This document shows, piece after piece, positions 1 through 64,000 of a DNA stretch of 64,000 nucleotides. The position numbers and the translations under genes are program-made. The notes under the pieces are model-generated. The model worked only from the letters and a program-made list of their open reading frames with translations. It did not search any database and had not been told where the DNA came from. The stretch comes from Bacteroidota bacterium (GTDB lineage: Bacteria > Bacteroidota > Bacteroidia > Chitinophagales > Chitinophagaceae): the NCBI GenBank assembly GCA_028875875.1, contig JAGWUV010000005.1, positions 1 through 64,000 on the forward strand, read 5' to 3'. How positions within the stretch are numbered: position 1 is the first letter of the stretch; the number at the start of each line of letters is the position of its first letter.

Positions 1-136
1 CATAATCGCTCCTAACAACATGAACAATCTTCTTAACAGGTGGTCAATTTACTCCGGCCAACAGTGGTCAGTTTCAACCGGCCGCAACTGGTCAACTTCA
101 ACCGGCCAACAGTGGTCAATTTCTCCGGCGCTTGCA
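1..136. mobile_element. End of an insertion sequence, probably IS21-like (partial)
   Basis: Only the end of the element lies in the window. It carries four evenly spaced copies of a 24-bp unit and finishes with GGCGCTTGCA at 127-136. From base 137 the sequence reads as the 3' part of a tyrosine recombinase gene, so 136/137 is the likely insertion boundary. IS21-family elements are known to have several transposase-binding repeats inside their ends and TG...CA termini, which fits. No transposase gene is visible, so the family is inferred. Confidence 0.5.
41..128. repeat. Four-copy 24-bp tandem repeat (TGGTCA core)
   Basis: TGGTCA occurs at 41, 65, 89 and 113, exactly 24 bases apart, each followed seven bases later by a C-rich CCGG segment (AACCGG or CTCCGG). 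Because 24 is a multiple of three the array stays open in one frame and would encode an 8-residue repeat with a WS pair, but it is better explained as protein-binding DNA at the end of a transposable element. Confidence 0.8.
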
Positions 137-307
137 CGTAAAAGTGGTAGTAGATTTATCTGGGAGAATAATGGTCATTCAGATGAATATCTAATCAAAT
201 TATCATCAATTCTAAACCATTCATCAACTTCTATTACTCGTAGGTATTTGGGTATCAGTAGAGAAGAAATTAAGGATATATACCAAAGTTTTGATGAGTT
301 GATGTAA
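137..307 (+). pseudogene. Tyrosine recombinase (integrase), 3' remnant
   Basis: Only about 56 C-terminal residues remain, starting RKSGSRF and containing LNHSSTSITRRYLGI. The latter matches the end of the catalytic domain of phage/ICE-type tyrosine recombinases, where the nucleophile is the Tyr of RRYLGI and the preceding His of LNHSS is the box III His. The first Arg could be the box II arginine. The N-terminal and core-binding parts are missing. An open frame continues upstream from an ATG at 20 through the IS repeats, giving a chimeric 95-residue reading frame that is unlikely to be functional. It lies 23 bases before a MutS-like gene with similarly AT-rich composition. Confidence 0.6.
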
Positions 308-330
308 ATTCATCTAGTAAAAAATAATAA

Positions 331-2010
331 ATGATAATATCCAATATCATAATTGGTTCTATAATTGTAATTGTTTTTTTTATTTTCTATAATCTTAATC
401 AATCATATAGATTAAAGAAGTTCAAGAAAGTAAAGGAAACATGGGGTAAGGAAAAAGATGAATTTTTCCAATTTGATAGAATTGAACAATATAATAAATT
501 AGTAAACAACAAAGATTTTCATACAATTTCTAATCAAACTCAAATTGATATTGATTTCCAAGATTTGTTTGTTTATTTAGATAGAACAACATCAAAGGTT
601 GGTCAACAATTCTTATATAGTCAATTGTTAAATCCAACCAATAATATTAATAAATTAAAAGAATTTAGTAATCAAGTTGAATATTTTAATAAAAATTCAA
701 AAGATAGAGATACTATTCAGATGAAGTTATTTATTTTAAGTCAAGGTAGTTCCTATTCAATATCAAATTTATTTGGTGATAATATCTTTCAGAAACCTAA
801 ATGGTATAACTGGGTTAAGTTAGATTTAACCATTACCATATTATTATTGTTGTTTTCAATTAAATTCCATTTCTTGTTAATTTGGTTAATGATACCTCTT
901 TTCTTAAATTTTGTTTTACATTTTTGGTATAAAAACAGGAGTATTAACATTGTAAAAACTTTACCTCAATTAAATTTATTAATAAACGTTTCTAAATTTT
1001 TGAAATCAAAAGAATTTATTAAATATGAAGGGGATGTAAGTCAAAGTATTACCGAATTAAAGAAGTTTCAGAGTAAATTAAAATATCTCAATACCGGTAG
1101 ATTGAATACAAGTGTGAATGTGGGAAGTATGAATTTGGGTGGGGATGTAGGAGATTTATTATATTATTTCATAGATTTTGTAAAAGGGTTTTTTCTAGTT
1201 GATTTTTTCATATTTTTTAGTAGTATAGATGATGTTCTATCAAAAAGAAAAAGTGTTGAGAACTTATTCCATTTTGTTGGTTGGGTAGATAGTTCTATTT
1301 CTGTTTCTTATATTAGAGAAGGTGATTTAATTACTTCTGAACCTGAATTTATTAATAGTGTAAAAAATATTGAATTTGTTGATATTAAACATCCTTTAAT
1401 TGATAAGTGTGTTGGAAATAATCTAAAAATTGATGGTAAGAGTATCCTCATTACAGGGTCAAATATGTCAGGTAAGTCAACATTTTTGAGAACAATTTTA
1501 ATAAATCAACTACTATCTCAAACAATTTTTACAACTTTTACTAGAAGTTTCAAATCATCTTTCTTACGTATCCATAGTTCAATAAGAATAGATGATAGTT
1601 TGTTAGATGGAAAGAGTTATTATTTTGAAGAAGTGAATATAGTATTCAACTTACTTAAACAAGTTGAAACCAATGATAACCTATTTATATTAGATGAAGT
1701 TTTCAAAGGAACAAATACCATTGAAAGAATTTCATCATCAAAATCTATCCTTTCCTTTCTAAATAAAAGTCAGAATATAGTTATAGTTTCTACTCATGAT
1801 ATTGAACTTACTACCTTATTAAAAAATGAGTTTGATTTGTATCATTTTAGTGAAGATATAAATGATGATAAATTACATTTTGACCACGAATTGAAGGAAG
1901 GAGAACTTACCACTCGTAATGGAATTAAATTATTGGAAATTAGTAATTATCCAAAGGAGATTATAGATGAAAGTTTGAGTATTTCTAAAACTTTGAGAAG
2001 ATATAATTAA
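331..2010 (+). CDS. MutS-like ATPase with N-terminal membrane segments
   Basis: A 559-residue protein related to the C-terminal half of MutS. It has a Walker A motif GSNMSGKST near residue 375, an ABC-type signature region around DDSLLDGKSYYFEEV, a Walker B motif FILDEVFKG near 454 and a STHD switch. The lever/clamp region begins near residue 78. The mismatch-recognition and connector domains of true MutS are absent. One hydrophobic segment is at residues 2-20 and a pair at about 161-198, so the protein is probably anchored in the inner membrane with the ATPase in the cytoplasm. Such short MutS-related proteins are common in Bacteroidota but their role is not settled; canonical mismatch repair is unlikely. 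Codon use is far richer in A and T than the rest of the window, suggesting acquisition with the neighbouring recombinase remnant. Confidence 0.8.
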   Translation: MIISNIIIGSIIVIVFFIFYNLNQSYRLKKFKKVKETWGKEKDEFFQFDRIEQYNKLVNNKDFHTISNQTQIDIDFQDLFVYLDRTTSKVGQQFLYSQLLNPTNNINKLKEFSNQVEYFNKNSKDRDTIQMKLFILSQGSSYSISNLFGDNIFQKPKWYNWVKLDLTITILLLLFSIKFHFLLIWLMIPLFLNFVLHFWYKNRSINIVKTLPQLNLLINVSKFLKSKEFIKYEGDVSQSITELKKFQSKLKYLNTGRLNTSVNVGSMNLGGDVGDLLYYFIDFVKGFFLVDFFIFFSSIDDVLSKRKSVENLFHFVGWVDSSISVSYIREGDLITSEPEFINSVKNIEFVDIKHPLIDKCVGNNLKIDGKSILITGSNMSGKSTFLRTILINQLLSQTIFTTFTRSFKSSFLRIHSSIRIDDSLLDGKSYYFEEVNIVFNLLKQVETNDNLFILDEVFKGTNTIERISSSKSILSFLNKSQNIVIVSTHDIELTTLLKNEFDLYHFSEDINDDKLHFDHELKEGELTTRNGIKLLEISNYPKEIIDESLSISKTLRRYN

Positions 2011-2019
2011 AAATAAATG

Positions 2020-2037
2020 GGTTATGTTTCCATAACC
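2020..2037 (+). terminator. Hairpin just after the MutS-like gene
   Basis: GGTTATG, loop TTTC, CATAACC, ten bases after the stop codon. The stem is short and no strong T-run follows, so termination would be weak. A third copy of GGTTATG occurs at 2045. Confidence 0.35.
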
Positions 2038-2130
2038 AAATTGGGTTATGATTTACAATTGATAAAAAATATACATTGATAATCAATAAGTTATGAGGGC
2101 ATATGTATCCTGTCTTCCCGACGAAAAATG

Positions 2131-2160
2131 AAAGGCAACCATTATGGTTGCCTTTTTCTT
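2131..2160. terminator. Bidirectional terminator
   Basis: Perfect 10-bp stem AAAGGCAACC / GGTTGCCTTT with a 5-base loop, followed on the plus strand by TTTTTCTT and with AAA-rich sequence on the other side. It sits between the plus-strand MutS-like gene and the convergent cytochrome operon and could end both. Confidence 0.8.
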
Positions 2161-2185
2161 TGAGGTATGTGTTGATGTTGTGAAC

Positions 2186-2470
2186 CTATCTGCTCGATTT
2201 TAAGAATTCAACGATCTTTTTTCTTTCATCTTCTGTTAGTAATGCTCTTGTTTGCATGTGCATTCCTACGGTTTCCCACATCTCGGGGGAGAAAGTAGAA
2301 GGAGAAGGTGTATTATGGCATCGCTGACAATTCTCACTCCATAACTGAACACCTGTTTTTGCGGCCACTGCTTTTGAAGGCGCACAACCATTAATAGAAG
2401 TGATGGTGATGACGGCTGCAACTATGATCAAAACGGCTGATAAACGCTGTATTGTTTTATATTTTTTCAT
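2186..2470 (-). CDS. Single-heme c-type cytochrome lipoprotein
   Basis: A 94-residue protein starting MKKYK. The N-terminal hydrophobic segment ends in a lipobox-like INGC, so it is probably a lipoprotein. One heme-attachment motif CQRCH follows. The C-terminal part contains GMHMQTRALLT, and one of its Met residues is a candidate distal heme ligand. An upstream in-frame extension lacks a signal peptide, so the ATG at 2470 is preferred; it lies 10 bases after the stop of the porin-like gene and the two are clearly co-transcribed. It probably carries electrons in the periplasm or at the outer membrane. The partner is unknown. Confidence 0.75.
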   Translation of the reverse strand: MKKYKTIQRLSAVLIIVAAVITITSINGCAPSKAVAAKTGVQLWSENCQRCHNTPSPSTFSPEMWETVGMHMQTRALLTEDERKKIVEFLKSSR

Positions 2471-2480
2471 GGCATTACAT

Positions 2481-3701
2481 TTAAAGTTGAATAGAAAATT
2501 GTAAATACAAAGTATTGGTATTGGTAGTGCCGGTAAAAGCATTTAATGCCTGGCTGGCGGTACTATTGCCTGTGTATGCTTCATAGGCTACCCTAACAAC
2601 TGATCTCCAGCTTAACCAATAATTTAATCCTATTGAAACGGAGTGTTGATTGCTACCCCAGGTTGAATTGGCCGGAGTATTATAACTGGTATATCTTCCT
2701 GCTAATTCAAAATCATGCAATGCCTGAATACCTGTTGGGCGAATAGAACACTGTACAAAACCTGAAGTACTATGGTTTTTAAAAGTATAGCTCTGTGTGG
2801 TATCAACAGGATTTACATAATTGGCATCTCCTATATTAACAATATTGTACTGCGATTTTATGTTCAATAAAATTGGAGAAAATGTTTTAACAAAGTTCAG
2901 ATCGAAGGCATACATATTGCCTTTTACATTTTGAAAACCCGTTCCGGCATCTCCTACTTTACCAAACATACCGGATACTCCTATTTCTAAACAAGAATTA
3001 GAGAATGGTAGTAATCCAAGGCGTGCAGTGATGGTTTTATTGTTATTGTTATCAGCTATATTCCCTGTGGTTAAAGTTCCATCCTGCAAAAGTTGTAATC
3101 CATTGGTTAAGGCTATATCATAGTTCATTTTCATACTTCCTAATGGTAAGCCGCCTTCTGCTTCCACACCATAATCAGTAGATGGCATGTCTGCAACCCC
3201 CATAGGATCAGTAGCTAATTTATTGATCCATCCTGCTGCTTCTCTTTTTGCATATGTTCCAAAAGGTAATACAAAATATCCTGCACGGAGAATTAAATTG
3301 GGAGCAGCAAAGTAGGATACATCGGCCCAGTTTACACTTAAACCATTGTTATTAAAAGAGGGTTCGAATTCCATTAAAAATTTTGTTCCGTGGCGCCACA
3401 ATAACATAGGACTAAATTCAAAATGGTCAGCATCGGGAAAACTATTTGTTTTTGTAACTGATTCAACTCCATTCATAGTGTTGGTTGTTTTAGCACTTGC
3501 AAATCCTATAGTAGCTAAGCCGGCTACCATAAAGTGATCTTCTCCTGATTTGTGATAGTTCACTTTTTCTTCCAGTGCATTCAACCGGTCGTAGATAGTA
3601 GAGTCGAATGGTATAACGGTTTGTGCCGATGCACACAGCGAAACACTGATGAGTATTGCTGTAAGCAGGCCGTATTTGTTGATTTGTTTTAGGTATTTCA
3701 C
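2481..3701 (-). CDS. Outer-membrane porin-like beta-barrel
   Basis: A 406-residue protein with a cleavable signal peptide (ending ASAQ), a short helical segment around YDRLNALEEKV and then alternating beta-strand sequence to a C-terminus LYLQFSIQL typical of outer-membrane barrels. Length and arrangement resemble the phosphate-selective porin O/P type, but substrate cannot be read from sequence. It is the middle gene of a three-gene minus-strand operon with two c-type cytochromes, 41 bases after the first and 10 bases before the second. This placement suggests a role linked to electron transfer or to uptake of the substrate oxidised by the cytochromes, which is inference. Confidence 0.7.
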   Translation of the reverse strand: MKYLKQINKYGLLTAILISVSLCASAQTVIPFDSTIYDRLNALEEKVNYHKSGEDHFMVAGLATIGFASAKTTNTMNGVESVTKTNSFPDADHFEFSPMLLWRHGTKFLMEFEPSFNNNGLSVNWADVSYFAAPNLILRAGYFVLPFGTYAKREAAGWINKLATDPMGVADMPSTDYGVEAEGGLPLGSMKMNYDIALTNGLQLLQDGTLTTGNIADNNNNKTITARLGLLPFSNSCLEIGVSGMFGKVGDAGTGFQNVKGNMYAFDLNFVKTFSPILLNIKSQYNIVNIGDANYVNPVDTTQSYTFKNHSTSGFVQCSIRPTGIQALHDFELAGRYTSYNTPANSTWGSNQHSVSIGLNYWLSWRSVVRVAYEAYTGNSTASQALNAFTGTTNTNTLYLQFSIQL

Positions 3702-3742
3702 AGTAGTAAATTTTATGGTGAATGATTAAGATGAAATACTTA

Positions 3743-4186
3743 TTATTTTTTTCTTGCCAGTGTTCTGATGAAGCAAACTAATTCCCAGCGTTGCTTATCA
3801 GTTAAAACTTGTTTGTAGGAAGTCATAGGGCCACGGCCTTCTGTCATTTTCCAGTATAAAGCACCGTCTGCTTCTTTTTGAACAGCTTCAGAAGTATGGT
3901 CTGCGGGTTTAGGATTCACGGATGCCGCAGCTATACCATCACCTCTTCCGGTATTGCCATGGCAGGGAGCACAATAGGTAGTATAGATTTTTTTTCCATC
4001 TTTTGCTGCGCTGGCATCACCTTCATAAGGATTTTTAAGAGCATTGGCGGATGCAGGTGCTATCCATGGTTTTGCTTTTACAGATTGTGCTTTGCTTTGA
4101 ACAGATATGATGCTAAGTAAGATGATGAGTACTCCGGCATACATTGCAATGCTGTTTTTTTCCTGGGTTACATTTGTGTTTGTCAT
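3743..4186 (-). CDS. Class I c-type cytochrome, single heme
   Basis: A 147-residue protein. A hydrophobic segment at about residues 14-33 ends SKAQ and acts as signal peptide or anchor. The heme motif CAPCH lies near residue 75, followed by GRGDG. A distal ligand Met is likely in GRGPMTSYKQVLT, the usual cytochrome c pattern, and the C-terminal helix is RWELVCFIRTLA. It is the first gene of the cytochrome-porin-cytochrome operon. Start choice is uncertain: the ATG at 4186 gives a short hydrophilic N-terminus before the signal, and Met15 is the alternative. The function is electron transfer in the periplasm. Confidence 0.8.
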   Translation of the reverse strand: MTNTNVTQEKNSIAMYAGVLIILLSIISVQSKAQSVKAKPWIAPASANALKNPYEGDASAAKDGKKIYTTYCAPCHGNTGRGDGIAAASVNPKPADHTSEAVQKEADGALYWKMTEGRGPMTSYKQVLTDKQRWELVCFIRTLARKK

Positions 4187-4538
4187 TGTTAATTGCTTTT
4201 AAATGCGACAACGAAGTTTTAGCGTTGCAACACCGAATAACATGACCATTATCAGTTTAAACAGGTTTTAAGTTTCTTCTATACTGAATTAAATTTTTTT
4301 AAATGTTGTTCTAATGAAAAAGCAATATGGCTTTATTGATTTTTAATTTTCAGCAGGCAGAAGACAATGCTTTATTCTCTGAAACCATTGCTATTACTGT
4401 ATTGTAATGTATTCGTAAAAGTGAATAAGAAATTATATTGCACTTAAAGTAAGGTGCAACTGATTAATGTCAGTTTTTTATTTGCAAATAAAAACTATCC
4501 TGTGAAAATGCAGTTTGGATAAGAAATAAGAAGATCCG
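4187..4538. other. Gene-free stretch between cytochrome operon and regulator
   Basis: 352 bases without a convincing gene. It must hold the promoter of the minus-strand cytochrome operon and the 3' end of the regulator transcript. An inverted repeat CAACG / CGTTG (complement strand, around 4210-4230) lies just upstream of the first cytochrome gene and could be an operator. No clear TAnnTTTG box was found. Confidence 0.4.
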
Positions 4539-5312
4539 TTATTCTCTTTTTCCTGTTTTTGAATGCATGTAATCAGATGCTGTCATTCCAAATTGTTTGA
4601 GAAAACTTCTTCCAAAATTTGATTGAGAGGAGAAGCCTGCCATTTCAGCTACTTCATAAATTTTATAGTTACCTGTAGCCAATAACTCAGCAGCTTTTTT
4701 TAGTCTTGTAATATTGATCAGTTCATTTGGGCTAAGGTTAGCTATTGATTTTATTTTCCTGTACAATGTAGCTTTGCTCATGTTTGTGATCTTTGCTAAA
4801 GACTCTACATCAAGTTCTTGATCTTCTAAGTTTTGCAGGATATGGTATTCTATATTTTCAAGAAATGTTTCATCAGCTCTTGAATTCGCCATACTTTTGA
4901 TATGTGCCAATGGAGAGCTGGCATAATAAATTTTTATTTTATTCCTGTTCTCCAAAAGGTTAGTGATCTGAACATGTAAAAAATCTGTTGAGAAAGGTTT
5001 TTCAATGTAAGCATCTGCACCGATCTCAAGTCCTTCAATTTTAGATTGTAATGTATTTCGTGCGGTAAGCAGTATAACGGGGATATGACTATAGTCGAGT
5101 TGTGTTTTAATTTGTTTACAAAGCTCAAATCCATCCATTTCCGGCATCATAACATCAGATACTACCAGCTGTATTGCTTGTTTTTTAAGAATATCTAGTG
5201 CTTGTATACCATTCATGGCTGTAAATACTTCATACTTATCTGAAAATTCAGATTCCAGGAATTCAAGCATATCTTCGGAATCATCAACAAATAACAAAGC
5301 AGGTTTTGTCAT
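4539..5312 (-). CDS. Response regulator with AraC-type DNA-binding domain
   Basis: A 257-residue protein. The receiver domain covers residues about 4-118, with acidic pocket DD at 10-11, phospho-acceptor Asp53 in SDVMMPEMDGF, LLTAR, and Lys in EKPF near 105. The C-terminal AraC/XylS domain spans about 155-252, with the second helix-turn-helix around AEMAGFSSQSNFGRSFLKQFG. It starts 26 bases after the histidine kinase stop codon, in another frame and with its own stop just upstream, so it is a separate gene. In most Bacteroidota sensors of this type kinase and regulator are one hybrid polypeptide; here they are split. It probably activates the divergent arabinan operon. Confidence 0.9.
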   Translation of the reverse strand: MTKPALLFVDDSEDMLEFLESEFSDKYEVFTAMNGIQALDILKKQAIQLVVSDVMMPEMDGFELCKQIKTQLDYSHIPVILLTARNTLQSKIEGLEIGADAYIEKPFSTDFLHVQITNLLENRNKIKIYYASSPLAHIKSMANSRADETFLENIEYHILQNLEDQELDVESLAKITNMSKATLYRKIKSIANLSPNELINITRLKKAAELLATGNYKIYEVAEMAGFSSQSNFGRSFLKQFGMTASDYMHSKTGKRE

Positions 5313-5338
5313 AAGTATGCAGTATTAATTTTCTTTTG

Positions 5339-8300
5339 TTACTGATGCAATGGAATAGTTAGCGAAAAAATATTCATACCGTTTTCAGGCTCTTTTAATT
5401 CGAGTTTACCTTTATGTAACTCAGCCAATGATTTTGCTAATGCAAGCCCAATACCGGAGCCTTTTGTTTTTTCAGTTTCACGCAATCTAAAGAATGGTTC
5501 AAATATTTTTTCTTTTTGTTCAAAAGGAATAAGATGACCATCATTTTTTATTTCAATGGTAAATGTTGTTACTGCTTCATCAAGAGGCATTATTTCAATC
5601 ATGATTTTCGATGAAGCATATTTAATAGCATTACTCAGCAAGTTATTCAATATCTTTTCAAATGCATCGACATCAATAAATGCGATAATATTTTGGGGTA
5701 TCCTGCTGGTATGAAAGCTGATCCTATTTTGTTGTGCCAGTACTTTAAAACTTTCTAAAGATGCTTTCAGGAGCTCACTAATATTTACCTCTGCAAAGTT
5801 TAAGCTAAAGCCTTTTAATTCTGCTTGTCTGAAATCAAGTATCTGGTTGGTGAGGTTAACCAGTCTTTCAGTATTTCTTTCCATGATGGCAAGGCTTTTC
5901 TTGATATCGGAAGGTGCATCTGCAGATTTCCTGATGATCTTTTCGAGTGGCCCCTTGATAAGTGTGAGTGGCGTTTTTATTTCATGTGTTATCTTAGTAA
6001 AGAAATCCATTTTGGCTTCATACAATTCTTTATTCTTCTGCAGTTCCAATTGTTGTAGTTTTCTGTTATTCTTTTCTTTCAGCCTGTAATGGTATTCTCT
6101 TATTGTAAAGTATATCATCACACATATAATGATGAGATAAATAAATTTTGCTGTTACGCTGAGCCACCACGGAGGATAAATGGTAATATCAAGTGAGGTA
6201 ACTGGTGTTTGCTCATTAGCTGTATTGCCTGCTTCTTTTACCATGAAGGTGTAGTTGCCGGGAGAAAGTTCAGTAAAGAAAACTTTTCGGTTTGATTTAA
6301 GATGAGTCCAATCGTTCGGCAATCCTTGCATTTTATACATATACCCGAACATTTCCGGCGCTGTATACGATAGGGCAGAGAAATCGATACTGAATGTAGA
6401 TTGATTATATTTTAATTCTATTTTTTGAGTGAATGAAATTGACTTATGTAAGGGAGAATTAGGTACATCGATTTCCAGTGGCTGGTTGTTAACCTGGAAA
6501 TCAGTAAAATAAATCCTTGGATGAAAATGGATCGTTTTATTCTCGTTCGGATTGAAACTGATAAAACCTTTTACACTCCCAAAATACATCCTTCCCTCCC
6601 GATCTTTAAATGCAGAATTAAAGTTGAACTGATCGTTCAGTAAGCCTTTTTCTTTTGAATATATTTCAATTGCTTCGCTGACTGGATTGAATTTCACAAG
6701 GCCTTTGGTAGTACTGATCCATAGATCACGATGATCGTCTTCCAGTATGCTTAATATAAAATTAGAAGGGAAACCATTATTGGTTCCATATCTTTTAAAG
6801 TTATTCGTGGCAGGCAGATACTTGCACAAGCCGTCTTCAGTAGCAAACCACAATTCCTTTTTTGAGTCCTGGAATATATAATTGATCCTGTCACTGCTGA
6901 TAGAGCTTAAATTATTGGATTGATAACGAAAATTTTGGAATTTTTTATGAACAGCATCATAATAGTGTACTCCGTTACCATAAGTACCTGCCCATAAAAT
7001 TCCTTTCTCATCTTTGTATAAAGCGGAATACCAATTAACAGGTGGCAATCCCTCAATAAGAGAAAAATGATCCGAAGCTTTATTGTAACGATAAGCACCG
7101 GTGGTAGTACCGATTAATATTTCATTGTCTGATGTTTGATAGATCGTATAAATGAAGTTGCTGTTTAGTCCGGATATACTGCCCTTTAAATAATGGCGTA
7201 CGATCTTTCCTGTGTAAATATTCATTATATCAAGACCATGTTCAAATGTGCCAATCCATAATTCATTATCATGCAAAAGCAATCCATGAATATTAGTGTA
7301 TGAAATATCATCTTTTTTTCCTGTTGGCCTGAAGCAAATGAAGTTACCTGTTGTTTTATCCATCCTATTCAATCCACCATCTTCCGTTCCGATCCATAAG
7401 CGGCCTAATTTGTCTTCGTGAATTTCTCTTACAACATTGCCACTCAAAGAATTTTGGCCTGTTATGGGAAAGTATTTTCTGAAGGAAATTTTATGGTTCG
7501 CTAAATAGCTAACACCACCAAAATAAGTACCTATCCAAATACCCCCTTCTTTGTCCTCGCAAATATTATACACTGCATTATCTGAAATAGAATACGGGTC
7601 ATTATATCTTTTGGAAAGATTAGTGTAGGTTTTTGTTTTGAAGTGATAAATATATACTCCGGTCTCAGTAGCTATCCAGCATTCATCAGGATTGGTTTCT
7701 AAGAAATTACGTGCAAAAATTTCAGTACCATCATTATTGTAGGTTAATAAGTCTTTGTACGAAGTGTTTTTGATGTTAAACAGTTTAACACCCTGGTTGG
7801 TTGCCAGCAAAATATCTCCTTTTGTGTTTGCGTAAATTTTTTCAATCCATGTAGAAACGGCTGGTGGTGAATGGGTAAACATATTGTAGCCAACAAAATG
7901 TTGTTCTGGTTGAATAAGCTTATACAGAGTGCCATTGGGAGAACTTACCCAAATGCTGTCATTTTTAGTTATACAGACTGATGTTGCTTCAAAATACTTA
8001 GCTGAAAGATAGGTAATTAATTTGCCTGATGTTGTATTATAGCAGTACAGGATGAAATTACTGATGAACCAAAGATTTCCTTTGTGATCAATTTGCATTT
8101 CTCTCACAATACCTATTTCATTAAATGGTAACCGGTAAAATTTTTCGTTTATAGCATCATAGCGGTATAGTCCACTTTCTGTTCCAATCCATAATCTTTC
8201 ATTCTTATCTTCTAAAAGGCAATGGATAAAGTTATTTCCAATACTTCCGGTTTTTAAAGGATTGTTTCTGAATACTTTGAATGAATAGCCATCGAATCGG

Positions 8301-8479
8301 TTCAATCCATCTTTAGTACCGAACCATAGAAATCCTTTTTTATCCTGCAGGCTGCAAATAACCGCATTATTAGATAAACCATTTTCTACCTGGTAATGCC
8401 TGAAATAATAAGGCTGCGTATTGGCAATAGCAGGTATTAGTAGTAATGGCAGATAAAAAAATAAAATGCGGTTTATCAT
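5339..8479 (-). CDS. Periplasm-sensing histidine kinase (HTCS-like, no receiver)
   Basis: About 1046 residues. A signal peptide is followed by many two-component-propeller repeats (WFGTKDGLNRFDGY, WIGTESGLYRYD and similar), a Y_Y_Y domain around YMYKMQGLPNDWTHL, one transmembrane helix (FIYLIIICVMIYF) and a HisKA domain with phospho-acceptor His in FTKITHEIKTPL (about residue 832 from this start). The HATPase domain follows (NLLSNAIKYA, GSGIGLALAKSL). The protein ends there, without the receiver and AraC domains of a full hybrid sensor; those are encoded by the next gene. It probably binds an arabino-oligosaccharide in the periplasm. The start at 8479 gives a clean signal peptide; an ATG at 8503 is eight codons further upstream. 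A TAGATTTG -7-like box at 8518-8511 would put the transcript start near 8503, which favours 8479. Confidence 0.9.
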   Translation of the reverse strand: MINRILFFYLPLLLIPAIANTQPYYFRHYQVENGLSNNAVICSLQDKKGFLWFGTKDGLNRFDGYSFKVFRNNPLKTGSIGNNFIHCLLEDKNERLWIGTESGLYRYDAINEKFYRLPFNEIGIVREMQIDHKGNLWFISNFILYCYNTTSGKLITYLSAKYFEATSVCITKNDSIWVSSPNGTLYKLIQPEQHFVGYNMFTHSPPAVSTWIEKIYANTKGDILLATNQGVKLFNIKNTSYKDLLTYNNDGTEIFARNFLETNPDECWIATETGVYIYHFKTKTYTNLSKRYNDPYSISDNAVYNICEDKEGGIWIGTYFGGVSYLANHKISFRKYFPITGQNSLSGNVVREIHEDKLGRLWIGTEDGGLNRMDKTTGNFICFRPTGKKDDISYTNIHGLLLHDNELWIGTFEHGLDIMNIYTGKIVRHYLKGSISGLNSNFIYTIYQTSDNEILIGTTTGAYRYNKASDHFSLIEGLPPVNWYSALYKDEKGILWAGTYGNGVHYYDAVHKKFQNFRYQSNNLSSISSDRINYIFQDSKKELWFATEDGLCKYLPATNNFKRYGTNNGFPSNFILSILEDDHRDLWISTTKGLVKFNPVSEAIEIYSKEKGLLNDQFNFNSAFKDREGRMYFGSVKGFISFNPNENKTIHFHPRIYFTDFQVNNQPLEIDVPNSPLHKSISFTQKIELKYNQSTFSIDFSALSYTAPEMFGYMYKMQGLPNDWTHLKSNRKVFFTELSPGNYTFMVKEAGNTANEQTPVTSLDITIYPPWWLSVTAKFIYLIIICVMIYFTIREYHYRLKEKNNRKLQQLELQKNKELYEAKMDFFTKITHEIKTPLTLIKGPLEKIIRKSADAPSDIKKSLAIMERNTERLVNLTNQILDFRQAELKGFSLNFAEVNISELLKASLESFKVLAQQNRISFHTSRIPQNIIAFIDVDAFEKILNNLLSNAIKYASSKIMIEIMPLDEAVTTFTIEIKNDGHLIPFEQKEKIFEPFFRLRETEKTKGSGIGLALAKSLAELHKGKLELKEPENGMNIFSLTIPLHQ

Positions 8480-8510
8480 TTGGCAAGATGAGTTTATATC
8501 CAAACCGGTA

Positions 8511-8518
8511 CAAATCTA
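8511..8518 (-). promoter_or_regulatory. Candidate -7 element for the sensor-regulator operon
   Basis: On the minus strand the bases read TAGATTTG, matching the Bacteroidota TAnnTTTG box, about 30 bases before the preferred kinase start at 8479. No convincing TTG was found at the usual distance upstream. Confidence 0.4.
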
Positions 8519-8796
8519 ACAAATGCACCTACTAAGGCAGTATATAAAAGTAACGGCAAAGCACTTTATTTTAAAAATGATATTTTTTGAACAATAAATG
8601 AATGATGCTGAATAAGGGTTTAAAAAAACATAACGGAGCTTTACCCCGTGAAAATTCTGTGAAGTAGAACAATTGAATGTAGCAGGGAGTTGATTCAGGT
8701 AGTTGCTGATGCCTTCGCTTCTTACATGTTTATTCTTTATTGTCTTTTAGCAGGATTAACCAACTAACAACATTGCTTAAACCAAATTGACGCCGT
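8519..8796. other. Divergent control region of sensor and arabinan operon
   Basis: About 280 bases between the divergent kinase and susC genes. It must contain the regulated promoter of the arabinan operon and the binding site of the AraC-type regulator. A short inverted repeat ACGG / CCGT lies around 8632-8650. No confident promoter boxes for susC were identified. Confidence 0.5.
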
Positions 8797-11700
8797 ATGA
8801 AAAGACGCAATTTTATTACAAGGAATGGTATCTCCAAACATTTCTTCCTATTAATTTTTATTTCTTTAAGTGTTGTGGCACCTGCGTTTGCGCAGCAAGT
8901 GTACACAGGTTTTGTAAGAGATCAGAAAGGTAATCCATTGGTCGGGGCTACTATCAGTGTTAAAAATAAATTGGTAACTGCTACCGCCAGCAACGGTCAG
9001 TTCAGTGTGAAAGGTGCGGAAGGCGATATGCTTACTGTAACTTTTGTAGGTTACCAGGCTTATAATATTAAGTTGGGGGGTACGCATAGTTTAACGATTG
9101 TTTTGAGTCCGAGTGTATCTCAAATGGAAGATGTGGTTGTGGTAGGCTATGGTACTGTGAAGAAGAAAGACCTGACAGGGTCGGTTGCTGTTGTTAATGT
9201 TGCGGATGCACAGAAAAATCCCACACACGATGCTGCAAAAATGTTGCAAGGCCAGGTGGCCGGTGTAACTGTACAAGGTTCAGGCGAACCCGGCGGTTAT
9301 GTATCTATTAAGATCCGTGGTGTAACTTCATTCGATCCCAATGGTAATAATGCTAACAGCCCTCTGTTTGTGGTAGATGGGGTTATAGTAGATGCTCCAT
9401 TCGATTTTTCAACAGATGATATAGAATCTATCCAGGTACTAAAAGATGCTTCTGCAACGGCTATCTATGGTACACGTGGTGCTCCCGGTGTTATCATCAT
9501 CACTACCAAAAAAGGGAAAGCAGGAGCGCCAAGAGTAACGCTTAACAGTTACTATGGTATTCAGAATGTTCCTAAAAAAATAGCTGTACTGGATAGAGTA
9601 GGTTACCAGAAAGTGGTAAATGCAGCTGATGTAAATGCAGGCCTCGCATTGGCTCCTGCAAATGATCCTACCAGTCCTAATTATGTTTCTAATATTAATA
9701 CAGATTGGCAGCATGAAGCTTTAAAAACAGGAATTATTCAGGATCACAACATCGGTGTGTCTGGCGGCTCTGAATCTTTATTCTATAACCTTGCCTTAGG
9801 TTATTTCAATCAAACCGGTTATCAGGTTGGTCCACAGGCTTATAACAGGTATACTATCAATACCAGTTTGCAGGGTAAGAAGGGAAAACTTAGTTATGGT
9901 GCAAGGGTCGCATACACTTATTCTAAAAAAGGTAATTACGCCGGAACGGCTAACCACGCTGTATTTGGTGGTACTGTAACTTCCATGCTCACCGCTATTC
10001 CTACCTTAGGTGTTTATGACAGCTCAAGACTAGGTGGGTATGCTGGTTCTGATCAAACAATCAATAGGGCTATCTCAGCGAATGTTGTTGGTTTGAATAA
10101 ATTGATCGATGACTGGAGTGAACGTAACAGGATATTATTAAACGGCTGGGCTGAACTTGAAATTATAAAGAACCTGAAATATAGGATCAACGCAAGCTTT
10201 GACAGAACTGATTACAAGAACTACCATTATGAACCAAAGTTTGATATGGGTTTTTATTATGTAAACTCTCAGTATTACTATCATGAAGACTTTGGTGCTC
10301 CGAATACGCAATTGATAGAAAATACACTAGCATATTCTTTCAAGAAGAGGAAACACCAGGTAGATCTGCTGGCAGGTTATACTTTCCAAAAATCAAATAT
10401 TAATTGGGTTTCCGGTTCATCACGTTCAAGTGCAGACTTTAATTATCAAACGTTCAGCAATGCAGCTGCCAGTGCTAATACTATCACTGAGTACAGAGGT
10501 CTTAACACGATCACTGGTAGATTGGCAAGATTAAACTATAACTACGATAACCGTTACCTGTTCACTGCCAACTTCAGAAGAGATGGCTCTTCAAAATTCG
10601 CACCTTCTAATACCTACGGTAATTTCGTTGGTTTTGCAGGTGCGTGGAATGTTCATAATGAGAAGTTCATTCATCTTCCATCACAGATCAGTAGCTTAAA
10701 ACTGCGTGGTGGCTGGGGTTCTGTAGGAAATGAAAATCCACTTGGACAATACCAGTGGCAATCGTATATCAACAATGCTGCTAACTACAATTTTGCTAAT
10801 ACATTAGCGCCGGGTAGTATCACTGTATCCTTAACAGACCCGAATGTGCATTGGGAAACAACAACTACTACCAACGTTGCGATTGATTTAGGAATGTTCA
10901 ATGAGAAGTTAACCTTAACAGCAGAGTATTATAATAAAACACCAAAAGATTTATTGGTAAATCAACCTTTACCATACTCTGCCGGTTCAATGCCTGCGTC
11001 TATCATTACCAATGTAGGTTCTATGAGAAATACAGGTCTTGAGTTTACATTGGGGTATAAAAAAGTGAATGGCAAATTCACTTACAATGTAAATGCCAAC
11101 TTCTCTACATTAACTAATAAAGTATTACAGTTAGGTGTAGGAAACAATCCTATCTATGGTGCCGGAAGTAAAACACAGGTAGGGCATTCGGTTGGTGAAT
11201 TATATGGATACCAAACCGAAGGTTTGTTCCAAACAGCAGCACAGATAGCGAACCATGCGTACCAGTCTGCATTAACTTCTCCGGGTGATGTAATGTTCAA
11301 AGCACAAAATGCAGCAAACGAGAATAACCATGTATACCAGTTAACGGATGCTAACGACAGAACATTCTTAGGTACTACCATTCCTAAATATTACTATGGC
11401 TTAAACTTCGATGCAAAGTACCAGCAGTTTGATTTTTCTGTATTCTTCCAGGGTAGTGCAGGTAATAAAGTATTCAATGGCGTTTACCAGGCATTGATGT
11501 CTGGCCAGGATGGAAACCAGCATGTGGATGAACTTAATTTCTGGTCCTCAACAAACACCAACACGAATGTTCCCAGGCCCATTATGGGAGATCCTAACGG
11601 AAATGGAAGATTCTCTGACCGTTTTGTACAAGATGGATCGTATGTAAAACTGCAGAATATGCAGATCGGTTACAGCTTACCGGAATCTGTTTCACTCATA

Positions 11701-11880
11701 AAAAAACATATTCTTTCAAAACTGCGTATTTATGTTTCGGGTGAAAACCTTATCACTTTCAGTAAATATAAAGGATACGATCCTGATTTTATCAGTGATG
11801 GATTATTCAGTCGTGGATTCGATTATGGTTCATTCCCTAACGCAAGAACATTTATGTTCGGTATCCAGGCAGGTTTTTAA
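8797..11880 (+). CDS. SusC-like TonB-dependent oligosaccharide transporter
   Basis: A 1027-residue outer-membrane protein. The signal peptide ends PAFAQ. A carboxypeptidase-regulatory-like domain follows at about residues 38-108 (GFVRDQKGNPLVGATISV), then a TonB-box-like region MEDVVVVGYGTVKKKDLTG at 110. The plug domain includes FVVDGVIVD and LKDASATAIYGTRGAPGVIIITTKKG, and the barrel runs to the C-terminus. It imports bound glycan with energy from TonB, paired with the SusD-like lipoprotein starting 26 bases downstream. The hydrolases that follow point to arabinan or arabino-oligosaccharides as substrate. Confidence 0.95.
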   Translation: MKRRNFITRNGISKHFFLLIFISLSVVAPAFAQQVYTGFVRDQKGNPLVGATISVKNKLVTATASNGQFSVKGAEGDMLTVTFVGYQAYNIKLGGTHSLTIVLSPSVSQMEDVVVVGYGTVKKKDLTGSVAVVNVADAQKNPTHDAAKMLQGQVAGVTVQGSGEPGGYVSIKIRGVTSFDPNGNNANSPLFVVDGVIVDAPFDFSTDDIESIQVLKDASATAIYGTRGAPGVIIITTKKGKAGAPRVTLNSYYGIQNVPKKIAVLDRVGYQKVVNAADVNAGLALAPANDPTSPNYVSNINTDWQHEALKTGIIQDHNIGVSGGSESLFYNLALGYFNQTGYQVGPQAYNRYTINTSLQGKKGKLSYGARVAYTYSKKGNYAGTANHAVFGGTVTSMLTAIPTLGVYDSSRLGGYAGSDQTINRAISANVVGLNKLIDDWSERNRILLNGWAELEIIKNLKYRINASFDRTDYKNYHYEPKFDMGFYYVNSQYYYHEDFGAPNTQLIENTLAYSFKKRKHQVDLLAGYTFQKSNINWVSGSSRSSADFNYQTFSNAAASANTITEYRGLNTITGRLARLNYNYDNRYLFTANFRRDGSSKFAPSNTYGNFVGFAGAWNVHNEKFIHLPSQISSLKLRGGWGSVGNENPLGQYQWQSYINNAANYNFANTLAPGSITVSLTDPNVHWETTTTTNVAIDLGMFNEKLTLTAEYYNKTPKDLLVNQPLPYSAGSMPASIITNVGSMRNTGLEFTLGYKKVNGKFTYNVNANFSTLTNKVLQLGVGNNPIYGAGSKTQVGHSVGELYGYQTEGLFQTAAQIANHAYQSALTSPGDVMFKAQNAANENNHVYQLTDANDRTFLGTTIPKYYYGLNFDAKYQQFDFSVFFQGSAGNKVFNGVYQALMSGQDGNQHVDELNFWSSTNTNTNVPRPIMGDPNGNGRFSDRFVQDGSYVKLQNMQIGYSLPESVSLIKKHILSKLRIYVSGENLITFSKYKGYDPDFISDGLFSRGFDYGSFPNARTFMFGIQAGF

Positions 11881-11906
11881 TTATTCACCACTAATCTTAA
11901 TGAAGT

Positions 11907-13472
11907 ATGAAAATATTTAATTTAAAATACGGTATTGCTTTCAGTTTATTGGCAGGCTTATTTGGCTGTGAAAAACAATTAACACAGGTGAACCCCAATA
12001 GCCAAACTTCTGCATCTTACTGGAAAACATCTAACGATGCATTGCAAGGTGTGAATTCTTGTTATCAAATGTTCCTGGAAGATGGCGGTTACATGCGTTT
12101 CACTCCTATTTTACTGAATATTCAGGGTGATGATGTGATCAGTAATAGCCCTTGGACGGCTATCTCTAACGTTGGGAAATTCCAGTTAGGTACAGCAGAT
12201 AATGCAGGATACGGATGGGCTTTTGATGAATTTTATCAAGGCGTATCAAGATGCAACCAGGTGTTGGCCAACGTGCCTGGCATATCAATGGATGCCGCTT
12301 TGAAGAACAGGATCCTGGGACAGGCTTATTTCATGCGTGGCTTGTATTTTTTCCATCTTGTAAATATGTGGGGTAATGTTCCTTTGCCAACGCAGGTTGC
12401 ACAGGTTGCACAACAATCTACAGCTGCTCAGGGATGGAACCAGGTAATTTCCGATTTTAAAACTGCGGTAGACCTTTTACCTGTTCAATATTCAACCACC
12501 GGAGGTGTTGACAAAAATGATTTGGGAAGAGCTACCAAAGGTGCTGCAATGGCTTTCTTGGGTAAAGCATATTTGTTTAATAAGAGATATGCCGAAGCTG
12601 CCGCACAGTTTAAAGCAGTGATTGACCTGGGCGTTTATGGATTGATGCCTAACTACAAAGATAATTTTACAGAAACTGCAGAAAATAATAAGGAATCAAT
12701 CTTCGAAATTCAGTTCTCGTTAACCGCTGGTGGTACAGATCTGCAATGGCAGGGTATCCCATCTTCTACATGGGGCTTCTATTCTGCAAGGGCTATCACA
12801 TTCGCTCCACCAAATTTCGGATGGAGAGATGTACAACCTTCCCGTACTTTATTGAATGAATTTCATTTGGAAAAAACTGCTACGGGTGGCATTGATCCTC
12901 GTTGTACTTCAACTATTTTTTATAATGATACGGCAGATACGCATCTTCCCAATACACCTATGTATCTAACTACTTTTCAGGCAGCCTATGCTACAAGCTC
13001 GGCTTACATGAATGACATTTATTGCAGGAAATATGAAAATGGTGAAGGCAATAAGCCGAATGAGTTCGACTGGAAATCAGGTATCAATGAAAGATTGATG
13101 CGTTATGCCGATGTGTTACTGATGTACGCAGAATGTGAAAACGAATTAGGTAACGCTACAGAATGTGCGAAGTATATTCAGATGGTTCGTTCAAGAGCGA
13201 ACCTGCCTGACAGATCAGCTGAATTTGCTACTTACACCCAATCTCAAATGCGTGACCAGATTGCTCATGAAAGAATGTTGGAATTTGGTTTGGAGGGGCA
13301 TCGTTTTGATGATATCCGCAGATGGGGATGGCTATCTGATGCAACAAAATTGGCATGGTTAAAATCAAGAGATGCTGAATTTAACAGTTATATACCCGGT
13401 AAAGAATTATTACCGATCCCGCAAACCGAGATCGATAATAACCCGGGTGTAAAACAAAACCCAACCTATTAA
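11907..13472 (+). CDS. SusD/RagB-like surface glycan-binding lipoprotein
   Basis: A 521-residue protein with a lipobox in LAGLFGCEKQ, so it is lipid-anchored at the outer membrane and probably surface-exposed over the SusC barrel. The N-terminal part shows the TPR-like helical SusD fold (QGVNSCYQMF, FMRGLYFFHLVNMWGNVP, KAYLFNKRYAEAAAQFK). The C-terminal SusD region includes LMRYADVLLMYAECENELG and ERMLEFGLEGHRFDDIRRWG. It probably captures arabinan chains for the SusC partner. A hairpin with a T-rich tail follows the stop, so susCD may be transcribed at a higher level than the hydrolases. Confidence 0.95.
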   Translation: MKIFNLKYGIAFSLLAGLFGCEKQLTQVNPNSQTSASYWKTSNDALQGVNSCYQMFLEDGGYMRFTPILLNIQGDDVISNSPWTAISNVGKFQLGTADNAGYGWAFDEFYQGVSRCNQVLANVPGISMDAALKNRILGQAYFMRGLYFFHLVNMWGNVPLPTQVAQVAQQSTAAQGWNQVISDFKTAVDLLPVQYSTTGGVDKNDLGRATKGAAMAFLGKAYLFNKRYAEAAAQFKAVIDLGVYGLMPNYKDNFTETAENNKESIFEIQFSLTAGGTDLQWQGIPSSTWGFYSARAITFAPPNFGWRDVQPSRTLLNEFHLEKTATGGIDPRCTSTIFYNDTADTHLPNTPMYLTTFQAAYATSSAYMNDIYCRKYENGEGNKPNEFDWKSGINERLMRYADVLLMYAECENELGNATECAKYIQMVRSRANLPDRSAEFATYTQSQMRDQIAHERMLEFGLEGHRFDDIRRWGWLSDATKLAWLKSRDAEFNSYIPGKELLPIPQTEIDNNPGVKQNPTY

Positions 13473-13501
13473 TCTTGTTTAATAATTGATTTAATGATTT
13501 T

Positions 13502-13556
13502 GCCGTAGTTCTTTGGTTGCGTTTTTTTAGGTTAACTGAAGACTACGGCCCTTTTT
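13502..13556 (+). terminator. Intra-operon hairpin after susD
   Basis: GCCGTAGT at 13502-13509 pairs with ACTACGGC at 13542-13549, with a loop of about 32 bases, and CCTTTTTCTTTTTTT follows. It lies between susD and the first hydrolase gene. It could act as a partial terminator or as an RNA 3'-end stabiliser that gives more SusCD than enzyme. Confidence 0.6.
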
Positions 13557-13576
13557 CTTTTTTTAATTATTTCTGT

Positions 13577-15121
13577 ATGCCTCGAAGGTTTGGAAAAATG
13601 GTAATGATCTTATTGATCGCTACAGGTGTAAAGTCGCAAAACAAAGTTGTATTGAATGCCGGTGCAGGTAAAGAAAAGATTAGCAAAAATATTTACGGTC
13701 ATTTTGCCGAGCATTTGGGTCATTGTATTTATGATGGTTTTTATGTAGGAGATAGCAATACAACCATACCTAATACCAATGGTGTTAGAAATGATATTAT
13801 TGCTGCATTGAAAAAATTAAAAGTGCCGGCTCTTCGCTGGCCCGGTGGTTGTTTTGCAGATACCTATCATTGGAAAGATGGTGTAGGTCCGAAGGATAAA
13901 AGACCAAGTATAGTGAATCGTTGGTGGGGTGGCGTTACGGAGAACAATAGTTTTGGAACACATGATTTTTTAAATATGTGTGAGCTGATTGGTGCAGAAC
14001 CTTATCTCGCCGGCAATGTGGGGAGCGGAACTGTGCAGGAAATGTCAGACTGGGTGCAATATGTAAATGGCTTGCCCAATGCCAGCCCAATGAGTAAGTG
14101 GCGTGTGCAGAACGGAAGAACACAACCCTGGAATGTGAAGTTATGGGGTGTAGGAAATGAAGTATGGGGTTGCGGAGGTAATATGAAACCCGAATACTAT
14201 GCTAATATTTACAAGCAGTATGCTACGTTCATGACAGATTGGACGAACTCTGATAGTCTTTTCCGGGTAGCATCAGGTGCAAATGTGGATGATTATCATT
14301 GGACGGAAGTAATGATGCGTGATATTCCGCATAATATGCTGGAGGGTGTGGCATTGCATCATTATTCATTTGTAAAATGGAGTGAGAAGGGATCAGCTAC
14401 AGATTACAACGAACAGCAATATTTCGAAACAATGAAAACGGCACTTCGTATGGAAGAGCTTGTTACGAAGCATGCCGCTATTATGGATAAGTACGATCCT
14501 GCTAAAAAAGTTGCTTTAGTTGTTGATGAATGGGGTGGATGGTATAATGTAGAACCCGGAACCAATCCCGGATTTTTATATCAGCAGAATACCATGCGGG
14601 ATGCAATGATCGCCGGTGTTACGCTGAATATCTTTAATAATCATTGCGACCGCGTTCGCATGGCCTGCCTTGCACAGGCGGTTAATGTATTACAAGCTGT
14701 GATACTAACCAATAAAGAAAAAATGATTTTAACACCCACCTATCATGTAATGGAGATGTATAATGTACACCAGGATGCAACCATGCTCCCTGTAAAAGTG
14801 CATAGTGACGATTATGTTTTTGGGAATGAAAAATTGCCAGCGGTTTCAGTTTCAGCATCAAGAGATAAAAATGGTGTTACACATATTTCATTAGTGAATA
14901 TCGATGCCGGTAAAGAACAGGCTGTTTCATTCGAAATAGATGGCAGCCGTTACAATAAAGTGAGCGGAAGAATATTAACATCAAAAAGATTGCAGGATTA
15001 TAATTCATTCGAGCATCCCAATGTAATTCAGCCTGCATCATTCTCTGATGTAAAGTTATCAGGTAATACCATGAATGTAGTATTGCCACCATTTTCAGTG
15101 CTTGTGTTAACACTTCAATAA
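13577..15121 (+). CDS. GH51 alpha-L-arabinofuranosidase
   Basis: A 514-residue enzyme that removes terminal alpha-L-arabinofuranose from arabinan or arabino-oligosaccharides. It has the GH51 hallmarks: NIYGHFAEHLGHCIYDG near the N-terminus, RWPGGCFADTYHW, the acid/base Glu (about residue 195) in GVGNEVWGCGG and the nucleophile Glu (about 318) in VDEWGGWY. The C-terminal beta domain ends FSVLVLTLQ. The N-terminus MVMILLIATGVKSQ looks like a signal peptide, so periplasmic action is likely. The ATG at 13577 lies just past the hairpin; Met at 13598 is an alternative start. It lacks the N-terminal carbohydrate-binding region of the second GH51 in the operon. Confidence 0.92.
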   Translation: MPRRFGKMVMILLIATGVKSQNKVVLNAGAGKEKISKNIYGHFAEHLGHCIYDGFYVGDSNTTIPNTNGVRNDIIAALKKLKVPALRWPGGCFADTYHWKDGVGPKDKRPSIVNRWWGGVTENNSFGTHDFLNMCELIGAEPYLAGNVGSGTVQEMSDWVQYVNGLPNASPMSKWRVQNGRTQPWNVKLWGVGNEVWGCGGNMKPEYYANIYKQYATFMTDWTNSDSLFRVASGANVDDYHWTEVMMRDIPHNMLEGVALHHYSFVKWSEKGSATDYNEQQYFETMKTALRMEELVTKHAAIMDKYDPAKKVALVVDEWGGWYNVEPGTNPGFLYQQNTMRDAMIAGVTLNIFNNHCDRVRMACLAQAVNVLQAVILTNKEKMILTPTYHVMEMYNVHQDATMLPVKVHSDDYVFGNEKLPAVSVSASRDKNGVTHISLVNIDAGKEQAVSFEIDGSRYNKVSGRILTSKRLQDYNSFEHPNVIQPASFSDVKLSGNTMNVVLPPFSVLVLTLQ

Positions 15122-15127
15122 AATAAG

Positions 15128-16615
15128 ATGCAAAGAGTATTGTCTATTGTAAGAAAGTTAATAAGTATAAGTATTGTTTGCTCGGCTGTTGCTTGTTCTA
15201 AAAGTTCAAATGGTCCGTCAACAACTGTTGATACAACACAACCACCAACAGTTACTTTCGATATTAATTCGATCAATGATACTTATGCTGATCTGGCTCC
15301 TTTTACTAATTATTTAAAATGGGGATCGTACAATGTACATGATCCTTCCATAAAAAAATTTGGTGATTATTATTACTGCTATAGCACTGATGTGGGTTAT
15401 GGTATCACTGTTCGTTCGGGTATACAAATACGTAAGTCGAAAGATCTTGTGCAATGGCAATATGTAGGATGGGTGTTCAATTCATTGCCCGCAGCTGGTG
15501 CTGCTTACATTACACAAAAAGGAGGTACGCCTTTTGATGCTTTATGGGCACCTTATATCATCAAGGTAGGTGCTGAGTATCGTTTGTATTATTCCTTGTC
15601 TTCCTCAACGGCGAGGTTGAGTGTAATCGGGCTGGCTACGGCTGTTAACCCCGAAGGCCCGTGGACAGAAAAAGGAATAGTAGTAACCTCCGCCAATGAT
15701 AATACTATTCAAACCAATGCAATCGATCCTACCGTTGTAATAACACCTGTCGGTGATCATTATATGTATTACGGTTCTGCATGGGATGGTATTTATATTG
15801 TAAAATTAGATCCCTCAACAGGCTTGGCAGCAGTGCAGGGAGATAAGGGTAAAAGAATTGCCAACAGGGGGTTTACCAATGGAAAATATAATGGTAATAT
15901 AGAAGGAGCAGAGATCATTTATTACCCTGATCAAAAAAAATATTATTTATTTATTTCTTACGATTGGCTTCAAACGAAATATAATGTTCGCGTATGCAGA
16001 TCTGATAATCCTGATGGTCCTTTTTACGATTTTAACAGTACAGATGCGAATACCAATGTTGATCATGGTCCTATGATCATTGCACCTTACCAGTTCAATG
16101 GTCATAGCGGATGGCAGGGTACTGCACACTGTACTGTGTTTGATGATGGAAGTGGTCAGTACTTTATCGCACACCAGGGCAGGCCGGGCATTGATAGTTA
16201 TTTCATGGATTTACATGTAAGGAAGCTTTTCTGGAATGCAGATGGCTGGCCGGTTGCATCACCTGAAAGGTATGCATGGGAAGACAACGCAATAGTACCT
16301 AAAGACAGTTTGGTGGGCAATTGGGAGCAGATCATTCTTGGCTATAAAGTGGTTCCTGGATATGCCGCAGAACAGGTGTCTCCTGATTTTCAAACCTCAG
16401 TCAGGCTAACACTTGCTGCTGATGGCACTTTGAATGGTGATGCCAATAGTAAGTGGACGTACAATGCACCATGGCTTCAGTTGAATTGGAGCAACGGCTA
16501 TACAGATAAAGTGTATGTGCAGAAAGGTAGGGATTGGGAGAACAGGAAAAATTCATTTATACTCACCGGATTAAATAATGCAGGTACGGCCATTTGGGCC
16601 AAGAAGGTTCAATAA
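15128..16615 (+). CDS. GH43 arabinan endo-1,5-alpha-L-arabinosidase lipoprotein
   Basis: A 495-residue protein with a lipobox-type N-terminus (SAVACSKSS). The five-bladed propeller shows the three GH43 acidic residues: Asp72 in NVHDPSIKKF, Asp200 in NAIDPTVV and Glu259 in GNIEGAEIIYYP. The last roughly 100 residues, beginning at VGNWEQIILGYKV, look like the small C-terminal barrel (lipocalin-like) found on bacterial endo-arabinanases. As a probable surface lipoprotein it would cut the arabinan backbone before import. It starts six bases after the preceding GH51 stop. Confidence 0.88.
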   Translation: MQRVLSIVRKLISISIVCSAVACSKSSNGPSTTVDTTQPPTVTFDINSINDTYADLAPFTNYLKWGSYNVHDPSIKKFGDYYYCYSTDVGYGITVRSGIQIRKSKDLVQWQYVGWVFNSLPAAGAAYITQKGGTPFDALWAPYIIKVGAEYRLYYSLSSSTARLSVIGLATAVNPEGPWTEKGIVVTSANDNTIQTNAIDPTVVITPVGDHYMYYGSAWDGIYIVKLDPSTGLAAVQGDKGKRIANRGFTNGKYNGNIEGAEIIYYPDQKKYYLFISYDWLQTKYNVRVCRSDNPDGPFYDFNSTDANTNVDHGPMIIAPYQFNGHSGWQGTAHCTVFDDGSGQYFIAHQGRPGIDSYFMDLHVRKLFWNADGWPVASPERYAWEDNAIVPKDSLVGNWEQIILGYKVVPGYAAEQVSPDFQTSVRLTLAADGTLNGDANSKWTYNAPWLQLNWSNGYTDKVYVQKGRDWENRKNSFILTGLNNAGTAIWAKKVQ

Positions 16616-16705
16616 AAGCAGAAGATGTTTTGAAAAGAAAAATAATCATGGATTATTTTATCTTGATTGTAAATAAATTAAAAGTATCAGGTTAAAATCA
16701 TAGCA

Positions 16706-18700
16706 ATGCGTGTACAAGTTAAAGTAGTATCTGGAAGAGCGGTAATGAGCTTTTTATTCTTTTTGTTTGCTCACATTTGTTTTACTCAACCCATCATCAT
16801 AAAGGCTAACCAGCCAAAGGCAAAGATTGAGCCTACGATGTGGGGTGTTTTTTTTGAAGACATCAACTTTGGTGCAGATGGAGGTATCTATGCTGAACTG
16901 GTAAAGAACCGTTCCTTTGAGTTTTCGAATCCTTTGATGGGATGGACAATAAAGCAAAAGAAATTCAGAGAAGGAGCTGTTGTGGTGCAAAACAGGCAAA
17001 ACAGCAACACAGCAAATCCAAGATATATTCAGGTAAATGTGGAGCATGCAGAAGAAGCGGATATTACCCTGATCAATGAAGGGTTCAGGGGTATGGGTAT
17101 TAAAAAAGATTTGCGTTATTACTTTTCACTCATGTACCAACAGCCCCTTGCCACAAAACTGCAGCTACATGTGTCATTGATCGATACCCTTGGTAATGTG
17201 TTAGGCGATACGGTTTTTGTTCCAACTCTGAATGATGGGGAATGGCATAAACAGTCAGTTAGTTTTTTATCCCATGCAACTTTCCCTAAAGCTCAATTGA
17301 AAATTGATTTTACTGGTGAAGGTAGTATCTCATTGGATATGCTATCACTTTTCCCGGCTGATACATGGAAGGGCAGACCCGGAGGAATGCGTGCAGATAT
17401 GGTACAGTTACTGGCAGATATGAAACCTGGTTTTATTCGTTTCCCCGGTGGATGTATTGTAGAGGGAAGAGACCTGAACAACAGGTATCAATGGAAAAAA
17501 ACAATCGGTCCGGTAGAAGAAAGGCAACTTATTATGAACAGGTGGAATGTTGAGTTTGCTCATAGGCCTGCACCTGATTATTTTCAAACATTTGGATTGG
17601 GGTTCTTCGAATACTTTCAGTTAGCGGAAGATATTGGAGCATCACCTTTGCCCATTCTCAATTGTGGTATGGCCTGCCAGTTCAACACCGCTGAAGTGGC
17701 TGCCTTAAATCAATTGGATCCTTATGTTCAGGATGCACTTGACCTCATCGAGTTTGCCAATGGAGATACCACTACACATTGGGGTAAAGTGAGAGCTTCA
17801 TTGGGCCATCCTGCTCCTTTCCATTTGCAAATGATGGGTATTGGTAATGAGAACTGGGGCCCTCAGTATTTAGAGCGTTTGGATATATTCACAAAAGCGA
17901 TCAAAAGTAAATATCCTGATATAAAACTGGTGAATAGTGCAGGTACCGATCCTGACGGAGAAAGGTTTGATTTCCTTAATAAAGCGCTTAGGAAAAGAAA
18001 TGCTGATATTATTGATGAACATTATTACCGCAGGCCTGAATGGTTCTTTGCTAATGCCGGAAGATATGATAATTATCCAAGGAATGGCAGTAAGGTATTT
18101 GCAGGAGAATATGCAGCACAAAGTGATAAAACGGTTAGTGTGAATAACAGGAATAACTGGCAGGCCGCCCTATCGGAGGCTGCATTTATGACGGGGTTAG
18201 AGAGAAATGCAGATGTGGTAAGTATGGCTTCTTATGCCCCCTTATTTTCTAATGCGGATGCATGGCAATGGACTCCTGATCTCATTTGGGTGAATAACCT
18301 GCAGGTATACGGAACACCTGATTATTATGTGCAACAATTATTCTCTTTGAATAAAGGTTCTGTTGTGGTACCTGCTCTGCAAAACGGGAAAGCACTGGAA
18401 GGACAGGATAGTTTGTATGCCAGCTCCTGTATTGATGATGTAACGCATGAACTGATCATAAAGATCATAAATGCATCATCCGTTACAAAGATGCAAGCGA
18501 TTAATATTGAAGGCGTAAAAAAACTAAGTAATAAACTTAAGTGTACCCTTTTAAAAGCTGATGATCTAATGGCTGTGAATTCTTTTAATCATCCATCAGC
18601 TATTCATCCTTTCATGGCAGAACAACCTGTTAAAGGAAAGAAATTTGATGTTCAGATACCGGCGCAATCATTTGCGGTGTATCGCATACAATTTGAATAA
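16706..18700 (+). CDS. GH51 alpha-L-arabinofuranosidase with N-terminal CBM-like region
   Basis: A 664-residue enzyme. After a signal peptide (FLFAHICFTQ) comes a short GH51 strand region (KIEPTMWGVFFEDINFGADGG), then an inserted carbohydrate-binding-module-like beta domain at about residues 80-215. The catalytic barrel follows: FIRFPGGCIVEGRDL, acid/base Glu382 in MGIGNENWGPQY and nucleophile Glu468 in VFAGEYAAQS. The C-terminal beta domain ends FAVYRIQFE. This longer domain plan differs from the compact GH51 earlier in the operon, so the two probably act on different linkages or chain lengths. The 90-base gap to the previous gene holds a weak AT hairpin. Confidence 0.92.
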   Translation: MRVQVKVVSGRAVMSFLFFLFAHICFTQPIIIKANQPKAKIEPTMWGVFFEDINFGADGGIYAELVKNRSFEFSNPLMGWTIKQKKFREGAVVVQNRQNSNTANPRYIQVNVEHAEEADITLINEGFRGMGIKKDLRYYFSLMYQQPLATKLQLHVSLIDTLGNVLGDTVFVPTLNDGEWHKQSVSFLSHATFPKAQLKIDFTGEGSISLDMLSLFPADTWKGRPGGMRADMVQLLADMKPGFIRFPGGCIVEGRDLNNRYQWKKTIGPVEERQLIMNRWNVEFAHRPAPDYFQTFGLGFFEYFQLAEDIGASPLPILNCGMACQFNTAEVAALNQLDPYVQDALDLIEFANGDTTTHWGKVRASLGHPAPFHLQMMGIGNENWGPQYLERLDIFTKAIKSKYPDIKLVNSAGTDPDGERFDFLNKALRKRNADIIDEHYYRRPEWFFANAGRYDNYPRNGSKVFAGEYAAQSDKTVSVNNRNNWQAALSEAAFMTGLERNADVVSMASYAPLFSNADAWQWTPDLIWVNNLQVYGTPDYYVQQLFSLNKGSVVVPALQNGKALEGQDSLYASSCIDDVTHELIIKIINASSVTKMQAINIEGVKKLSNKLKCTLLKADDLMAVNSFNHPSAIHPFMAEQPVKGKKFDVQIPAQSFAVYRIQFE

Positions 18701-18701
18701 T

Positions 18702-19697
18702 ATGTGTAGAGCCATTATCCATAACTCCCCTTTTCTTATCTGCTTTATCTGCTTGAACATTGTAAGTGTTCGGGCCCAGGTTTCTGCAAATCCCATTGTG
18801 CACGATCCGGTCTTAATTAAGCAGGATAGTGTGTATCACTTGTTTTGCACAGGTATGGGCATCGCTCATTTCAGTTCAACTGATATGAAACATTGGAAAC
18901 ATGAGCCCCCTGTGTTTCCTCAAATTCCTGACTGGACGGCTATGAAAGTGAAAGGATTTAAAGGTCATTTCTGGGCTCCCGATATTTCTTTTTATAAAGG
19001 GAAATATTATCTTTTTTATGCTGTATCTGAGTTTGGTAAAAACACATCCTGTATTGGGTTAGCTGAAAATAAAACCTTAAACACCTCATCTCCGAACTAT
19101 AAATGGATTGATAAAGGAATGGTTGTGCAGTCTGTACCGGGAAGGGACATGTGGAATGCCATCGATCCTAATTTGATAGTTGATGAAGATGGAACCCCCT
19201 GGCTGGATTTTGGTTCTTTTTGGGAAGGCATCAAATTGGTTCGCCTGAAGTCGGATCTTTCGGCAATCGATGAACACCAGCAATGGTTTACGCTGGCTTC
19301 AAGAGAAAGAAAGTTTGGAACAGCTGATTCATTAGCGGGTGATGCAGCTATTGAAGCTCCTTTCATTTTCAAACATGGCGATTATTATTATCTCTTCGTT
19401 TCTTTTGATTATTGCTGTCGAGGTATCAATAGCACCTACAAAGTCATGGTGGGAAGGTCAAAGGAAATGATGGGGCCATATCTTGATAAAAAAGAAGTTC
19501 CGATGACAAAAGGCGGAGGATCTTTAGTAGTAGAAGGGAATAAAGACTGGTATGGTGTTGGGCATAATGCTGTTTATCATGTTGATGGTAAAGATATTAT
19601 CATCTATCACGGATACAGTGCTGCAGATAATGGAAAACCACACCTTATTGTACATGATCTTTTATGGGATCAGGATGGCTGGCCTGTGGTACAGTAA
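18702..19697 (+). CDS. GH43 arabinan endo-1,5-alpha-L-arabinosidase-like enzyme
   Basis: A 331-residue single-domain GH43 enzyme. The signal peptide ends SVRAQ. The catalytic triad is Asp35 in IVHDPVLIK, Asp155 in NAIDPNLIVDEDG and Glu218 in AAIEAPFIFKHGDYYYLF; FWAPDISFYKGKYYLFYAVS is typical of endo-arabinanases. It lacks the C-terminal barrel and lipobox of the other GH43 enzyme and is probably periplasmic. Its ATG follows the preceding GH51 stop by one base, so translation is likely coupled. It is the last gene of the arabinan operon. An upstream in-frame extension overlaps the previous gene and lacks a signal peptide at its start, so it was not chosen. Confidence 0.88.
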   Translation: MCRAIIHNSPFLICFICLNIVSVRAQVSANPIVHDPVLIKQDSVYHLFCTGMGIAHFSSTDMKHWKHEPPVFPQIPDWTAMKVKGFKGHFWAPDISFYKGKYYLFYAVSEFGKNTSCIGLAENKTLNTSSPNYKWIDKGMVVQSVPGRDMWNAIDPNLIVDEDGTPWLDFGSFWEGIKLVRLKSDLSAIDEHQQWFTLASRERKFGTADSLAGDAAIEAPFIFKHGDYYYLFVSFDYCCRGINSTYKVMVGRSKEMMGPYLDKKEVPMTKGGGSLVVEGNKDWYGVGHNAVYHVDGKDIIIYHGYSAADNGKPHLIVHDLLWDQDGWPVVQ

Positions 19698-19800
19698 TGG
19701 CAGGTAAGTGAGTGAACCTGCTATTGCTGAATTATTCAGATCAGCTATCAGTAACACAGTACTTGTTAACGCTATTTAAAAGGGATGAATTCAATTATAG

Positions 19801-20445
19801 CTACTGAAGGGTGGCTTTATTCTTTTTAAGTTTTCTCTTTGTTACCAGTTGTTGAATATACACTGAAGCGATGGCTGTGATGATCCCTGCAATCATTCCC
19901 GCACCCACATCTCTTGGAAAGTGCTGTGCAAGATATATCCTTGAATAACCAACAAGCATTGCTACAAAAAAGCCTGTAGGCAGTACCCATTTTTTAGGAA
20001 TCAGTAAACAGGCCAGCAGGAAAATACTGAAGGCCGTTGTGGTATGTCCTGATGGAAAGCTAGACACAGTATTAACCTCCACACCGGGAACCAGGTGAAT
20101 GAGTGAGGTATCTGTAATGGCTTTAATGGGCCTTGGTTCGTAAGGCATTAGCCAGTCTTTAAAAATATGCGTGATAATTGTTGAGATGATAATAGATGCA
20201 ATGATCATCACCCATGTATCTCTTCTATAAATGAACATGAGAATAACAACAGGAACCCAGATAATGCCATCACCAAGATAGGTGCAGTAAGGAAAGAAAT
20301 GATCGGCGATTGTACCAAGGTCTCCATTCAGGAGAAGGAATAATTCGTTCTTGCCAATGAATGATGAACATCCCAAAATTATGATCGCCATTACAGCAGT
20401 AAGCAATATGGCCTGCCTGAACCTGTTAAAATGGAGTGTTTGCAT
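19801..20445 (-). CDS. PAP2-family membrane phosphatase
   Basis: A 214-residue integral membrane protein with the three phosphatidic acid phosphatase motifs: KDWLMPYEPRP, SSFPSGHTTTAFS (catalytic His in SGH) and YSRIYLAQHFPRDVGAG. Five or six membrane helices are visible. It probably removes phosphate from a lipid such as undecaprenyl diphosphate or phosphatidylglycerol phosphate. The ATG at 20445 starts the hydrophobic core; the open frame upstream runs through the terminator of homoserine dehydrogenase and is not likely translated. It is convergent with the arabinan operon. Confidence 0.85.
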   Translation of the reverse strand: MQTLHFNRFRQAILLTAVMAIIILGCSSFIGKNELFLLLNGDLGTIADHFFPYCTYLGDGIIWVPVVILMFIYRRDTWVMIIASIIISTIITHIFKDWLMPYEPRPIKAITDTSLIHLVPGVEVNTVSSFPSGHTTTAFSIFLLACLLIPKKWVLPTGFFVAMLVGYSRIYLAQHFPRDVGAGMIAGIITAIASVYIQQLVTKRKLKKNKATLQ

Positions 20446-20477
20446 GCCTGTAAAAATAAAAGCTATTTTGAGAGCAC

Positions 20478-20515
20478 AAAAAAAAGTACTGTTACAGAAA
20501 TCATAACAGTACTTT
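20478..20515 (-). terminator. Terminator of the metB-like/hom operon
   Basis: A 12-bp stem AAAGTACTGTTA / TAACAGTACTTT (20483-20494 with 20504-20515) followed on the minus strand by a run of eight T. It lies 28 bases after the homoserine dehydrogenase stop. Confidence 0.9.
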
Positions 20516-20542
20516 ACAACAAATACAAACGATAAAGACAGT

Positions 20543-21799
20543 TTATACAATCCCTGCAAGTTCAAGGCTTCTTTTCTTTAGTTTAATGATGTCTACATTT
20601 TCAATGATCGGATCGGGGGCCAATATCAGTGAAGTGCCGTTTTCTTTCCACCAATTTTTTTGATATAACTCTTTTACATGAATAACACCAATAATGTAAT
20701 TGCGTTCTTCCCCGGCATGCCATTCCTCTATCCATTCAAACTTGTCTTTAGGCACATTTTTCCAGTCGTTAAAACTGATATACGCTTTCACATGAAAATC
20801 GTAATGCAGTTCATGTGGTGTATGGTGATACAGTTTTTTATATTCATAACGATAGTTATAACGCAACGCTGAAAGATCGCTTAATACAGCAGATGCGGTA
20901 GGAAAGCTCCCGGCGCCTTTGCCATAAAAAAATTGTTTATCGGCAAATCCGCTTTCAATCACAACGCCATTGTATTCGTTCTTCACAAAAGCCAAATGAT
21001 CATCATGCTTTACAAACTGCGGCAACACAAAAGCGGCTACTTTCCCATCCTGTAATTTTTTAGCCTGTGCTACCAACTTTATTTCAAACTGTTTTTCTTT
21101 TGCTACAATGGCATCGCTTAACTGAATATTTTGTATACCACTGAACAAAATGTTAGAAGGATGTTGCACAATACCGTAAGCATGGTTTAAAAGAATAGAC
21201 CACTTGTTCACAGCATCATATCCTTCCACATCCAGTTTAGGATTGCTTTCTGCAAAGCCTAATTGTTGTGCTAACAGTAAGGCCTCGCTGAAGTCTAACT
21301 TATCTTCAAACATTTTAGTTAGAATGAAGTTGGTAGAGCCATTCACGATCGCTTTAATCGAATGCAACAAGTCGTTATCGTAGTATTCTTCCAGGTTCCT
21401 GATAACGGGAATAGAAGCACAGGCAGCACTTTCACATAAAAAAGGCAGACCTGTTTCTTGTTGTAGTTGTAATATCTCAGGTAAATGTTCTGCGATCATT
21501 TTTTTACTGGCACTCACAACGGCCTTGCCATTACGAAGCGCCGTAGTAATGATCTCAAATGCAGCATTTGCATCATCAATTACCTCTACGATCACGTTGA
21601 TATTCTCATCGAACAACAGGTCTTCTTTATGTGTGGTAAATAATTCTGCCGGGGCATTTCTCTTCTTTTCCGGGTTTTTAATACACACTTTCTTGATCTC
21701 TGCTTTCAGCGAAGGTGTTTGCTGTAATACTCTGTACAAACCTTCTCCAACAACACCAAAACCAAACAAACCAATCGATAACTGCTTATGTGTTTCCAT
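20543..21799 (-). CDS. hom: Homoserine dehydrogenase
   Basis: A 418-residue enzyme reducing aspartate semialdehyde to homoserine with NAD(P)H, in the threonine and methionine pathway. The N-terminal Rossmann motif is GLFGFGVVGEGLYRVL. The family signature region contains VNGSTNFILTKM and GFAESNPKLDVEGYDAVNKWSIL, with the catalytic Asp and Lys in place, and GKGAGSFPTASAVLSDL follows. It has no aspartokinase fusion. It is second in the operon, 36 bases after the transsulfuration gene, and is therefore under the upstream SAM riboswitch. The last 80 residues do not clearly match the usual ACT regulatory domain. Confidence 0.92.
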   Translation of the reverse strand: METHKQLSIGLFGFGVVGEGLYRVLQQTPSLKAEIKKVCIKNPEKKRNAPAELFTTHKEDLLFDENINVIVEVIDDANAAFEIITTALRNGKAVVSASKKMIAEHLPEILQLQQETGLPFLCESAACASIPVIRNLEEYYDNDLLHSIKAIVNGSTNFILTKMFEDKLDFSEALLLAQQLGFAESNPKLDVEGYDAVNKWSILLNHAYGIVQHPSNILFSGIQNIQLSDAIVAKEKQFEIKLVAQAKKLQDGKVAAFVLPQFVKHDDHLAFVKNEYNGVVIESGFADKQFFYGKGAGSFPTASAVLSDLSALRYNYRYEYKKLYHHTPHELHYDFHVKAYISFNDWKNVPKDKFEWIEEWHAGEERNYIIGVIHVKELYQKNWWKENGTSLILAPDPIIENVDIIKLKKRSLELAGIV

Positions 21800-21835
21800 G
21801 ATTTTTATTTTTTTATTGTACCGGCTGCATCAATA

Positions 21836-23035
21836 CTAACAGGCTTTCGTTGTGTCACTCACTTCAACGTTCTGTTCTTTGGTCAGCTTATTTTCTATTA
21901 TACTAAATGTGTTTTCTAAATCATTGATTAGGTCTTCCGCATCTTCCAGTCCAATGCTTAATCTTATCAAACTATCAGCAACACCTACTACTCTTCTTTG
22001 GTCAGCAGGAATGGATTTGTGCGTCATGTTCGCCGGGTGGCATACTAAACTTTTAATGCCTCCTAAACTTTCTGCTAGTTTAAATAAAGAGGTATTGGTA
22101 ACAAAGGCAAGAGCAGCATCGTTCGTATCTTCTTTCAATGTAAATGATACAATGCCACCAAATCCTTTAGCCTGTTTCTTTGCGATCGCATGATTAGGAT
22201 GTGAAGTTAATCCCGGGTAGAACACTTTATCCACCAAAGGATGTTGTTCTAAATAGTTTGCAACAGCTAATGCAGTGTTACAATGTTGTTTAATGCGTAA
22301 ATGAACCGTTTCAATGCCACGTATCAGCAACCAGCTATCGAACGGGCCCAGTATTGCACCACAAGCGTTTTGATAGAATTTTATTTTCGCACCCAACTCA
22401 GCATTCTTCGTAATTACCAATCCTGCAATCAGGTCGCTATGGCCGCCTAAATATTTGGTGGCGCTGTGAATTACAATATCTGCCCCTAAGTTTAAGGGCT
22501 GTTGTAAAACAGGTGTTGCAAAAGTATTGTCTACACAAAGCAGGCAGGATGAAGCCTTCGCTACTTTTGCAATGGCTTCAATATCAGAAATTTTTAAAGT
22601 AGGATTAGTGGGGGTTTCTAACCAAATGAGTTTTGTTTTAGGTGTAATGGCATTAAACACATTCTCAACATTCGATGTATCTACGAAAGTTACTTTAATG
22701 TCAAACTGCTGGTACACTTGGGTAAACAAACGAAATGCACCGCCATAGATATCATCCACCGCAACAATTTCATCACCCGCTTTTAAAAGTTTTAGTACTG
22801 CATCAATGGCTGCTAATCCGCTGGCAAAAGCCAGTCCTGTTGCGCCGTTCTCCAGTTGTGCTACTAATTTTTCCAATGTGGCACGGGTAGGGTTGTTGGT
22901 CCGGGAATAATCAAAACCTTTGTTCACGCCCGGTGCTTCCTGTACAAATGTGGAAGTTTGATAAATGGGAACTGAAATAGCGCCTGTTAATGCATCTACC
23001 GGGATGCTGTGGATCAATTGTGTTGCGTTGCTCAT
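21836..23035 (-). CDS. Cystathionine gamma-synthase / O-acylhomoserine sulfhydrylase-like PLP enzyme
   Basis: A 399-residue Cys/Met-metabolism PLP enzyme. Motifs are YSRTNNPTRATLEKLVAQLE, FASGLAAIDAVL, DDIYGGAFRLF, CVDNTFATPVLQQPLNLGAD and the PLP lysine in SATKYLGGHSD. Cystathionine gamma-synthase, O-succinylhomoserine sulfhydrylase and cystathionine beta/gamma-lyase share this fold and cannot be told apart here with confidence. Being first in an operon with homoserine dehydrogenase and behind a SAM riboswitch favours a biosynthetic role, converting activated homoserine towards methionine. MetB or MetZ type are both possible, so no symbol is given. Confidence 0.88.
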   Translation of the reverse strand: MSNATQLIHSIPVDALTGAISVPIYQTSTFVQEAPGVNKGFDYSRTNNPTRATLEKLVAQLENGATGLAFASGLAAIDAVLKLLKAGDEIVAVDDIYGGAFRLFTQVYQQFDIKVTFVDTSNVENVFNAITPKTKLIWLETPTNPTLKISDIEAIAKVAKASSCLLCVDNTFATPVLQQPLNLGADIVIHSATKYLGGHSDLIAGLVITKNAELGAKIKFYQNACGAILGPFDSWLLIRGIETVHLRIKQHCNTALAVANYLEQHPLVDKVFYPGLTSHPNHAIAKKQAKGFGGIVSFTLKEDTNDAALAFVTNTSLFKLAESLGGIKSLVCHPANMTHKSIPADQRRVVGVADSLIRLSIGLEDAEDLINDLENTFSIIENKLTKEQNVEVSDTTKAC

Positions 23036-23118
23036 CTTCGTTGTTTTTTAATTGATGATGTGATTGATTAAACAGGTTCTTTGACAACACTTATCCTGTG
23101 AGGCTACGGTAATGGACA

Positions 23119-23152
23119 ATAAAAAAGCTCACCCGTAAAGTCAGGTGAGCTT
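23119..23152 (-). terminator. Riboswitch expression-platform terminator
   Basis: Stem AAGCTCACC / GGTGAGCTT (23144-23152 with 23125-23133) with a 10-base loop and a T-run (23126-23121) on the minus strand. It sits between the SAM aptamer and the transsulfuration gene. Its loop contains CTGACTT, which can pair with AAGTCAG at the 3' side of the aptamer P1 stem. Confidence 0.85.
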
Positions 23153-23200
23153 GAAATATGTAAAGCGATGCGATCGCGAAAAAATCAAACTGAACTCTGA

Positions 23201-23310
23201 CTTATCTCTTCCCGTTTTACGGGATGGAGTTGGCACCTTCATACAAGCGAGTAGTTCGTATGGGTTGCCAAGGCTTCATCGGGCCAATTCCCTCTGCCTT
23301 TCTTGATAAG
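23201..23310 (-). ncRNA. SAM-I (S-box) riboswitch aptamer
   Basis: On the minus strand the sequence shows the conserved S-box features in order: P1 5' strand CTTATC, AAGAAAGGCAGAGGGA, GGCCCGATGAAGCCTTGGCA, then AAGGTGCCAACTCC, and P1 3' strand GATAAG. This is the core of the SAM-I class. Known members bind S-adenosylmethionine and usually stop transcription of methionine genes when it is plentiful. The downstream genes (transsulfuration enzyme, homoserine dehydrogenase) and the terminator about 50 bases further on fit that mechanism. Confidence 0.95.
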
Positions 23311-23331
23311 TTGTTTTAAAAAGAACTGGTG

Positions 23332-23364
23332 CAAATGTAATGGCACTGTTTTCATTCTGCCAAA
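23332..23364 (-). promoter_or_regulatory. Promoter of the SAM riboswitch operon
   Basis: Minus strand: TTTG at 23364-23361, 21 bases, then TACATTTG at 23339-23332, matching the Bacteroidota -33/-7 pattern. The predicted transcript start (about 23325) falls just before the aptamer. Confidence 0.75.
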
Positions 23365-23509
23365 ACTTTTTTTCTTATCCATATTTCATTTTTGTTAAAA
23401 TCCTTTTGCTGCTTGCATTTTCAGCTGTAATATGATTCTTGTCAACCTTATTCGTCACTTCCTGTAAATCATCGGTCTATCCTGCAACCAAATGAAACTG
23501 CAATTGTTC

Positions 23510-23517
23510 TACATTTG
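23510..23517 (+). promoter_or_regulatory. Candidate -7 element for uvrA
   Basis: TACATTTG matches TAnnTTTG and ends 16 bases before the uvrA ATG, implying a very short leader. No clear TTG at the -33 position. Confidence 0.5.
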
Positions 23518-23533
23518 ATTAGTTTGAAACGGT

Positions 23534-26422
23534 ATGGCAAAAGCAAAGAAAAATAACGAAGAAAATGCTCCTGTAATTACAGGAGAAACCATAGAGGTAT
23601 TCGGTGCAAGAGAACATAACTTAAAAAATGTTGATATTATCATTCCAAAAAATAAACTGGTGGTATTTACCGGTGTGAGTGGTAGTGGCAAATCATCCCT
23701 GGCATTTGATACAATTTATAATGAAGGTCAACGTCGCTACATGGAAAGCTTCAGTGCCTATGCACGGCAATTCGTGGGTGATATGGAAAGACCTGATGTA
23801 GATAAGATCACAGGCTTATCTCCGGTTATTTCCATTGAACAAAAAACAACGAATAAAAACCCGAGATCAACTGTGGGAACGGTTACGGAAGTGTACGATT
23901 TTATGCGTTTGCTGTTCGCCAGGATAGGAGAGGCGTACAGTTACAATACAGGCAAAAAAATGGTGAAGTTTAGTGAAGAAGAAATTGTGAGCAACATCTT
24001 TCAACGTTTCAAAGGGAAAAAAATTTCATTGTTATCTCCATTGGTACGTGGAAGAAAAGGCCATTACCGCGAACTGTTTGAAGATATCAGAAAGAAAGGG
24101 TTTTTGAAAGTGAGGGTAGATGGCGAAGTGCTCGATCTTACTCCCCGCATGCAGGTAGACCGTTACAAGATACATGATATTGAAGTAGTGATCGATCGGT
24201 TGGCCGTAACAGATGATATGAAAGTGCGTTTAAGCCAGAGTGTGCAGCAAAGTTTGAAGATGGGGAAAGACCTCATGTTTGTTTTATTGAACGATGCCAA
24301 CACTGTTGTGCAATACAGTAAGCAACTGATGTGCGAGGATACAGGTATTAGCTATGAAGAGCCTTCTCCCAATGCGTTTTCGTTCAACTCGCCTTATGGT
24401 GCCTGCCCCGTTTGCAAAGGTTTGGGCAATGTGTTTACCGTAAGTATGGAGGCTGTTATTCCTGATCCGAATCTTTCAATCAATGATGGGGGCATTGCTC
24501 CTTTGGGTGAAGCAAGAGAAGCTTCTATTTTCAAGCAAGTACAACAACTGTCCAAAAAATATAAGTTCAGGTTAGATGTGCCCGTGAAAGAACTGCCAGA
24601 AAAAGCGATGAATATTTTATTGTACGGTAAAGAAACAAGGGATGTTTCTGATACGATGGAAGTGGAAGTAGATAACGGGGAAATGTTAGGCGATTTTTAT
24701 GAAAAAGAATATGAAGGTGTGATCAATATGATCAAACGATGGTTCGGTGCTACCAATACAACCGAGGCTTTACGGGCATGGGTAGAAAAGTATATGCAGT
24801 TGTCCGATTGCCCTTCGTGTAATGGGGCAAGATTAAAAAAGGAAAGCCTTTGGTTCAAAGTGAATGAAAAGAATATTGCAGAACTAAGCGAACTGAATTT
24901 AGATAAACTGATGCGTTGGTTTGATGGTATTGAGAAAAAACTCAGCAACAAACAAAATGCTATTGCAAAAGATATTTTGAAAGAGATAAGGGAACGCTTA
25001 CAGTTTCTGCTGGATGTGGGTTTAACGTATCTTACCCTTAACCGTCCTTCCAGAACGTTGAGTGGTGGCGAATCGCAGCGTATCAGGCTGGCTACACAGA
25101 TCGGTTCTCATCTGCAGGGAATCACTTACATTCTGGATGAACCTTCTATTGGTTTGCATCAAAGAGATAATCATCGTTTGATAGAAGCATTGAAAAATCT
25201 TCGCGACATTGGTAATACGGTCTTGGTGGTAGAGCATGATAAAGATATTATGCTTGCCAGTGATCATTTGGTAGATATTGGTCCGAAGGCAGGAAAGCAT
25301 GGCGGACAAATTGTAGCGGCAGGTACGCCTGCTGAAGTATTGCGTTCGCACTCTGAAACGGCCAACTATTTAAACGGTTCCAGTAAAATTGAAATACCGG
25401 CTGAAAGAAGAAAGGGGAATGGTAAATTCATTGAATTGAAAGGAGCCAATGGTAATAACCTTAAAAATGTATCGGTTCGTTTTCCGTTGGGCAAACTGAT
25501 CGTGGTGAGTGGGGTGAGTGGCAGTGGTAAATCAACACTTATTAATGAAACGCTTTATCCGATCTTATCCAAACATGCATACGATAGCCGTGTAACGCCG
25601 ATGGAATATGCATCTGTAAAGGGTTTGGAGCATATTGATAAAGTGATCGAGATCGATCAATCGCCTATCGGCCGCACCCCACGCAGTAACCCGGCAACAT
25701 ATTGTGGTTTCTTCACCGAGATAAGAACACTCTTTGCATCGGTGCCTGAAGCCAAGATCAGGGGCTATAATGCCGGCCGTTTTTCTTTCAATGTAAAAAC
25801 GGGAAGATGCGATATGTGTGAAGGGGGGGGGATGCGTGTGATTGAGATGAACTTTCTGCCCGATGTGTATGTGCATTGTGAAAAATGTAATGGCAAGAGA
25901 TACAATCGTGAAACACTGGAAATTCGCTACAAGGGCAAATCCATCAGTGATGTGCTGGATATGACGGTAGATGAAGCTTGTGAATTTTTTCAACCCGTGC
26001 ATTATTTATACAGGAAAATAAAAGTATTGCAGGATGTAGGTTTGGGTTATATCACTTTGGGCCAATCGGCCGTAACATTGAGTGGTGGAGAAGCACAACG
26101 TGTAAAACTATCTACTGAATTAGGTAAGAAAGATACCGGCAAAACATTCTATATTTTAGACGAGCCCACAACGGGTTTGCATTTTCAGGATATTAAATTA
26201 TTAATGGATGTAGTGAATAAGCTGGTAGACCGCGGTAACACGGTATTGATCATTGAACACAACCTGGATGTGATTAAAATGGCCGATCATGTCATTGATC
26301 TTGGCCCCGAAGGTGGAGATGGTGGTGGCCAGATATTATTCGAGGGTACACCGGAAGAAATGATCAAAAACAAGAAAAGCCACACCGCTGTTTTCCTCAA
26401 AACCGAATTAGAAGTTCATTAG
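23534..26422 (+). CDS. uvrA: UvrABC excinuclease subunit A
   Basis: A 962-residue nucleotide excision repair damage sensor, normal length for the family. It has two ABC ATPase modules: Walker A GVSGSGKSSL near residue 47 and GVSGSGKSTL in the second half; signatures LSGGESQRIRLA and LSGGEAQRVKLS; Walker B ITYILDEPSIGLHQRD and FYILDEPTTGLHFQD. The zinc-binding cysteine pairs are present (CPVCKGLG, CPSCNGARLKKESL, CDMCEGGG with CEKCNGKRYNRETLE). RRYMESFSAYARQF is the usual UvrA N-terminal signature. It acts as a dimer with UvrB. It is monocistronic as far as can be seen. Confidence 0.97.
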   Translation: MAKAKKNNEENAPVITGETIEVFGAREHNLKNVDIIIPKNKLVVFTGVSGSGKSSLAFDTIYNEGQRRYMESFSAYARQFVGDMERPDVDKITGLSPVISIEQKTTNKNPRSTVGTVTEVYDFMRLLFARIGEAYSYNTGKKMVKFSEEEIVSNIFQRFKGKKISLLSPLVRGRKGHYRELFEDIRKKGFLKVRVDGEVLDLTPRMQVDRYKIHDIEVVIDRLAVTDDMKVRLSQSVQQSLKMGKDLMFVLLNDANTVVQYSKQLMCEDTGISYEEPSPNAFSFNSPYGACPVCKGLGNVFTVSMEAVIPDPNLSINDGGIAPLGEAREASIFKQVQQLSKKYKFRLDVPVKELPEKAMNILLYGKETRDVSDTMEVEVDNGEMLGDFYEKEYEGVINMIKRWFGATNTTEALRAWVEKYMQLSDCPSCNGARLKKESLWFKVNEKNIAELSELNLDKLMRWFDGIEKKLSNKQNAIAKDILKEIRERLQFLLDVGLTYLTLNRPSRTLSGGESQRIRLATQIGSHLQGITYILDEPSIGLHQRDNHRLIEALKNLRDIGNTVLVVEHDKDIMLASDHLVDIGPKAGKHGGQIVAAGTPAEVLRSHSETANYLNGSSKIEIPAERRKGNGKFIELKGANGNNLKNVSVRFPLGKLIVVSGVSGSGKSTLINETLYPILSKHAYDSRVTPMEYASVKGLEHIDKVIEIDQSPIGRTPRSNPATYCGFFTEIRTLFASVPEAKIRGYNAGRFSFNVKTGRCDMCEGGGMRVIEMNFLPDVYVHCEKCNGKRYNRETLEIRYKGKSISDVLDMTVDEACEFFQPVHYLYRKIKVLQDVGLGYITLGQSAVTLSGGEAQRVKLSTELGKKDTGKTFYILDEPTTGLHFQDIKLLMDVVNKLVDRGNTVLIIEHNLDVIKMADHVIDLGPEGGDGGGQILFEGTPEEMIKNKKSHTAVFLKTELEVH

Positions 26423-26506
26423 AAAGCAGATGTAAAACAATTTCTTAACAGAATTATAGGCTCGGGGCATTTAATTTCGTTGCTTAAATGCGTCTACTGT
26501 AACATC

Positions 26507-26893
26507 TTGAAGCAACGTATACCTCTATATCGCCTAAGTTTCATCATTATATTGATGCTGGTATACACGGCATTCTTCGCCGTGCAACTGATATACAATT
26601 TTGACGTCTCAACAACTTCTACAACTGCTCTTTCTCTACAGCAAAGCACTTTCAAAAACGTTAGCGCCTTTCACGGTGCAAGTACATATTCCAGGAAAAG
26701 GGAAAGAAAAAATATATGGCTGAACAAACGCTTCCAGCCGGAGAATATACCTGTTTGCGATGTGGTATATCAAAATCCTATTCTTTTTTATTCAGATGAA
26801 CATTCTTACAGTTTATATAACGGCCCTTTTCTTTCATTGCATGAAAGGCTTGCCCATACTTTACGTGGCCCACCTTTGAGTTACATACTGTAG
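26507..26893 (+). CDS. Small single-pass membrane protein, unknown
   Basis: About 128 residues if translation starts at the TTG at 26507; an ATG at 26555 would cut into the membrane helix. A basic N-terminus and one hydrophobic helix (FIIILMLVYTAFFAVQLIY) are followed by a polar, Ser/Thr-rich and then basic region (YSRKRERKNIWLNKRF). It ends LRGPPLSYIL. I do not recognise the family. It lies 39 bases before the TolC-like gene and may be the first gene of the efflux operon. A TAATTTCG box resembling a -7 element at 26472 lies upstream. It has no cysteine cluster or obvious enzymatic motif. Confidence 0.5.
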   Translation: MKQRIPLYRLSFIIILMLVYTAFFAVQLIYNFDVSTTSTTALSLQQSTFKNVSAFHGASTYSRKRERKNIWLNKRFQPENIPVCDVVYQNPILFYSDEHSYSLYNGPFLSLHERLAHTLRGPPLSYIL

Positions 26894-26932
26894 TTTTTGT
26901 ATTTTATTTCTAACTCAATTACAAAATTGTTT

Positions 26933-28333
26933 ATGATTGTTGTTTACAAAAAAACAGCACAAAGATTTGTGTATAGTTTTATTGTTTCCTTACTCTTCTT
27001 ACAAGCTTCTGCACAAAATCATGTGTATTCTTTACAGGAGCTCGCAGATTCTGCGATTAAAAAATACCCCGAAGTAATGAGGAAGCAGGCATTGGTAAAC
27101 TCTGCTACAGCAGGTATTACAGATGCAAAACATGAGGCCTTACCTTTTGTAAAGGCGCATGATCAGTTAAATATCTCCACTGCCAATGGTGTTCCGGGTA
27201 CATTTATGCCTATGGGTATCATTCTGCCAACTGCCGGTGGCATAAGAGCAGATAATAATTACCAGGCCGCTACGGGTAATATTGGCATGTTGTATAGCGA
27301 ATATGAGCTGTACAACTTCGGTTTAACAAAGGCAAGAATTGAAGATGCAGTTGCCAAGCAAAAGTTAAGCGTGGCGGATGTTACCAAAGAAAGTTATTTG
27401 CTTTCTTATAACATAGCTAAGTACTATTTAGAACTCTTAAGGGTGTATGAGCAATCGAATATTGAATTGCAAAACATGAAGCGTTACCAGGCTTTAGTTA
27501 CGGTAATTCAGGCTGAAACAAATAGTGGATTAAAGCCGGGTGTTGATTCTTCCCAGGCATTAGCCGAACTGGCAAAAGCTCGTATCAACTATAACCAACG
27601 TATTGGAGAAGCCATGCAGTTAGAGCAACAGTTGTTCGGCTTAACCGGGGTGAAAGTTTCCATGGAGAATGTTGATACCTCTCTTAACAGGTTTAACCAA
27701 CTGGTAAAAGATGCTGTTGCCATAAACCTGGTAGATACAGTAAACAATCCATTGATCAGCTACTATCAGCAAAGAAGACAAGCCGAGATATCCACTGCTA
27801 ATTTCATTAAGAAGAGCTATCAGCCCAAGATAACATTGGCGGCAGGTTTGTGGGGAAGGGCTTCCAGTCTGGATTATACCGATACTTATAATGCTTTGTC
27901 TACCGGTTTAGGGTATCAGCGTTTCAACTATTTAGCAGGTATTGCTTTTACATATAATCTCTTTGATGGTATTCACCGCAGGGATAAGCTGGCAGTACAG
28001 AAGTACAAAATAAGGGCCAGTGAATATGAAGTAGAACAACAACAACTTAACCTGCAAACATCTTTGCAACAGTCTTTTTCCCGCCAACAGGTGGCAGAAA
28101 GAAACCTGATAGCATTGCCTGTTGAGTTGAAATCAGCTTCTGATACTTATGATCAGAAAATGGCGCAGTATAAAGCAGGTTTAATAAATCTTATCGATCT
28201 TACCAATGCTGCTTTTGTTCTGTACAGAAGCCAGGGAGATTATGTTCAAACACTTACAGACTGGGTTCAATCCAGGCTCGATCAGGCTGCTGTTGCAGGC
28301 AGTTTGAATTCATTCATTCAAACTTTAAAATAA
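26933..28333 (+). CDS. TolC-family outer-membrane efflux channel
   Basis: A 466-residue protein with a signal peptide (ending QASAQ) and the two long helical repeats typical of TolC/OEP proteins (LQELADSAIKKYPEVMRKQALV and YDQKMAQYKAGLINLIDLTNA). It forms the outer-membrane exit of a tripartite pump with the RND and adaptor proteins encoded next; the RND gene starts 6 bases after its stop. The ATG at 26933 directly precedes the signal peptide; an upstream TTG would add 12 residues. Confidence 0.88.
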   Translation: MIVVYKKTAQRFVYSFIVSLLFLQASAQNHVYSLQELADSAIKKYPEVMRKQALVNSATAGITDAKHEALPFVKAHDQLNISTANGVPGTFMPMGIILPTAGGIRADNNYQAATGNIGMLYSEYELYNFGLTKARIEDAVAKQKLSVADVTKESYLLSYNIAKYYLELLRVYEQSNIELQNMKRYQALVTVIQAETNSGLKPGVDSSQALAELAKARINYNQRIGEAMQLEQQLFGLTGVKVSMENVDTSLNRFNQLVKDAVAINLVDTVNNPLISYYQQRRQAEISTANFIKKSYQPKITLAAGLWGRASSLDYTDTYNALSTGLGYQRFNYLAGIAFTYNLFDGIHRRDKLAVQKYKIRASEYEVEQQQLNLQTSLQQSFSRQQVAERNLIALPVELKSASDTYDQKMAQYKAGLINLIDLTNAAFVLYRSQGDYVQTLTDWVQSRLDQAAVAGSLNSFIQTLK

Positions 28334-28339
28334 TTTTTT

Positions 28340-31300
28340 ATGGTTAGAGCAGCCCTAAAAAGGCCTATTGCCATATTGGTGTTGTTTATTGGTTTAATGC
28401 TGTTTGCGGTAGTAGCCATTAAAACCATCTCCATCGATATCTTCCCTCAGTTAAACCTGCCTACCATTTATGTGGTGGAACAATATGGTGGTATGAGTGC
28501 CAAGCAGATGGAAGGTTTCTTTGCTACACGTATGCAAGACCAGTTCTTATACATCAATGGCGTTAAGAATATTGAAAGTAAAAACATCCAGGGTCTTTCA
28601 CTGATCAAATTAACCTTTTACGAAAATACCAACATGGCCGAGGCTTCTGCCCAGGTGGCCTTGCAGGTAAACAGAACCATGGCATTCTTCCCGCCGGGTG
28701 CATTGCCTCCGCAGGTAATTCGTTTCGATGCCTCTTCATTGCCGGTAGGCGAACTGGTGTTTAGCAGTAAAACAAGGCCGCTGAATGAGATATTCGATTT
28801 GGCATTAACCCGTGTAAGGCCTTTGTTCGCTACGGTTCCGGGAATGTCATCTGCACCTCCTTTCGGTTCAAATGCAAGAACCGTGGTTATTAATGTTGAC
28901 CCTACCAAGCTGAGAACCTTCAACCTTTCTCCCGATGAAGTGGTAGAAGCTATTTCAAGAAACAATGCTATGACACCTGCGGGTAACCTTCGTGTAGATA
29001 GCACTATGTTAATCACCAGTATTAACTCGCTTGAGGAGAAAGTAAAGCATTTTGAAGATATCCCCGTTAAAACAAATGGCGTAACCCCTGTATTCGTAAA
29101 AGATATAGCAAGGGTATCCGATGCAACAGATATCACGGTGGATTATGCGTTGGTGAATGGTAAACGCTCCGTGTATATCCCGGTTGTAAAAACAGCGGAT
29201 GCCTCTACCTGGGAAGTAGTTCAGGGATTGAGAGCTAAGATCCCGGAAATGAAATCATTGTTGCCTGATGATGTATCGTTGAGTTATGAGTTCGACCAGT
29301 CTGTGTTTGTGATCAATGCGGCTAAAAGCTTGATGACGGAAGGTATACTGGGTGCGATTCTTACCGGTTTGATGGTGTTGTTATTCCTGAAAGACTGGCG
29401 AAGCAGTGTGGTGGTAATTGTTACCATCCCGGTAGCGGTACTGAGTGCCGTATTCTTCCTGAAGTTGGCAGGTCAAACGATCAATATCATGACGTTGAGT
29501 GGTCTTTCTCTCGCCATCGGTATCCTGGTAGACCAGGCAACGGTAACGATAGAAAATATTCACCAGCACCTGGAAATGGGTAAAAATAAACGCCAGGCTA
29601 TCCTTGATGCCTGTTCGGAAATTACCTTCCCATTGTTATTGATCCTATTGTGTATCCTCGCGGTGTTTGCTCCGGCGTTTATTATGACCGGTGTACCCAA
29701 AGCCATGTTCCTGCCTATTTCGCTGGCCATCGGTTTTGCAATGATCGTTTCTTTCGTAGCAGCACAAACACTGGTGCCTGTAATCAGTAACTGGCTATTG
29801 AAAGAAGACATGTTCCAGTATCATCATGATAAACCGCATGCACACGCAGGGTTGGCATTGGATGATAATGAAGTGAAAGAAGTAGACGAACACCAACACC
29901 AGGATACAGCGCATGGTCATGAGAATGATTTCTTCCAGCGTATTAAAATACGTTTAGGTAATGCACTCGAAAAATGGATGCCTCGCAGAAAATTATATGT
30001 AACTGTATACCTTATAGTAGCCTTTTCATTAGCTGGTGTATGCTTTGTTGTGATTGGTAAAGACCTTCTTCCAAAAAGTAACAATGGTCAGTTACAATTG
30101 CGTATCCGTGAGCCGGATGGAACAAGGCTTGAAGTAACAGAACGTACAACAAAAGGTATCTTAGGTATCATCGATTCAACAGTACACGGACATATTGCTA
30201 TCAGCTCTGCACACGTGGGTGTGATACCGAGTAACTTTGGTACAAGTAACTTATATATCTTCTCCAGTGGTACACATGAAGGTTTGATCCAGGTGAACCT
30301 GGATGAAGGGTTCAAAGGAAAGATTGATGAATTAAAAGAAGAACTAAGGAAGAATATAGCAGCTCAATACCCAACAGTGCGTATTTCTTTCGAGCCTATT
30401 GAACTTACAGAAAAGATCATGGCACAGGGTGCTTCAACACCTATTGAGGTTAGGGTTGCGGGTAAGAACATGCAGGATATTGAAAGCTATTCTCAACGTT
30501 TGTTAGATAAAATGAAAGCTATTCCATTCCTGCGTGATGTTCAGATCGCACAGCCTTTACGATTCCCAACGGTTAATATTACTGTTGACAGGGTGAAACT
30601 GGCCCAGATGGGATTAACGATTGATAATGTTTCTAAGAGTATTACAGATGCCACATCTTCCAGCCGTTTCACAAATAAAAACCTTTGGTTGGATGAGCAT
30701 ACATCATATACTTATCAAACACAGGTACAGGTACCGGAGTACATTATGAACTCTGTAGAGCAGTTGCAGTCAATACCATTGGTAAAAGGTCAGGACAGGC
30801 CCGTACTGTCCGATGTTGCAACACTTTCAAGGGATACTGTACCAGGTGAATACGATCGTTCAGGACCAAGACGTTTTGTTACGGTGAGTGCTAATATCTA
30901 TGGTAAAGATTTAGGTTCTGCAACAGCAGCTGTAGCAAAAGCAATGAAAGAATTAGGTACACCTCCAACAGGTTTGGTAGCCGATATCAAGGGTATGTCT
31001 TCATTGTTAACAGAAACGCTCGATTCATTGCAGAATGGTTTGTTGGCAGCTATTGTTGTGATTCTTTTGTTACTTGCTGCAAACTACCAGTCGTTTGGAT
31101 TGTCTATTTCAGTATTGTCTACCGTACCCGCGGTATTGCTGGGTGCCATGTTAATGTTGTTGGCAACAGGTGCTACACTTAACCTGCAGTCTTACATGGG
31201 TATTATCATGTCAACGGGTGTATCTGTGGCTAACGCCATCCTGATTGTAACCAATGCAGAAAAATTGAGATTGGAATACAGGGATCCGTTTAAAGCGGCG

Positions 31301-31558
31301 GTAGTAGCTGCCAGTATCCGTCTTCGTCCTATCTTAATGACCAGCTTGGCCATGATAGCCGGTATGATTCCAATGGCCAGTGGCTTGGGTGAGGCCGGTG
31401 ACCAGTCTGCACCATTAGGTAGAGCTGTAATCGGAGGTTTGATCGCTTCTACTTTTGCAGCGTTATTAATTGTGCCTTTGGTGTATGGATGGATCCAGCA
31501 GAAAACATCATTTGACGACGTATCTCTTTTACCTGAAAACGAAATAAATCATCAGTAA
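28340..31558 (+). CDS. RND efflux pump, inner-membrane permease
   Basis: A 1072-residue permease of the AcrB/MdtB-like type with twelve predicted helices and two large periplasmic loops. The N-terminus is short (MVRAALKRPIAILVLF). TM4 carries AIGILVDQATVTIEN, so the acidic pair of drug-type pumps (DD) is Asp398-Gln399 here. TM10-11 include MGIIMSTGVSVANAILIVTNA and RPILMTSLAMIAGMIPMA. A loop after TM6, residues about 495-527, holds eight His plus many acidic residues and is not typical of AcrB. Substrate is unknown; the loop hints at a metal-related role, which is inference. Gene order here is TolC, RND, adaptor. Confidence 0.92.
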   Translation: MVRAALKRPIAILVLFIGLMLFAVVAIKTISIDIFPQLNLPTIYVVEQYGGMSAKQMEGFFATRMQDQFLYINGVKNIESKNIQGLSLIKLTFYENTNMAEASAQVALQVNRTMAFFPPGALPPQVIRFDASSLPVGELVFSSKTRPLNEIFDLALTRVRPLFATVPGMSSAPPFGSNARTVVINVDPTKLRTFNLSPDEVVEAISRNNAMTPAGNLRVDSTMLITSINSLEEKVKHFEDIPVKTNGVTPVFVKDIARVSDATDITVDYALVNGKRSVYIPVVKTADASTWEVVQGLRAKIPEMKSLLPDDVSLSYEFDQSVFVINAAKSLMTEGILGAILTGLMVLLFLKDWRSSVVVIVTIPVAVLSAVFFLKLAGQTINIMTLSGLSLAIGILVDQATVTIENIHQHLEMGKNKRQAILDACSEITFPLLLILLCILAVFAPAFIMTGVPKAMFLPISLAIGFAMIVSFVAAQTLVPVISNWLLKEDMFQYHHDKPHAHAGLALDDNEVKEVDEHQHQDTAHGHENDFFQRIKIRLGNALEKWMPRRKLYVTVYLIVAFSLAGVCFVVIGKDLLPKSNNGQLQLRIREPDGTRLEVTERTTKGILGIIDSTVHGHIAISSAHVGVIPSNFGTSNLYIFSSGTHEGLIQVNLDEGFKGKIDELKEELRKNIAAQYPTVRISFEPIELTEKIMAQGASTPIEVRVAGKNMQDIESYSQRLLDKMKAIPFLRDVQIAQPLRFPTVNITVDRVKLAQMGLTIDNVSKSITDATSSSRFTNKNLWLDEHTSYTYQTQVQVPEYIMNSVEQLQSIPLVKGQDRPVLSDVATLSRDTVPGEYDRSGPRRFVTVSANIYGKDLGSATAAVAKAMKELGTPPTGLVADIKGMSSLLTETLDSLQNGLLAAIVVILLLLAANYQSFGLSISVLSTVPAVLLGAMLMLLATGATLNLQSYMGIIMSTGVSVANAILIVTNAEKLRLEYRDPFKAAVVAASIRLRPILMTSLAMIAGMIPMASGLGEAGDQSAPLGRAVIGGLIASTFAALLIVPLVYGWIQQKTSFDDVSLLPENEINHQ

Positions 31559-31569
31559 ATATCAGAAGT

Positions 31570-32646
31570 ATGAAATTCAAAATAAGTATGCTCGCAGCGG
31601 TTGTTTTCCTAGTATCGTGTGGCGAGAAAAAAGAACAACAAAATACGACTGCCACAAAAGAACAAGCTCCACATTATGAAACAGTGGCTATAAAGCAGGG
31701 GAGTGTTGCCTCAGTAATAAAACTACCTGCAAGGCTGGTGGCTTACCAGGAAGTAAGCATCTTCCCTAAAGTGAACGGATATGTTACCAAAGTATTGGTA
31801 GATATTGGTTCGCATGTACATAAAGGACAATTGTTGATGACCCTGGAAGCTCCTGAATTAGAACAGGCTGTATTAGGGGCGAAAGAAAGGTATGAAAGAG
31901 CTAAATCTACCCTTTCAATTGATAAAGACCGTTATTATCGTTTGAAAGAAGCTTCGGCTACTGCAGGTGCGGTATCTCCATTAGACCTTTCTTCTGCAAA
32001 AAACAAAGTAGAGGCAGACAGTGCTTTGGCTAACGCTGAAAAAGCAAACTGGCAAATGCAACGTACAATGATGGACTACCTGAATGTTACTGCTGCATTT
32101 GATGGTGTAATCACCATACGTAACGTACACCCCGGTGCGTTGGTAAGTGCGGCTAACAAAGATGTGCCTATGCTAGAACTGAAGCAAACCTCACATCTTC
32201 GTTTACAGGTAGATATGCCTGAAACAATTGCTGCACAGCTGAAAGACAAAGACACGATCTCTTTCTTTGTTACTTCTTTCCCGGGAAAAAAATGGACAGG
32301 TAACATTAGCAGGAAAGCATACAACATCAGTGCTGATGTGCATGCTGAAAGAGTAGAGATTGATGTATTTAATAAAGATGAGTCTTTAGATCCGGGTATG
32401 TATGCCGATGTTGTGTATTATGCCAAAGGAAATCAGCAGGCATTGGTTGTACCAAAATCTGCCGTGGTTACTTCAACAGAAAGGAAATATGTTGTGGTGA
32501 TAAGAGATGGTAAAACACAAAAAGTTGATGTTTCTACCGGAAATGAAACCACAGATGAAACTGAAATATTCGGTAATATAAAACAGGGAGAACAAGTAGT
32601 GGCTAAAGCGAATGATGAAATTAAAGAAGGTGTAGCTGTTCAATAA
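31570..32646 (+). CDS. RND efflux periplasmic adaptor (membrane-fusion protein)
   Basis: A 358-residue HlyD/AcrA-type adaptor with a lipobox (FLVSCGEKK). It shows a split lipoyl domain (VNGYVTKVLVDIGSHVHKGQLLMTLEAPELEQ and TAAFDGVITIRNVHPGALV), a helical hairpin between them, a beta-barrel domain and a C-terminal membrane-proximal domain. It bridges the RND pump and TolC channel. It lies 11 bases after the RND gene and is the last gene of the operon, followed by a strong terminator. Confidence 0.92.
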   Translation: MKFKISMLAAVVFLVSCGEKKEQQNTTATKEQAPHYETVAIKQGSVASVIKLPARLVAYQEVSIFPKVNGYVTKVLVDIGSHVHKGQLLMTLEAPELEQAVLGAKERYERAKSTLSIDKDRYYRLKEASATAGAVSPLDLSSAKNKVEADSALANAEKANWQMQRTMMDYLNVTAAFDGVITIRNVHPGALVSAANKDVPMLELKQTSHLRLQVDMPETIAAQLKDKDTISFFVTSFPGKKWTGNISRKAYNISADVHAERVEIDVFNKDESLDPGMYADVVYYAKGNQQALVVPKSAVVTSTERKYVVVIRDGKTQKVDVSTGNETTDETEIFGNIKQGEQVVAKANDEIKEGVAVQ

Positions 32647-32662
32647 ACAATTGAAAACAAAT

Positions 32663-32701
32663 AAAGAGAGGCTGTATCAAATTTTGATACAGCCTCTCTT
32701 T
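32663..32701. terminator. Strong bidirectional terminator
   Basis: A perfect 18-bp inverted repeat (32663-32680 with 32684-32701, loop of three bases) starting AAAGAGAGGC and ending GCCTCTCTTT. It lies between the convergent adaptor gene and PAP2 gene and can end both transcripts. Confidence 0.92.
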
Positions 32702-32713
32702 TATTATACCTGT

Positions 32714-33328
32714 TTATTTCAATATCAGGTTGGGGAGTACTTTTTGATTGTAAAATCGGGTAACTCCTATGCCAATGGCAGTTCCTAAAATAGCGCCTCC
32801 TAAAACATCAAAAGGATAATGTACCCCAACATATACCTGGGCATAAGAAATACTGGCTGCCCAAAACAGAAAGAGATATGCCCAGTTCTTTATATAAGGT
32901 CGTAAGGTTAAAAAGAAGAAAACACCCATGGCAAAATGATTGGATGCATGAGATGATGTAAAACTGCCACTGGAAGGGCACCATCCTAACAATACACGGG
33001 CATGTGCGGCCAGCATATCAGGATCACGGCAAGGTCTTACCCTCCCAATCCAATCTTTTAAAATATGACTGCTGATACCATCCGATATACCCACCGTTGC
33101 AAGGGCACAAAGTAGCCATTGCCAGAACTTCCACTTAAATTTAACAATAATGAAAACCAGTAAAAGAACGTATAAAAAATACCAATGGCTTTGTTCCCGC
33201 CACCAAACGAAGAGCTTGTCCAGCAAGCTGTTGGTCCATATCGTATTCACTTTTAGAAAGATTTGCTGGTCAATATGCTTCAGCCATTCCAAAAAGGAGA
33301 TTGATAAAAAAGCTAACTTTTGTTGCAT
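32714..33328 (-). CDS. PAP2-family membrane phosphatase
   Basis: A 204-residue integral membrane protein with motifs KDWIGRVRPCRDP, SFTSSHASNHFAMG and YAQVYVGVHYPFDVLGG. The middle motif reads SSHASNH instead of the common PSGHT, but the catalytic His is kept. Likely substrate is a lipid phosphate, such as undecaprenyl diphosphate. It is divergent from an LtaS-like gene (67 bases between starts), a pairing that suits a cell-envelope role. It is distinct from the other PAP2 protein in this window. Confidence 0.88.
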   Translation of the reverse strand: MQQKLAFLSISFLEWLKHIDQQIFLKVNTIWTNSLLDKLFVWWREQSHWYFLYVLLLVFIIVKFKWKFWQWLLCALATVGISDGISSHILKDWIGRVRPCRDPDMLAAHARVLLGWCPSSGSFTSSHASNHFAMGVFFFLTLRPYIKNWAYLFLFWAASISYAQVYVGVHYPFDVLGGAILGTAIGIGVTRFYNQKVLPNLILK

Positions 33329-33394
33329 GGCATAAAAGTAAAGAAAGAAATTTGCCTTTGTTTTATTGTTACTTTTGAAAATTTACTGATTGAT

Positions 33395-35374
33395 ATGAAA
33401 CTACCCCGGTATATAAAATGGATCTGCATTAATGCAGTGCTAGTGTTGGTTTTGATGACTTTATTACGAGTGGCTATTTATTTCGCATTTGTAAAACCAT
33501 TGGTTACGGGAAGCCTGTTGGTTAAAGCATTTTTAATGGGCCTTTGGTTTGATACGCGTATCGTAAGTATTGTATCGCTTATCTTCCTGATACTAGGGAT
33601 GATCCCCGCTTTGAATCCCTTTGAAAGGAAATTAGGCAGAAGGGTAAGCTTATCCCTTTGGACACTTTTCGTTATCTTCTTCTGCTTTTTTTATGTGATA
33701 GATTTTGCCAATTATGCATACCTGTTCCAGAGTTTAAGTGCCAGTCTCATCAACTATTTATACGATGCCAGGATATCCACTAAAATGGTTTGGCAAACCT
33801 ATCATGTAGGTTGGATTATAGCTGGATTAATTGTTTCTGTATTGCTATTAATGAAGCTGATAAAAACGGTTTACAACAAAATCGAAGAAACACCTAAAGT
33901 GGCCACTAAAAGAGGAAAAGTAGTATGGCCCATTGTTTTCTTTTTATTGTTTGCATTGGGCGTTTTTGGAAGATTGGGGCAATACCCTTTACGTTGGAGC
34001 GATGCGTTTACCTTAAGTAATGATAATGCTGCTAACCTTGCTTTAAACCCCTTTCAGTCTTTCTTCAGTACGCTGGGATTCAGGCGTTCTGGTTTTGATC
34101 TTGCAGAAGCCAAGAAAGCATATCCATTGATGGAAAAGTATCTTAACACCAATCATGCTCTTACAGATTCATTGGTGTATGATCGTTGCGCTGATTCAGT
34201 GCAATCAATACAGCAACCGAATGTAGTATTGGTGATCTGTGAATCGTTCAGTGCTTATAAAAGTTCTATGTATGGTAATCCTCTGAATACAACACCTTAT
34301 TTTAACGAACTATGTAAGAATGGTGTTTTCTTTGAAAGATGTTTTACACCTTCCTATGGTACGGCAAGAGGCGTGTGGGCAACATTAACCGGTATTCCGG
34401 ATGTTGAATTGCTTAACACTACCAGCAGAAACCCACTGGCCGTTAGTCAGCATATTATTATGAATGATTTCAAAGGGTACCAGAAGTTTTATTTCATAGG
34501 AGGAAGTACCAGTTGGGCCAATATCAGGGGAGTACTTACGCACAATATCGATAGCCTTCACTTATTTGAACAGGATGATTATAACGCTCCTAAAATTGAT
34601 GTTTGGGGTGTAAGCGATAAGAATGTTTTTCTGCAGGCAAACAAAACATTGTCAACTCAGCAAAAGCCTTTCTTTGCTGTGATACAAACTGCCGATAACC
34701 ATAGGCCTTATACCATTCCTGAAGAAGACAGAAAATCTTTTGTTGTGAAGAATGTTCCGCAGGATTCATTGAAACAACACGGATTTTCAACGCTAGATGA
34801 GTACAATGCTTTCCGCTATACGGATTATTGTTTTGAACAATTTATGGAAGCTGCGAAAAAAGAAAAGTATTTTAACAACACCATCTTTGTATTTGTGGGA
34901 GACCATGGTATTCCCGGTGATGCAGGTGATATGTTCCCCAAAGCATGGACAGATGATGGACTTACCGCAGAGCATGTGCCATTATTATTTTATTCTCCCG
35001 CATTATTGAAGCCGCAGCGTATTTCATCTATTGCATCACAGATAGATGTATTGCCCACCATTGCAGGCATTTGTAAAATACCTTATTGCAATACGGCGTT
35101 AGGAAGAGATTTGTTGAATAAAGATTCCTCCTTGTTACGAGGGGCATTTATTGTTGATCCTGATAAAAAGCGAATAGGCTTCATTAATAATGGTCTCTAC
35201 TATAGTTATGGATTAACTAAGGGCGGAAAAGAGATGATTAAAAGTGTTGTGGATGATAAAGATGTTACACTCTCCGATACCGTGCGTAATTACTACAAAG
35301 GAATGACGGATGCTATTTATCAAACAGCACGTTATATGTTATTCAATAACAAAAAGCGGGAAGGGAAAAAGTAA
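33395..35374 (+). CDS. LtaS-like membrane sulfatase/phosphotransferase
   Basis: A 659-residue protein with about five N-terminal membrane helices (to residue about 200) and a C-terminal periplasmic alkaline-phosphatase-superfamily domain. Metal-site motifs are seen: ICESFSAYKSSMYGNP, nucleophile Thr region SYGTARGVWATLTG, VGDHGIPGDAGDM and AEHVPLLFYSP. The layout matches the lipoteichoic acid synthase / phosphoglycerol or phosphoethanolamine transferase group. In Gram-negative bacteria such proteins usually modify envelope glycans or lipids; the substrate cannot be named. The ATG at 33395 directly precedes the first helix. Confidence 0.85.
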   Translation: MKLPRYIKWICINAVLVLVLMTLLRVAIYFAFVKPLVTGSLLVKAFLMGLWFDTRIVSIVSLIFLILGMIPALNPFERKLGRRVSLSLWTLFVIFFCFFYVIDFANYAYLFQSLSASLINYLYDARISTKMVWQTYHVGWIIAGLIVSVLLLMKLIKTVYNKIEETPKVATKRGKVVWPIVFFLLFALGVFGRLGQYPLRWSDAFTLSNDNAANLALNPFQSFFSTLGFRRSGFDLAEAKKAYPLMEKYLNTNHALTDSLVYDRCADSVQSIQQPNVVLVICESFSAYKSSMYGNPLNTTPYFNELCKNGVFFERCFTPSYGTARGVWATLTGIPDVELLNTTSRNPLAVSQHIIMNDFKGYQKFYFIGGSTSWANIRGVLTHNIDSLHLFEQDDYNAPKIDVWGVSDKNVFLQANKTLSTQQKPFFAVIQTADNHRPYTIPEEDRKSFVVKNVPQDSLKQHGFSTLDEYNAFRYTDYCFEQFMEAAKKEKYFNNTIFVFVGDHGIPGDAGDMFPKAWTDDGLTAEHVPLLFYSPALLKPQRISSIASQIDVLPTIAGICKIPYCNTALGRDLLNKDSSLLRGAFIVDPDKKRIGFINNGLYYSYGLTKGGKEMIKSVVDDKDVTLSDTVRNYYKGMTDAIYQTARYMLFNNKKREGKK

Positions 35375-35378
35375 TTGC

Positions 35379-35834
35379 TTATGGTTTGATCATTTTAATA
35401 TGATCAATGCCATCCTCATCATACACTTCACCCGATTGTTCAAAACCGAATGATTCGTAAAACTTTTTCAGATAGAGTTGGGCGCCTATCTTAATAGGGC
35501 CTTTTCCAAACAACTCGTAGCACTTTTCTATGGAAACCTTCATCAGATCTTTTCCTGCACCCATGCCCCTGTAGGCAGGAGAGGTAACTACTCTGCCAAT
35601 ACTCATATGATCATATACTTTCCCGGGAGCTATTAAACGGGTGGATGCAACTAATTCATTTTCTTTCCAGCCCATTAAATGAAAGCTGAACTGGTCATTA
35701 TTATCCATATCCAAAAAAACGCAGTGCTGCTCTACTACAAACACTTCACTTCTTAACCTGAGTAATGCGTATAACTCATGAGGTGTAAGCGTATCAAAAT
35801 ACTTACATTGCCAATGAATAGAAGAAGTTTCCAT
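35379..35834 (-). CDS. GNAT-family N-acetyltransferase, ElaA-like
   Basis: A 151-residue acyl-CoA-dependent acetyltransferase. It begins with ElaA-type sequence (YALLRLRSEVFVVEQHCVFLDMD); the acetyl-CoA site lies in GRVVTSPAYRGMGAGKDLM and the C-terminal GNAT strand in YESFGFEQSGEVYDEDGIDHIKM. The acceptor is unknown. It is convergent with the LtaS-like gene, whose stop is four bases away. Confidence 0.88.
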   Translation of the reverse strand: METSSIHWQCKYFDTLTPHELYALLRLRSEVFVVEQHCVFLDMDNNDQFSFHLMGWKENELVASTRLIAPGKVYDHMSIGRVVTSPAYRGMGAGKDLMKVSIEKCYELFGKGPIKIGAQLYLKKFYESFGFEQSGEVYDEDGIDHIKMIKP

Positions 35835-35870
35835 GCAGTTAGGAAATAATAAGTTTAAACTTTGGTTACT

Positions 35871-35904
35871 ATAAAAGAGCAGACGTAGTGGCCTGCTCTT
35901 TTAT
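35871..35904 (-). terminator. Terminator of the M28 peptidase gene
   Basis: Perfect 12-bp stem ATAAAAGAGCAG / CTGCTCTTTTAT with a 10-base loop, just after the M28 peptidase stop on the minus strand. Confidence 0.85.
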
Positions 35905-35914
35905 GGCGACATTT

Positions 35915-37264
35915 TTATCTGGCAACACTGGGAACAACAGGCAAACTCTCATTACCTGTTTCGTTCACACTTTGCACAGCAAAGAAATAATTGTCTTTCG
36001 AGTAAGGGAGCTTTATCTCCGTATCCGTAGTAAAAAATTTCTTTTGCCAGAAGGCGCTGGTGGTCTCACGCATCATTACATAATAGCCTTTGGCATTACC
36101 TTCTTTAGGGGCTTTCCAGAAAAGATAAGTGAAGTTGCCTAATCGTTTAACATCAACCTTTACTTCCTCAGGCATACCTGGTGCTTTGGCCAGATTGGCA
36201 AGGTTGCTCAGGTTGATGGCTGTATTTTTTCTCAGGTATTCAAAGTCCATAAACTCCGGGAGGTCGCCATATTGAATACCGTTCTCTTTTCTCACATCCT
36301 GGTGTTGATGATAATAATTTTCATTCATCTCCGTAAAACGAACGGCTGTATAACCATTTTCAACATAAGGTAAATGATCTCCGCCACGTAAAAAACGGTC
36401 ATTGCGGTACACCAATACCACTTCAATGTTTTCAACATAACGTTCACCAACTTCTTTAATGTACCGGGCTAACTGTCTCGCTTTGCCATCATTCTCCAAT
36501 CCCATAAAGCGGATATATTTTGCATTCTTTTCTGTTTCATACAATGGCAATCCTTCGCTAAATACTCGAATGCGGGTATTGTCTATGATATTTGTTTCAC
36601 TGCTGTTATTACCCCCCATTATATCATTGTTCAGAACGGCTTCTATGTTCCAGTTTTCTTTTTTGGCTTTATTGGCCATGTAGTAAGCACCTAACAATCC
36701 TTGTTCTTCTCCACTCACGCAAACAAAGATGATGGTGGCTGGGAAATGATGTTTGCTCATTACTCTTGCACATTCTATTACGGCTGCCGAACCACTGCCG
36801 TCATCATTTGCACCGGGTGCATCGTGTTCTCTGTCCATTACGCTGGTACGCATATTATCAAGATGGCCACTGATGATGAAAATGCGGTTGTCATTTGGAT
36901 CTGTTCCTTTTAGTGTAGCAACAACATTTCCAAGAACAATAGGTACATCTACTCTTTTACCATCAGGTTGTAATGTGGTAGTATCGATCTTTGCAGTAAG
37001 CCTTCCGTTTGAGTGTTGTGCAAATTCATTAAATTTTTGTAGCACCCAGTTCCTTGCAGCACCAATACCGCGTTTACTATCAATTTGTGTACTCAACGTA
37101 TTGCGTGTGCCAAAACCAACTAGTGTTTTGATATACGATTGTAATGAATCGGCATATACTTCTTTTACCATAGACGCAATTTCCGGATCACGGTTGATGG
37201 TGGTTTGTGCATGGCTGTAGGTAATTGTACAGCAAAGCAAAAGAATGGGGATTAATTTTCTCAT
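35915..37264 (-). CDS. Secreted M28-family zinc aminopeptidase
   Basis: A 449-residue protein with a signal peptide (TYSHAQ). The M28 metal ligands are visible in order: His and Asp in IISGHLDNM, Asp in GANDDGSGSAAV, Glu pair in VSGEEQGLLGAYY, Asp in NNDIMGG, and a final His in NENYYHQHQD. The last 100 residues (KRLGNFTYLFWKAPKEGNAKGYYV to the end) look like a fibronectin-type-III domain that may bind substrate or the cell surface. It probably trims peptides outside the inner membrane. Confidence 0.9.
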   Translation of the reverse strand: MRKLIPILLLCCTITYSHAQTTINRDPEIASMVKEVYADSLQSYIKTLVGFGTRNTLSTQIDSKRGIGAARNWVLQKFNEFAQHSNGRLTAKIDTTTLQPDGKRVDVPIVLGNVVATLKGTDPNDNRIFIISGHLDNMRTSVMDREHDAPGANDDGSGSAAVIECARVMSKHHFPATIIFVCVSGEEQGLLGAYYMANKAKKENWNIEAVLNNDIMGGNNSSETNIIDNTRIRVFSEGLPLYETEKNAKYIRFMGLENDGKARQLARYIKEVGERYVENIEVVLVYRNDRFLRGGDHLPYVENGYTAVRFTEMNENYYHQHQDVRKENGIQYGDLPEFMDFEYLRKNTAINLSNLANLAKAPGMPEEVKVDVKRLGNFTYLFWKAPKEGNAKGYYVMMRETTSAFWQKKFFTTDTEIKLPYSKDNYFFAVQSVNETGNESLPVVPSVAR

Positions 37265-37393
37265 AAGTGTTATTTAGCATTAAAGATAAATCATGCAGTC
37301 GTTTATAGCAGGGCTTTTGTTAAATACTTAGCGCTTACTGCAGATTGTTTTGAAAGTGGTTGGCTATGTATGTTTATTATTAAACATAAAGAT

Positions 37394-38335
37394 TTACAGT
37401 AAAGGCTGCTGTAGTGCTGCAATAAAATCATTCCATATTTCTTTTACTATATCACCGGCAGGAATAATGTTGTTTATCAATGCACTTACCTGGCCAATTT
37501 CCAATTCGCCTTCCTGCAGATCACCTTCAAACATTCCTTTTTTGGCTCGTCCTCGGCCTAATAAATTTTGCAATTCTTCAGCAGAAGCACCATTTTGTTC
37601 TGCTGCTTTGATGGTTTCAAAAAACTCATTCTTTAATAATCTTACGGGTACTGTTTTTTTCATACTCAGCATGGTATCGCCTTCTTTGGCCTGAAGTACA
37701 GCTTCCTTAAAAGCGAGATGGGAAGAGGCTTCCGGCGTACATACAAAACGGCTGCCTATTTGTACAGCTTCAGCTCCTAAAACCATCGCTGCCAGCATTT
37801 GTCTTCCTGTAGCAATGCCTCCAGCTGCAATAACAGGTATCTGTACCGCCTTTTTTACAGCGGGTATAAGCACCAGTGTGGTGGTTTCTTCCCTACCGTT
37901 ATGGCCGCCTGCTTCAAAGCCTTCTGCTACAACTGCATCACATCCTGCCGCTTCTGCTTTTTGTGCAAACAAACTACTGCTTACTACATGCACAACGGTG
38001 ATGCCTTTATGTTTAAGATGGCTGGTCCATGCTTTAGGGTTCCCGGCACTCGTAAAAACAATAGGAACTTTTTCTTCGATGATGATATCAATATGCTCCT
38101 GGATGGATGGATAGAGTAAAGGGAGGTTTACGCCAAAAGGCTTGTCTGTTGCGGCTTTGCATTTTTGAATATGTTCCCGTAAAACGGGAGGATACATACT
38201 GCCGGCACCAATCAGTCCCAGGCCACCTGCATTGCTTACCGCACTTGCTAATCGCCATCCGCTGGCCCAAATCATACCAGCTTGTATAATTGGAAATTCA
38301 ATATTAAAAAGCTGTGTAATTCTGTTGGAGAACAT
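37394..38335 (-). CDS. Nitronate monooxygenase-like FMN enzyme
   Basis: A 313-residue TIM-barrel flavoprotein of the 2-nitropropane dioxygenase / nitronate monooxygenase family. Motifs are FPIIQAGMIWASG, AGGLGLIGAGSM, GCDAVVAEGFEAGGHNGREE (with the active-site His) and PVIAAGGIATGRQMLAAMVLGAEAVQIGSRFV for FMN phosphate binding. Real substrates in the family range from alkyl nitronates to enoyl groups, so the role is uncertain. It is on the minus strand near a sugar nucleotidyltransferase with no obvious link. Confidence 0.88.
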   Translation of the reverse strand: MFSNRITQLFNIEFPIIQAGMIWASGWRLASAVSNAGGLGLIGAGSMYPPVLREHIQKCKAATDKPFGVNLPLLYPSIQEHIDIIIEEKVPIVFTSAGNPKAWTSHLKHKGITVVHVVSSSLFAQKAEAAGCDAVVAEGFEAGGHNGREETTTLVLIPAVKKAVQIPVIAAGGIATGRQMLAAMVLGAEAVQIGSRFVCTPEASSHLAFKEAVLQAKEGDTMLSMKKTVPVRLLKNEFFETIKAAEQNGASAEELQNLLGRGRAKKGMFEGDLQEGELEIGQVSALINNIIPAGDIVKEIWNDFIAALQQPLL

Positions 38336-38382
38336 ATTCTTGCAATTGGTTGAATAGCAAATTAGCTAATTAACCGATGGCA

Positions 38383-39375
38383 CTAACCAAAATCTATTTC
38401 AGTGTTATCCCCGATATTTAAACTGCGACTTAATCCTTTTACGGAGGCGTCGCTACCTATGAGTGAATTGTCGAGTACCACTTCAAACAGGTTGGTATAA
38501 GAACCAATGATGCTATCTCTTACAATGGAATAATTAATGGTTGTATTAGCGCCGATGGCTACATGCGGGCCGATGATGGCGTTTTTCAATACACAACCTG
38601 CGCCTATGCTAACAGGCGGGATAATGATGGAATTTTCTGATTGGAGGTCTTCACTAACAATGCCGCCGAATTTCTTTAATAATGTTGCATTGCTTTCGAG
38701 CAGTGTTTCTTTCTTACCACAATCAAACCAACTTTTTACTTTGAAAGATTGGAATTTGGCCCCCCGCTTGATCATGCAATCTAATGCATCGGTAAGATTG
38801 TATTCACCCTGCGTTTTAATATCATCTGTAAATAAATGATGCAAACAATCGAATAAAAAGTCAGTCTCTTTGATCTTATACAAACCCACCAGCGCCATAT
38901 TGCTTTTAGGGATGGCGGGCTTTTCTACCACTTGTTCAATAAAACCATCTTCATTCACCGTGGCCACACCAAAACTGCGGGGGTCATCTACTTTTTTTAT
39001 ACCCAGCATACTGTAGGGGCTTTGTATCACTTCTTTCACATCATATTCGCAAATGGTATCACCCAATGCAACAAACACTTCATCATCTCCTACTATACTT
39101 TTGGTAAGCTCTATTGCATGGCCTGTTCCCTGCCTTTCATTCTGGTAAACAAAATGGGTGGTAAGGTGTGGGTAAGTTTGTGATACGTAATCCTGTATTT
39201 TTTCACCCAGATAGCCCACTATAAAAATGAATTCCTGTATACCTGCCTCATGCAACTGATCTACAATAAAACTTAAAATGGTTTTACCTGCAATAGGTAT
39301 AAGAGCTTTGGGTTGTGTATAAGTGTGTGGCCTTAGTTTGGTTCCGGCGCCAGCCACAGGGATAATTGCTTTCAT
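38383..39375 (-). CDS. Sugar nucleotidyltransferase with left-handed helix
   Basis: A 330-residue protein. The N-terminal nucleotidyltransferase domain has IIPVAGAGTKLRPHTYTQPKALIPIAGK (nucleotide loop and catalytic Arg/Lys; the usual GLGTRL reads GAGTKL), ALGDTICEY (metal Asp) and VEKPAIPKSN. Hexapeptide-repeat sequence runs from about residue 245 (IIIPPVSIGAGCVLKNAIIG) to the end. It probably makes an NDP-sugar such as dTDP- or UDP-glucose for envelope glycans; base and sugar specificity cannot be told. Confidence 0.88.
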   Translation of the reverse strand: MKAIIPVAGAGTKLRPHTYTQPKALIPIAGKTILSFIVDQLHEAGIQEFIFIVGYLGEKIQDYVSQTYPHLTTHFVYQNERQGTGHAIELTKSIVGDDEVFVALGDTICEYDVKEVIQSPYSMLGIKKVDDPRSFGVATVNEDGFIEQVVEKPAIPKSNMALVGLYKIKETDFLFDCLHHLFTDDIKTQGEYNLTDALDCMIKRGAKFQSFKVKSWFDCGKKETLLESNATLLKKFGGIVSEDLQSENSIIIPPVSIGAGCVLKNAIIGPHVAIGANTTINYSIVRDSIIGSYTNLFEVVLDNSLIGSDASVKGLSRSLNIGDNTEIDFG

Positions 39376-39534
39376 TGTTGGGGTCTTGTTTTGATGAATT
39401 CATGCTCACGGAGTGCTTCACACACAAGGTACCGTTCATCAGAGCCGTGAAAATAGTAAAAACTTTCTTTCATGCAACCGATTGCACATAGAAATACGTT
39501 GAAAACAGGTGATGGATAGCTGGAAACGAAAGGT

Positions 39535-39542
39535 TATTTTTG
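39535..39542 (+). promoter_or_regulatory. Candidate -7 element for glyA
   Basis: TATTTTTG fits TAnnTTTG and lies 59 bases before the glyA ATG. A matching TTG at -33 was not found. Confidence 0.35.
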
Positions 39543-39601
39543 CAGCGTCTTTTAAAAAAGCAACTTAATTCCGCTATCAATCACTTGTAAATAATCAATT
39601 C

Positions 39602-40882
39602 ATGCAAAGAGACACACTGGTTTTTGACCTCATTCGAAAAGAGCTGGAAAGGCAGAGAAGGGGGATAGAACTGATTGCTTCTGAAAACTTTACTTCTTTA
39701 CAGGTAATGCAGGCCATGGGCAATGTAATGACCAACAAATACGCTGAAGGTTATCCTGGAAGAAGATATTATGGCGGTTGTGAAATTGTTGACCAAACAG
39801 AACAACTGGCTATCGACCGTTTAAAACAAATTTTTAATATCGAATATGCCAACGTTCAACCACACAGTGGCGCCCAGGCGAATGCGTCGCTGATGCTGGC
39901 TATTTTGCAACCCGGGGATGCGATTCTTGGATTGGACCTGAGCATGGGGGGCCACTTAACACACGGTAGCCCTGTTAACTTTAGTGGTAAATTATATCAA
40001 CCGCATTCTTATGGCGTAACCCGTGAAGAAGGAATTATTGATTATACCATGCTCGAGGCTAAGGCCCGTGAAGTAAAGCCCAAACTCATCATTTGTGGGG
40101 CTAGCGCTTATAGCCGTGATATCGATTATAAACGTATCCGTGCCGTAGCTGATGAAGTAGGAGCTTTTGTATTGGCCGATATTGCGCATCCGGCAGGATT
40201 GATTGCTAAGGGATTATTAAGTTCACCTTTCGATCATTGCCATTTCGTTACGTCGACTACCCATAAAACATTACGAGGTCCCCGTGGCGGTGTAATCATG
40301 ATGGGCAAAGATTTCGAAAACCCATTTGGTTTGAAAGATCCTAAAGGTAATATCCGCATGATGAGCAGCCTGATAGACCTGGCTGTTTTCCCCGGCACAC
40401 AAGGTGGCCCGTTAGAACACGTGATCGCTGCCAAAGCAATTGCTTTCGGCGAGATATTAACAGATGAATTTACCGCCTATGCAAAGCAGGTGCAAAGCAA
40501 TGCACAGGCTATGGCTAAAGCATTTGTGAACAGGGGGTACCAGATCATTAGCGGTGGCACTGATAATCACCTGATGCTGATAGATCTCAGGAATAAAAAC
40601 ATCAGTGGTAAAAAAGCAGAACAAGTATTAGGGATTGCCGATATTACTGCGAATAAGAACATGGTTCCTTATGATGATAAAAGTGCCTTTGTAACATCAG
40701 GTATCCGTTTTGGTGTGGCTGCTGTTACAACAAGGGGAATGAAAGAAGAGCATATGGAATTTGTGGTGAACGCTATTGATACTTCTTTAATGAATGCTGA
40801 TGATGCGAACCTACTGGCTAAAGTGAAGAAGGATGTGAACGATTTTATGAGCCAGTTCGTTTTATATCCTGAAATGGGATAA
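39602..40882 (+). CDS. glyA: Serine hydroxymethyltransferase
   Basis: A 426-residue cytoplasmic PLP enzyme interconverting serine and glycine and charging tetrahydrofolate with one-carbon units. Motifs: [63 protein letters not shown] and the PLP lysine in [13 protein letters not shown]. Length is normal. It is followed by a DUF4293-like gene on the same strand after a 94-base gap that holds a palindromic element. Confidence 0.97.
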
Positions 40883-40891
40883 TATCCAATA

Positions 40892-40969
40892 GTTTAAGGT
40901 TTGAGGTTTATGATTTTGCGGTTGATAGCAGCCATTCTAATTGTAAACCTCAAACTACAAACTGAAAAC
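40892..40969 (+). repeat. Heptamer-phased palindromic element upstream of DUF4293 gene
   Basis: The left arm has consecutive 7-base units GTTTAAG, GTTTGAG and GTTTATG from 40892. The right arm has TGTAAAC, CTCAAAC, TACAAAC and TGAAAAC (40942-40969). The arms are inverted copies in the sense that GTTTNNN units face NNNAAAC units, including a perfect 12-base match (40899-40910 with 40944-40955). It ends seven bases before the ATG at 40977. See the related elements at 43188 and 63700. Confidence 0.75.
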
Positions 40970-40976
40970 TATTTTT

Positions 40977-41402
40977 ATGATACAACGTATACAAACGATC
41001 TGGTTGCTGGTTGCAAGTGCCTTAGGATTTACTTCCTTGCAAACCTCTTTTTATAGTGGTCACCGTGTCAACGATGCTATCCCCAAACCCGTTGTATTCT
41101 TAACGGCCAGCTATAATCCTTTGCTTATTGTAAGTACGGTTACAGCCGCTGTAATAGCACTCATCACTATCTTTCTTTTTAAAGACCGGAAACTTCAGAT
41201 GAAGTTAACAATCGCAGCACTGGTGCTTTCAATAATCACCCTTGGATTGTATTACTGGCAAATGCAAAGCTTTGTTCCTGCTGAAAGCAGCATTACTTTA
41301 ACAGCCGTTGTTCCTGTTGCTATCCCTGTTTTATTGATTCTTGCTTTCAGGGGCATATGGAAAGACGAAAAACTGGTAAAGAGTGTAGATCGTTTACGAT
41401 AA
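40977..41402 (+). CDS. DUF4293-like four-helix membrane protein
   Basis: A 141-residue protein with four predicted helices and a start MIQRIQTIWLLVASALGF that is characteristic of a Bacteroidota-specific family (DUF4293). It has short loops and no catalytic motif. Its function is unknown. It lies downstream of glyA on the same strand, with a heptamer-phased palindrome between the two genes. Confidence 0.8.
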   Translation: MIQRIQTIWLLVASALGFTSLQTSFYSGHRVNDAIPKPVVFLTASYNPLLIVSTVTAAVIALITIFLFKDRKLQMKLTIAALVLSIITLGLYYWQMQSFVPAESSITLTAVVPVAIPVLLILAFRGIWKDEKLVKSVDRLR

Positions 41403-41458
41403 TATTTCTTCTTTACAAGCTTTCCGTCTTCTATCATCTAAAATTAACTTCAGCAACC

Positions 41459-42094
41459 CTACCGTAGTCTGAATATAAAACCTGCATGTATATTAGCTGT
41501 ATTTAAGGCCATGGCATCTGGCTGATTGAAATGAACATACTGAAATGAAGCGCCTAGTTGAAATGCTGTATTTGAATTGTATTTATTGAATGGTATCATA
41601 ATACCTCCATCTGCCATCGCCGAAAAATGTCCCTTTGGTGTATTATTAGAGGAAAACTCACCCAGGTATTGGTTATAGTTTACAAAAGCTATACCTGCAC
41701 CTATTGTAGCATACGGTTGTATGAGATGTGTGCTTCCCTGAAAAGGTGTATACATTGCCTTAAATAAAAGCGGCATTATTTGTATAGAATTGGTCACTAC
41801 GGCTGATACCTGCTGGTTAGGAGCTAGATCGTAGGTGGCCATAGGATATTTCTGATAAAAATCCTGCGTGCCAAAACCTAATCCTAATGCCCATTGGTTA
41901 TTCAGGCCAACGGTTACATCACCTGTAAAACCTCGCAATGAACCATTAGAAATGTAATTGTTCTTAAAGTTGCCCAATGGTAAACCTGCATTCCATTCCA
42001 GATTGAGCTTGGCAACCCCTTTTTGGGCAAATAAAGATGAACTTGAAAAAAGAAGTGAGGCAAGTATAAGTGCGATGAAAGAATATTTTTTCAT
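41459..42094 (-). CDS. Outer-membrane beta-barrel protein, small
   Basis: A 211-residue protein with a signal peptide (LFAQ) and alternating beta strands through to a C-terminus NIHAGFIFRLR, typical of eight-stranded outer-membrane barrels (OmpA/OmpX-like, porin-family annotation in Bacteroidota). There is no periplasmic OmpA domain. It follows the DUF4136-like lipoprotein gene by 10 bases, so the two are probably co-transcribed and may function together at the outer membrane. Confidence 0.8.
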   Translation of the reverse strand: MKKYSFIALILASLLFSSSSLFAQKGVAKLNLEWNAGLPLGNFKNNYISNGSLRGFTGDVTVGLNNQWALGLGFGTQDFYQKYPMATYDLAPNQQVSAVVTNSIQIMPLLFKAMYTPFQGSTHLIQPYATIGAGIAFVNYNQYLGEFSSNNTPKGHFSAMADGGIMIPFNKYNSNTAFQLGASFQYVHFNQPDAMALNTANIHAGFIFRLR

Positions 42095-42104
42095 AAGAAT
42101 TGCT

Positions 42105-42752
42105 TTATTGGGCTTTTAAATAAGGTGATTGAGTAAAGAGCGTGCTGATCTGGCTATCTGCTGTAGTGGCATCATCAATGCCTTCGCCTTTGATCAATCC
42201 GTTCCAGATGATCTTGATTTGATTATTGGCAGCTGCATTTTTCAGATCGAGCATATCAATCGATAAAGCTTGCTGGTTGATCTGGTAATACCCATAACTG
42301 TCTGGGTAATAGTAACCATAGCCGCCATAGCCATAACCCCAATAAGACGGATCCCAGTAACCACCGTAGTAATCCCAGTAACTACTGTAATCAATAACAC
42401 TTGTAGAGCTGTTGTTGATAAAGGAAACATCTATACCTAAATCAGGACTGCTGCTTTTGTTTACCAGTGTATATCCACGCTGTTGCATGTATTTTACGAT
42501 GGCATCTTTAAAAGCCTGGCTTGTTTGTGTGAGTGTTTTATAATACTGTCCGTTATCAATTACTGTAATGGAATCCGATATACTGAAAGTTTTGTACCGG
42601 TTAAACTGTGCGGTGGAATCGAATTGTGTAACGTACATGCGTGTTTCATCTGTACTCAGGTTGTTCACTACATTTTTGGTACAGCTTTGCAGGCTCACCA
42701 ATACAAAAATGGGTAGGACGAACCATTTGATTTTCTGCAGAAAGGATTTCAT
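42105..42752 (-). CDS. DUF4136-like lipoprotein
   Basis: A 215-residue lipoprotein (lipobox VSLQSCTKN). The body fits the DUF4136 pattern: a strand FDSTAQFNRYKTFSI, a helix with AIVKYMQQRGYTLVNKSSSPDLGIDVSF, then a Tyr/Gly/Trp-rich segment (about residues 130-160) and a C-terminal ALSIDMLDLKNAAANNQIKIIWNG. The family's role is unknown. The ATG at 42752 directly precedes the signal; ten codons further upstream there is another ATG. Confidence 0.8.
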   Translation of the reverse strand: MKSFLQKIKWFVLPIFVLVSLQSCTKNVVNNLSTDETRMYVTQFDSTAQFNRYKTFSISDSITVIDNGQYYKTLTQTSQAFKDAIVKYMQQRGYTLVNKSSSPDLGIDVSFINNSSTSVIDYSSYWDYYGGYWDPSYWGYGYGGYGYYYPDSYGYYQINQQALSIDMLDLKNAAANNQIKIIWNGLIKGEGIDDATTADSQISTLFTQSPYLKAQ

Positions 42753-42854
42753 AGCAATCTTTTTATGAATTATATATCTCAAATAGAATGCTAATATCGG
42801 TAAAGGTTTATGCAGTATTTTTTTTTAAGATTTCTTTTGCATAGGCTTTTAACG

Positions 42855-42885
42855 GAAAAACCCCCAACCTTTCAGTTGAGGGTTT
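42855..42885 (-). terminator. Terminator after atpC
   Basis: Minus-strand stem AACCCTCAAC / GTTGGGGGTT with one G-U pair, followed by TTTTTCC. It lies 37 bases past the atpC stop. Confidence 0.85.
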
Positions 42886-42921
42886 CCTTATTTTCCCAGT
42901 GTAAGAAAAATCAAATTGAAA

Positions 42922-43173
42922 TCACGCTTCTTCAACACCTTCCACAAGTACGGTTGCCTTATTGTTTAGTACTTCAACAAAGCCGCCTTGTATCTGGTAC
43001 GATTCAGTATTGGTCTTGTCTTTCAAGACCTTAATTTTTCCTTTTCCTAAAGCGCTTACTATAGGGGCGTGTTTATCCAAAACTTCAAACAAGCCGGTAA
43101 TACCCGGCAATTGTACGCCATACACCTCGCCGCTGTAAACTTTCTTTTCAGGAGTTAATATTTCTAAGTTCAT
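42922..43173 (-). CDS. atpC: ATP synthase F1 epsilon subunit
   Basis: An 83-residue protein matching the N-terminal beta-sandwich of the epsilon subunit (NLEILTPEKKVYSGEVYGVQLPG, LDKHAPIVSALGKG, IQGGFVEVLNNKATVLVE). The C-terminal two-helix inhibitory domain of the E. coli protein is missing, as is usual in Bacteroidota. It follows atpD across an 81-base gap containing a palindrome. The other ATP synthase genes are not in the window. Confidence 0.93.
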   Translation of the reverse strand: MNLEILTPEKKVYSGEVYGVQLPGITGLFEVLDKHAPIVSALGKGKIKVLKDKTNTESYQIQGGFVEVLNNKATVLVEGVEEA

Positions 43174-43187
43174 GAATTTGGAATTTG

Positions 43188-43250
43188 GTATTTGAAAATT
43201 TGGATCTTGATACTCGTCATTTTAATGATATCTTGATCAAACTTTCAAAT
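43188..43250 (-). repeat. Imperfect palindrome between atpD and atpC
   Basis: Reading the plus strand, 43174-43194 consists of GAATTTG, GAATTTG and GTATTTG in 7-base phase. The stretch ATTTGAAAATTTGGATCTTG at about 43190 is nearly the inverse of the sequence ending TTCAAAT at about 43250, giving an imperfect stem of about 22 bases with a loop of about 17. The element ends next to the atpC start codon. It resembles the elements at 40892 and 63700 in arrangement and position, though its right arm is less regular. Confidence 0.6.
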
Positions 43251-43254
43251 GAGA

Positions 43255-44853
<1,599 letters not shown>

Positions 44854-44882
44854 TCAAAACCTTGCCATTGAAGAATCCTGTA

Positions 44883-44984
44883 TTAAGCTTCCTGTTTGGA
44901 AAGTAAATTGCTCTTCATGTCATTCCATACCTGATCAAAGCGGCCTGAGGGATCTGCTTTCCAGGCATCTATTTTTTGTAGCAT
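44883..44984 (-). CDS. Small ORF or frameshift extension of the DUF4407 gene
   Basis: A 33-codon frame beginning ATG CTA CAA overlaps the end of the DUF4407 gene by 16 bases and runs to TAA. It encodes IDAWKADPSGRFDQVWNDMK, an amphipathic, protein-like sequence. Three readings are possible: a translationally coupled small protein; a -1 frameshift at the A-runs near the DUF4407 stop, giving a longer C-terminus; or a base error in one of those runs. It is reported because its sequence does not look random. Confidence 0.35.
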   Translation of the reverse strand: MLQKIDAWKADPSGRFDQVWNDMKSNLLSKQEA

Positions 44985-46081
44985 AAGGTTTTTCTTCCCG
45001 GTTCTGCTTCCCTGAAAAAATTTTCGATGATTTCTCTATCATATTCAAAAGCCAATCGGTTGTATAACTGTTTCAGAGCTTCTTCATTTGCCAGGTTTTG
45101 CTGAACCAGGTTTTGTTCCATTTTTCCCCTTCCGTTTAGTTGTGCGTCGTAGGAACCTGACGGAAGCATTGTTTTAGAAAGCACCGGCATGAGTTCTATC
45201 AGCACCAGGATCATGACCAGTAAATAGTATCTGAACCTGAGTGTGGCATTCTTCTCCAAAAGATGAGAAAGTGCTTCCATTCTTGTGAGAAAACCGTTGT
45301 TCAGTAATTTTTCAAAGGCAAGCTGCTCTGTATGGATGGTATTTTGAATAACAGCCAATGCGCTGTCTTTTCCGGCGATCTGTGGTAAGAGCCGATTGGA
45401 GAGCAGCCGGTATTCCCCATCTAACTTTTCATATTGGGCTTGTTTGGCCTGGGCAACAGCTTTCAATCCAATTTTCTTACTACCTCCTGTTCCATCTGTT
45501 TCGCTAATAAATGCGTTGCGTGCAGCAGCCACTTCCTGGTATTTGGTATCGAGTTGGGCTTGTAAAGCTTTCCTTTCCTCCTGCAACTGCTGCGCAGCTA
45601 TTTGCCAGGTGCTTTGCTGTTCTTTCAGTTTATCTTTTTTGCGTTGCTCGTTATCTAACGATGCCTGCATGCTAATTTCCTTATTAAAAAGGTAGAGCAG
45701 GGCAGGTTGAGCCATAAACGTGCCAATGGTAAGGGCAAGGGTAGCCCTGAAAAGCAGAGGCAGGAGTTTTCTTTTGTGGGAAGAAGAAACACCTTTTATC
45801 AGTGCCCTGTCAATCGTAAGGATTACGCCTCCCATGAAAACACCCAATAATAGGGATAGGATGTCGTTCGATACTGCTGTGTAGAAAAAGTAACTCCAGG
45901 CCAGTGTAGCAAATAGCCAGGTACTAAGAACGGTACTGCCTATGATCGCATAGCGACTTCTGTCGACCACGCAATCCTTTATCAGTTCTTCCTGGGCGGT
46001 AGACAGCCACCATAAGAATTTCTCCCAATGCTTGGGAGCATAACTTTCCCTGCGGGAAAGCATATTAATTGCTTCCGGCAT
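44969..46081 (-). CDS. DUF4407-like membrane protein with coiled coil
   Basis: A 370-residue protein. After a short amphipathic N-terminus it has a helical hairpin (GSTVLSTWLFATLAWSYFF and LSLLLGVFMGGVILTIDRAL), a third helix (LLFRATLALTIGTFMAQPAL), a long coiled coil at about 145-265 (EQRKKDKLKEQQSTWQIAAQ and onward) and a fourth helix (YYLLVMILVLIELMPVL). This is the DUF4407 layout; function unknown. The ATG at 46081 (MPEAINM) starts well; the open frame upstream of it is low-complexity hydrophobic and was not used. The stop overlaps a small frame described separately. Confidence 0.75.
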   Translation of the reverse strand: MPEAINMLSRRESYAPKHWEKFLWWLSTAQEELIKDCVVDRSRYAIIGSTVLSTWLFATLAWSYFFYTAVSNDILSLLLGVFMGGVILTIDRALIKGVSSSHKRKLLPLLFRATLALTIGTFMAQPALLYLFNKEISMQASLDNEQRKKDKLKEQQSTWQIAAQQLQEERKALQAQLDTKYQEVAAARNAFISETDGTGGSKKIGLKAVAQAKQAQYEKLDGEYRLLSNRLLPQIAGKDSALAVIQNTIHTEQLAFEKLLNNGFLTRMEALSHLLEKNATLRFRYYLLVMILVLIELMPVLSKTMLPSGSYDAQLNGRGKMEQNLVQQNLANEEALKQLYNRLAFEYDREIIENFFREAEPGRKTLCYKK

Positions 46082-46406
46082 ACATCTGAGTTTTAAAAGA
46101 TGAAGCGGCTGAAGTAGGAAAAAAATGGTTGAAGCGGGAAAAGCGTAAAGTAACAGCAAATTATGATAAACAGAGTAAAAAATTAAGTTTGTAACCACCT
46201 TTTCAGCGTGAAAATTGTAGGAAAGTTTCCGAGACAAGACAATAGTATTGCACCTGCCATAAAGTAATATCAGTATTCACCTGAGTCAATGTAAGGTTTA
46301 TTCAGCACAAGACACGGTGCGATGTAGATTAAAAAAGCGTCAAATTAAAGATGAATGAAGGCAATCTCGTTCCGTTCCCTACCTTTGCCGCTCATTAAAT
46401 TAAGCT
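46082..46406. other. Divergent gene-free stretch between DUF4407 gene and yidC
   Basis: 325 bases with promoters for both flanking genes. The yidC promoter box is at 46380-46387. Nothing else was recognised; there is no tRNA. The yidC neighbour often found in Bacteroidota (pyrG) is absent. Confidence 0.5.
46380..46387 (+). promoter_or_regulatory. -7 element of yidC
   Basis: TACCTTTG, 19 bases before the yidC ATG, fitting the Bacteroidota -7 consensus. The -33 element is not obvious. Confidence 0.6.
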
Positions 46407-48269
46407 ATGAACAGCAGTTTTGATAAGAACACTATTATTGGTTTTGTACTTTTATTTGTTTTATTCATTGCTTTTTTCTGGTACTCTAATAAGTCGCAAC
46501 AATTTGCGATGCAGCAGGAAAAAAGAAAGCAAGACTCTATTGCTAGGATCGAAGCTTTGAAGGCCAAACCTACCGATCTCGCCGCAGCTCACCTGGATTC
46601 ATTGAAAAGAGATTCTACAAGCAGGGTATCTACAGCCGGTAATTTTACGAGTGCCGCTTTAGGAACAGAACAACTAGTATCAGTAGAAAATAAACTGATG
46701 AAAGTAACCTTTACCAACAAAGGCGGAAAGGTGAAGTATGTTGACCTTAAAAACTATCACACCAAAGATGGCGGCTATGTTCGCTTAGGAGGTGATAATG
46801 ATAACCTGAGTTATAATATCAATACCAGTAATAATAGTGCTGCTGCAAACGACCAGCTTTTCTTCACAGCTTCAGCGGTACAGCAAAATACAGACGGTTC
46901 ACAACAGATTAGTTTTAGTTTGAAAGATTCTTCCGGCAAAGCCGTAGTACACCAGTACACCATTAGGCCGGATGAGTATATGATCGATTGGAATATTCAT
47001 TTGGTAGGTGCTGGCCAGTTATTAACTGCTTCTACCCTGAATATGCAGATCAAACAACAGATGATACAACAGGAGCGCTCTTCTCAATACGAGAGAAGAA
47101 CGAGTAATGTTTGTTTTTCCGAAGGGAATGAATTCGATTATATCTCAGCCAAAAACCAGCATAAGTTTGAGAAACCGGTGCAATGGATTGCAGCTGTACA
47201 GCAGTTCTTCAATACGGCTGTAATTGCTAAGAATAGTTTTTCCGGAGGTGAGTTGCAATGGCTTCGTGCTACGGATACCACGCAGGTATTGGGTGATGTT
47301 AATGCAAGCCTGCAATTGAAAGTACCCGCTGGTAACGAAGTGAATATCCCGATGCAATTATATTTTGGTCCAAACGATTATAAAGTATTGAAAAACGAGG
47401 CACCGGGAATGGATAAGATCGTTAACCTGGGAAGGGATGCATATTCGTTTGTTCGTCCGATCAATAAATACGTGATCATGCCTGTATTTGATTTCTTTAC
47501 AGGATTTGTGAAAAACCTCGGATGGGCCATCTTATTATTAACGGTATTCATTCGTTTGGTTACTTCTCCACTAACCTACAGCAGTTACCTCAGTGGAGCA
47601 AAAATGAAAGTACTTCGTCCTGAATTGGATGGGCTGAAGAAAAAGTTCGGAGCTGATCAGCAAGGTTATGCTATGGAGCAAATGAAATTATTCCGGGAAG
47701 CGGGTGTAAATCCTTTAGGCGGTTGTATCCCGGCTCTGCTTCAAATCCCCATCTTCTTTGCCCTGTATAGTTTCTTCAACAGTAATATTGCTTTACGAGG
47801 CCAATCTTTCCTTTGGAGCCACGATCTTTCTTCTTACGATGTGATCGCAAAACTACCTTTCTCTTTACCATTAGGTTTTGGTGATCATATCAGTTTATTC
47901 ACGATCACGGCGGTATTAACCAGCTTTTTCATTTCTATTTATAATATGGCTTCTACTCCTACGCAGGATAACCCTGCCATGAAGTATATGCCGTATATTT
48001 TCCCTTTCATGATGCTGTTCTTCTTTAACGGGTTGCCTTCGGCGCTTACCTGGTATTACACTGTTTCAAACAGTTTAACCCTGTTGCTGCAATTTATTAT
48101 ACAGCGTTATATTATTGATCACGATAAGATACTGGCAGGCATTGAGGAAAAGAGAAAATCTCCAAAAGCTAAAAAAAGCCAGAGCAAATGGCAGGAACGT
48201 TACCAGCAAATGATGGAAAGCCAGAAAAAGTTGCAGGAACTAAAAAATAAAAACCAGAATAAAGGATAA
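46407..48269 (+). CDS. yidC: Membrane protein insertase YidC
   Basis: A 620-residue insertase. It has one N-terminal helix (IIGFVLLFVLFIAFFWY), a large periplasmic beta domain (about 70-350) and the conserved five-helix core from about residue 365. Core motifs are KKFGADQQGYAMEQMKLFREAGVNPLGGCIPALLQIPIFFALY and the last helices around MLFFFNGLPSALTWYYTVSN. The C-terminal tail is basic (RKSPKAKKSQSKWQERY), which in other species can touch the ribosome. It is followed by a terminator and is apparently monocistronic. Confidence 0.96.
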   Translation: MNSSFDKNTIIGFVLLFVLFIAFFWYSNKSQQFAMQQEKRKQDSIARIEALKAKPTDLAAAHLDSLKRDSTSRVSTAGNFTSAALGTEQLVSVENKLMKVTFTNKGGKVKYVDLKNYHTKDGGYVRLGGDNDNLSYNINTSNNSAAANDQLFFTASAVQQNTDGSQQISFSLKDSSGKAVVHQYTIRPDEYMIDWNIHLVGAGQLLTASTLNMQIKQQMIQQERSSQYERRTSNVCFSEGNEFDYISAKNQHKFEKPVQWIAAVQQFFNTAVIAKNSFSGGELQWLRATDTTQVLGDVNASLQLKVPAGNEVNIPMQLYFGPNDYKVLKNEAPGMDKIVNLGRDAYSFVRPINKYVIMPVFDFFTGFVKNLGWAILLLTVFIRLVTSPLTYSSYLSGAKMKVLRPELDGLKKKFGADQQGYAMEQMKLFREAGVNPLGGCIPALLQIPIFFALYSFFNSNIALRGQSFLWSHDLSSYDVIAKLPFSLPLGFGDHISLFTITAVLTSFFISIYNMASTPTQDNPAMKYMPYIFPFMMLFFFNGLPSALTWYYTVSNSLTLLLQFIIQRYIIDHDKILAGIEEKRKSPKAKKSQSKWQERYQQMMESQKKLQELKNKNQNKG

Positions 48270-48279
48270 TATACTTTCC

Positions 48280-48306
48280 AAAGCCTCACGATAGTGGGGC
48301 TTTTTC
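48280..48306 (+). terminator. Terminator of yidC
   Basis: AAAGCCTCAC, loop GATA, GTGGGGCTTT with one T-G pair, then TTT. It begins 11 bases after the yidC stop. Confidence 0.85.
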
Positions 48307-48396
48307 ATTTCAAATTCACTTACCTTCCATTGTAAAACAGTTATAGCTTTATTGTAACATTTATTGGTACGATATTGCAGGGAGGTATTGAAAATC

Positions 48397-49035
48397 ATGT
48401 ATATGAAGTTGCTCATCAGTTTTACCTGTTCGTTATTCACCTTGGGCTTTGTGGCAAAGGCACAGCAAAGGGTAGTGGCCGAATGTACGGTTGCGTATAG
48501 TATTTCTGCCGATAGCAGTGATGATAAGGAATGGAAAGAATCGTTGAACAGTAGTTCTAAAACAATATATATAAAGGGGAACGACTGCCGGAATGATTTG
48601 TTGAGCCCGGCATTTTTTCAGTCAACTTTTATTGACAAATCAACCGGTGACGTGGTGGTATTACGTGAGTTTGGTAATAATAAACTGATGAGTAAATTAA
48701 GCAGAACCCAATGGGTTCAAATGAATAAAAAGTTTGATGGAGCATCGATTACTACCACTGAAGAAACAAAGACCATATTGGGTTATGTGTGTAAGAAAGC
48801 TGTATTACAGTTGAAGGATGGTACATCGCTAACTATTTATTTTACACCTGCCATCGTTCCATCCGTTAAAGAATTTGAATACCAGTTTAAGGATGTGCCG
48901 GGATTTGTTTTGGCCTATGATGTAAAAGAAAAAAACAACCAGGTGGTACACTACATGGCATCAAAAATCAGTTTCAATCCTGTACCTGCATCAAGGTTTG
49001 ATATTCCTACCAGTGGTTACCGGATAGTAAATTAG
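48397..49035 (+). CDS. GLPGLI-like secreted protein
   Basis: About 212 residues with a signal peptide (FVAKAQQ). It fits the GLPGLI family of Bacteroidota: an early beta region, KTILGYVCKKAVLQLKDGT, IYFTPAIVPS and the family motif in degenerate form (DVPGFVLAYDV instead of GLPGLILE). Family function is unknown. ATGs at 48397 and 48403 are both possible; a longer frame upstream has no signal peptide at its start. It is convergent with the next small gene, sharing four bases at the stops. Confidence 0.65.
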   Translation: MYMKLLISFTCSLFTLGFVAKAQQRVVAECTVAYSISADSSDDKEWKESLNSSSKTIYIKGNDCRNDLLSPAFFQSTFIDKSTGDVVVLREFGNNKLMSKLSRTQWVQMNKKFDGASITTTEETKTILGYVCKKAVLQLKDGTSLTIYFTPAIVPSVKEFEYQFKDVPGFVLAYDVKEKNNQVVHYMASKISFNPVPASRFDIPTSGYRIVN

Positions 49036-49385
49036 TGATTAACGGGAGAGGGCGTCTTGAATTTGGGTACTTTCACTTTAAACTTATAAGGGAAAACATA
49101 AGAAGAGTTACCGCGGTCGAATTGTAAAATGGAATTAAACTCCATGCTGTTAGCAGAAGCCTGCTGGCTGGTAACCTGCAAACCTGAAAACTGCATTCCT
49201 GATCTGATTGAAGCTAAAGAAAGTCCACGATGTGTATAGCTGCTCAGGTTTTTAAGAGAATATTTGTTGCTTTTCGTGTTTTCATCAGCAATGCCCGTAA
49301 AGATGAATGCAGCAAATGCTGTATGAACCGCAAACACTAAGAAAGCAGCAGCAATCAATTTTCTTCTATGTGAACTTTTGTTCAT
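49032..49385 (-). CDS. Small exported protein, unknown
   Basis: A 117-residue protein with a basic N-terminus and signal peptide (AAAFLVFAVHTAFAAF) and a polar, Ser-rich mature part ending VPKFKTPSPVNH. I do not recognise the family. A promoter-like pair (TTG at 49422-49420, TATTTTTG at 49398-49391, 21-base spacing) lies just before its start, which supports expression. Its stop overlaps that of the GLPGLI-like gene on the other strand. Confidence 0.6.
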   Translation of the reverse strand: MNKSSHRRKLIAAAFLVFAVHTAFAAFIFTGIADENTKSNKYSLKNLSSYTHRGLSLASIRSGMQFSGLQVTSQQASANSMEFNSILQFDRGNSSYVFPYKFKVKVPKFKTPSPVNH

Positions 49386-49390
49386 TGATG

Positions 49391-49422
49391 CAAAAATAAG
49401 GTTTTTCTTAACAAATGCACAA
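49391..49422 (-). promoter_or_regulatory. Promoter of the small exported protein gene
   Basis: Minus strand TTG, 21 bases, TATTTTTG; the -7 box ends 5 bases before the ATG at 49385, so the leader would be almost absent. Confidence 0.4.
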
Positions 49423-49518
49423 TTTTCATTTTCTTAACAAAACGATCATACAAGAAAAAAGTTACAAGATGCTTGGAAGTTCTTCTTTTATCCCATAAAT
49501 TAGATAAACATAATCCGA

Positions 49519-50940
49519 ATGAGAGAAAACCCATACCGCGAAGACAGAGAGGAGATGAAGGAATTGTTGCAGCAGTACCAAAATCTCAAACAGGGACGTA
49601 GTCATTCTTTTTTAGAAGAAGAAGCTTTCGAAAAAATTATAGATTATTTTGATGAACGAGACGACCTGCCGGAAGCGCTCTGTGCCGCAGAAACGGGTTT
49701 GGAACTTTTCCCTTATTCTTCCCAACTGATGATCAAAAAGGCCGATGTACTCTTGGCCACCCGTAAATACAAGCAGGCACTCGAAATTTTAGAAATGGCT
49801 GAACTGTATGATAGTTCAGATATCAATCTTTATATCCTGAAAACGGACGCCTACCTCGCTTTAGATCAACCCGAGAAAGCTGTTGAATTACTCGAAGCAG
49901 CATTGCAGCTCTTTGAAGGAGAAGAAAGGGTGGATTTACTATTTGAACTGGCGGATGTATACGATGATTACGAGGAGTTTGATAAGGTATTCGATTGTTT
50001 GAAACTGGTATTGGAAGAGGAGCCGAATAATGAGGAAGCCTTGTATAAAATATGTTTCTGGACCGATTTTACAGGGCGGAATGAAGAGAGTATTACCCTC
50101 CATCAGCAGATATTGGATAATTACCCCTACAATGAAATCGCCTGGTTTAACCTTGGGGCGGCTTTCCAGGGGCTTAAACTGTACGAAAAAGCAATTGATG
50201 CCTATCAGTTCGCTGTTACAATAGATGATAAGTTCGATTATGCCTACCGTAATATGGGGGATGCTTACCTGCGTTTACGTAAGTATAAGGAAGCAATCGA
50301 AATGCTGGAAAAAGTATTAGAGCTAAGCAGGCCGGAAGATGTGATCTACGAGGCCATCGGACATTGTTACCACAGGATGGGAAACTTTGCTCAGGCCAGG
50401 TTCCATTATAAAAAAGCAGTACACTTAAATGCCGAAGACAGTAAGCTGTATTACAAAATAGCTACTACTTACATGCTGGAAGAGCAATGGCAGCAGGCTG
50501 TTAAGCAGTTAGAAAATGCCATGCGTATTCATCGTAATATAGCTGAGTATAACCTGGCAATGGGTGAGTGTAAAATGCAATTGGGGCAATACAAAGATGC
50601 AATCATCTATTTTAGTAACGTGGTAAGACTAAAACCCAAAAACGCCGCCGGTTGGGAAGCTTTGATCAGGTGCCTGCTTAAAGCTGAATATTATGAAGAA
50701 GCTATTGAACAATGTTATGCCGCTGTGAAAGCTACAGATGGTAAGGCAGTATTCATTTTTTACTATAGTGCTTGTTTATTCCTTTGTGGCAAAACCAAAG
50801 AAGGCTTGCTGCAGTTGGAAAGGGGTATGGAAAAATCCCCCAAACTGGTAAAAAAATTTGTAGAGATCAATCCCTCAATCTTACAAAATAGCCAGGTAAT
50901 AGATATTATTGCCCGGTATAAGAAAGGTAAAAAGTTTTAA
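49519..50940 (+). CDS. TPR-repeat protein
   Basis: A 473-residue soluble protein made almost wholly of tetratricopeptide repeats (AWFNLGAAFQGLKLYEKAIDAY, YAYRNMGDAYLRLRKYKEAI, VIYEAIGHCYHRMGNFAQA are clear copies). No signal peptide or membrane helix was seen, so it is cytoplasmic. Such proteins act as scaffolds. It lies 90 bases upstream of the phosphosulfolactate synthase-like gene on the same strand, and co-transcription is possible. Confidence 0.88.
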   Translation: MRENPYREDREEMKELLQQYQNLKQGRSHSFLEEEAFEKIIDYFDERDDLPEALCAAETGLELFPYSSQLMIKKADVLLATRKYKQALEILEMAELYDSSDINLYILKTDAYLALDQPEKAVELLEAALQLFEGEERVDLLFELADVYDDYEEFDKVFDCLKLVLEEEPNNEEALYKICFWTDFTGRNEESITLHQQILDNYPYNEIAWFNLGAAFQGLKLYEKAIDAYQFAVTIDDKFDYAYRNMGDAYLRLRKYKEAIEMLEKVLELSRPEDVIYEAIGHCYHRMGNFAQARFHYKKAVHLNAEDSKLYYKIATTYMLEEQWQQAVKQLENAMRIHRNIAEYNLAMGECKMQLGQYKDAIIYFSNVVRLKPKNAAGWEALIRCLLKAEYYEEAIEQCYAAVKATDGKAVFIFYYSACLFLCGKTKEGLLQLERGMEKSPKLVKKFVEINPSILQNSQVIDIIARYKKGKKF

Positions 50941-51029
50941 CAAGTGGTTGGCAGTAGGAGTGTGATTTATGTCAAGTACATTTCTTTTGTTTTTCGTTAT
51001 TTTCGCCACCGCTTTTAAAACGCCAACAG

Positions 51030-51791
51030 ATGAACTTTAATCTTACGCAAATCCCAGACCGTATTCAGAAGCCCCGTACACATGGTATAACGATGGTGAT
51101 GGATAAAGGTCTTAGCATTCAGGAAGTACATAACTTTTTAAATATTGCAGGCCCCCATGTAGATATTGTGAAATTGGGTTTTGGTACTTCTTTCGTTACG
51201 CCAAACCTGCGAGAGAAGATAGAAGTTTACCAGTCTTACGGTATCCCTCTTTATTTCGGAGGAACCTTATTTGAAGCGTTTTTAATACGCAACCAGTTTG
51301 ATGATTATGTTAGTGTGTGCAAAGATTATAATATCACTTACATGGAAGTAAGCGATGGCTCTATCACAATACCTCATGCAGAAAAATGCGGTTACATAGA
51401 AAAACTAACGCAACATGGAACTGTATTAAGTGAAGTGGGTAGTAAAGATGCAAAGAATATCATGCCGCCATATAAATGGATTGAATTGATGAGGGCAGAG
51501 TTGGAGGCTGGTGCTTCTTATGTGATTGCGGAAGCAAGAGAAGCTGGTAATGTGGGTATTTATCGTGATAGTGGTGAGGTTCGCCAGGGACTGGTGCAGG
51601 AAATCCTTACGCAGATACCAGAAGAGAAAATTATATGGGAAGCCCCCCAGAAAGCACAGCAATTGTATTTTCTTGAACTGATCGGCTGTAATGTAAACCT
51701 CGGCAATATTGCTCCTACAGAAATGCTAGCCCTGGAAGCGATGCGTATTGGTTTACGTGGAGATACTTTTCACTTATACCTCAATAAATAA
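51030..51791 (+). CDS. Phosphosulfolactate synthase homologue (ComA family)
   Basis: A 253-residue TIM-barrel protein matching the ComA family, which adds sulfite to phosphoenolpyruvate to make (2R)-phosphosulfolactate. Family-like segments: KPRTHGITMVMDKGLS, VDIVKLGFGTSF, LYFGGTLFEAFLIR, YMEVSDGSITI, LSEVGSKD, VIAEAREAGNVGIY and VNLGNIAPTEMLALEAMRIGLRGDTF. In methanogens this starts coenzyme M synthesis; in Bacteroidota the product might feed sulfolactate or cysteate for sulfonolipids, which is inference. A terminator separates it from aroE. Confidence 0.8.
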   Translation: MNFNLTQIPDRIQKPRTHGITMVMDKGLSIQEVHNFLNIAGPHVDIVKLGFGTSFVTPNLREKIEVYQSYGIPLYFGGTLFEAFLIRNQFDDYVSVCKDYNITYMEVSDGSITIPHAEKCGYIEKLTQHGTVLSEVGSKDAKNIMPPYKWIELMRAELEAGASYVIAEAREAGNVGIYRDSGEVRQGLVQEILTQIPEEKIIWEAPQKAQQLYFLELIGCNVNLGNIAPTEMLALEAMRIGLRGDTFHLYLNK

Positions 51792-51807
51792 TATCATTCT
51801 AAATGTG

Positions 51808-51858
51808 GCGGATGATGAAGAAAGTGATTGCATTCTTTGTCATCCGCTTTTTTATTTT
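51808..51858 (+). terminator. Terminator between comA-like gene and aroE
   Basis: GCGGATGA at 51808-51815 pairs with TCATCCGC at 51840-51847, with a further AAGAA/TTCTT pairing inside, followed by TTTTTTTATTTT. It ends only about 10 bases before the aroE ATG, so aroE would need read-through or its own promoter inside the hairpin region. Confidence 0.7.
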
Positions 51859-51866
51859 CACCAAGT

Positions 51867-52595
51867 ATGAAACTATACGGATTGATCGGATACCCACTTT
51901 CGCATTCGTTTTCTAAACGATATTTTGATGAGAAGTTTGAAAAGGAAAGTATTAAAGATGTTGCTTTTGAAAACTTCTCTATCAGTGATATTATTTTGCT
52001 GAAAGGTATTTTGCAACAACCGGGTTTATGCGGGTTCGCTATTACCATTCCTTATAAGAAGGAGGTGATCGCCTTTTTAGAAGATAGTACAGAAGTGGTG
52101 AAGCAAATGGGCGCCTGCAACTGCGTTAAAATTGTTGATGGAAAATTATATGGATTTAATACTGATGTATTGGGCTTCACTGCGTCTTTTCAAAAGCACC
52201 TGCAGAGCCATCATACAAAAGCACTGATTCTGGGAACAGGTGGTGCCGCCGCCGCTGTAGCGTTTGCACTGGGAGAACTAAACATACCCTACAAGTTTGT
52301 TTCCCGTTTAGAAAAGCAAGGTCAGCTTACTTATGCAGATCTGGACGAAGCCGTACTGAAAGAATATACCATTATGATCAACACCACGCCTTTGGGTACT
52401 TATCCGAAAGTGGATGATTGCCCCGCCATACCTTACCATTGGGTTACGCCGCAACACTACTTTTTCGATTTAGTGTATAATCCGGCAGAAACCAAATTCT
52501 TAAGGCTTGCCAAAGAAAAAGGTGCCATTACGCAAAACGGTTATGAAATGCTGGTACTGCAAGCAGAAGAAAACTGGCGTATCTGGAACAGTTAG
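51867..52595 (+). CDS. aroE: Shikimate dehydrogenase
   Basis: A 242-residue enzyme reducing 3-dehydroshikimate with NADPH, in aromatic amino-acid synthesis. Motifs: LYGLIGYPLSHSFSKRYFDEKF (shikimate-binding Ser pair), FAITIPYKKEV (catalytic Lys), GACNCVKIVDGKLYGFNTDVLGF, GTGGAAAAVAFAL and NTTPLGTYP; DLVYNPAETKFL near the end. The ATG at 51867 is the natural start; the frame upstream contains the terminator hairpin. Somewhat shorter than E. coli AroE but complete. Confidence 0.93.
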   Translation: MKLYGLIGYPLSHSFSKRYFDEKFEKESIKDVAFENFSISDIILLKGILQQPGLCGFAITIPYKKEVIAFLEDSTEVVKQMGACNCVKIVDGKLYGFNTDVLGFTASFQKHLQSHHTKALILGTGGAAAAVAFALGELNIPYKFVSRLEKQGQLTYADLDEAVLKEYTIMINTTPLGTYPKVDDCPAIPYHWVTPQHYFFDLVYNPAETKFLRLAKEKGAITQNGYEMLVLQAEENWRIWNS

Positions 52596-53027
52596 TTAGG
52601 CACTTAATTTTTGAACCGCTTGTTCGGGTACCACTACTTTTTTCTTGAGTGCATAATCAAAACAAAGCATCCCTGTTTTTGCTTTTCCTGCAATAGCTTT
52701 CACGCCGTTATGTTCAGTTTCCAGTAAATAATAAATATCGAATCCTAATTTATCAAATCCCCTGGCAGTAACATATATCGTAAGTGCATCACCGTAAGTC
52801 AATTCTTTTTTAAACTCAATTGCAGCATCAGTCATAATTAGTCCAACTCCTTCCATATTTAGTTCACTGTAACCATAGTGCTGTAAAAATTGTTGCCGAG
52901 CTTCATGAATGAGTGTAAGAAAGGAATCATTGCCTACATGACCGCCATAATTCATGTCGGTAATACGAATGGCTATTTTAGTGGAAAAGGAGAAATGTTC
53001 CGGCAGGTTAATTTTAATGCGTTCCAT
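52596..53027 (-). CDS. Hotdog-fold acyl-CoA thioesterase
   Basis: A 143-residue 4HBT-type thioesterase. The hotdog signature RITDMNYGGHVGNDSFLTLIHEARQQFL is clear, although the usual catalytic Asp of the D-x-D/GH motif is represented by DMNYGGHVGN. It probably hydrolyses an acyl-CoA or acts on a related thioester. It overlaps the rdgB-like gene by 14 bases, so translation is coupled, and abuts the aroE stop convergently. Confidence 0.87.
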   Translation of the reverse strand: MERIKINLPEHFSFSTKIAIRITDMNYGGHVGNDSFLTLIHEARQQFLQHYGYSELNMEGVGLIMTDAAIEFKKELTYGDALTIYVTARGFDKLGFDIYYLLETEHNGVKAIAGKAKTGMLCFDYALKKKVVVPEQAVQKLSA

Positions 53028-53601
53028 GTTGCTGTAAAAATTGAATCAGTAGATCGGTTGCTTTTCTTCTGTGGCTGAATTGATTTTTTTCTTCGGTAGT
53101 CATCTCTGCAAATGTTTTTTTACTTCCTTCCGGCACAAATACAGGGTCGTAACCAAATCCTTTTTCTCCTGTTTGTTGTTTAGTAATATGGCCTTTGCAA
53201 ATGCCTTCAAACAAATATTCTTTATCATCCAGTATTAATGATATAACAGTTCTGAACTGCGCAGTTCTGCTGTTCTTTCCTTCCAAATTCAATAAAAGCT
53301 TATCAATATTTTTTTGAAAGTCTCTCGTGTCTCCGGCATAGCGGGCACTTTTAACACCTGGTTCTCCATTCAGTGCCTCTACTTCCAACCCGGTATCTTC
53401 GCTAAAACAATTTTGTTGTGTGAGCTGATGGATAACCTTCGATTTCTCTGATGCATTGGCCTCCAGCGTATTATGTGGTTCGGGAATATCTATGTCAATC
53501 CCAGCTTCTTTCAATGTAATGATAGAAAAACTGTTATTTAACACGGTTCTTATTTCATCAACTTTATGTTGGTTGTTCGTGGCAAAAATGAGTGTTGACA
53601 T
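53014..53601 (-). CDS. rdgB: Non-canonical purine NTP pyrophosphatase, RdgB/HAM1 family
   Basis: A 195-residue cytoplasmic enzyme that removes dITP and XTP from the nucleotide pool. Motifs: TLIFATNNQHKVDEIR, SEDTGLEVEALNGEPGVKSARYAG, KGHITKQQTGEKGFGYDPVFVPEG and SHRRKATDLLIQFL. Complete at both ends. It precedes the thioesterase gene with a 14-base overlap. Confidence 0.94.
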   Translation of the reverse strand: MSTLIFATNNQHKVDEIRTVLNNSFSIITLKEAGIDIDIPEPHNTLEANASEKSKVIHQLTQQNCFSEDTGLEVEALNGEPGVKSARYAGDTRDFQKNIDKLLLNLEGKNSRTAQFRTVISLILDDKEYLFEGICKGHITKQQTGEKGFGYDPVFVPEGSKKTFAEMTTEEKNQFSHRRKATDLLIQFLQQHGTH

Positions 53602-53637
53602 GAATAAGTGAATAGGAGATTTTTAAAACAGGTTAAT

Positions 53638-54168
53638 TTAAATATTAAACATCTTTTTCAGGCTGAGCCATAATTTACTTTTTTCCAGTTTAGCTTCCTG
53701 GGTGTTCTCGCACATTAGTCTTATAGAAGGTGCCATCAAAAATATACACTGGCTATATTGCTGTAATTGGTATTGGGGCATACTGAAGGGAAGGCCAATT
53801 ACTTCTGTACTAACATCAAACAATAACACAAATTGAGAAGGAAGTCTTTGCTGTACCTCAGCAAAAGTTATGTTATGCTTATTACTGTTTATTATTGCCA
53901 CATCTGCAAGATTCAGTTTGCAGGCATTCAGCATGTTCGATAGTAACTGCAACCATTCATCTCTTAAAAAAACGGCTTCAGGATCATTCACTATAATGCT
54001 GATATTTTTTTTGTGTTCCCCTAACCATGCCCAATCTTTTTTCTCTTCTTGCACAATAGTACCAATTGGATTTTTTGGAACAGAAGTAGTTTCTTCAGGC
54101 ACAACAAGGCTATCTTTGTACAAAGAAGCCAACACAAAGTCAGGTAATTGTAAATTTTGGAAACTCAT
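53638..54168 (-). CDS. Conserved-looking cytoplasmic protein, unknown
   Basis: A 176-residue protein without signal peptide or membrane helix. It has an alternating helix/strand pattern (KNISIIVNDPEAVFLRDEWLQLLSNMLNACKLNLADVAIINS, PSQFVLLFDVSTEVIGLPF). I do not recognise the family with confidence. It lies 36 bases upstream of the rdgB-like gene on the same strand, so it is probably the first gene of that operon (unknown, rdgB, thioesterase). The divergent neighbour is ilvE. Confidence 0.75.
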   Translation of the reverse strand: MSFQNLQLPDFVLASLYKDSLVVPEETTSVPKNPIGTIVQEEKKDWAWLGEHKKNISIIVNDPEAVFLRDEWLQLLSNMLNACKLNLADVAIINSNKHNITFAEVQQRLPSQFVLLFDVSTEVIGLPFSMPQYQLQQYSQCIFLMAPSIRLMCENTQEAKLEKSKLWLSLKKMFNI

Positions 54169-54237
54169 TGTCTTTTAATGAGGTTAACGAGCGTTAGCTT
54201 TTGATTTTTTATTTTCTTTGCGCCAAATATAAAGTTT

Positions 54238-55302
54238 ATGATAGCAGCAACCGACATCCAAGTTACCAAGGTAGAACAAAGTAAGCTTAAAGACATTAGT
54301 TTAGATAATATTCCTTTTGGAAAATACTTCAGCGATCATATGCTGGAAGCAGATTATATCGATGGAGAATGGAGGAATGTAGAAATTAAACCCTATCAAT
54401 CTTTTTTAATTGAACCTTCTTTGTCTTCCATTCATTATGGCCAGGCTATTTTTGAAGGTATCAAAGCTTACAGGGATGCTGCGGGCAACGTTGCTATTTT
54501 CAGGCCTTATGAAAACTTCAAAAGATTTAATACTTCAGCAGAAAGGATGTGTATGCCTGTTGTTCCTGAAGAAATTTTTATTGAAGGAATGAAGCAATTG
54601 GTTGAAGTAGATAAGAACTGGATTCCTTCTACAAAAGATCATTCTTTATACATTCGCCCGGTGATGTTCTCTACAGACACAGCTTTGGGGGTAAGGCCGG
54701 CGGAAACGTATAAATTCTTCATTCTACTCAGCCCATCCGGTCCATATTTTGCCAAACCCATGAAAATATTGGTGGAAGAAGAATATACCCGTGCTGCTCC
54801 GGGTGGTGTTGGATTTGCCAAAAACGCCGGTAACTATGGCGGTAGTTTGATTGCTGCTAAAAAAGCCAATGCCATGGGATATGACCAGGTGTTGTGGACG
54901 GATGCATTTGAACACAAATGGTTACAGGAAGTGGGCATGATGAATGTTATGTTTGTTATTAATGATACGGCGATTACACCGTCCCTGGAAGAAGGAACGA
55001 TTTTGAAAGGGGTAACAAGAGACAGTGTTTTAACCTTATTGAAAGAAATGGGATTGAAGGTAGAGGAAAGAAGGATCAATATTGATGAGGTAATGGAAGC
55101 CTATAAGAATGGAGCCTTAAAAGAGGTATTTGGTACGGGCACAGCTGCTACTATTGCACCCATAAAGGAGCTTCGCTACAAGGATTTTGTGATGAGTTTT
55201 GATACGGATAGTTGGACCATCGCTCCGCAGGCTAAGAAATTATTGACCGAAATTCATAATGGAACAGCAGCGGACAGGTACAACTGGTTGGTAAAATTAT
55301 AA
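54238..55302 (+). CDS. ilvE: Branched-chain amino-acid aminotransferase
   Basis: A 354-residue PLP enzyme for the last step of Leu, Ile and Val synthesis and the first of their breakdown. Motifs: YGQAIFEGIKAYRDAAGNVAIFRPYENFKRFNTSAERM, ALGVRPAETYKFFILLSPSGPYF, KNAGNYGGSLIAAKKANAMGYDQVLWTDAFEHKWLQEVGMMNVMF (with the PLP-region lysine) and VFGTGTAATIAPIKEL. The length fits the longer class II type. The ATG at 54238 lies 69 bases from the divergent unknown gene. Confidence 0.95.
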   Translation: MIAATDIQVTKVEQSKLKDISLDNIPFGKYFSDHMLEADYIDGEWRNVEIKPYQSFLIEPSLSSIHYGQAIFEGIKAYRDAAGNVAIFRPYENFKRFNTSAERMCMPVVPEEIFIEGMKQLVEVDKNWIPSTKDHSLYIRPVMFSTDTALGVRPAETYKFFILLSPSGPYFAKPMKILVEEEYTRAAPGGVGFAKNAGNYGGSLIAAKKANAMGYDQVLWTDAFEHKWLQEVGMMNVMFVINDTAITPSLEEGTILKGVTRDSVLTLLKEMGLKVEERRINIDEVMEAYKNGALKEVFGTGTAATIAPIKELRYKDFVMSFDTDSWTIAPQAKKLLTEIHNGTAADRYNWLVKL

Positions 55303-55382
55303 TATCAAAGACGGGGAGATAAAGGTCTCATCCTTTCTTTTTAAACCAGGCTGAAACTTTTTTTAGAATTTGAAAATGTAAA

Positions 55383-55415
55383 TTTTGGAAATTCACATTC
55401 AGCCTATTACCTTTG
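55383..55415 (+). promoter_or_regulatory. Promoter of rpsL-rpsG
   Basis: TTTTG at 55383-55387, 20 bases, TACCTTTG at 55408-55415: a full Bacteroidota -33/-7 promoter, 28 bases before the rpsL ATG. Confidence 0.8.
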
Positions 55416-55443
55416 CCGTCCGAAAAATTTTAAATACAGCAGA

Positions 55444-55824
55444 ATGCCTACTATACAGCAGTTAGTAAGAAAAGGCCGCGAAATCATCAGGGCTAAAAGC
55501 AAATCAAGAGCATTGGATGCTTGTCCTCAGCGTCGTGGTGTTTGTACAAGGGTGTACACAACTACTCCTAAAAAACCAAACTCAGCTTTGCGTAAAGTTG
55601 CCAAAGTTCGTTTGACAAACAAGGTTGAGGTGATTGCCTATATACCGGGTGAAGGCCACAATTTGCAGGAGCACTCTATCGTATTGATCCGTGGTGGTCG
55701 TGTTAAAGATTTACCGGGTGTGCGTTACCATATTGTTCGCGGTAGCCTGGATACTGCTGGTGTGAAGGACAGGAAAAAGAGCCGTTCTAAATACGGTACT
55801 AAGAAAGAGAAGGCGAAAAAATAA
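55444..55824 (+). CDS. rpsL: Ribosomal protein uS12
   Basis: A 126-residue small-subunit protein. It has the conserved loops [19 protein letters not shown] (site of streptomycin-resistance changes, with Lys intact), [37 protein letters not shown] and the basic C-terminus. It is the first gene of the str cluster, followed 70 bases later by rpsG. Confidence 0.98.
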
Positions 55825-55894
55825 TCTATCCATAAAAGGCTGAGTAAAGTTTTAACACTTGAAGAAATTCAGCTGAAATTAAAAATTAGCAACA

Positions 55895-56362
55895 ATGCGT
55901 AAGGCACAAGCAAAAAAATTACCTCTGGCTCCCGATGGTCGTTTTAACGACAAACTGGTTACACGTTTTGTAAATAACTTAATGTGGCAGGGTAAAAAAA
56001 GTACTGCAATCAACATATTTTATGATGCAGTTGACAAAGTATCTAAAATTACCGGTGAAGACGGATATGAGGTTTGGAAAAAAGCGTTATTTAACGTAAC
56101 TCCTGCTGTAGAGGTACGTAGTCGTAGAATTGGTGGTGCTACATTCCAGATTCCTTCAGAAGTTCGTCCTGATAGAAAAGTTTCTTTGAGCATTAAATGG
56201 TTGATCCGTTATAGCCGCGAAAGAAACGGACGTACCATGGCTGATAAACTGGCTAACGAGATTGTAGCTGCTGCTAAAGGTGAAGGTGGTGCTTTCAAGA
56301 AAAAAGAAGATACACACCGTATGGCTGAAGCGAACAAAGCTTTCTCCCACTTTAAAGTGTAA
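55895..56362 (+). CDS. rpsG: Ribosomal protein uS7
   Basis: A 155-residue small-subunit head protein. Segments: [103 protein letters not shown]. Complete. It is followed by a terminator, so it forms a two-gene transcript with rpsL. Confidence 0.98.
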
Positions 56363-56384
56363 TTGGTTTCAATCCGAATATATT

Positions 56385-56412
56385 AAAGCCCTGCTACTGC
56401 GGGGCTTTGCTT
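56385..56412 (+). terminator. Terminator after rpsG
   Basis: AAAGCCCTGC, loop TACT, GCGGGGCTTT with one T-G pair, then GCTTTTT. It starts 22 bases after the rpsG stop and separates the rpsL-rpsG unit from fusA. Confidence 0.85.
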
Positions 56413-56531
56413 TTTATAGAAATGCTGCAAAGCAGGCGAAAGTACAAGTGAGTGACACAACCGGGCCGAGTAATAATCCTGCAGCCCGTAACCAAATTTT
56501 CCGCTGGTGGAATTAAATATTTGTCAACACC

Positions 56532-56560
56532 TTGTGTAATGCTCTAAATCCCTACCTTTG
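56532..56560 (+). promoter_or_regulatory. Promoter of fusA
   Basis: TTG at 56532-56534, 18 bases, TACCTTTG at 56553-56560; 32 bases before the fusA ATG. Confidence 0.7.
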
Positions 56561-56592
56561 CGGCTCGAAAAAATTTAAAACAAGAACTCTTT

Positions 56593-58743
56593 ATGGCGGA
56601 CTTGAGATTTCAACGCAACTTTGGTATTGCCGCTCACATTGATGCTGGTAAAACCACAACTACCGAGCGTATCCTGCGCTACACCGGTATGATTCATAAA
56701 ATTGGTGAAGTACACGATGGTGCTGCAACCACTGACTGGATGGAGCAGGAAAAAGAAAGAGGTATTACTATTACCTCTGCTGCGGTAAGCTGCCAGTGGA
56801 ACTTCCCAACAGTTTTGGGTAAAGCTACGCCTGATACTAAAAAATACTATTTCAACATTATCGATACTCCGGGTCACGTGGATTTTACCGTTGAGGTAGA
56901 ACGTTCCATGCGTGTACTGGATGGTTTGATCGCTTTGTTCAGTGCGGTGGATGGTGTAGAACCTCAATCTGAAACTGTTTGGCGTCAGGCTAACCGTTAT
57001 AAAGTTCCACGTATTGGTTTCGTAAATAAAATGGACCGTTCCGGTGCCGACTTTTTAATGGTGGTTAACCAGGTTAGGGAAATGCTGGGTGCTAAAGCTG
57101 TGCCTTTGCAATTACCTATAGGTGCTGAAGATAATTTTAAAGGTGTGGTTGACCTGATTAAAATGAAAGGTATCATTTGGCACATGGAAACAGAAGGAAT
57201 GACCTTCGATGAAATTCCTGTTCCGGAAGATATGATAGAAGAAACAAATGAGTGGAGACAAAACCTGGTAGAAGCAGTTGCAGAATATGATGAGGCTTTG
57301 TTAGAGAAATTTTTTGAGGATCCTAACAGTATCACAGAAGATGAAATGCATGAGGCGATTCGTAAAGCAACTATCGACCTAAGCATCGTTCCTATGATGT
57401 GTGGTTCTTCTTTCAAAAACAAAGGTGTACAAACCGCATTGGATGCTGTTTGTCGTTACCTGCCTTCTCCTGTTGATATTGAAGATACAGTAGGTACTGA
57501 TCCCGATAATGGAGAACAAATTGTTCGTAAGGCAGATGCAAAAGAACCCTTCTCAGCATTGGCCTTCAAAATTATGACCGATCCTTTCGTGGGTCGTTTG
57601 GCCTTCTTCCGTTGTTACAGCGGACATTTGGATGCAGGTTCTTATGTATTGAATGTTCGTAGTGGTAAGAAAGAGCGTATCAGCCGTATCATGAAGATGT
57701 TTGCTAATAAGCAAAATCCGATCGATTTTATCGAAGCGGGAGATATTGCTGCAGCTGTAGGTTTTAAGGAAATTAAAACGGGTGATACGTTGTGCGATGA
57801 GAACCATCCTATCGTGTTAGAGAACATGTTCATTCCTGAGCCGGTGATCGCTGTTGCAGTTGAGCCTAAAACTCAGGCCGATGTAGATAAGATGGGTATG
57901 GCTATTGCCAAATTAGTAGAAGAAGATCCTACATTACGTGTAAATACAGATGAAGATACAGGTCAAACGATCCTTCGTGGTATGGGTGAGTTACACCTGG
58001 AGATCATCATCGACCGTATGCGTCGTGAGTTTAAAGTAGAAGTAAACCAAGGTGCGCCACAGGTAGCTTATAAAGAATCTTTTGGAACAACCATTCAACA
58101 CCGCGAAGTATTGAAAAAGCAATCTGGTGGTCGTGGTAAGTTCGCCGATATTCAATTTGAAATCGGGCCTGCCGATGAAGAGTGGCTGAAGGAAAATGAA
58201 GGAAAACATTTCCAATTCGTGAATGATATTTTCGGTGGATCTATTCCTAAAGAATTCATTCCTGCCATCATCAAAGGTTTTGAAACAGCGATGTCTACTG
58301 GTGTGTTAGCAGGATACCCTGTGAACAACATGAAGATCCGCATATTTGATGGTAGCTACCATGATGTGGATTCTGATGCAATGTCATTTGAATTGTGTGC
58401 CAAATCCGGCTTCCGCGAGGCAGGTCGCAAAGCAAAGCCAACATTGCTTGAGCCGATCATGAAAGTAGAAGTGTTAACTCCAGATCAATATATGGGTGAT
58501 GTAACGGGTGATCTGAACCGCCGTCGTGGTATGCTGGAAGGTATGGATAGCCGTGCCAATCTGCAGGTGATCAAGGCTAAAGTGCCATTGAGTGAAATGT
58601 TCGGTTATGTAACACAATTAAGATCTTTATCTTCAGGTCGTGCCACTTCAACTATGGAGTTCTCTCATTATTCTCCGGCACCAAACAACATTGCTGAAGA
58701 AGTAATCGCTAAGAACAAAGGAAAGGTTAAGGTAGAAGACTAA
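56593..58743 (+). CDS. fusA: Elongation factor G
   Basis: A 716-residue translational GTPase that moves tRNAs and mRNA through the ribosome. G motifs: [33 protein letters not shown] (switch), [17 protein letters not shown] and [11 protein letters not shown]. Domains II to V follow, ending [21 protein letters not shown]. In the normal str-cluster position after rpsG but with its own promoter and terminator. Confidence 0.98.
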
Positions 58744-58763
58744 TTGATCCTTTAAGAATAATT

Positions 58764-58796
58764 AAAGCCCCGTTCAATTTAGAGCGGGGCTTTTTC
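58764..58796 (+). terminator. Terminator after fusA
   Basis: AAAGCCCCG at 58764-58772 pairs with CGGGGCTTT at 58785-58793, with partial extra pairing inside the loop, then TTTC. It begins 20 bases after the stop. Confidence 0.88.
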
Positions 58797-58824
58797 GTTT
58801 CATATTGAAAGATTATTTTACGGC

Positions 58825-60156
58825 ATGTTTCGAAACTTTTTATTGGAAAAATGTATCCTTCCTTTGGGTGATAGATTCTCAGGATCCGGTTTTATGAATG
58901 AGTTACAATACTGGCGCAGTGAAGTAGGAAAGCTTGATCCGGCGGGTTTGAAACATTTGCAAAAAGAAAGGCTCAGCCGTTTGCTGAAACATGCTGTTAC
59001 TCAAATTCCGTACTATCGGAATCTTTCCATTTCACTGACCAATGATCCTTATGCTGATATCAGGCAATTCCCTGTCATGCATAAAAACCTGATGAAACAA
59101 CATATCGATGAACTGTATGTAGGAGATAGATCGAAGATGATTGTAGAAAAGAGTAGCGGTTCTTCCGGAATTCAAGGCGAAGTATATATGACTCTTGATG
59201 AAAATAGGCGCTACCAGGCGGTTCAAACTTTTTTGTGGGAGTGGAGTGGCTATAGAATGGGCATGCCCATGATGCAGACCGGGATGACCTTGAAAAGAGG
59301 TTTGATCAAAGGCGCAAAGGATTTTTTGTTTCAAACGCATTATGTAAATGCATTTGAGCTGGAATACGGAAAAATGGTGGCAGAACTGCAAATGGCACAT
59401 CGTAAAGGCTGTAGTTATTTTGGTGGTTATGCATCATCGCTCAATGTATATGCAGAGGCCGCAAAGAAAGCAGGGATTGATTTGCATTTTAAGGGAGTGA
59501 TCGCCTGGGGGGATAAATTATTTGACCATTACAAGAAAAATATTGCTGGGGCTTTTGGAAATCCTATCATTACTGAATTATATGGCACCACGGAAGGTTT
59601 TGTCATCAGCGGAACCTGTGAGGGGAGCAATCATCACCAGCTGTCACCGCAAACATTTATTGAATTATTAGATAAAGATGGGAACGAGGTGCAGCCGGGT
59701 GAAAGAGGCTTTGTTGTGGCTACCCGTTTGGATGCCTTTTCTTTCCCATTGATAAGGTTTTATACAGGCGATATTGCTGTAAAAGAGGATGCTGCTGTGC
59801 AATGCTCTTGCGGGAGGGCTTTTCCTTTGCTCAGGAAAATTATTGGAAGAGATACCGATATTATTCATACTCCTTCGGGGAAAGCCCTGATCGTTCACTT
59901 TTTTACCGGCATCCTGGAGCATTTTGAAGAGATAAAGCAGTTTAAAGTAATTCAACGGGTAAAAGAGGAAATAGAAATAGAATATATTCCTGCAACCAAT
60001 TGTAATGAAGAAGTGTTACAAATGGTTCAATCTGTTATTTACGAAAAGGCCAATGAAGTTTTCCCCATTCGGTTCAAGCAAGTCCAAAATATAGCTGTAA
60101 CAGCATCGGGTAAGCCCCAGATTATACAAAACCTGGTGGCTGAAAAGTTGGTGTGA
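58825..60156 (+). CDS. Adenylate-forming enzyme, PaaK/CapK-like
   Basis: A 443-residue protein of the phenylacetate-CoA ligase / capsule CapK group. ATP/AMP motifs: VEKSSGSSGIQGEVYMT, ITELYGTTEGF, FPLIRFYTGDIAV and GRDTDIIHTPSGKAL; CSCGRAFPLL is a Cys pair common in the family. No signal or membrane segment. It lies between fusA and rpsJ, which are usually neighbours, with 81 bases and a terminator before it and a promoter for rpsJ just after. Substrate unknown; capsule-like or aryl-CoA roles are both possible. Composition is like its neighbours. Confidence 0.85.
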   Translation: MFRNFLLEKCILPLGDRFSGSGFMNELQYWRSEVGKLDPAGLKHLQKERLSRLLKHAVTQIPYYRNLSISLTNDPYADIRQFPVMHKNLMKQHIDELYVGDRSKMIVEKSSGSSGIQGEVYMTLDENRRYQAVQTFLWEWSGYRMGMPMMQTGMTLKRGLIKGAKDFLFQTHYVNAFELEYGKMVAELQMAHRKGCSYFGGYASSLNVYAEAAKKAGIDLHFKGVIAWGDKLFDHYKKNIAGAFGNPIITELYGTTEGFVISGTCEGSNHHQLSPQTFIELLDKDGNEVQPGERGFVVATRLDAFSFPLIRFYTGDIAVKEDAAVQCSCGRAFPLLRKIIGRDTDIIHTPSGKALIVHFFTGILEHFEEIKQFKVIQRVKEEIEIEYIPATNCNEEVLQMVQSVIYEKANEVFPIRFKQVQNIAVTASGKPQIIQNLVAEKLV

Positions 60157-60217
60157 TGGCAGTTTTCAAGGTTTTTGTCCAAAAAGGGGAAAATTTCTTA
60201 AAAATATTTTCATTTTT

Positions 60218-60248
60218 CTTGCCTATTCACTTTCACCCCCTTACCTTT
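60218..60248 (+). promoter_or_regulatory. Promoter of the S10 cluster
   Basis: TTG at 60218-60220, 20 bases, TACCTTTG at 60241-60248; 31 bases before the rpsJ ATG and 62 bases after the stop of the PaaK-like gene. Confidence 0.8.
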
Positions 60249-60279
60249 GCAACCCCAATGGGAAAATTGGGTTACGATT

Positions 60280-60585
60280 ATGTCTCAGCGAATCAGAATA
60301 AAATTACAGTCTTACGATCACAACCTGGTAGATAAATCTGCCGAGAAAATTGTGAAAACAGTACGCAGTACCGGTGCAGTAGTTACAGGTCCAATTCCTT
60401 TGCCTACACGCAAAAGAATTTTCACTGTTCTTCGTTCACCACACGTTAACAAGAAAAGCCGTGAGCAATTCCAATTATGTACGCATAAGCGTTTATTGGA
60501 TATCTACACTTCTTCTTCAAGAACTGTTGATGCTCTGAGTAAGTTGGATTTACCTTCTGGTGTTGAGGTTGAAATCAAAGCCTGA
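60280..60585 (+). CDS. rpsJ: Ribosomal protein uS10
   Basis: A 101-residue protein. Conserved segments: [59 protein letters not shown] and [11 protein letters not shown]. It has a role in the ribosome head and in Nus-dependent antitermination. The ATG at 60280 (MSQRIRI) is the normal start; the open frame upstream runs through the promoter. An unusually long gap follows before rplC. Confidence 0.98.
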
Positions 60586-60881
60586 TAAGTTAATCTCGAT
60601 AGTGAGATAACTGATCAATAAGTTCTTAATCATAATTTCTGTCATCTCTCAATTCCGGTATACGGGAAAAAAGAGCTCTGATTAAAATACAAATGATCTT
60701 GGTTTTGAAAAAGCTAAGATCGAAACATATAAACAGGCCCTTCGAGGTTTGTTTGCTGCCGGTACTTCCCCTTCCACATGGAAAACAACGGAAAAGGTCG
60801 GTAGAAAACAAGGATTGACTCATGCAATTTTTCATCAGCATGATGTCCTCAATACCTCAGCGGGGCATAAACCGCAACAAG
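60586..60881 (+). other. Long spacer between rpsJ and rplC
   Basis: 296 bases without a convincing gene, where ribosomal operons usually have a few tens. A small hairpin is possible at 60695-60721 (GATCTT / AAGATC). No strong terminator or TAnnTTTG promoter was seen. It may hold a structured leader or an extra promoter for rplC. Confidence 0.5.
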
Positions 60882-61499
60882 ATGAAAGGTATAATTGGTA
60901 AAAAAATCGGGATGACCAGCGTCTTCTCAGCAGATGGCAAGCAAACTGCTTGTACCATCATTGAAGCTGGTCCTAACGTTGTAACACAAGTTAAGACTAA
61001 AGATTCTGACGGTTACAGCGCACTTCAGTTAGCATTTGGCGACAAAAAAGAAAAGCACTCCACAAAAGCTGAATTAAATCACTTCGCGAAAGCACAAACA
61101 GCCGCCAAAAAATTCGTTAAAGAATTTCGTGATTATTCAATAGAAAAAGCATTAGGCGAAACTATCACCGTAGACATTTTTGCTGAAGGCGAAAAGGTTG
61201 AGGTAGTAGGTACCACAAAAGGTAAGGGTTTCCAAGGTGTTGTAAAACGTCATGGTTTCTCTGGTGTGGGTGAGCAATCTCACGGTCAGCATGATCGTCA
61301 GAGAGCTCCGGGTTCTATCGGCGGTTCTTCTTATCCTTCAAGAGTATTTAAAGGGATGAGAATGGCTGGCCGTATGGGCGGTGACAGGGTGAAAATGAAA
61401 GGATTGAAAGTGGTTAAAATTTTCCCTGAAAAGAATTATATCCTTATCAGCGGTTCAGTTCCGGGTCACAACGGTTCTATCGTTTTAATCCAAAAGTAA
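60882..61499 (+). CDS. rplC: Ribosomal protein uL3
   Basis: A 205-residue large-subunit protein starting [15 protein letters not shown], with [34 protein letters not shown] (methylated-Gln region) and the GPVPG-like end [14 protein letters not shown]. The ATG at 60882 is the conserved start; the 20-residue in-frame extension upstream is not conserved sequence. Confidence 0.98.
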
Positions 61500-61520
61500 T
61501 CACACTTTAATTGAAAGACA

Positions 61521-62153
61521 ATGCAAGTAGATGTTTTAAATATAAAAGGACAAAAAACCGGCAGAACAGTTGAGTTGCCCGAAGAAGTGTTTGGTGTTGA
61601 GCCTAACGATCACGTAATCTATCTGGCTGTAAAGCAATATTTAGCTGCTGCCCGTCAAGGTACACACAAAGTAAAAACACGTGCCGAAGTACATGGTGCT
61701 AGCCGTAAGTTACATAAACAAAAAGGTACGGGTGGTTCTCGTAAAGGTAATATCCGTAACCCTTTATATAAGGGTGGTGGTACTATCTTCGGACCTAAAC
61801 CTCATGGTTATGATTTCAAATTGAACCGTAAGGTGAAAGATCTTGCTAAGATCTCTGCACTTAGCTATAAAGCAAAAGAAGCTGCAATTGTTGTAGTGGA
61901 AGATATGAACCTCGAAACTCCTAAAACAAAACAAGTTGTAGAAGTAATGAAGGGTTTGAATGTATCTGATAAGAAAACATTGTTCGTGTTACCAGAATAT
62001 AACGACAATGTTTACCTGAGTACACGTAACATTCCTAACATCGCAAGTACTTTATTGGCTGATATCAATACATACGATATTGTTAATGCAGATGTATTGG
62101 TATTAACTGAAAATGCAGCGAAAATTTTTGCAGACGAAACTGCAGAAGCTTAA
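61521..62153 (+). CDS. rplD: Ribosomal protein uL4
   Basis: A 210-residue protein with the extended tunnel loop (RQGTHKVKTRAEVHGASRKLHKQKGTGGSRKGNIRNP, GGGTIFGPKPHGYDFKLN). In E. coli L4 also represses its own operon. It follows rplC by 21 bases. Confidence 0.97.
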   Translation: MQVDVLNIKGQKTGRTVELPEEVFGVEPNDHVIYLAVKQYLAAARQGTHKVKTRAEVHGASRKLHKQKGTGGSRKGNIRNPLYKGGGTIFGPKPHGYDFKLNRKVKDLAKISALSYKAKEAAIVVVEDMNLETPKTKQVVEVMKGLNVSDKKTLFVLPEYNDNVYLSTRNIPNIASTLLADINTYDIVNADVLVLTENAAKIFADETAEA

Positions 62154-62179
62154 TTGAAAAACGTTTCAACTGAAATACA

Positions 62180-62479
62180 ATGAAACTGACAGAAGTTTTA
62201 GTAAAGCCCATTTTAACAGAGAAAGCAAATGCTCAGCAGGAAAAACTGAGAAGATATGCATTCAAAGTAAATCGTAAGGCGAATAAACTGGAAATTAAAA
62301 AAGCGGTGGAAGAGTTTTATGGTGTGAATGTAATTGATGTAAACACTGCAGTTGTTCCCGGGAAAAACAAAACCCGCTATACAAAAGCCGGATTTATACA
62401 GGGACAAAAACCTGCTTACAAAAAAGCACTGGTAACTGTAGCCGAAGGTGAAACAATCGACTTATACGCAAATATTTAA
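62180..62479 (+). CDS. rplW: Ribosomal protein uL23
   Basis: A 99-residue protein at the tunnel exit (LVKPILTEKAN, KLRRYAFKVNRKANKLEIKKAVEEFYGVNVIDVNT). It offers the docking site for trigger factor and SRP. Starts 26 bases after rplD. Confidence 0.97.
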   Translation: MKLTEVLVKPILTEKANAQQEKLRRYAFKVNRKANKLEIKKAVEEFYGVNVIDVNTAVVPGKNKTRYTKAGFIQGQKPAYKKALVTVAEGETIDLYANI

Positions 62480-62525
62480 TTATAGTAAGCGAAGCTGAAA
62501 ATTTCGCGATAAAAGAAGAAAAATT

Positions 62526-63365
62526 ATGGCATTAAAAAAGTACAAACCAATGACCGCCGGCACACGCTGGAGAATTGGTAATGCTTATGCTGAAATTACT
62601 ACCAATGAGCCTGAGAAGAGCTTATTGGAGCCTGTAAAGAAAACAGGTGGTCGTAACGCCCAGGGCCGTCGTTCTATGCGTTACATCGGTGGTGGACACA
62701 AAAAACACTATCGTATCATCGATTTCAAGCGTAATAAACACAATGTTGAAGCTACAGTAGCCTCTATTGAATACGATCCAAACCGTACTGCATTCATCGC
62801 GTTATTGCAATATGCAGATGGTGAAAAAAGATACATTCTTGCTCCTCAGGGTTTGCAAGTAGGTGCTAAAGTAATTGCAGGTGATGCAGTTGCTCCTGAA
62901 ATTGGTAATGCATTGCAAATGAAGAATATGCCTTTGGGTACTATGATTCACAACATTGAAATGCAGCCAGGTCAGGGTGGTAAACTGGCAAGAAGTGCAG
63001 GTGCTTCTGCTCAGTTGGCCAACAAAGAAGAGAAATATGCTGTATTGAAAATGCCAAGTGGTGAATTGAGAAAAGTATTGATCAATTGCTTTGCTACTGT
63101 TGGTGTTGTTTCAAACAGTGATCATAACCTGGAAACTGCTGGTAAAGCCGGTGTGAACAGGTGGAAAGGTATTCGTCCTCGTAACCGTGGTGTTGCCATG
63201 AACCCAGTAGATCACCCAATGGGTGGTGGTGAAGGTAAAGCTTCTGGCGGTCATCCACGCAGCAGAACAGGTAAGTACGCTAAAGGAGAGAAAACAAGAA
63301 CCAAAGGAAAAGGCAGTGATAAATTAATTATCCAGCGCCGCGATGGTAAAAAATTAACTAAGTAA
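62526..63365 (+). CDS. rplB: Ribosomal protein uL2
   Basis: A 279-residue protein needed for subunit joining and peptidyl-transferase structure. Segments: [56 protein letters not shown], and the C-terminal [32 protein letters not shown] with the conserved functional His. Confidence 0.98.
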
Positions 63366-63426
63366 TTCTATTGTTAAAATATTCTGGTTGAAAAACCAGG
63401 AGAATCAACAGGAAAAATAAACAACT

Positions 63427-63696
63427 ATGGGTCGTTCGATTAAAAAAGGTCCTTACGTAGATCATAACTTGGATGGTAAGGTAACTGCAATGAATGATGG
63501 TAAAGCAAAGAAAGGTGTTATCAAAACATGGAGTCGTCGCAGCACTATCACTCCTGATTTTGTAGGCCACACTTTTGCTGTACATAACGGGAATAAATTC
63601 ATCCCGGTTTATGTAACAGAATTCATGGTAGGACACAAATTAGGTGAATTTGCTCCTACAAGGAACTTTAAAGGTCATTCAGGACAAAAGAAATAA
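63427..63696 (+). CDS. rpsS: Ribosomal protein uS19
   Basis: An 89-residue protein ([66 protein letters not shown]). Complete. It is followed by an 81-base gap filled by a heptamer-built palindrome before rplV. Confidence 0.98.
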
Positions 63697-63699
63697 ATC

Positions 63700-63769
63700 G
63701 TTTAACGTTCAAAGTTTAAGGCTTAAGGTTGGGTAACCAACATTAAACTTCAAACCTGAAACTTGAAAC
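63700..63769 (+). repeat. Palindrome of ten 7-base units between rpsS and rplV
   Basis: Ten consecutive 7-mers. The first four are of GTTTNNN type (GTTTAAC, GTTCAAA, GTTTAAG, GCTTAAG), the central pair is GTTGGGT and AACCAAC, and the last four are of NNNAAAC type (ATTAAAC, TTCAAAC, CTGAAAC, TTGAAAC). The two halves are inverted, so a long imperfect hairpin can form. The element begins three bases after the rpsS stop and ends 8 bases before the rplV ATG. Confidence 0.8.
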
Positions 63770-63777
63770 TCAATAAA

Positions 63778-64000
63778 ATGGAAGCAGTAGCAAAACTGAA
63801 AAATTATCCCACAGGTCCCCGCAAAATGCGTTTGCTGGCTGATGTGATCAGAGGTATGGAAGTGGAGAAAGCATTGGCAATTTTAGAATACCATCCTCAG
63901 CACAATGCCACACCTTTGGCTAAATTATTGAAGAGCGCTATCAGCAACTGGGAGCAAAAGAACGGTGGTTCAAATGCAGCAGACAGCAGCCTGGTAGTTA
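63778..64000 (+). CDS. rplV: Ribosomal protein uL22, partial at window end
   Basis: The frame from the ATG at 63778 runs off the window after about 74 codons. It begins [20 protein letters not shown] and includes [18 protein letters not shown] and [15 protein letters not shown], matching the N-terminal part of L22, which lines the exit tunnel. This is the expected gene after rpsS. Confidence 0.95.

Follow-up and report, generated by a model that had tools for sequence, protein, structure and literature searches.

A heptamer-phased palindrome between glyA and a DUF4293 gene, and its apparent kinship with phased inverted arrays in Chitinophagaceae gene gaps

The stretch analysed here, called the window below, comprises the first 64,000 nucleotides of contig JAGWUV010000005.1 of the Bacteroidota bacterium assembly GCA_028875875.1 (family Chitinophagaceae). 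On its forward strand, glyA, which encodes serine hydroxymethyltransferase (39602–40882; Pfam SHMT, 5e-164), is followed by the gene of a DUF4293 protein (40977–41402; Pfam PF14126, 1.3e-28), and most of the 94-base gap between them is taken up by a palindromic element that starts 9 nt after the glyA stop codon and ends 7 nt before the ATG at 40977. Its left array (40892–40919, forward strand) consists of three exact GTTTNNN units, GTTTAAG, GTTTGAG and GTTTATG, plus a degenerate ATTTTGC, and its right array (40942–40969, forward strand) of four exact NNNAAAC units with AAAC at 40945, 40952, 40959 and 40966, all in steps of seven bases. An apical hairpin, GGTTG-ATAG-CAGCC (40920–40933, forward strand), which emerges from the folds and the terminator scan, closes with five pairs including one G.T. 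The arms share a perfect 12-base match, GTTTGAGGTTTA (40899–40910) with TAAACCTCAAAC (40944–40955), and are paired with a shift of one unit, the first left unit facing 40956–40962, which leaves the outermost right unit surplus. Only the GTTT/AAAC core agrees among the units; the spacers, AAG, GAG, ATG and others, differ. The original prediction had described this palindrome, with its 12-base match, its strict seven-base phase, its occupation of most of the gap and its end seven bases before the ATG, and all of this can be read directly in the sequence.

The pattern is also more than shuffled sequence would offer. When the gap was shuffled 20,000 times with its dinucleotides preserved, no shuffle gave at least three phased GTTT together with at least three phased AAAC. 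The element folds as RNA with −31.3 kcal/mol (z = −6.8 against shuffles) and as DNA with −15.2 (z = −4.9), and the three-unit pattern with at most one mismatch has nine matches in the whole window against 1.0 expected, eight of which fall in this element and in a second one at 63700–63769. Chance similarity is refuted by the shuffles and by the recurrence of the phase at orthologous junctions described below, and we give it practically no weight, even though the exact GTTT palindrome occupies a single place, this gap, in the 3.53-Mb genome. The GTTT form is uncommon in this genome, as judged from that one palindrome and from 13 exact three-unit GTTT arrays against 7 for the reversed control; across the family genomes, reversed-pattern counts do not make a clean control, since arrays of TTTGNNN may be heptads themselves. 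A genome scan for GTTT palindromes, the check originally suggested, therefore finds this one site and would miss the main point, which is that seven- and eight-base phases with other cores recur at the same junctions in related genera.

The second element occupies the rpsS–rplV gap of the S10 ribosomal-protein operon. Its left array, GTTTAAC GTTCAAA GTTTAAG GCTTAAG GTTG (63700–63731, forward strand), faces a right array (63742–63769, forward strand) with AAAC at 63745, 63752, 63759 and 63766, upstream of the rplV ATG at 63778, and the element has no T-tract. Among the relatives of this genome, the best named rpsS loci include Sediminibacterium, at 91%, which accords with a place in Chitinophagaceae. 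We read this junction in 110 sources, namely the window, 80 named loci, which were the best 80 of 592 relatives, and 29 further Chitinophagaceae loci, and obtained the gap in 109 of them (all except L269). Seventeen gaps longer than 140 nt were dropped as misparsed, with an rplV-like start elsewhere, 15 below 40 nt lacked the length that the period test needs, and the remaining 77 merged, duplicates being joined, into 70 distinct junctions of 40–140 nt. A segment with at least 14 of 21 matches was present at lag 7 in 24 of these 70 junctions, against 1.3 in shuffles, and at lag 14 in 14 of them, against 0.9; each of the other lags from 4 to 16 (13 periods tested) reached 0–3. The cores differ widely. 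A GTTT-type core is found in the window, in Deminuibacter and in Chitinophaga filiformis, ACTCCAN in Sediminibacterium roseum, a GCT-type core in Paracnuella, and AAACCTG, AAATCAG and TTTTGAC, among others, elsewhere. A seven-base period that returns in unrelated sequences at one orthologous junction bears the stamp of a mechanism, not of one particular sequence.

The length of this gap is itself informative. Within the family its median is about 61 nt (92 usable gaps, duplicates included), and some genera have a bare gap of 19–24 nt. A sample of the phylum yielded rpsS in 141 of its 148 genomes; at 43 junctions outside the family, several read by eye and compared for length only, most gaps were at most 31 nt, the longer ones being those of L301, L309, L311, L319 and L328, the last from the same order. 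From these comparisons, the long gap appears to be derived in this family. Non-coding DNA can be added within one of the most conserved bacterial operons while the operon order is kept.

Differences in unit number were visible within a single genus, taken as Chitinophaga on the ground that several junctions match named Chitinophaga loci letter for letter. Of its 79 genomes, 77 yielded rpsS, and 69 of the 70 junctions fetched could be read. Five genomes of one clade carry a hairpin with one unit per arm, in flanks nearly identical to those of a sister clade of 21 rows with longer arms, mostly of three units; an intermediate form is present in one genome, and the fork joining the two clades has a support of 91/77. 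Unit number differs in both arms together. Conserved operon junctions in many sequenced Chitinophagaceae would serve as a record of seven-base gains and losses.

The phase is not confined to these two junctions. For a wider census we used simple open reading frames (ATG, at least 90 aa) rather than annotations as gene calls, and for the intergenic and strict inverted-repeat scans of the window's own genome, frames of at least 80 aa with three start codons. Among 556 co-directional gaps of 80 S10 loci, 33 had lag 7, 29 had lag 8 and 21 had lag 14, against 0.2–0.5 expected; lag 4 was mildly raised (5 against 0.6) and the remaining lags stood at 0–2. The lag of 8 reflects a second family, phased at eight bases with the core AATT/AATTTGAA, whose palindromes of AATTTGAA / AATTNNNN occupy several junctions of the S10 region (for example L203–L247; 36 gaps counted, 26 listed). 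Across ten sampled genomes, 17 of 347 gaps between co-directional genes had lag 7, as did 4 of 102 between convergent and 2 of 88 between divergent ones. An exclusion from divergent, promoter-bearing gaps was considered and dropped, the difference being non-significant (32/449 against 3/88, p = 0.24). By genome, the lag series are noisy, and four genomes (G003, G047, G060 and G071) have a clear 7–14 series in some gap class. The window's own genome is not rich in arrays, since lag 7 appears in 2 of its 83 co-directional gaps (z = 1.6; z = 5.2 when all intergenic bases are taken together). The phenomenon extends beyond the family, since other Bacteroidia had lag 7 in 4 of 95 co-directional gaps where 0.4 were expected; the eight-base form was not seen in these 95 gaps.

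Phased palindromes in co-directional gaps sit close to both neighbouring genes, starting at a median of 5 nt after the stop codon and ending 16 nt before the ATG (60 elements). Proximity to a start codon, which had been suggested as a feature to record, is thus typical yet loose, and since phased gaps occur between convergent genes too, the design is not tied to start codons. Judged by sequence comparison, the glyA–DUF4293 palindrome appears to belong to a large, loose and fast-changing class of phased inverted arrays in Chitinophagaceae gene gaps.

The gap before the DUF4293 gene shows the same variety. We read 30 loci from the 93 genomes with a DUF4293 gene. Upstream of this gene, G047 has a palindrome of seven-base phase built on TAATTGA, and G024 (contig C80, L135) and G037 (contig C4, L134), whose DUF4293 proteins are the closest ones, have nine-base-phased palindromes of the GTTTAAGAA type; the gap is a bare 14 nt in G072 and short or unrelated in many others.

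Gap expansion of this kind resembles insertion, and the arrays might be mobile palindromes, similar to REP/REPIN or MITE elements and spread by a Y1 transposase. Y1_Tnp genes are present in 74 of 98 family genomes, including all 13 with at least 15 GTTT arrays against 61 of the 85 others (p = 0.03; Spearman 0.24, p = 0.02). REP/REPIN elements are, in the excerpts available from the literature on their Y1 (RAYT) transposases (PMC2817692, PMC3116915), likewise short intergenic palindromes; unlike them, the present element has an internal seven-base phase, no second copy and no Y1 transposase match. A DNA search of its own genome returned the element once, the next matches being two partial ones of 22 bp (E = 0.003), whereas a REP/REPIN would have many near-identical genomic copies. 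PF01797 was not found in this genome (G000, a 97.5% complete draft), though it was in 5 of 14 control genomes, nor was a Y1_Tnp match found in the relatives G024, G037, G072 and G077; G000, G024 and G037 nevertheless carry phased palindromes. We consider a mobile origin improbable. The proposed link to a Y1 transposase, a weak statistical association only with no match in the genome at issue, was rejected.

The organization of the arms themselves points to units rather than to copied blocks. Mismatches between neighbouring units cluster by position within the unit at phase 7 (variance 1.06 against 0.58; 18 of 53 arrays individually significant) and at phase 8 (0.80 against 0.46; 5 of 31), and at phase 5 there is no clustering (0.48 against 0.48). 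From these sequence patterns, the arms look like a conserved core of four to five bases with loose spacers. Permuting the units barely affects how well the arms pair (0.82 against 0.77; p < 0.05 in 1 of 51 elements), and the image of two facing arrays fits such an element better than that of a single inverted duplication. Duplication of a whole arm is disfavoured, as the order of the units is not matched beyond permutation, a property that unit-by-unit growth allows.

A conserved core with a free spacer is also what an array of DNA-binding sites would present, with a putative protein reading four to five bases every seven, for instance in nucleoid structure or to mark the borders of transcription units; near-equal pairing under permutation is likewise expected of two facing one-core arrays. 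Against this stand the unrelated cores GTTT, GCT/AGCT, AATT, GTTATGA and TGGACCA, which differ across genomes and number more than one within a single operon, so that several proteins would be needed. Furthermore, seven bases do not correspond to a helical turn, as the original prediction had noted, and the paucity of arrays in the window's own genome fits poorly with such a role. We regard a binding array as quite unlikely.

The strong RNA fold and the position of the phased palindromes shortly after a stop codon and before an ATG would equally suit an RNA hairpin with a role in the operon. The left arm would sequester the A/C-rich right arm, in the translation start region, until an upstream ribosome melts the stem (translational coupling), or the hairpin might protect or insulate the mRNA. 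Hairpins overall were found in 52 of 99 convergent, 42 of 220 co-directional and 2 of 87 divergent gaps and in 1 of 110 coding pieces (folding covered 220 of the 328 co-directional gaps and 110 of the 1374 coding pieces), and the enrichment of co-directional over divergent gaps agrees with an RNA role. So does the lower variability of paired than of unpaired sites in two Chitinophaga clades (0.046 against 0.120 and 0.040 against 0.081). Under the RNAalifold structure, wobbles outnumber A.C mismatches by 13:2 and 10:1 in these clades, counts that we weigh less because the program favours G.U.

Mismatches counted with a stem detector that treats G.T and A.C alike give a different picture. Unphased co-directional stems have 75 G.T to 35 A.C, an excess that marks RNA selection in ordinary stems, whereas phased stems have 36:33 (Fisher p = 0.04 for the difference); stricter thresholds gave 31:29 and 26:25 for phased against 53:20 and 24:9 for unphased stems. 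Convergent phased stems, with one G.T and six A.C, are too few to read. Across all 69 Chitinophaga junctions, phased or not, G.T to A.C is 11:14 distinct contexts; the mismatch set shares nine sequences with these junctions and contains a few more that are identical to some of them. As the phased stems lack the G.T excess of ordinary ones, the design also occurs in convergent gaps and some genera keep a bare 19–24 nt between rpsS and rplV, we hold an RNA hairpin with an operon job to be unlikely.

If an intrinsic terminator or attenuator separated glyA from the DUF4293 gene, it would explain the ATTTTT tract that follows the long stem. The stem of this element is AT-rich, however, where a terminator would pair a GC-rich stem with its T-tract, and a promoter and terminator scan of the element gave nothing specific. 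In the phased class as a whole the GC content of the stem is 0.31, and coding-strand T-tracts follow the 3′ arm in 12 of 60 phased against 70 of 155 unphased stems; the rpsS–rplV element lies inside an operon with no such tract. With few coding-strand T-tracts and no G.T excess, the phased class is unlike sense-strand terminators or ordinary RNA hairpins, and termination or attenuation at the glyA–DUF4293 gap is in our judgement highly improbable. Opposite-strand T-tracts, in turn, accompany 27 of 60 phased against 42 of 155 unphased stems, and 10 of 18 phased against 24 of 68 unphased stems in convergent gaps, and phased stems may accordingly act as antisense or convergent terminators.

Several published systems share parts of this design. 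Excerpts from Rehm et al. (2015, PMC4692102) describe GGGAATC heptamers in Xanthomonas and GGGGA(C/T)T in Nostoc, with about 185 repeats per Xanthomonas genome, array lengths that differ between the two species, and 70 and 75 cases of two convergent repeat sites in two genomes. As far as these excerpts go, intergenic seven-base units and heptamer-phased inverted repeats are common to Xanthomonas and to our elements, and two convergent arrays lie close together here too. The Xanthomonas repeats, however, have one G-rich unit that could form G-quadruplexes, whereas the class described here has many A/T-rich cores, loose spacers and an additional eight-base family; the glyA–DUF4293 element, with its GTTTNNN and NNNAAAC units, has no GGG and no G-rich unit capable of a G-quadruplex. 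The direct TAACTGA repeats found in Beggiatoaceae, in Cyanobacteria and in five Bacteroidetes, in the parts of MacGregor (2015, PMC4679880) available, are likewise heptamers in gaps just before start codons, also within ribosomal-protein operons, and two Cyanothece strains differ in copy number mostly by 7-nt steps. Their unit is fixed and nearly always direct (169 direct sets and one indirect repeat in BOGUAY), while the present arrays are inverted with varying cores.

Long simple sequence repeats (LSSRs), in which heptanucleotides are the commonest unit in most genomes and for which polymerase slippage has been proposed (Mrazek et al. 2007, as described in PMC4679880), consist of tandem units beyond chance length. 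The glyA–DUF4293 element resembles them in having head-to-tail seven-base units beyond chance, but its units, far from nearly identical, agree in the core only, and a complementary array faces them. No description of phased palindromes in Chitinophagaceae was found among the matches listed in the open-licence literature. Heptamer arrays, inverted pairs included, have been published for other bacteria, and what is new here is the degenerate spacers together with the turnover at one junction.

Weighing this evidence, we lean, tentatively and with less than even confidence, towards arrays that arise and are reshaped where they stand, as DNA, by slippage or fold-back around a hairpin. A small hairpin in a gene gap would pause the polymerase, the nascent end would slip or fold back and re-anneal on a short core, units of about seven bases would be gained or lost in both arms, and the array would be tolerated for its position between a stop codon and the next start. 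The slippage or fold-back step, the direction of change and the dispensability of a dedicated protein are what we infer. An origin at the DNA level is favoured by the strong enrichment of periods 7 and 14 at the rpsS–rplV junction and of 7, 8 and 14 in the S10 region, the lack of a second copy, the expansion of the gap in the family, the unit-number forms in Chitinophaga, the balanced 36:33 mismatches, the fewer coding-strand T-tracts and the unmatched order of units; a step of seven, moreover, fits the slippage preference for heptamers proposed by Mrazek (2007), as reported in the available parts of PMC4679880.

Counted against growth in place are the lower variability of paired sites, the RNAalifold wobbles, the opposite-strand T-tracts and a mismatch difference of only p = 0.04. 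Its weakest point is that the core outlasts the spacer, which slippage with neutral decay does not predict unless renewal is ongoing and which a binding site does, and the DNA-binding array therefore stays a rival. A bolder formulation, which we rate as possible but rather doubtful, is that a DNA process of Bacteroidia, neither simple slippage nor transposition, builds facing arrays in seven- or eight-base steps around gap hairpins, with the core as primer and the spacer free, so that each lineage would rewrite the same junction with its own core, even in a ribosomal-protein operon. The recurrence of a seven-base period at one orthologous junction, for its part, makes it possible to test the long-standing remark that heptamers are the most frequent unit among the long repeats of bacteria.

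Some further features of this genome were recorded on the way. An Rfam search at the gathering score assigned no family to the element, its sole match in the window being a SAM riboswitch (RF00162, 85.8 bits) at 23199–23312 on the reverse strand. In 18 sources from this genome (the window and 17 stretches), the strict scan for inverted repeats gave six palindromes, none phased by eye, and the element itself fell under its threshold. The window also contains a perfect inverted repeat of 19 bp around a 1-base loop, AAAGAGAGGCTGTATCAAA/TTTGATACAGCCTCTCTTT (32663–32701), which is perhaps a bidirectional terminator. The 22-base stretches that are 95% identical to part of the left arm (L008 and L009, at G000:C10:92501 and 93732) adjoin a palindromic repeat with CTGAGCTTGTCGAAGG, present in two copies 1231 bp apart in this genome; L271 carries a palindrome resembling it. 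Finally, a heptad-like array runs in frame within the methionyl-tRNA synthetase gene of the same genome (L011; G000:C32, about 45063), where it encodes the stretch between the anticodon-binding and tRNA_bind domains, which indicates that coding sequence, too, can take up arrays of this kind at a tolerant linker.

Follow-up and report, generated by a model that had tools for sequence, protein, structure and literature searches.

Heptad hairpins, built from 7-nucleotide units set in inverted arms, occupy spacers between the stop codon of one gene and the start codon of the next in Chitinophagaceae and other Bacteroidota. As read from the sequences, this format (period 7, inverted arms and stop-start placement) is kept at orthologous junctions and the heptamers that spell it are replaced. 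The window, meaning the whole stretch of 64,000 nt that was analysed, belongs to a genome of the Chitinophagaceae near Sediminibacterium and carries one such element between rpsS and rplV (Table 1). All heptad hairpins described here are predicted folds.

Table 1. Heptad hairpins of the window and the features that flank the rpsS-rplV element (window coordinates)
Feature	Coordinates	Strand	Evidence
rpsS stop codon TAA	63694..63696	+	ORF 63427-63696; Pfam Ribosomal_S19
5' arm: GTTTAAC GTTCAAA GTTTAAG GCTTAAG GTTGGGT	63700..63734	+	five heptads; lag-7 peak
3' arm: AACCAAC ATTAAAC TTCAAAC CTGAAAC TTGAAAC	63735..63769	+	five heptads; 25/35 symmetric pairs
Predicted intercistronic RNA hairpin	63700..63769	+	81-nt spacer MFE -15.9 kcal/mol, z -1.9
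Unpaired A-rich tail TCAATAAA, belonging to the translation initiation region	63770..63777	+	predicted fold; A-rich context in F. johnsoniae (PMC6847099)
rplV start codon ATG	63778..63780	+	ORF; Pfam L22
glyA-DUF4293 spacer, heptad hairpin GTTTAAG GTTTGAG GTTTATG ... CTCAAACTACAAAC	40883..40976	+	MFE -31.3
atpD-atpC spacer, heptad hairpin with CAAATAC CAAATTC CAAATTC arm	43174..43254	-	MFE -16.7

The 81-nt rpsS-rplV spacer (63697-63777) is filled by an element of ten 7-mers that turns at its centre, correctly located at 63700-63769 by the original prediction. Lag-7 identity within the element is 38/63, compared with 16.5 +/- 3.7 (maximum 32) in 20,000 dinucleotide shuffles, and the imperfect palindrome has 25 of 35 symmetric positions complementary, compared with 10.7 +/- 2.9 (maximum 23) in the same number of shuffles. 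Its lag-7 score is also the highest that any 63-base comparison in the window gives for lags between 4 and 15. Its predicted hairpin begins 3 nt past the rpsS stop codon and ends 8 nt ahead of the rplV ATG, and the fold energy of this element alone is just moderately unusual for its composition (z -1.9). A BLAST search of the element against its own genome returns short weak matches only; the best is a 28-base stretch at E 0.02, so the element is not a conserved palindrome repeated genome-wide of the REP/RAYT kind. No Rfam 15 covariance model matches above its gathering score, the one sub-threshold match being to a microRNA model, and a plasmid search yields nothing relevant to the element.

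Further arrays occur in the window and across its genome. The original prediction mentioned two more elements without coordinates, which are taken to be those of the glyA-DUF4293 spacer and of the atpD-atpC spacer, the latter being the weaker of the two. Within the same ribosomal operon of this genome, a further heptad hairpin, spelt with a different heptamer, lies in the rpsQ-rplN spacer, and in the rplR-rpsE spacer four CGTAATT units stand ahead of the ATG. Arrays were scored in 1.22 Mb of the genome as 28-base windows with at least 19 lag-7 matches, giving 33 peaks, 31 of them noncoding; the same criterion applied at lags 4, 5, 6, 8, 9, 10 and 13 gives 5, 2, 0, 1, 3, 4 and 1 noncoding peaks. 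Lag 14 tracks lag 7 as a harmonic and lag 11 reflects independent arrays. The noncoding lag-7 peaks merge into 26 arrays, which extrapolates to roughly 75 per whole genome, and coding DNA is almost free of them. The array-bearing spacers lie mostly between co-directional genes (21 of 25). The original prediction was right that the elements recur, that operons tolerate them and that they sit between stop and start codons. Several arrays have no 5' arm and stop only a few bases from an ATG, and mismatches cluster in certain unit columns, leaving some columns fixed and others variable. The lag spectrum over all intergenic DNA of the genome has no clear excess at 7, because arrays make up a small share of that DNA.

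Some further repeats were seen. In the genome of the window, noncoding arrays with an 11-base period (ACATCAAATCC, CCCGAACAAAT) form a separate class with 16 noncoding peaks in 1.2 Mb (for instance at L051:5530, L168:16525, L193:10533 and L204:1761). Around 92-94 kb of contig C10 of G000 (L028, L029, L031), long GTTATAC/GTAATAC heptad arrays alternate with CTTCGACAGGCTCAGC...GCTTGTCGAAG palindromes in what are apparently duplicated blocks. Contig C16 of G000 carries very long ACGTATA/ACGTACA heptad arrays of 65-151 nt (L202:15819, L202:18565 and L203:5680); a single element was probably copied to give the two in L202, which have a common lead sequence.

The same junctions were compared across 80 fetched loci of Chitinophagaceae, whose rpsS-rplV spacers were dereplicated to 45. 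Lag-7 identity in these 45 spacers is 0.483 versus 0.299 after shuffling (z = 20.5), with harmonics at lag 14 (z 11.3) and lag 21 (z 5.1) and all other lags at z 4.5 or below. Hairpin energies under dinucleotide shuffles have a median z of -2.6. The units include GTTTNAN (the window, L103 and L118), GTTTGGA (L080, L082, L083 and L131), GTCTGTG (L064 and L112), GTTATAA (L081), GTTAGAA (L074), ATTTCAA (L070, L078 and L114), CAAAACT (L125) and others. The closest relative compared (G016, 91% in L22) carries a shorter, apparently homologous form of the window element; in several others the spacer is short or holds a plain hairpin without heptads, so the heptad form is not required. The rpmC-rpsQ, rpsQ-rplN and rplN-rplX spacers reach lag-7 z values of 12-14 under composition shuffles, in which A-rich tails lift lag 8 too in some spacers. 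In most species the rpmC-rpsQ spacer measures 12-17 nt; in others it reaches about 93-105 nt and contains an AGCTNNN heptad hairpin. Coding identity of about 86% between relatives is too low for the reliable spacer alignment that a comparison of indel lengths would use.

Period 7 is also spread well beyond this family. The pattern (AAACNNN)3AAAC matches 25 of 60 Chitinophagaceae genera, and the corresponding period-6 and period-8 control patterns match 0 and 14, the latter chiefly genera with true 8-base repeats. Such period-8 arrays, of AAACNNNN or CAAANNNN type, were seen in a few Chitinophagaceae (G064, G059, G066, G009 and G003), so units are not 7 bases long in every case. Phylum-wide, the heptad pattern occurs in 69 of 247 Bacteroidota genomes; it is absent or nearly so in one family sampled with many genomes (f32) and richest in one genus (g85), probably Flavobacterium, whose units AAACTTC, AAACCTG and AAACTTG are the same as those of the window. 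In this genus the arrays form hairpins that lie between stop and start and have the same anatomy as the window element, and strong arrays occupy about 13-14% of co-directional spacers (genomes G139 and G240). The 7-base periodicity that was proposed as a test of the class is far beyond chance both in the genome of the window and across Bacteroidota.

Replacement of the heptamers is clearest in this genus, in which two junctions of G139, fba-accD and hisB-hisH (genes named from sequence, not by profile), were compared with other species; both junctions were picked because G139 carries an element there. At fba-accD, all 28 species compared have a predicted spacer hairpin with a lag-7 peak of 15-26 matches in 28 positions, and 22 of the 27 other species carry an array of equal strength, compared with the base rate of 13-14%. 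These hairpins are spelt in about eight unrelated heptamer families (assigned by eye), and at hisB-hisH most species have a heptad hairpin, in five unrelated families. When family labels are placed on the tree of the downstream gene, fba-accD needs 15 changes over 28 rows (16.1 with shuffled labels) and hisB-hisH needs 11 over 24 rows (12.6 with shuffled labels), so family membership barely follows descent. Between families at fba-accD the entire stop-to-start spacer differs, and not merely an insertion into an older spacer. In one pair of species (G371 and G292), accD agrees at every one of its first 90 nt and is 96% identical further in, and the spacers have no common 11-mer; conversely, in G371, G322 and G331 the 111-nt fba-accD spacer (L272, L273 and L277) is identical letter for letter and accD differs by 4-7%. 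Two explanations of these patterns were tried and rejected. Allelic exchange together with flanks would make gene ends by the spacer more alike among species with homologous spacers, which they are not (permutation p 0.14 and 0.52), a result with which exchange by very short tracts is compatible. A genome-specific vocabulary would tie the fba-accD family to the genome-wide counts of AAAC, AATC and ACTG arrays, and judged by eye the family does not track those counts.

The position of the hairpins within the spacer is narrow. Measured on 72 heptad hairpins at five junctions, the distance from the stop codon to the stem has a median of 5 nt, and that from the stem to the next start a median of 15 nt (quartiles 12-17.5). 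Arms with the in-phase order of units are more stable than arms with shuffled order in 80-100% of cases, which is weak support because the limits of the arms were taken from the observed fold, favouring the observed order. Shine-Dalgarno signals are lacking in Bacteroidota. Initiation in F. johnsoniae depends on adenines at -3, -6, -12 and -13 and needs low structure around the start, from -20 to +20 (PMC6847099), and a hairpin that closes ahead of an A-rich stretch would keep this region open. The hairpin is the best-supported part of the original suggestion of an RNA hairpin that replaces a Shine-Dalgarno signal. The replacement itself finds no support: between the end of the stem and the start there is a median of 15 nt in this class, and 8 nt in the rpsS-rplV element, so that the initiation region stays single-stranded. 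A role for period 7 in placing stop codons in all frames was rejected on inspection, several families having no stop codon in their units.

The reading preferred here, for which belief and doubt are about evenly balanced, is an intercistronic mRNA hairpin in which the fold and its position, not the letters, are selected. The stem would fold up the spacer in its entirety just after the stop codon, as a self-contained hairpin, with a short A-rich stretch (median 15 nt) left unpaired ahead of the next start. Folded in this way, the spacer would be unable to base-pair to the initiation region of a gene without a Shine-Dalgarno signal. The hairpin may also draw stop and start together and may shield the junction from nucleases. 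The letters would be renewed in three ways: arrays may grow and shrink by 7-base replication slippage, template switching inside the hairpin may copy one arm into the other and so keep the arms complementary, and whole spacers may be replaced by gene conversion or by spacer-limited transfer between species. Against this reading, one genome (G043) has many arrays between convergent genes, at 2.6 per kb, where initiation cannot be the reason for them. Nor does slippage by itself account for the concentration of mismatches in some unit columns or for the replacement of whole spacers.

A related and more tentative possibility is that the hairpins are cassettes of fixed format (period 7, inverted arms and fixed distance to stop and start) and free spelling, made and exchanged as units by a dedicated process. 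If so, orthologous junctions of sister species would carry unrelated sequences of identical design.

It is unlikely that the hairpins are mobile or copied palindromes of the REP or MITE type, with many small heptad-hairpin families that spread into or replace spacers and are mobilised by an enzyme in trans. The original prediction of one dispersed sequence family, or of a single small mobile repeat, does not hold, given the weak BLAST matches and heptamers that vary from spacer to spacer within a genome and from species to species at a given spacer; the unrelated heptamers of a single junction exclude one mobile family and are still compatible with many small moving or copied families. Such movement would suit the two length forms of the rpmC-rpsQ spacer and the scarcity of arrays between divergent genes, where they are rarest. 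In G043, arrays (L208-L227, for example L208:15131 and L227:2085) are often framed by inverted ends TAGTGTTATGTCAA...TTGACATAACACTA, resembling a MITE with a heptad body, and consensus heptamers are common to several loci at distance 0-1 above the permuted level (15% versus 2.8%), as they are in G041 (9.8% versus 2.6%). Sharing between loci is weak in the genome of the window (8.6% versus 5.4% permuted), however, and the MITE-like ends were seen in G043 only; no common or inverted ends of this type were found at the window element. The replacement of the entire fba-accD spacer is also unlike an insertion, and heptamer families are not genome-specific, as G322, G371 and G292 each carry a different family at fba-accD than at hisB-hisH.

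Rather improbable is a pure mutational by-product, in which 7-base slippage builds arrays wherever noncoding DNA tolerates them and the hairpin serves no purpose. Many bacteria have an excess of heptameric simple repeats, for which an effect of polymerase-contact size has been suggested (both as cited in PMC4692102). The near absence of arrays from coding DNA and the occurrence of perfect long arrays, such as the AAACTCT tracts of one genome (G173), point the same way. Neutral slippage fits the period but not the persistence and placement of the arrays, which favours selection on fold and position: the proportion of species with an array at fba-accD far exceeds the base rate for co-directional spacers, stems are placed narrowly relative to stop and start, and the 111-nt spacer is identical in three species whose accD differs.

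Little credence is given to a protein-binding array, in which a protein (for example of S1, Csp or Csr type) reads heptamers ahead of start codons, a proposal made by MacGregor for the TAACTGA repeats (PMC4679880). Arrays that lack a 5' arm and run almost up to an ATG, the fixed and variable unit columns, and a position class shared with the TAACTGA repeats, ribosomal-protein operons included (PMC4679880), would suit such binding, but it leaves inverted arms and the copies between convergent genes unexplained. Unrelated heptamers at one junction in sister species mean that sequence-specific binding cannot be the shared property, and a binding array for one such protein is difficult to reconcile with the roughly eight unrelated heptamers of a single orthologous site.

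Searches for noncoding conservation usually look for letters that are conserved. In these spacers the letters are replaced almost freely while a numerical format and a fold stay, in core-gene operons (S10, ATP synthase, fba-accD and his), in a manner invisible to alignment-based searches. The arrays offer a handle on why heptamers, among all repeat sizes, are over-represented in bacteria, and on how Bacteroidota, which lack Shine-Dalgarno signals, keep initiation regions open within long operons.

Heptamer repeats are already known; a description of the site-stable, sequence-swapped hairpin form was not found. The literature search, which mostly did not reach subscription journals, found no account of this combination of features, and searching by the letters of the repeats found nothing relevant among the papers listed. 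One close relative is the set of direct repeats with the heptamer unit TAACTGA in Beggiatoaceae, Cyanobacteria and some Bacteroidetes (MacGregor, 2015; PMC4679880), a study that also remarked on other heptamer repeats in Bacteroidetes spacers. Those repeats likewise have 7-base units, are intergenic, often stand directly before start codons and occur in ribosomal-protein operons, but they consist of one fixed heptamer in direct orientation that is not predicted to fold, whereas the present arrays use many heptamers (GTTTNAN/NTNAAAC in the window element, not TAACTGA), with inverted arms, a hairpin and replacement at orthologous sites. In the P6b stem of the Nostoc trnL(UAA) intron, as cited in PMC3488679, degenerate heptads also pair into a hairpin, with copy-number variation and two sequence classes at one site (Costa, 2002); according to that citation the stem lies inside a cyanobacterial group I intron, at one site and with few classes. 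The GGGAATC and GGGGAYT repeats of Xanthomonas and Nostoc resemble the present arrays as intergenic heptamers with many inverted partners and with fixed and variable positions, and differ in being G-rich and quadruplex-forming, with one motif per genome and a gene context mostly conserved between species (PMC4692102). The STRR heptamers of Calothrix are short tandem heptanucleotide repeats in a genome, described, as far as the citation in PMC4692102 goes, as tandem repeats and not as hairpins with swapped units. Like such repeats, the present arrays have 7-base tandem units beyond chance (with periods 6 and 8 as controls), are noncoding and occur in many copies per genome; they do not share one or a few motifs per genome, as heptamers differ between the spacers of one genome. 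Finally, switched intergenic regions (Piggy; PMC5890482) likewise place unrelated spacers between the same conserved gene pair; those have no shared format, whereas almost all alleles at the present junctions retain the hairpin and its period of 7.
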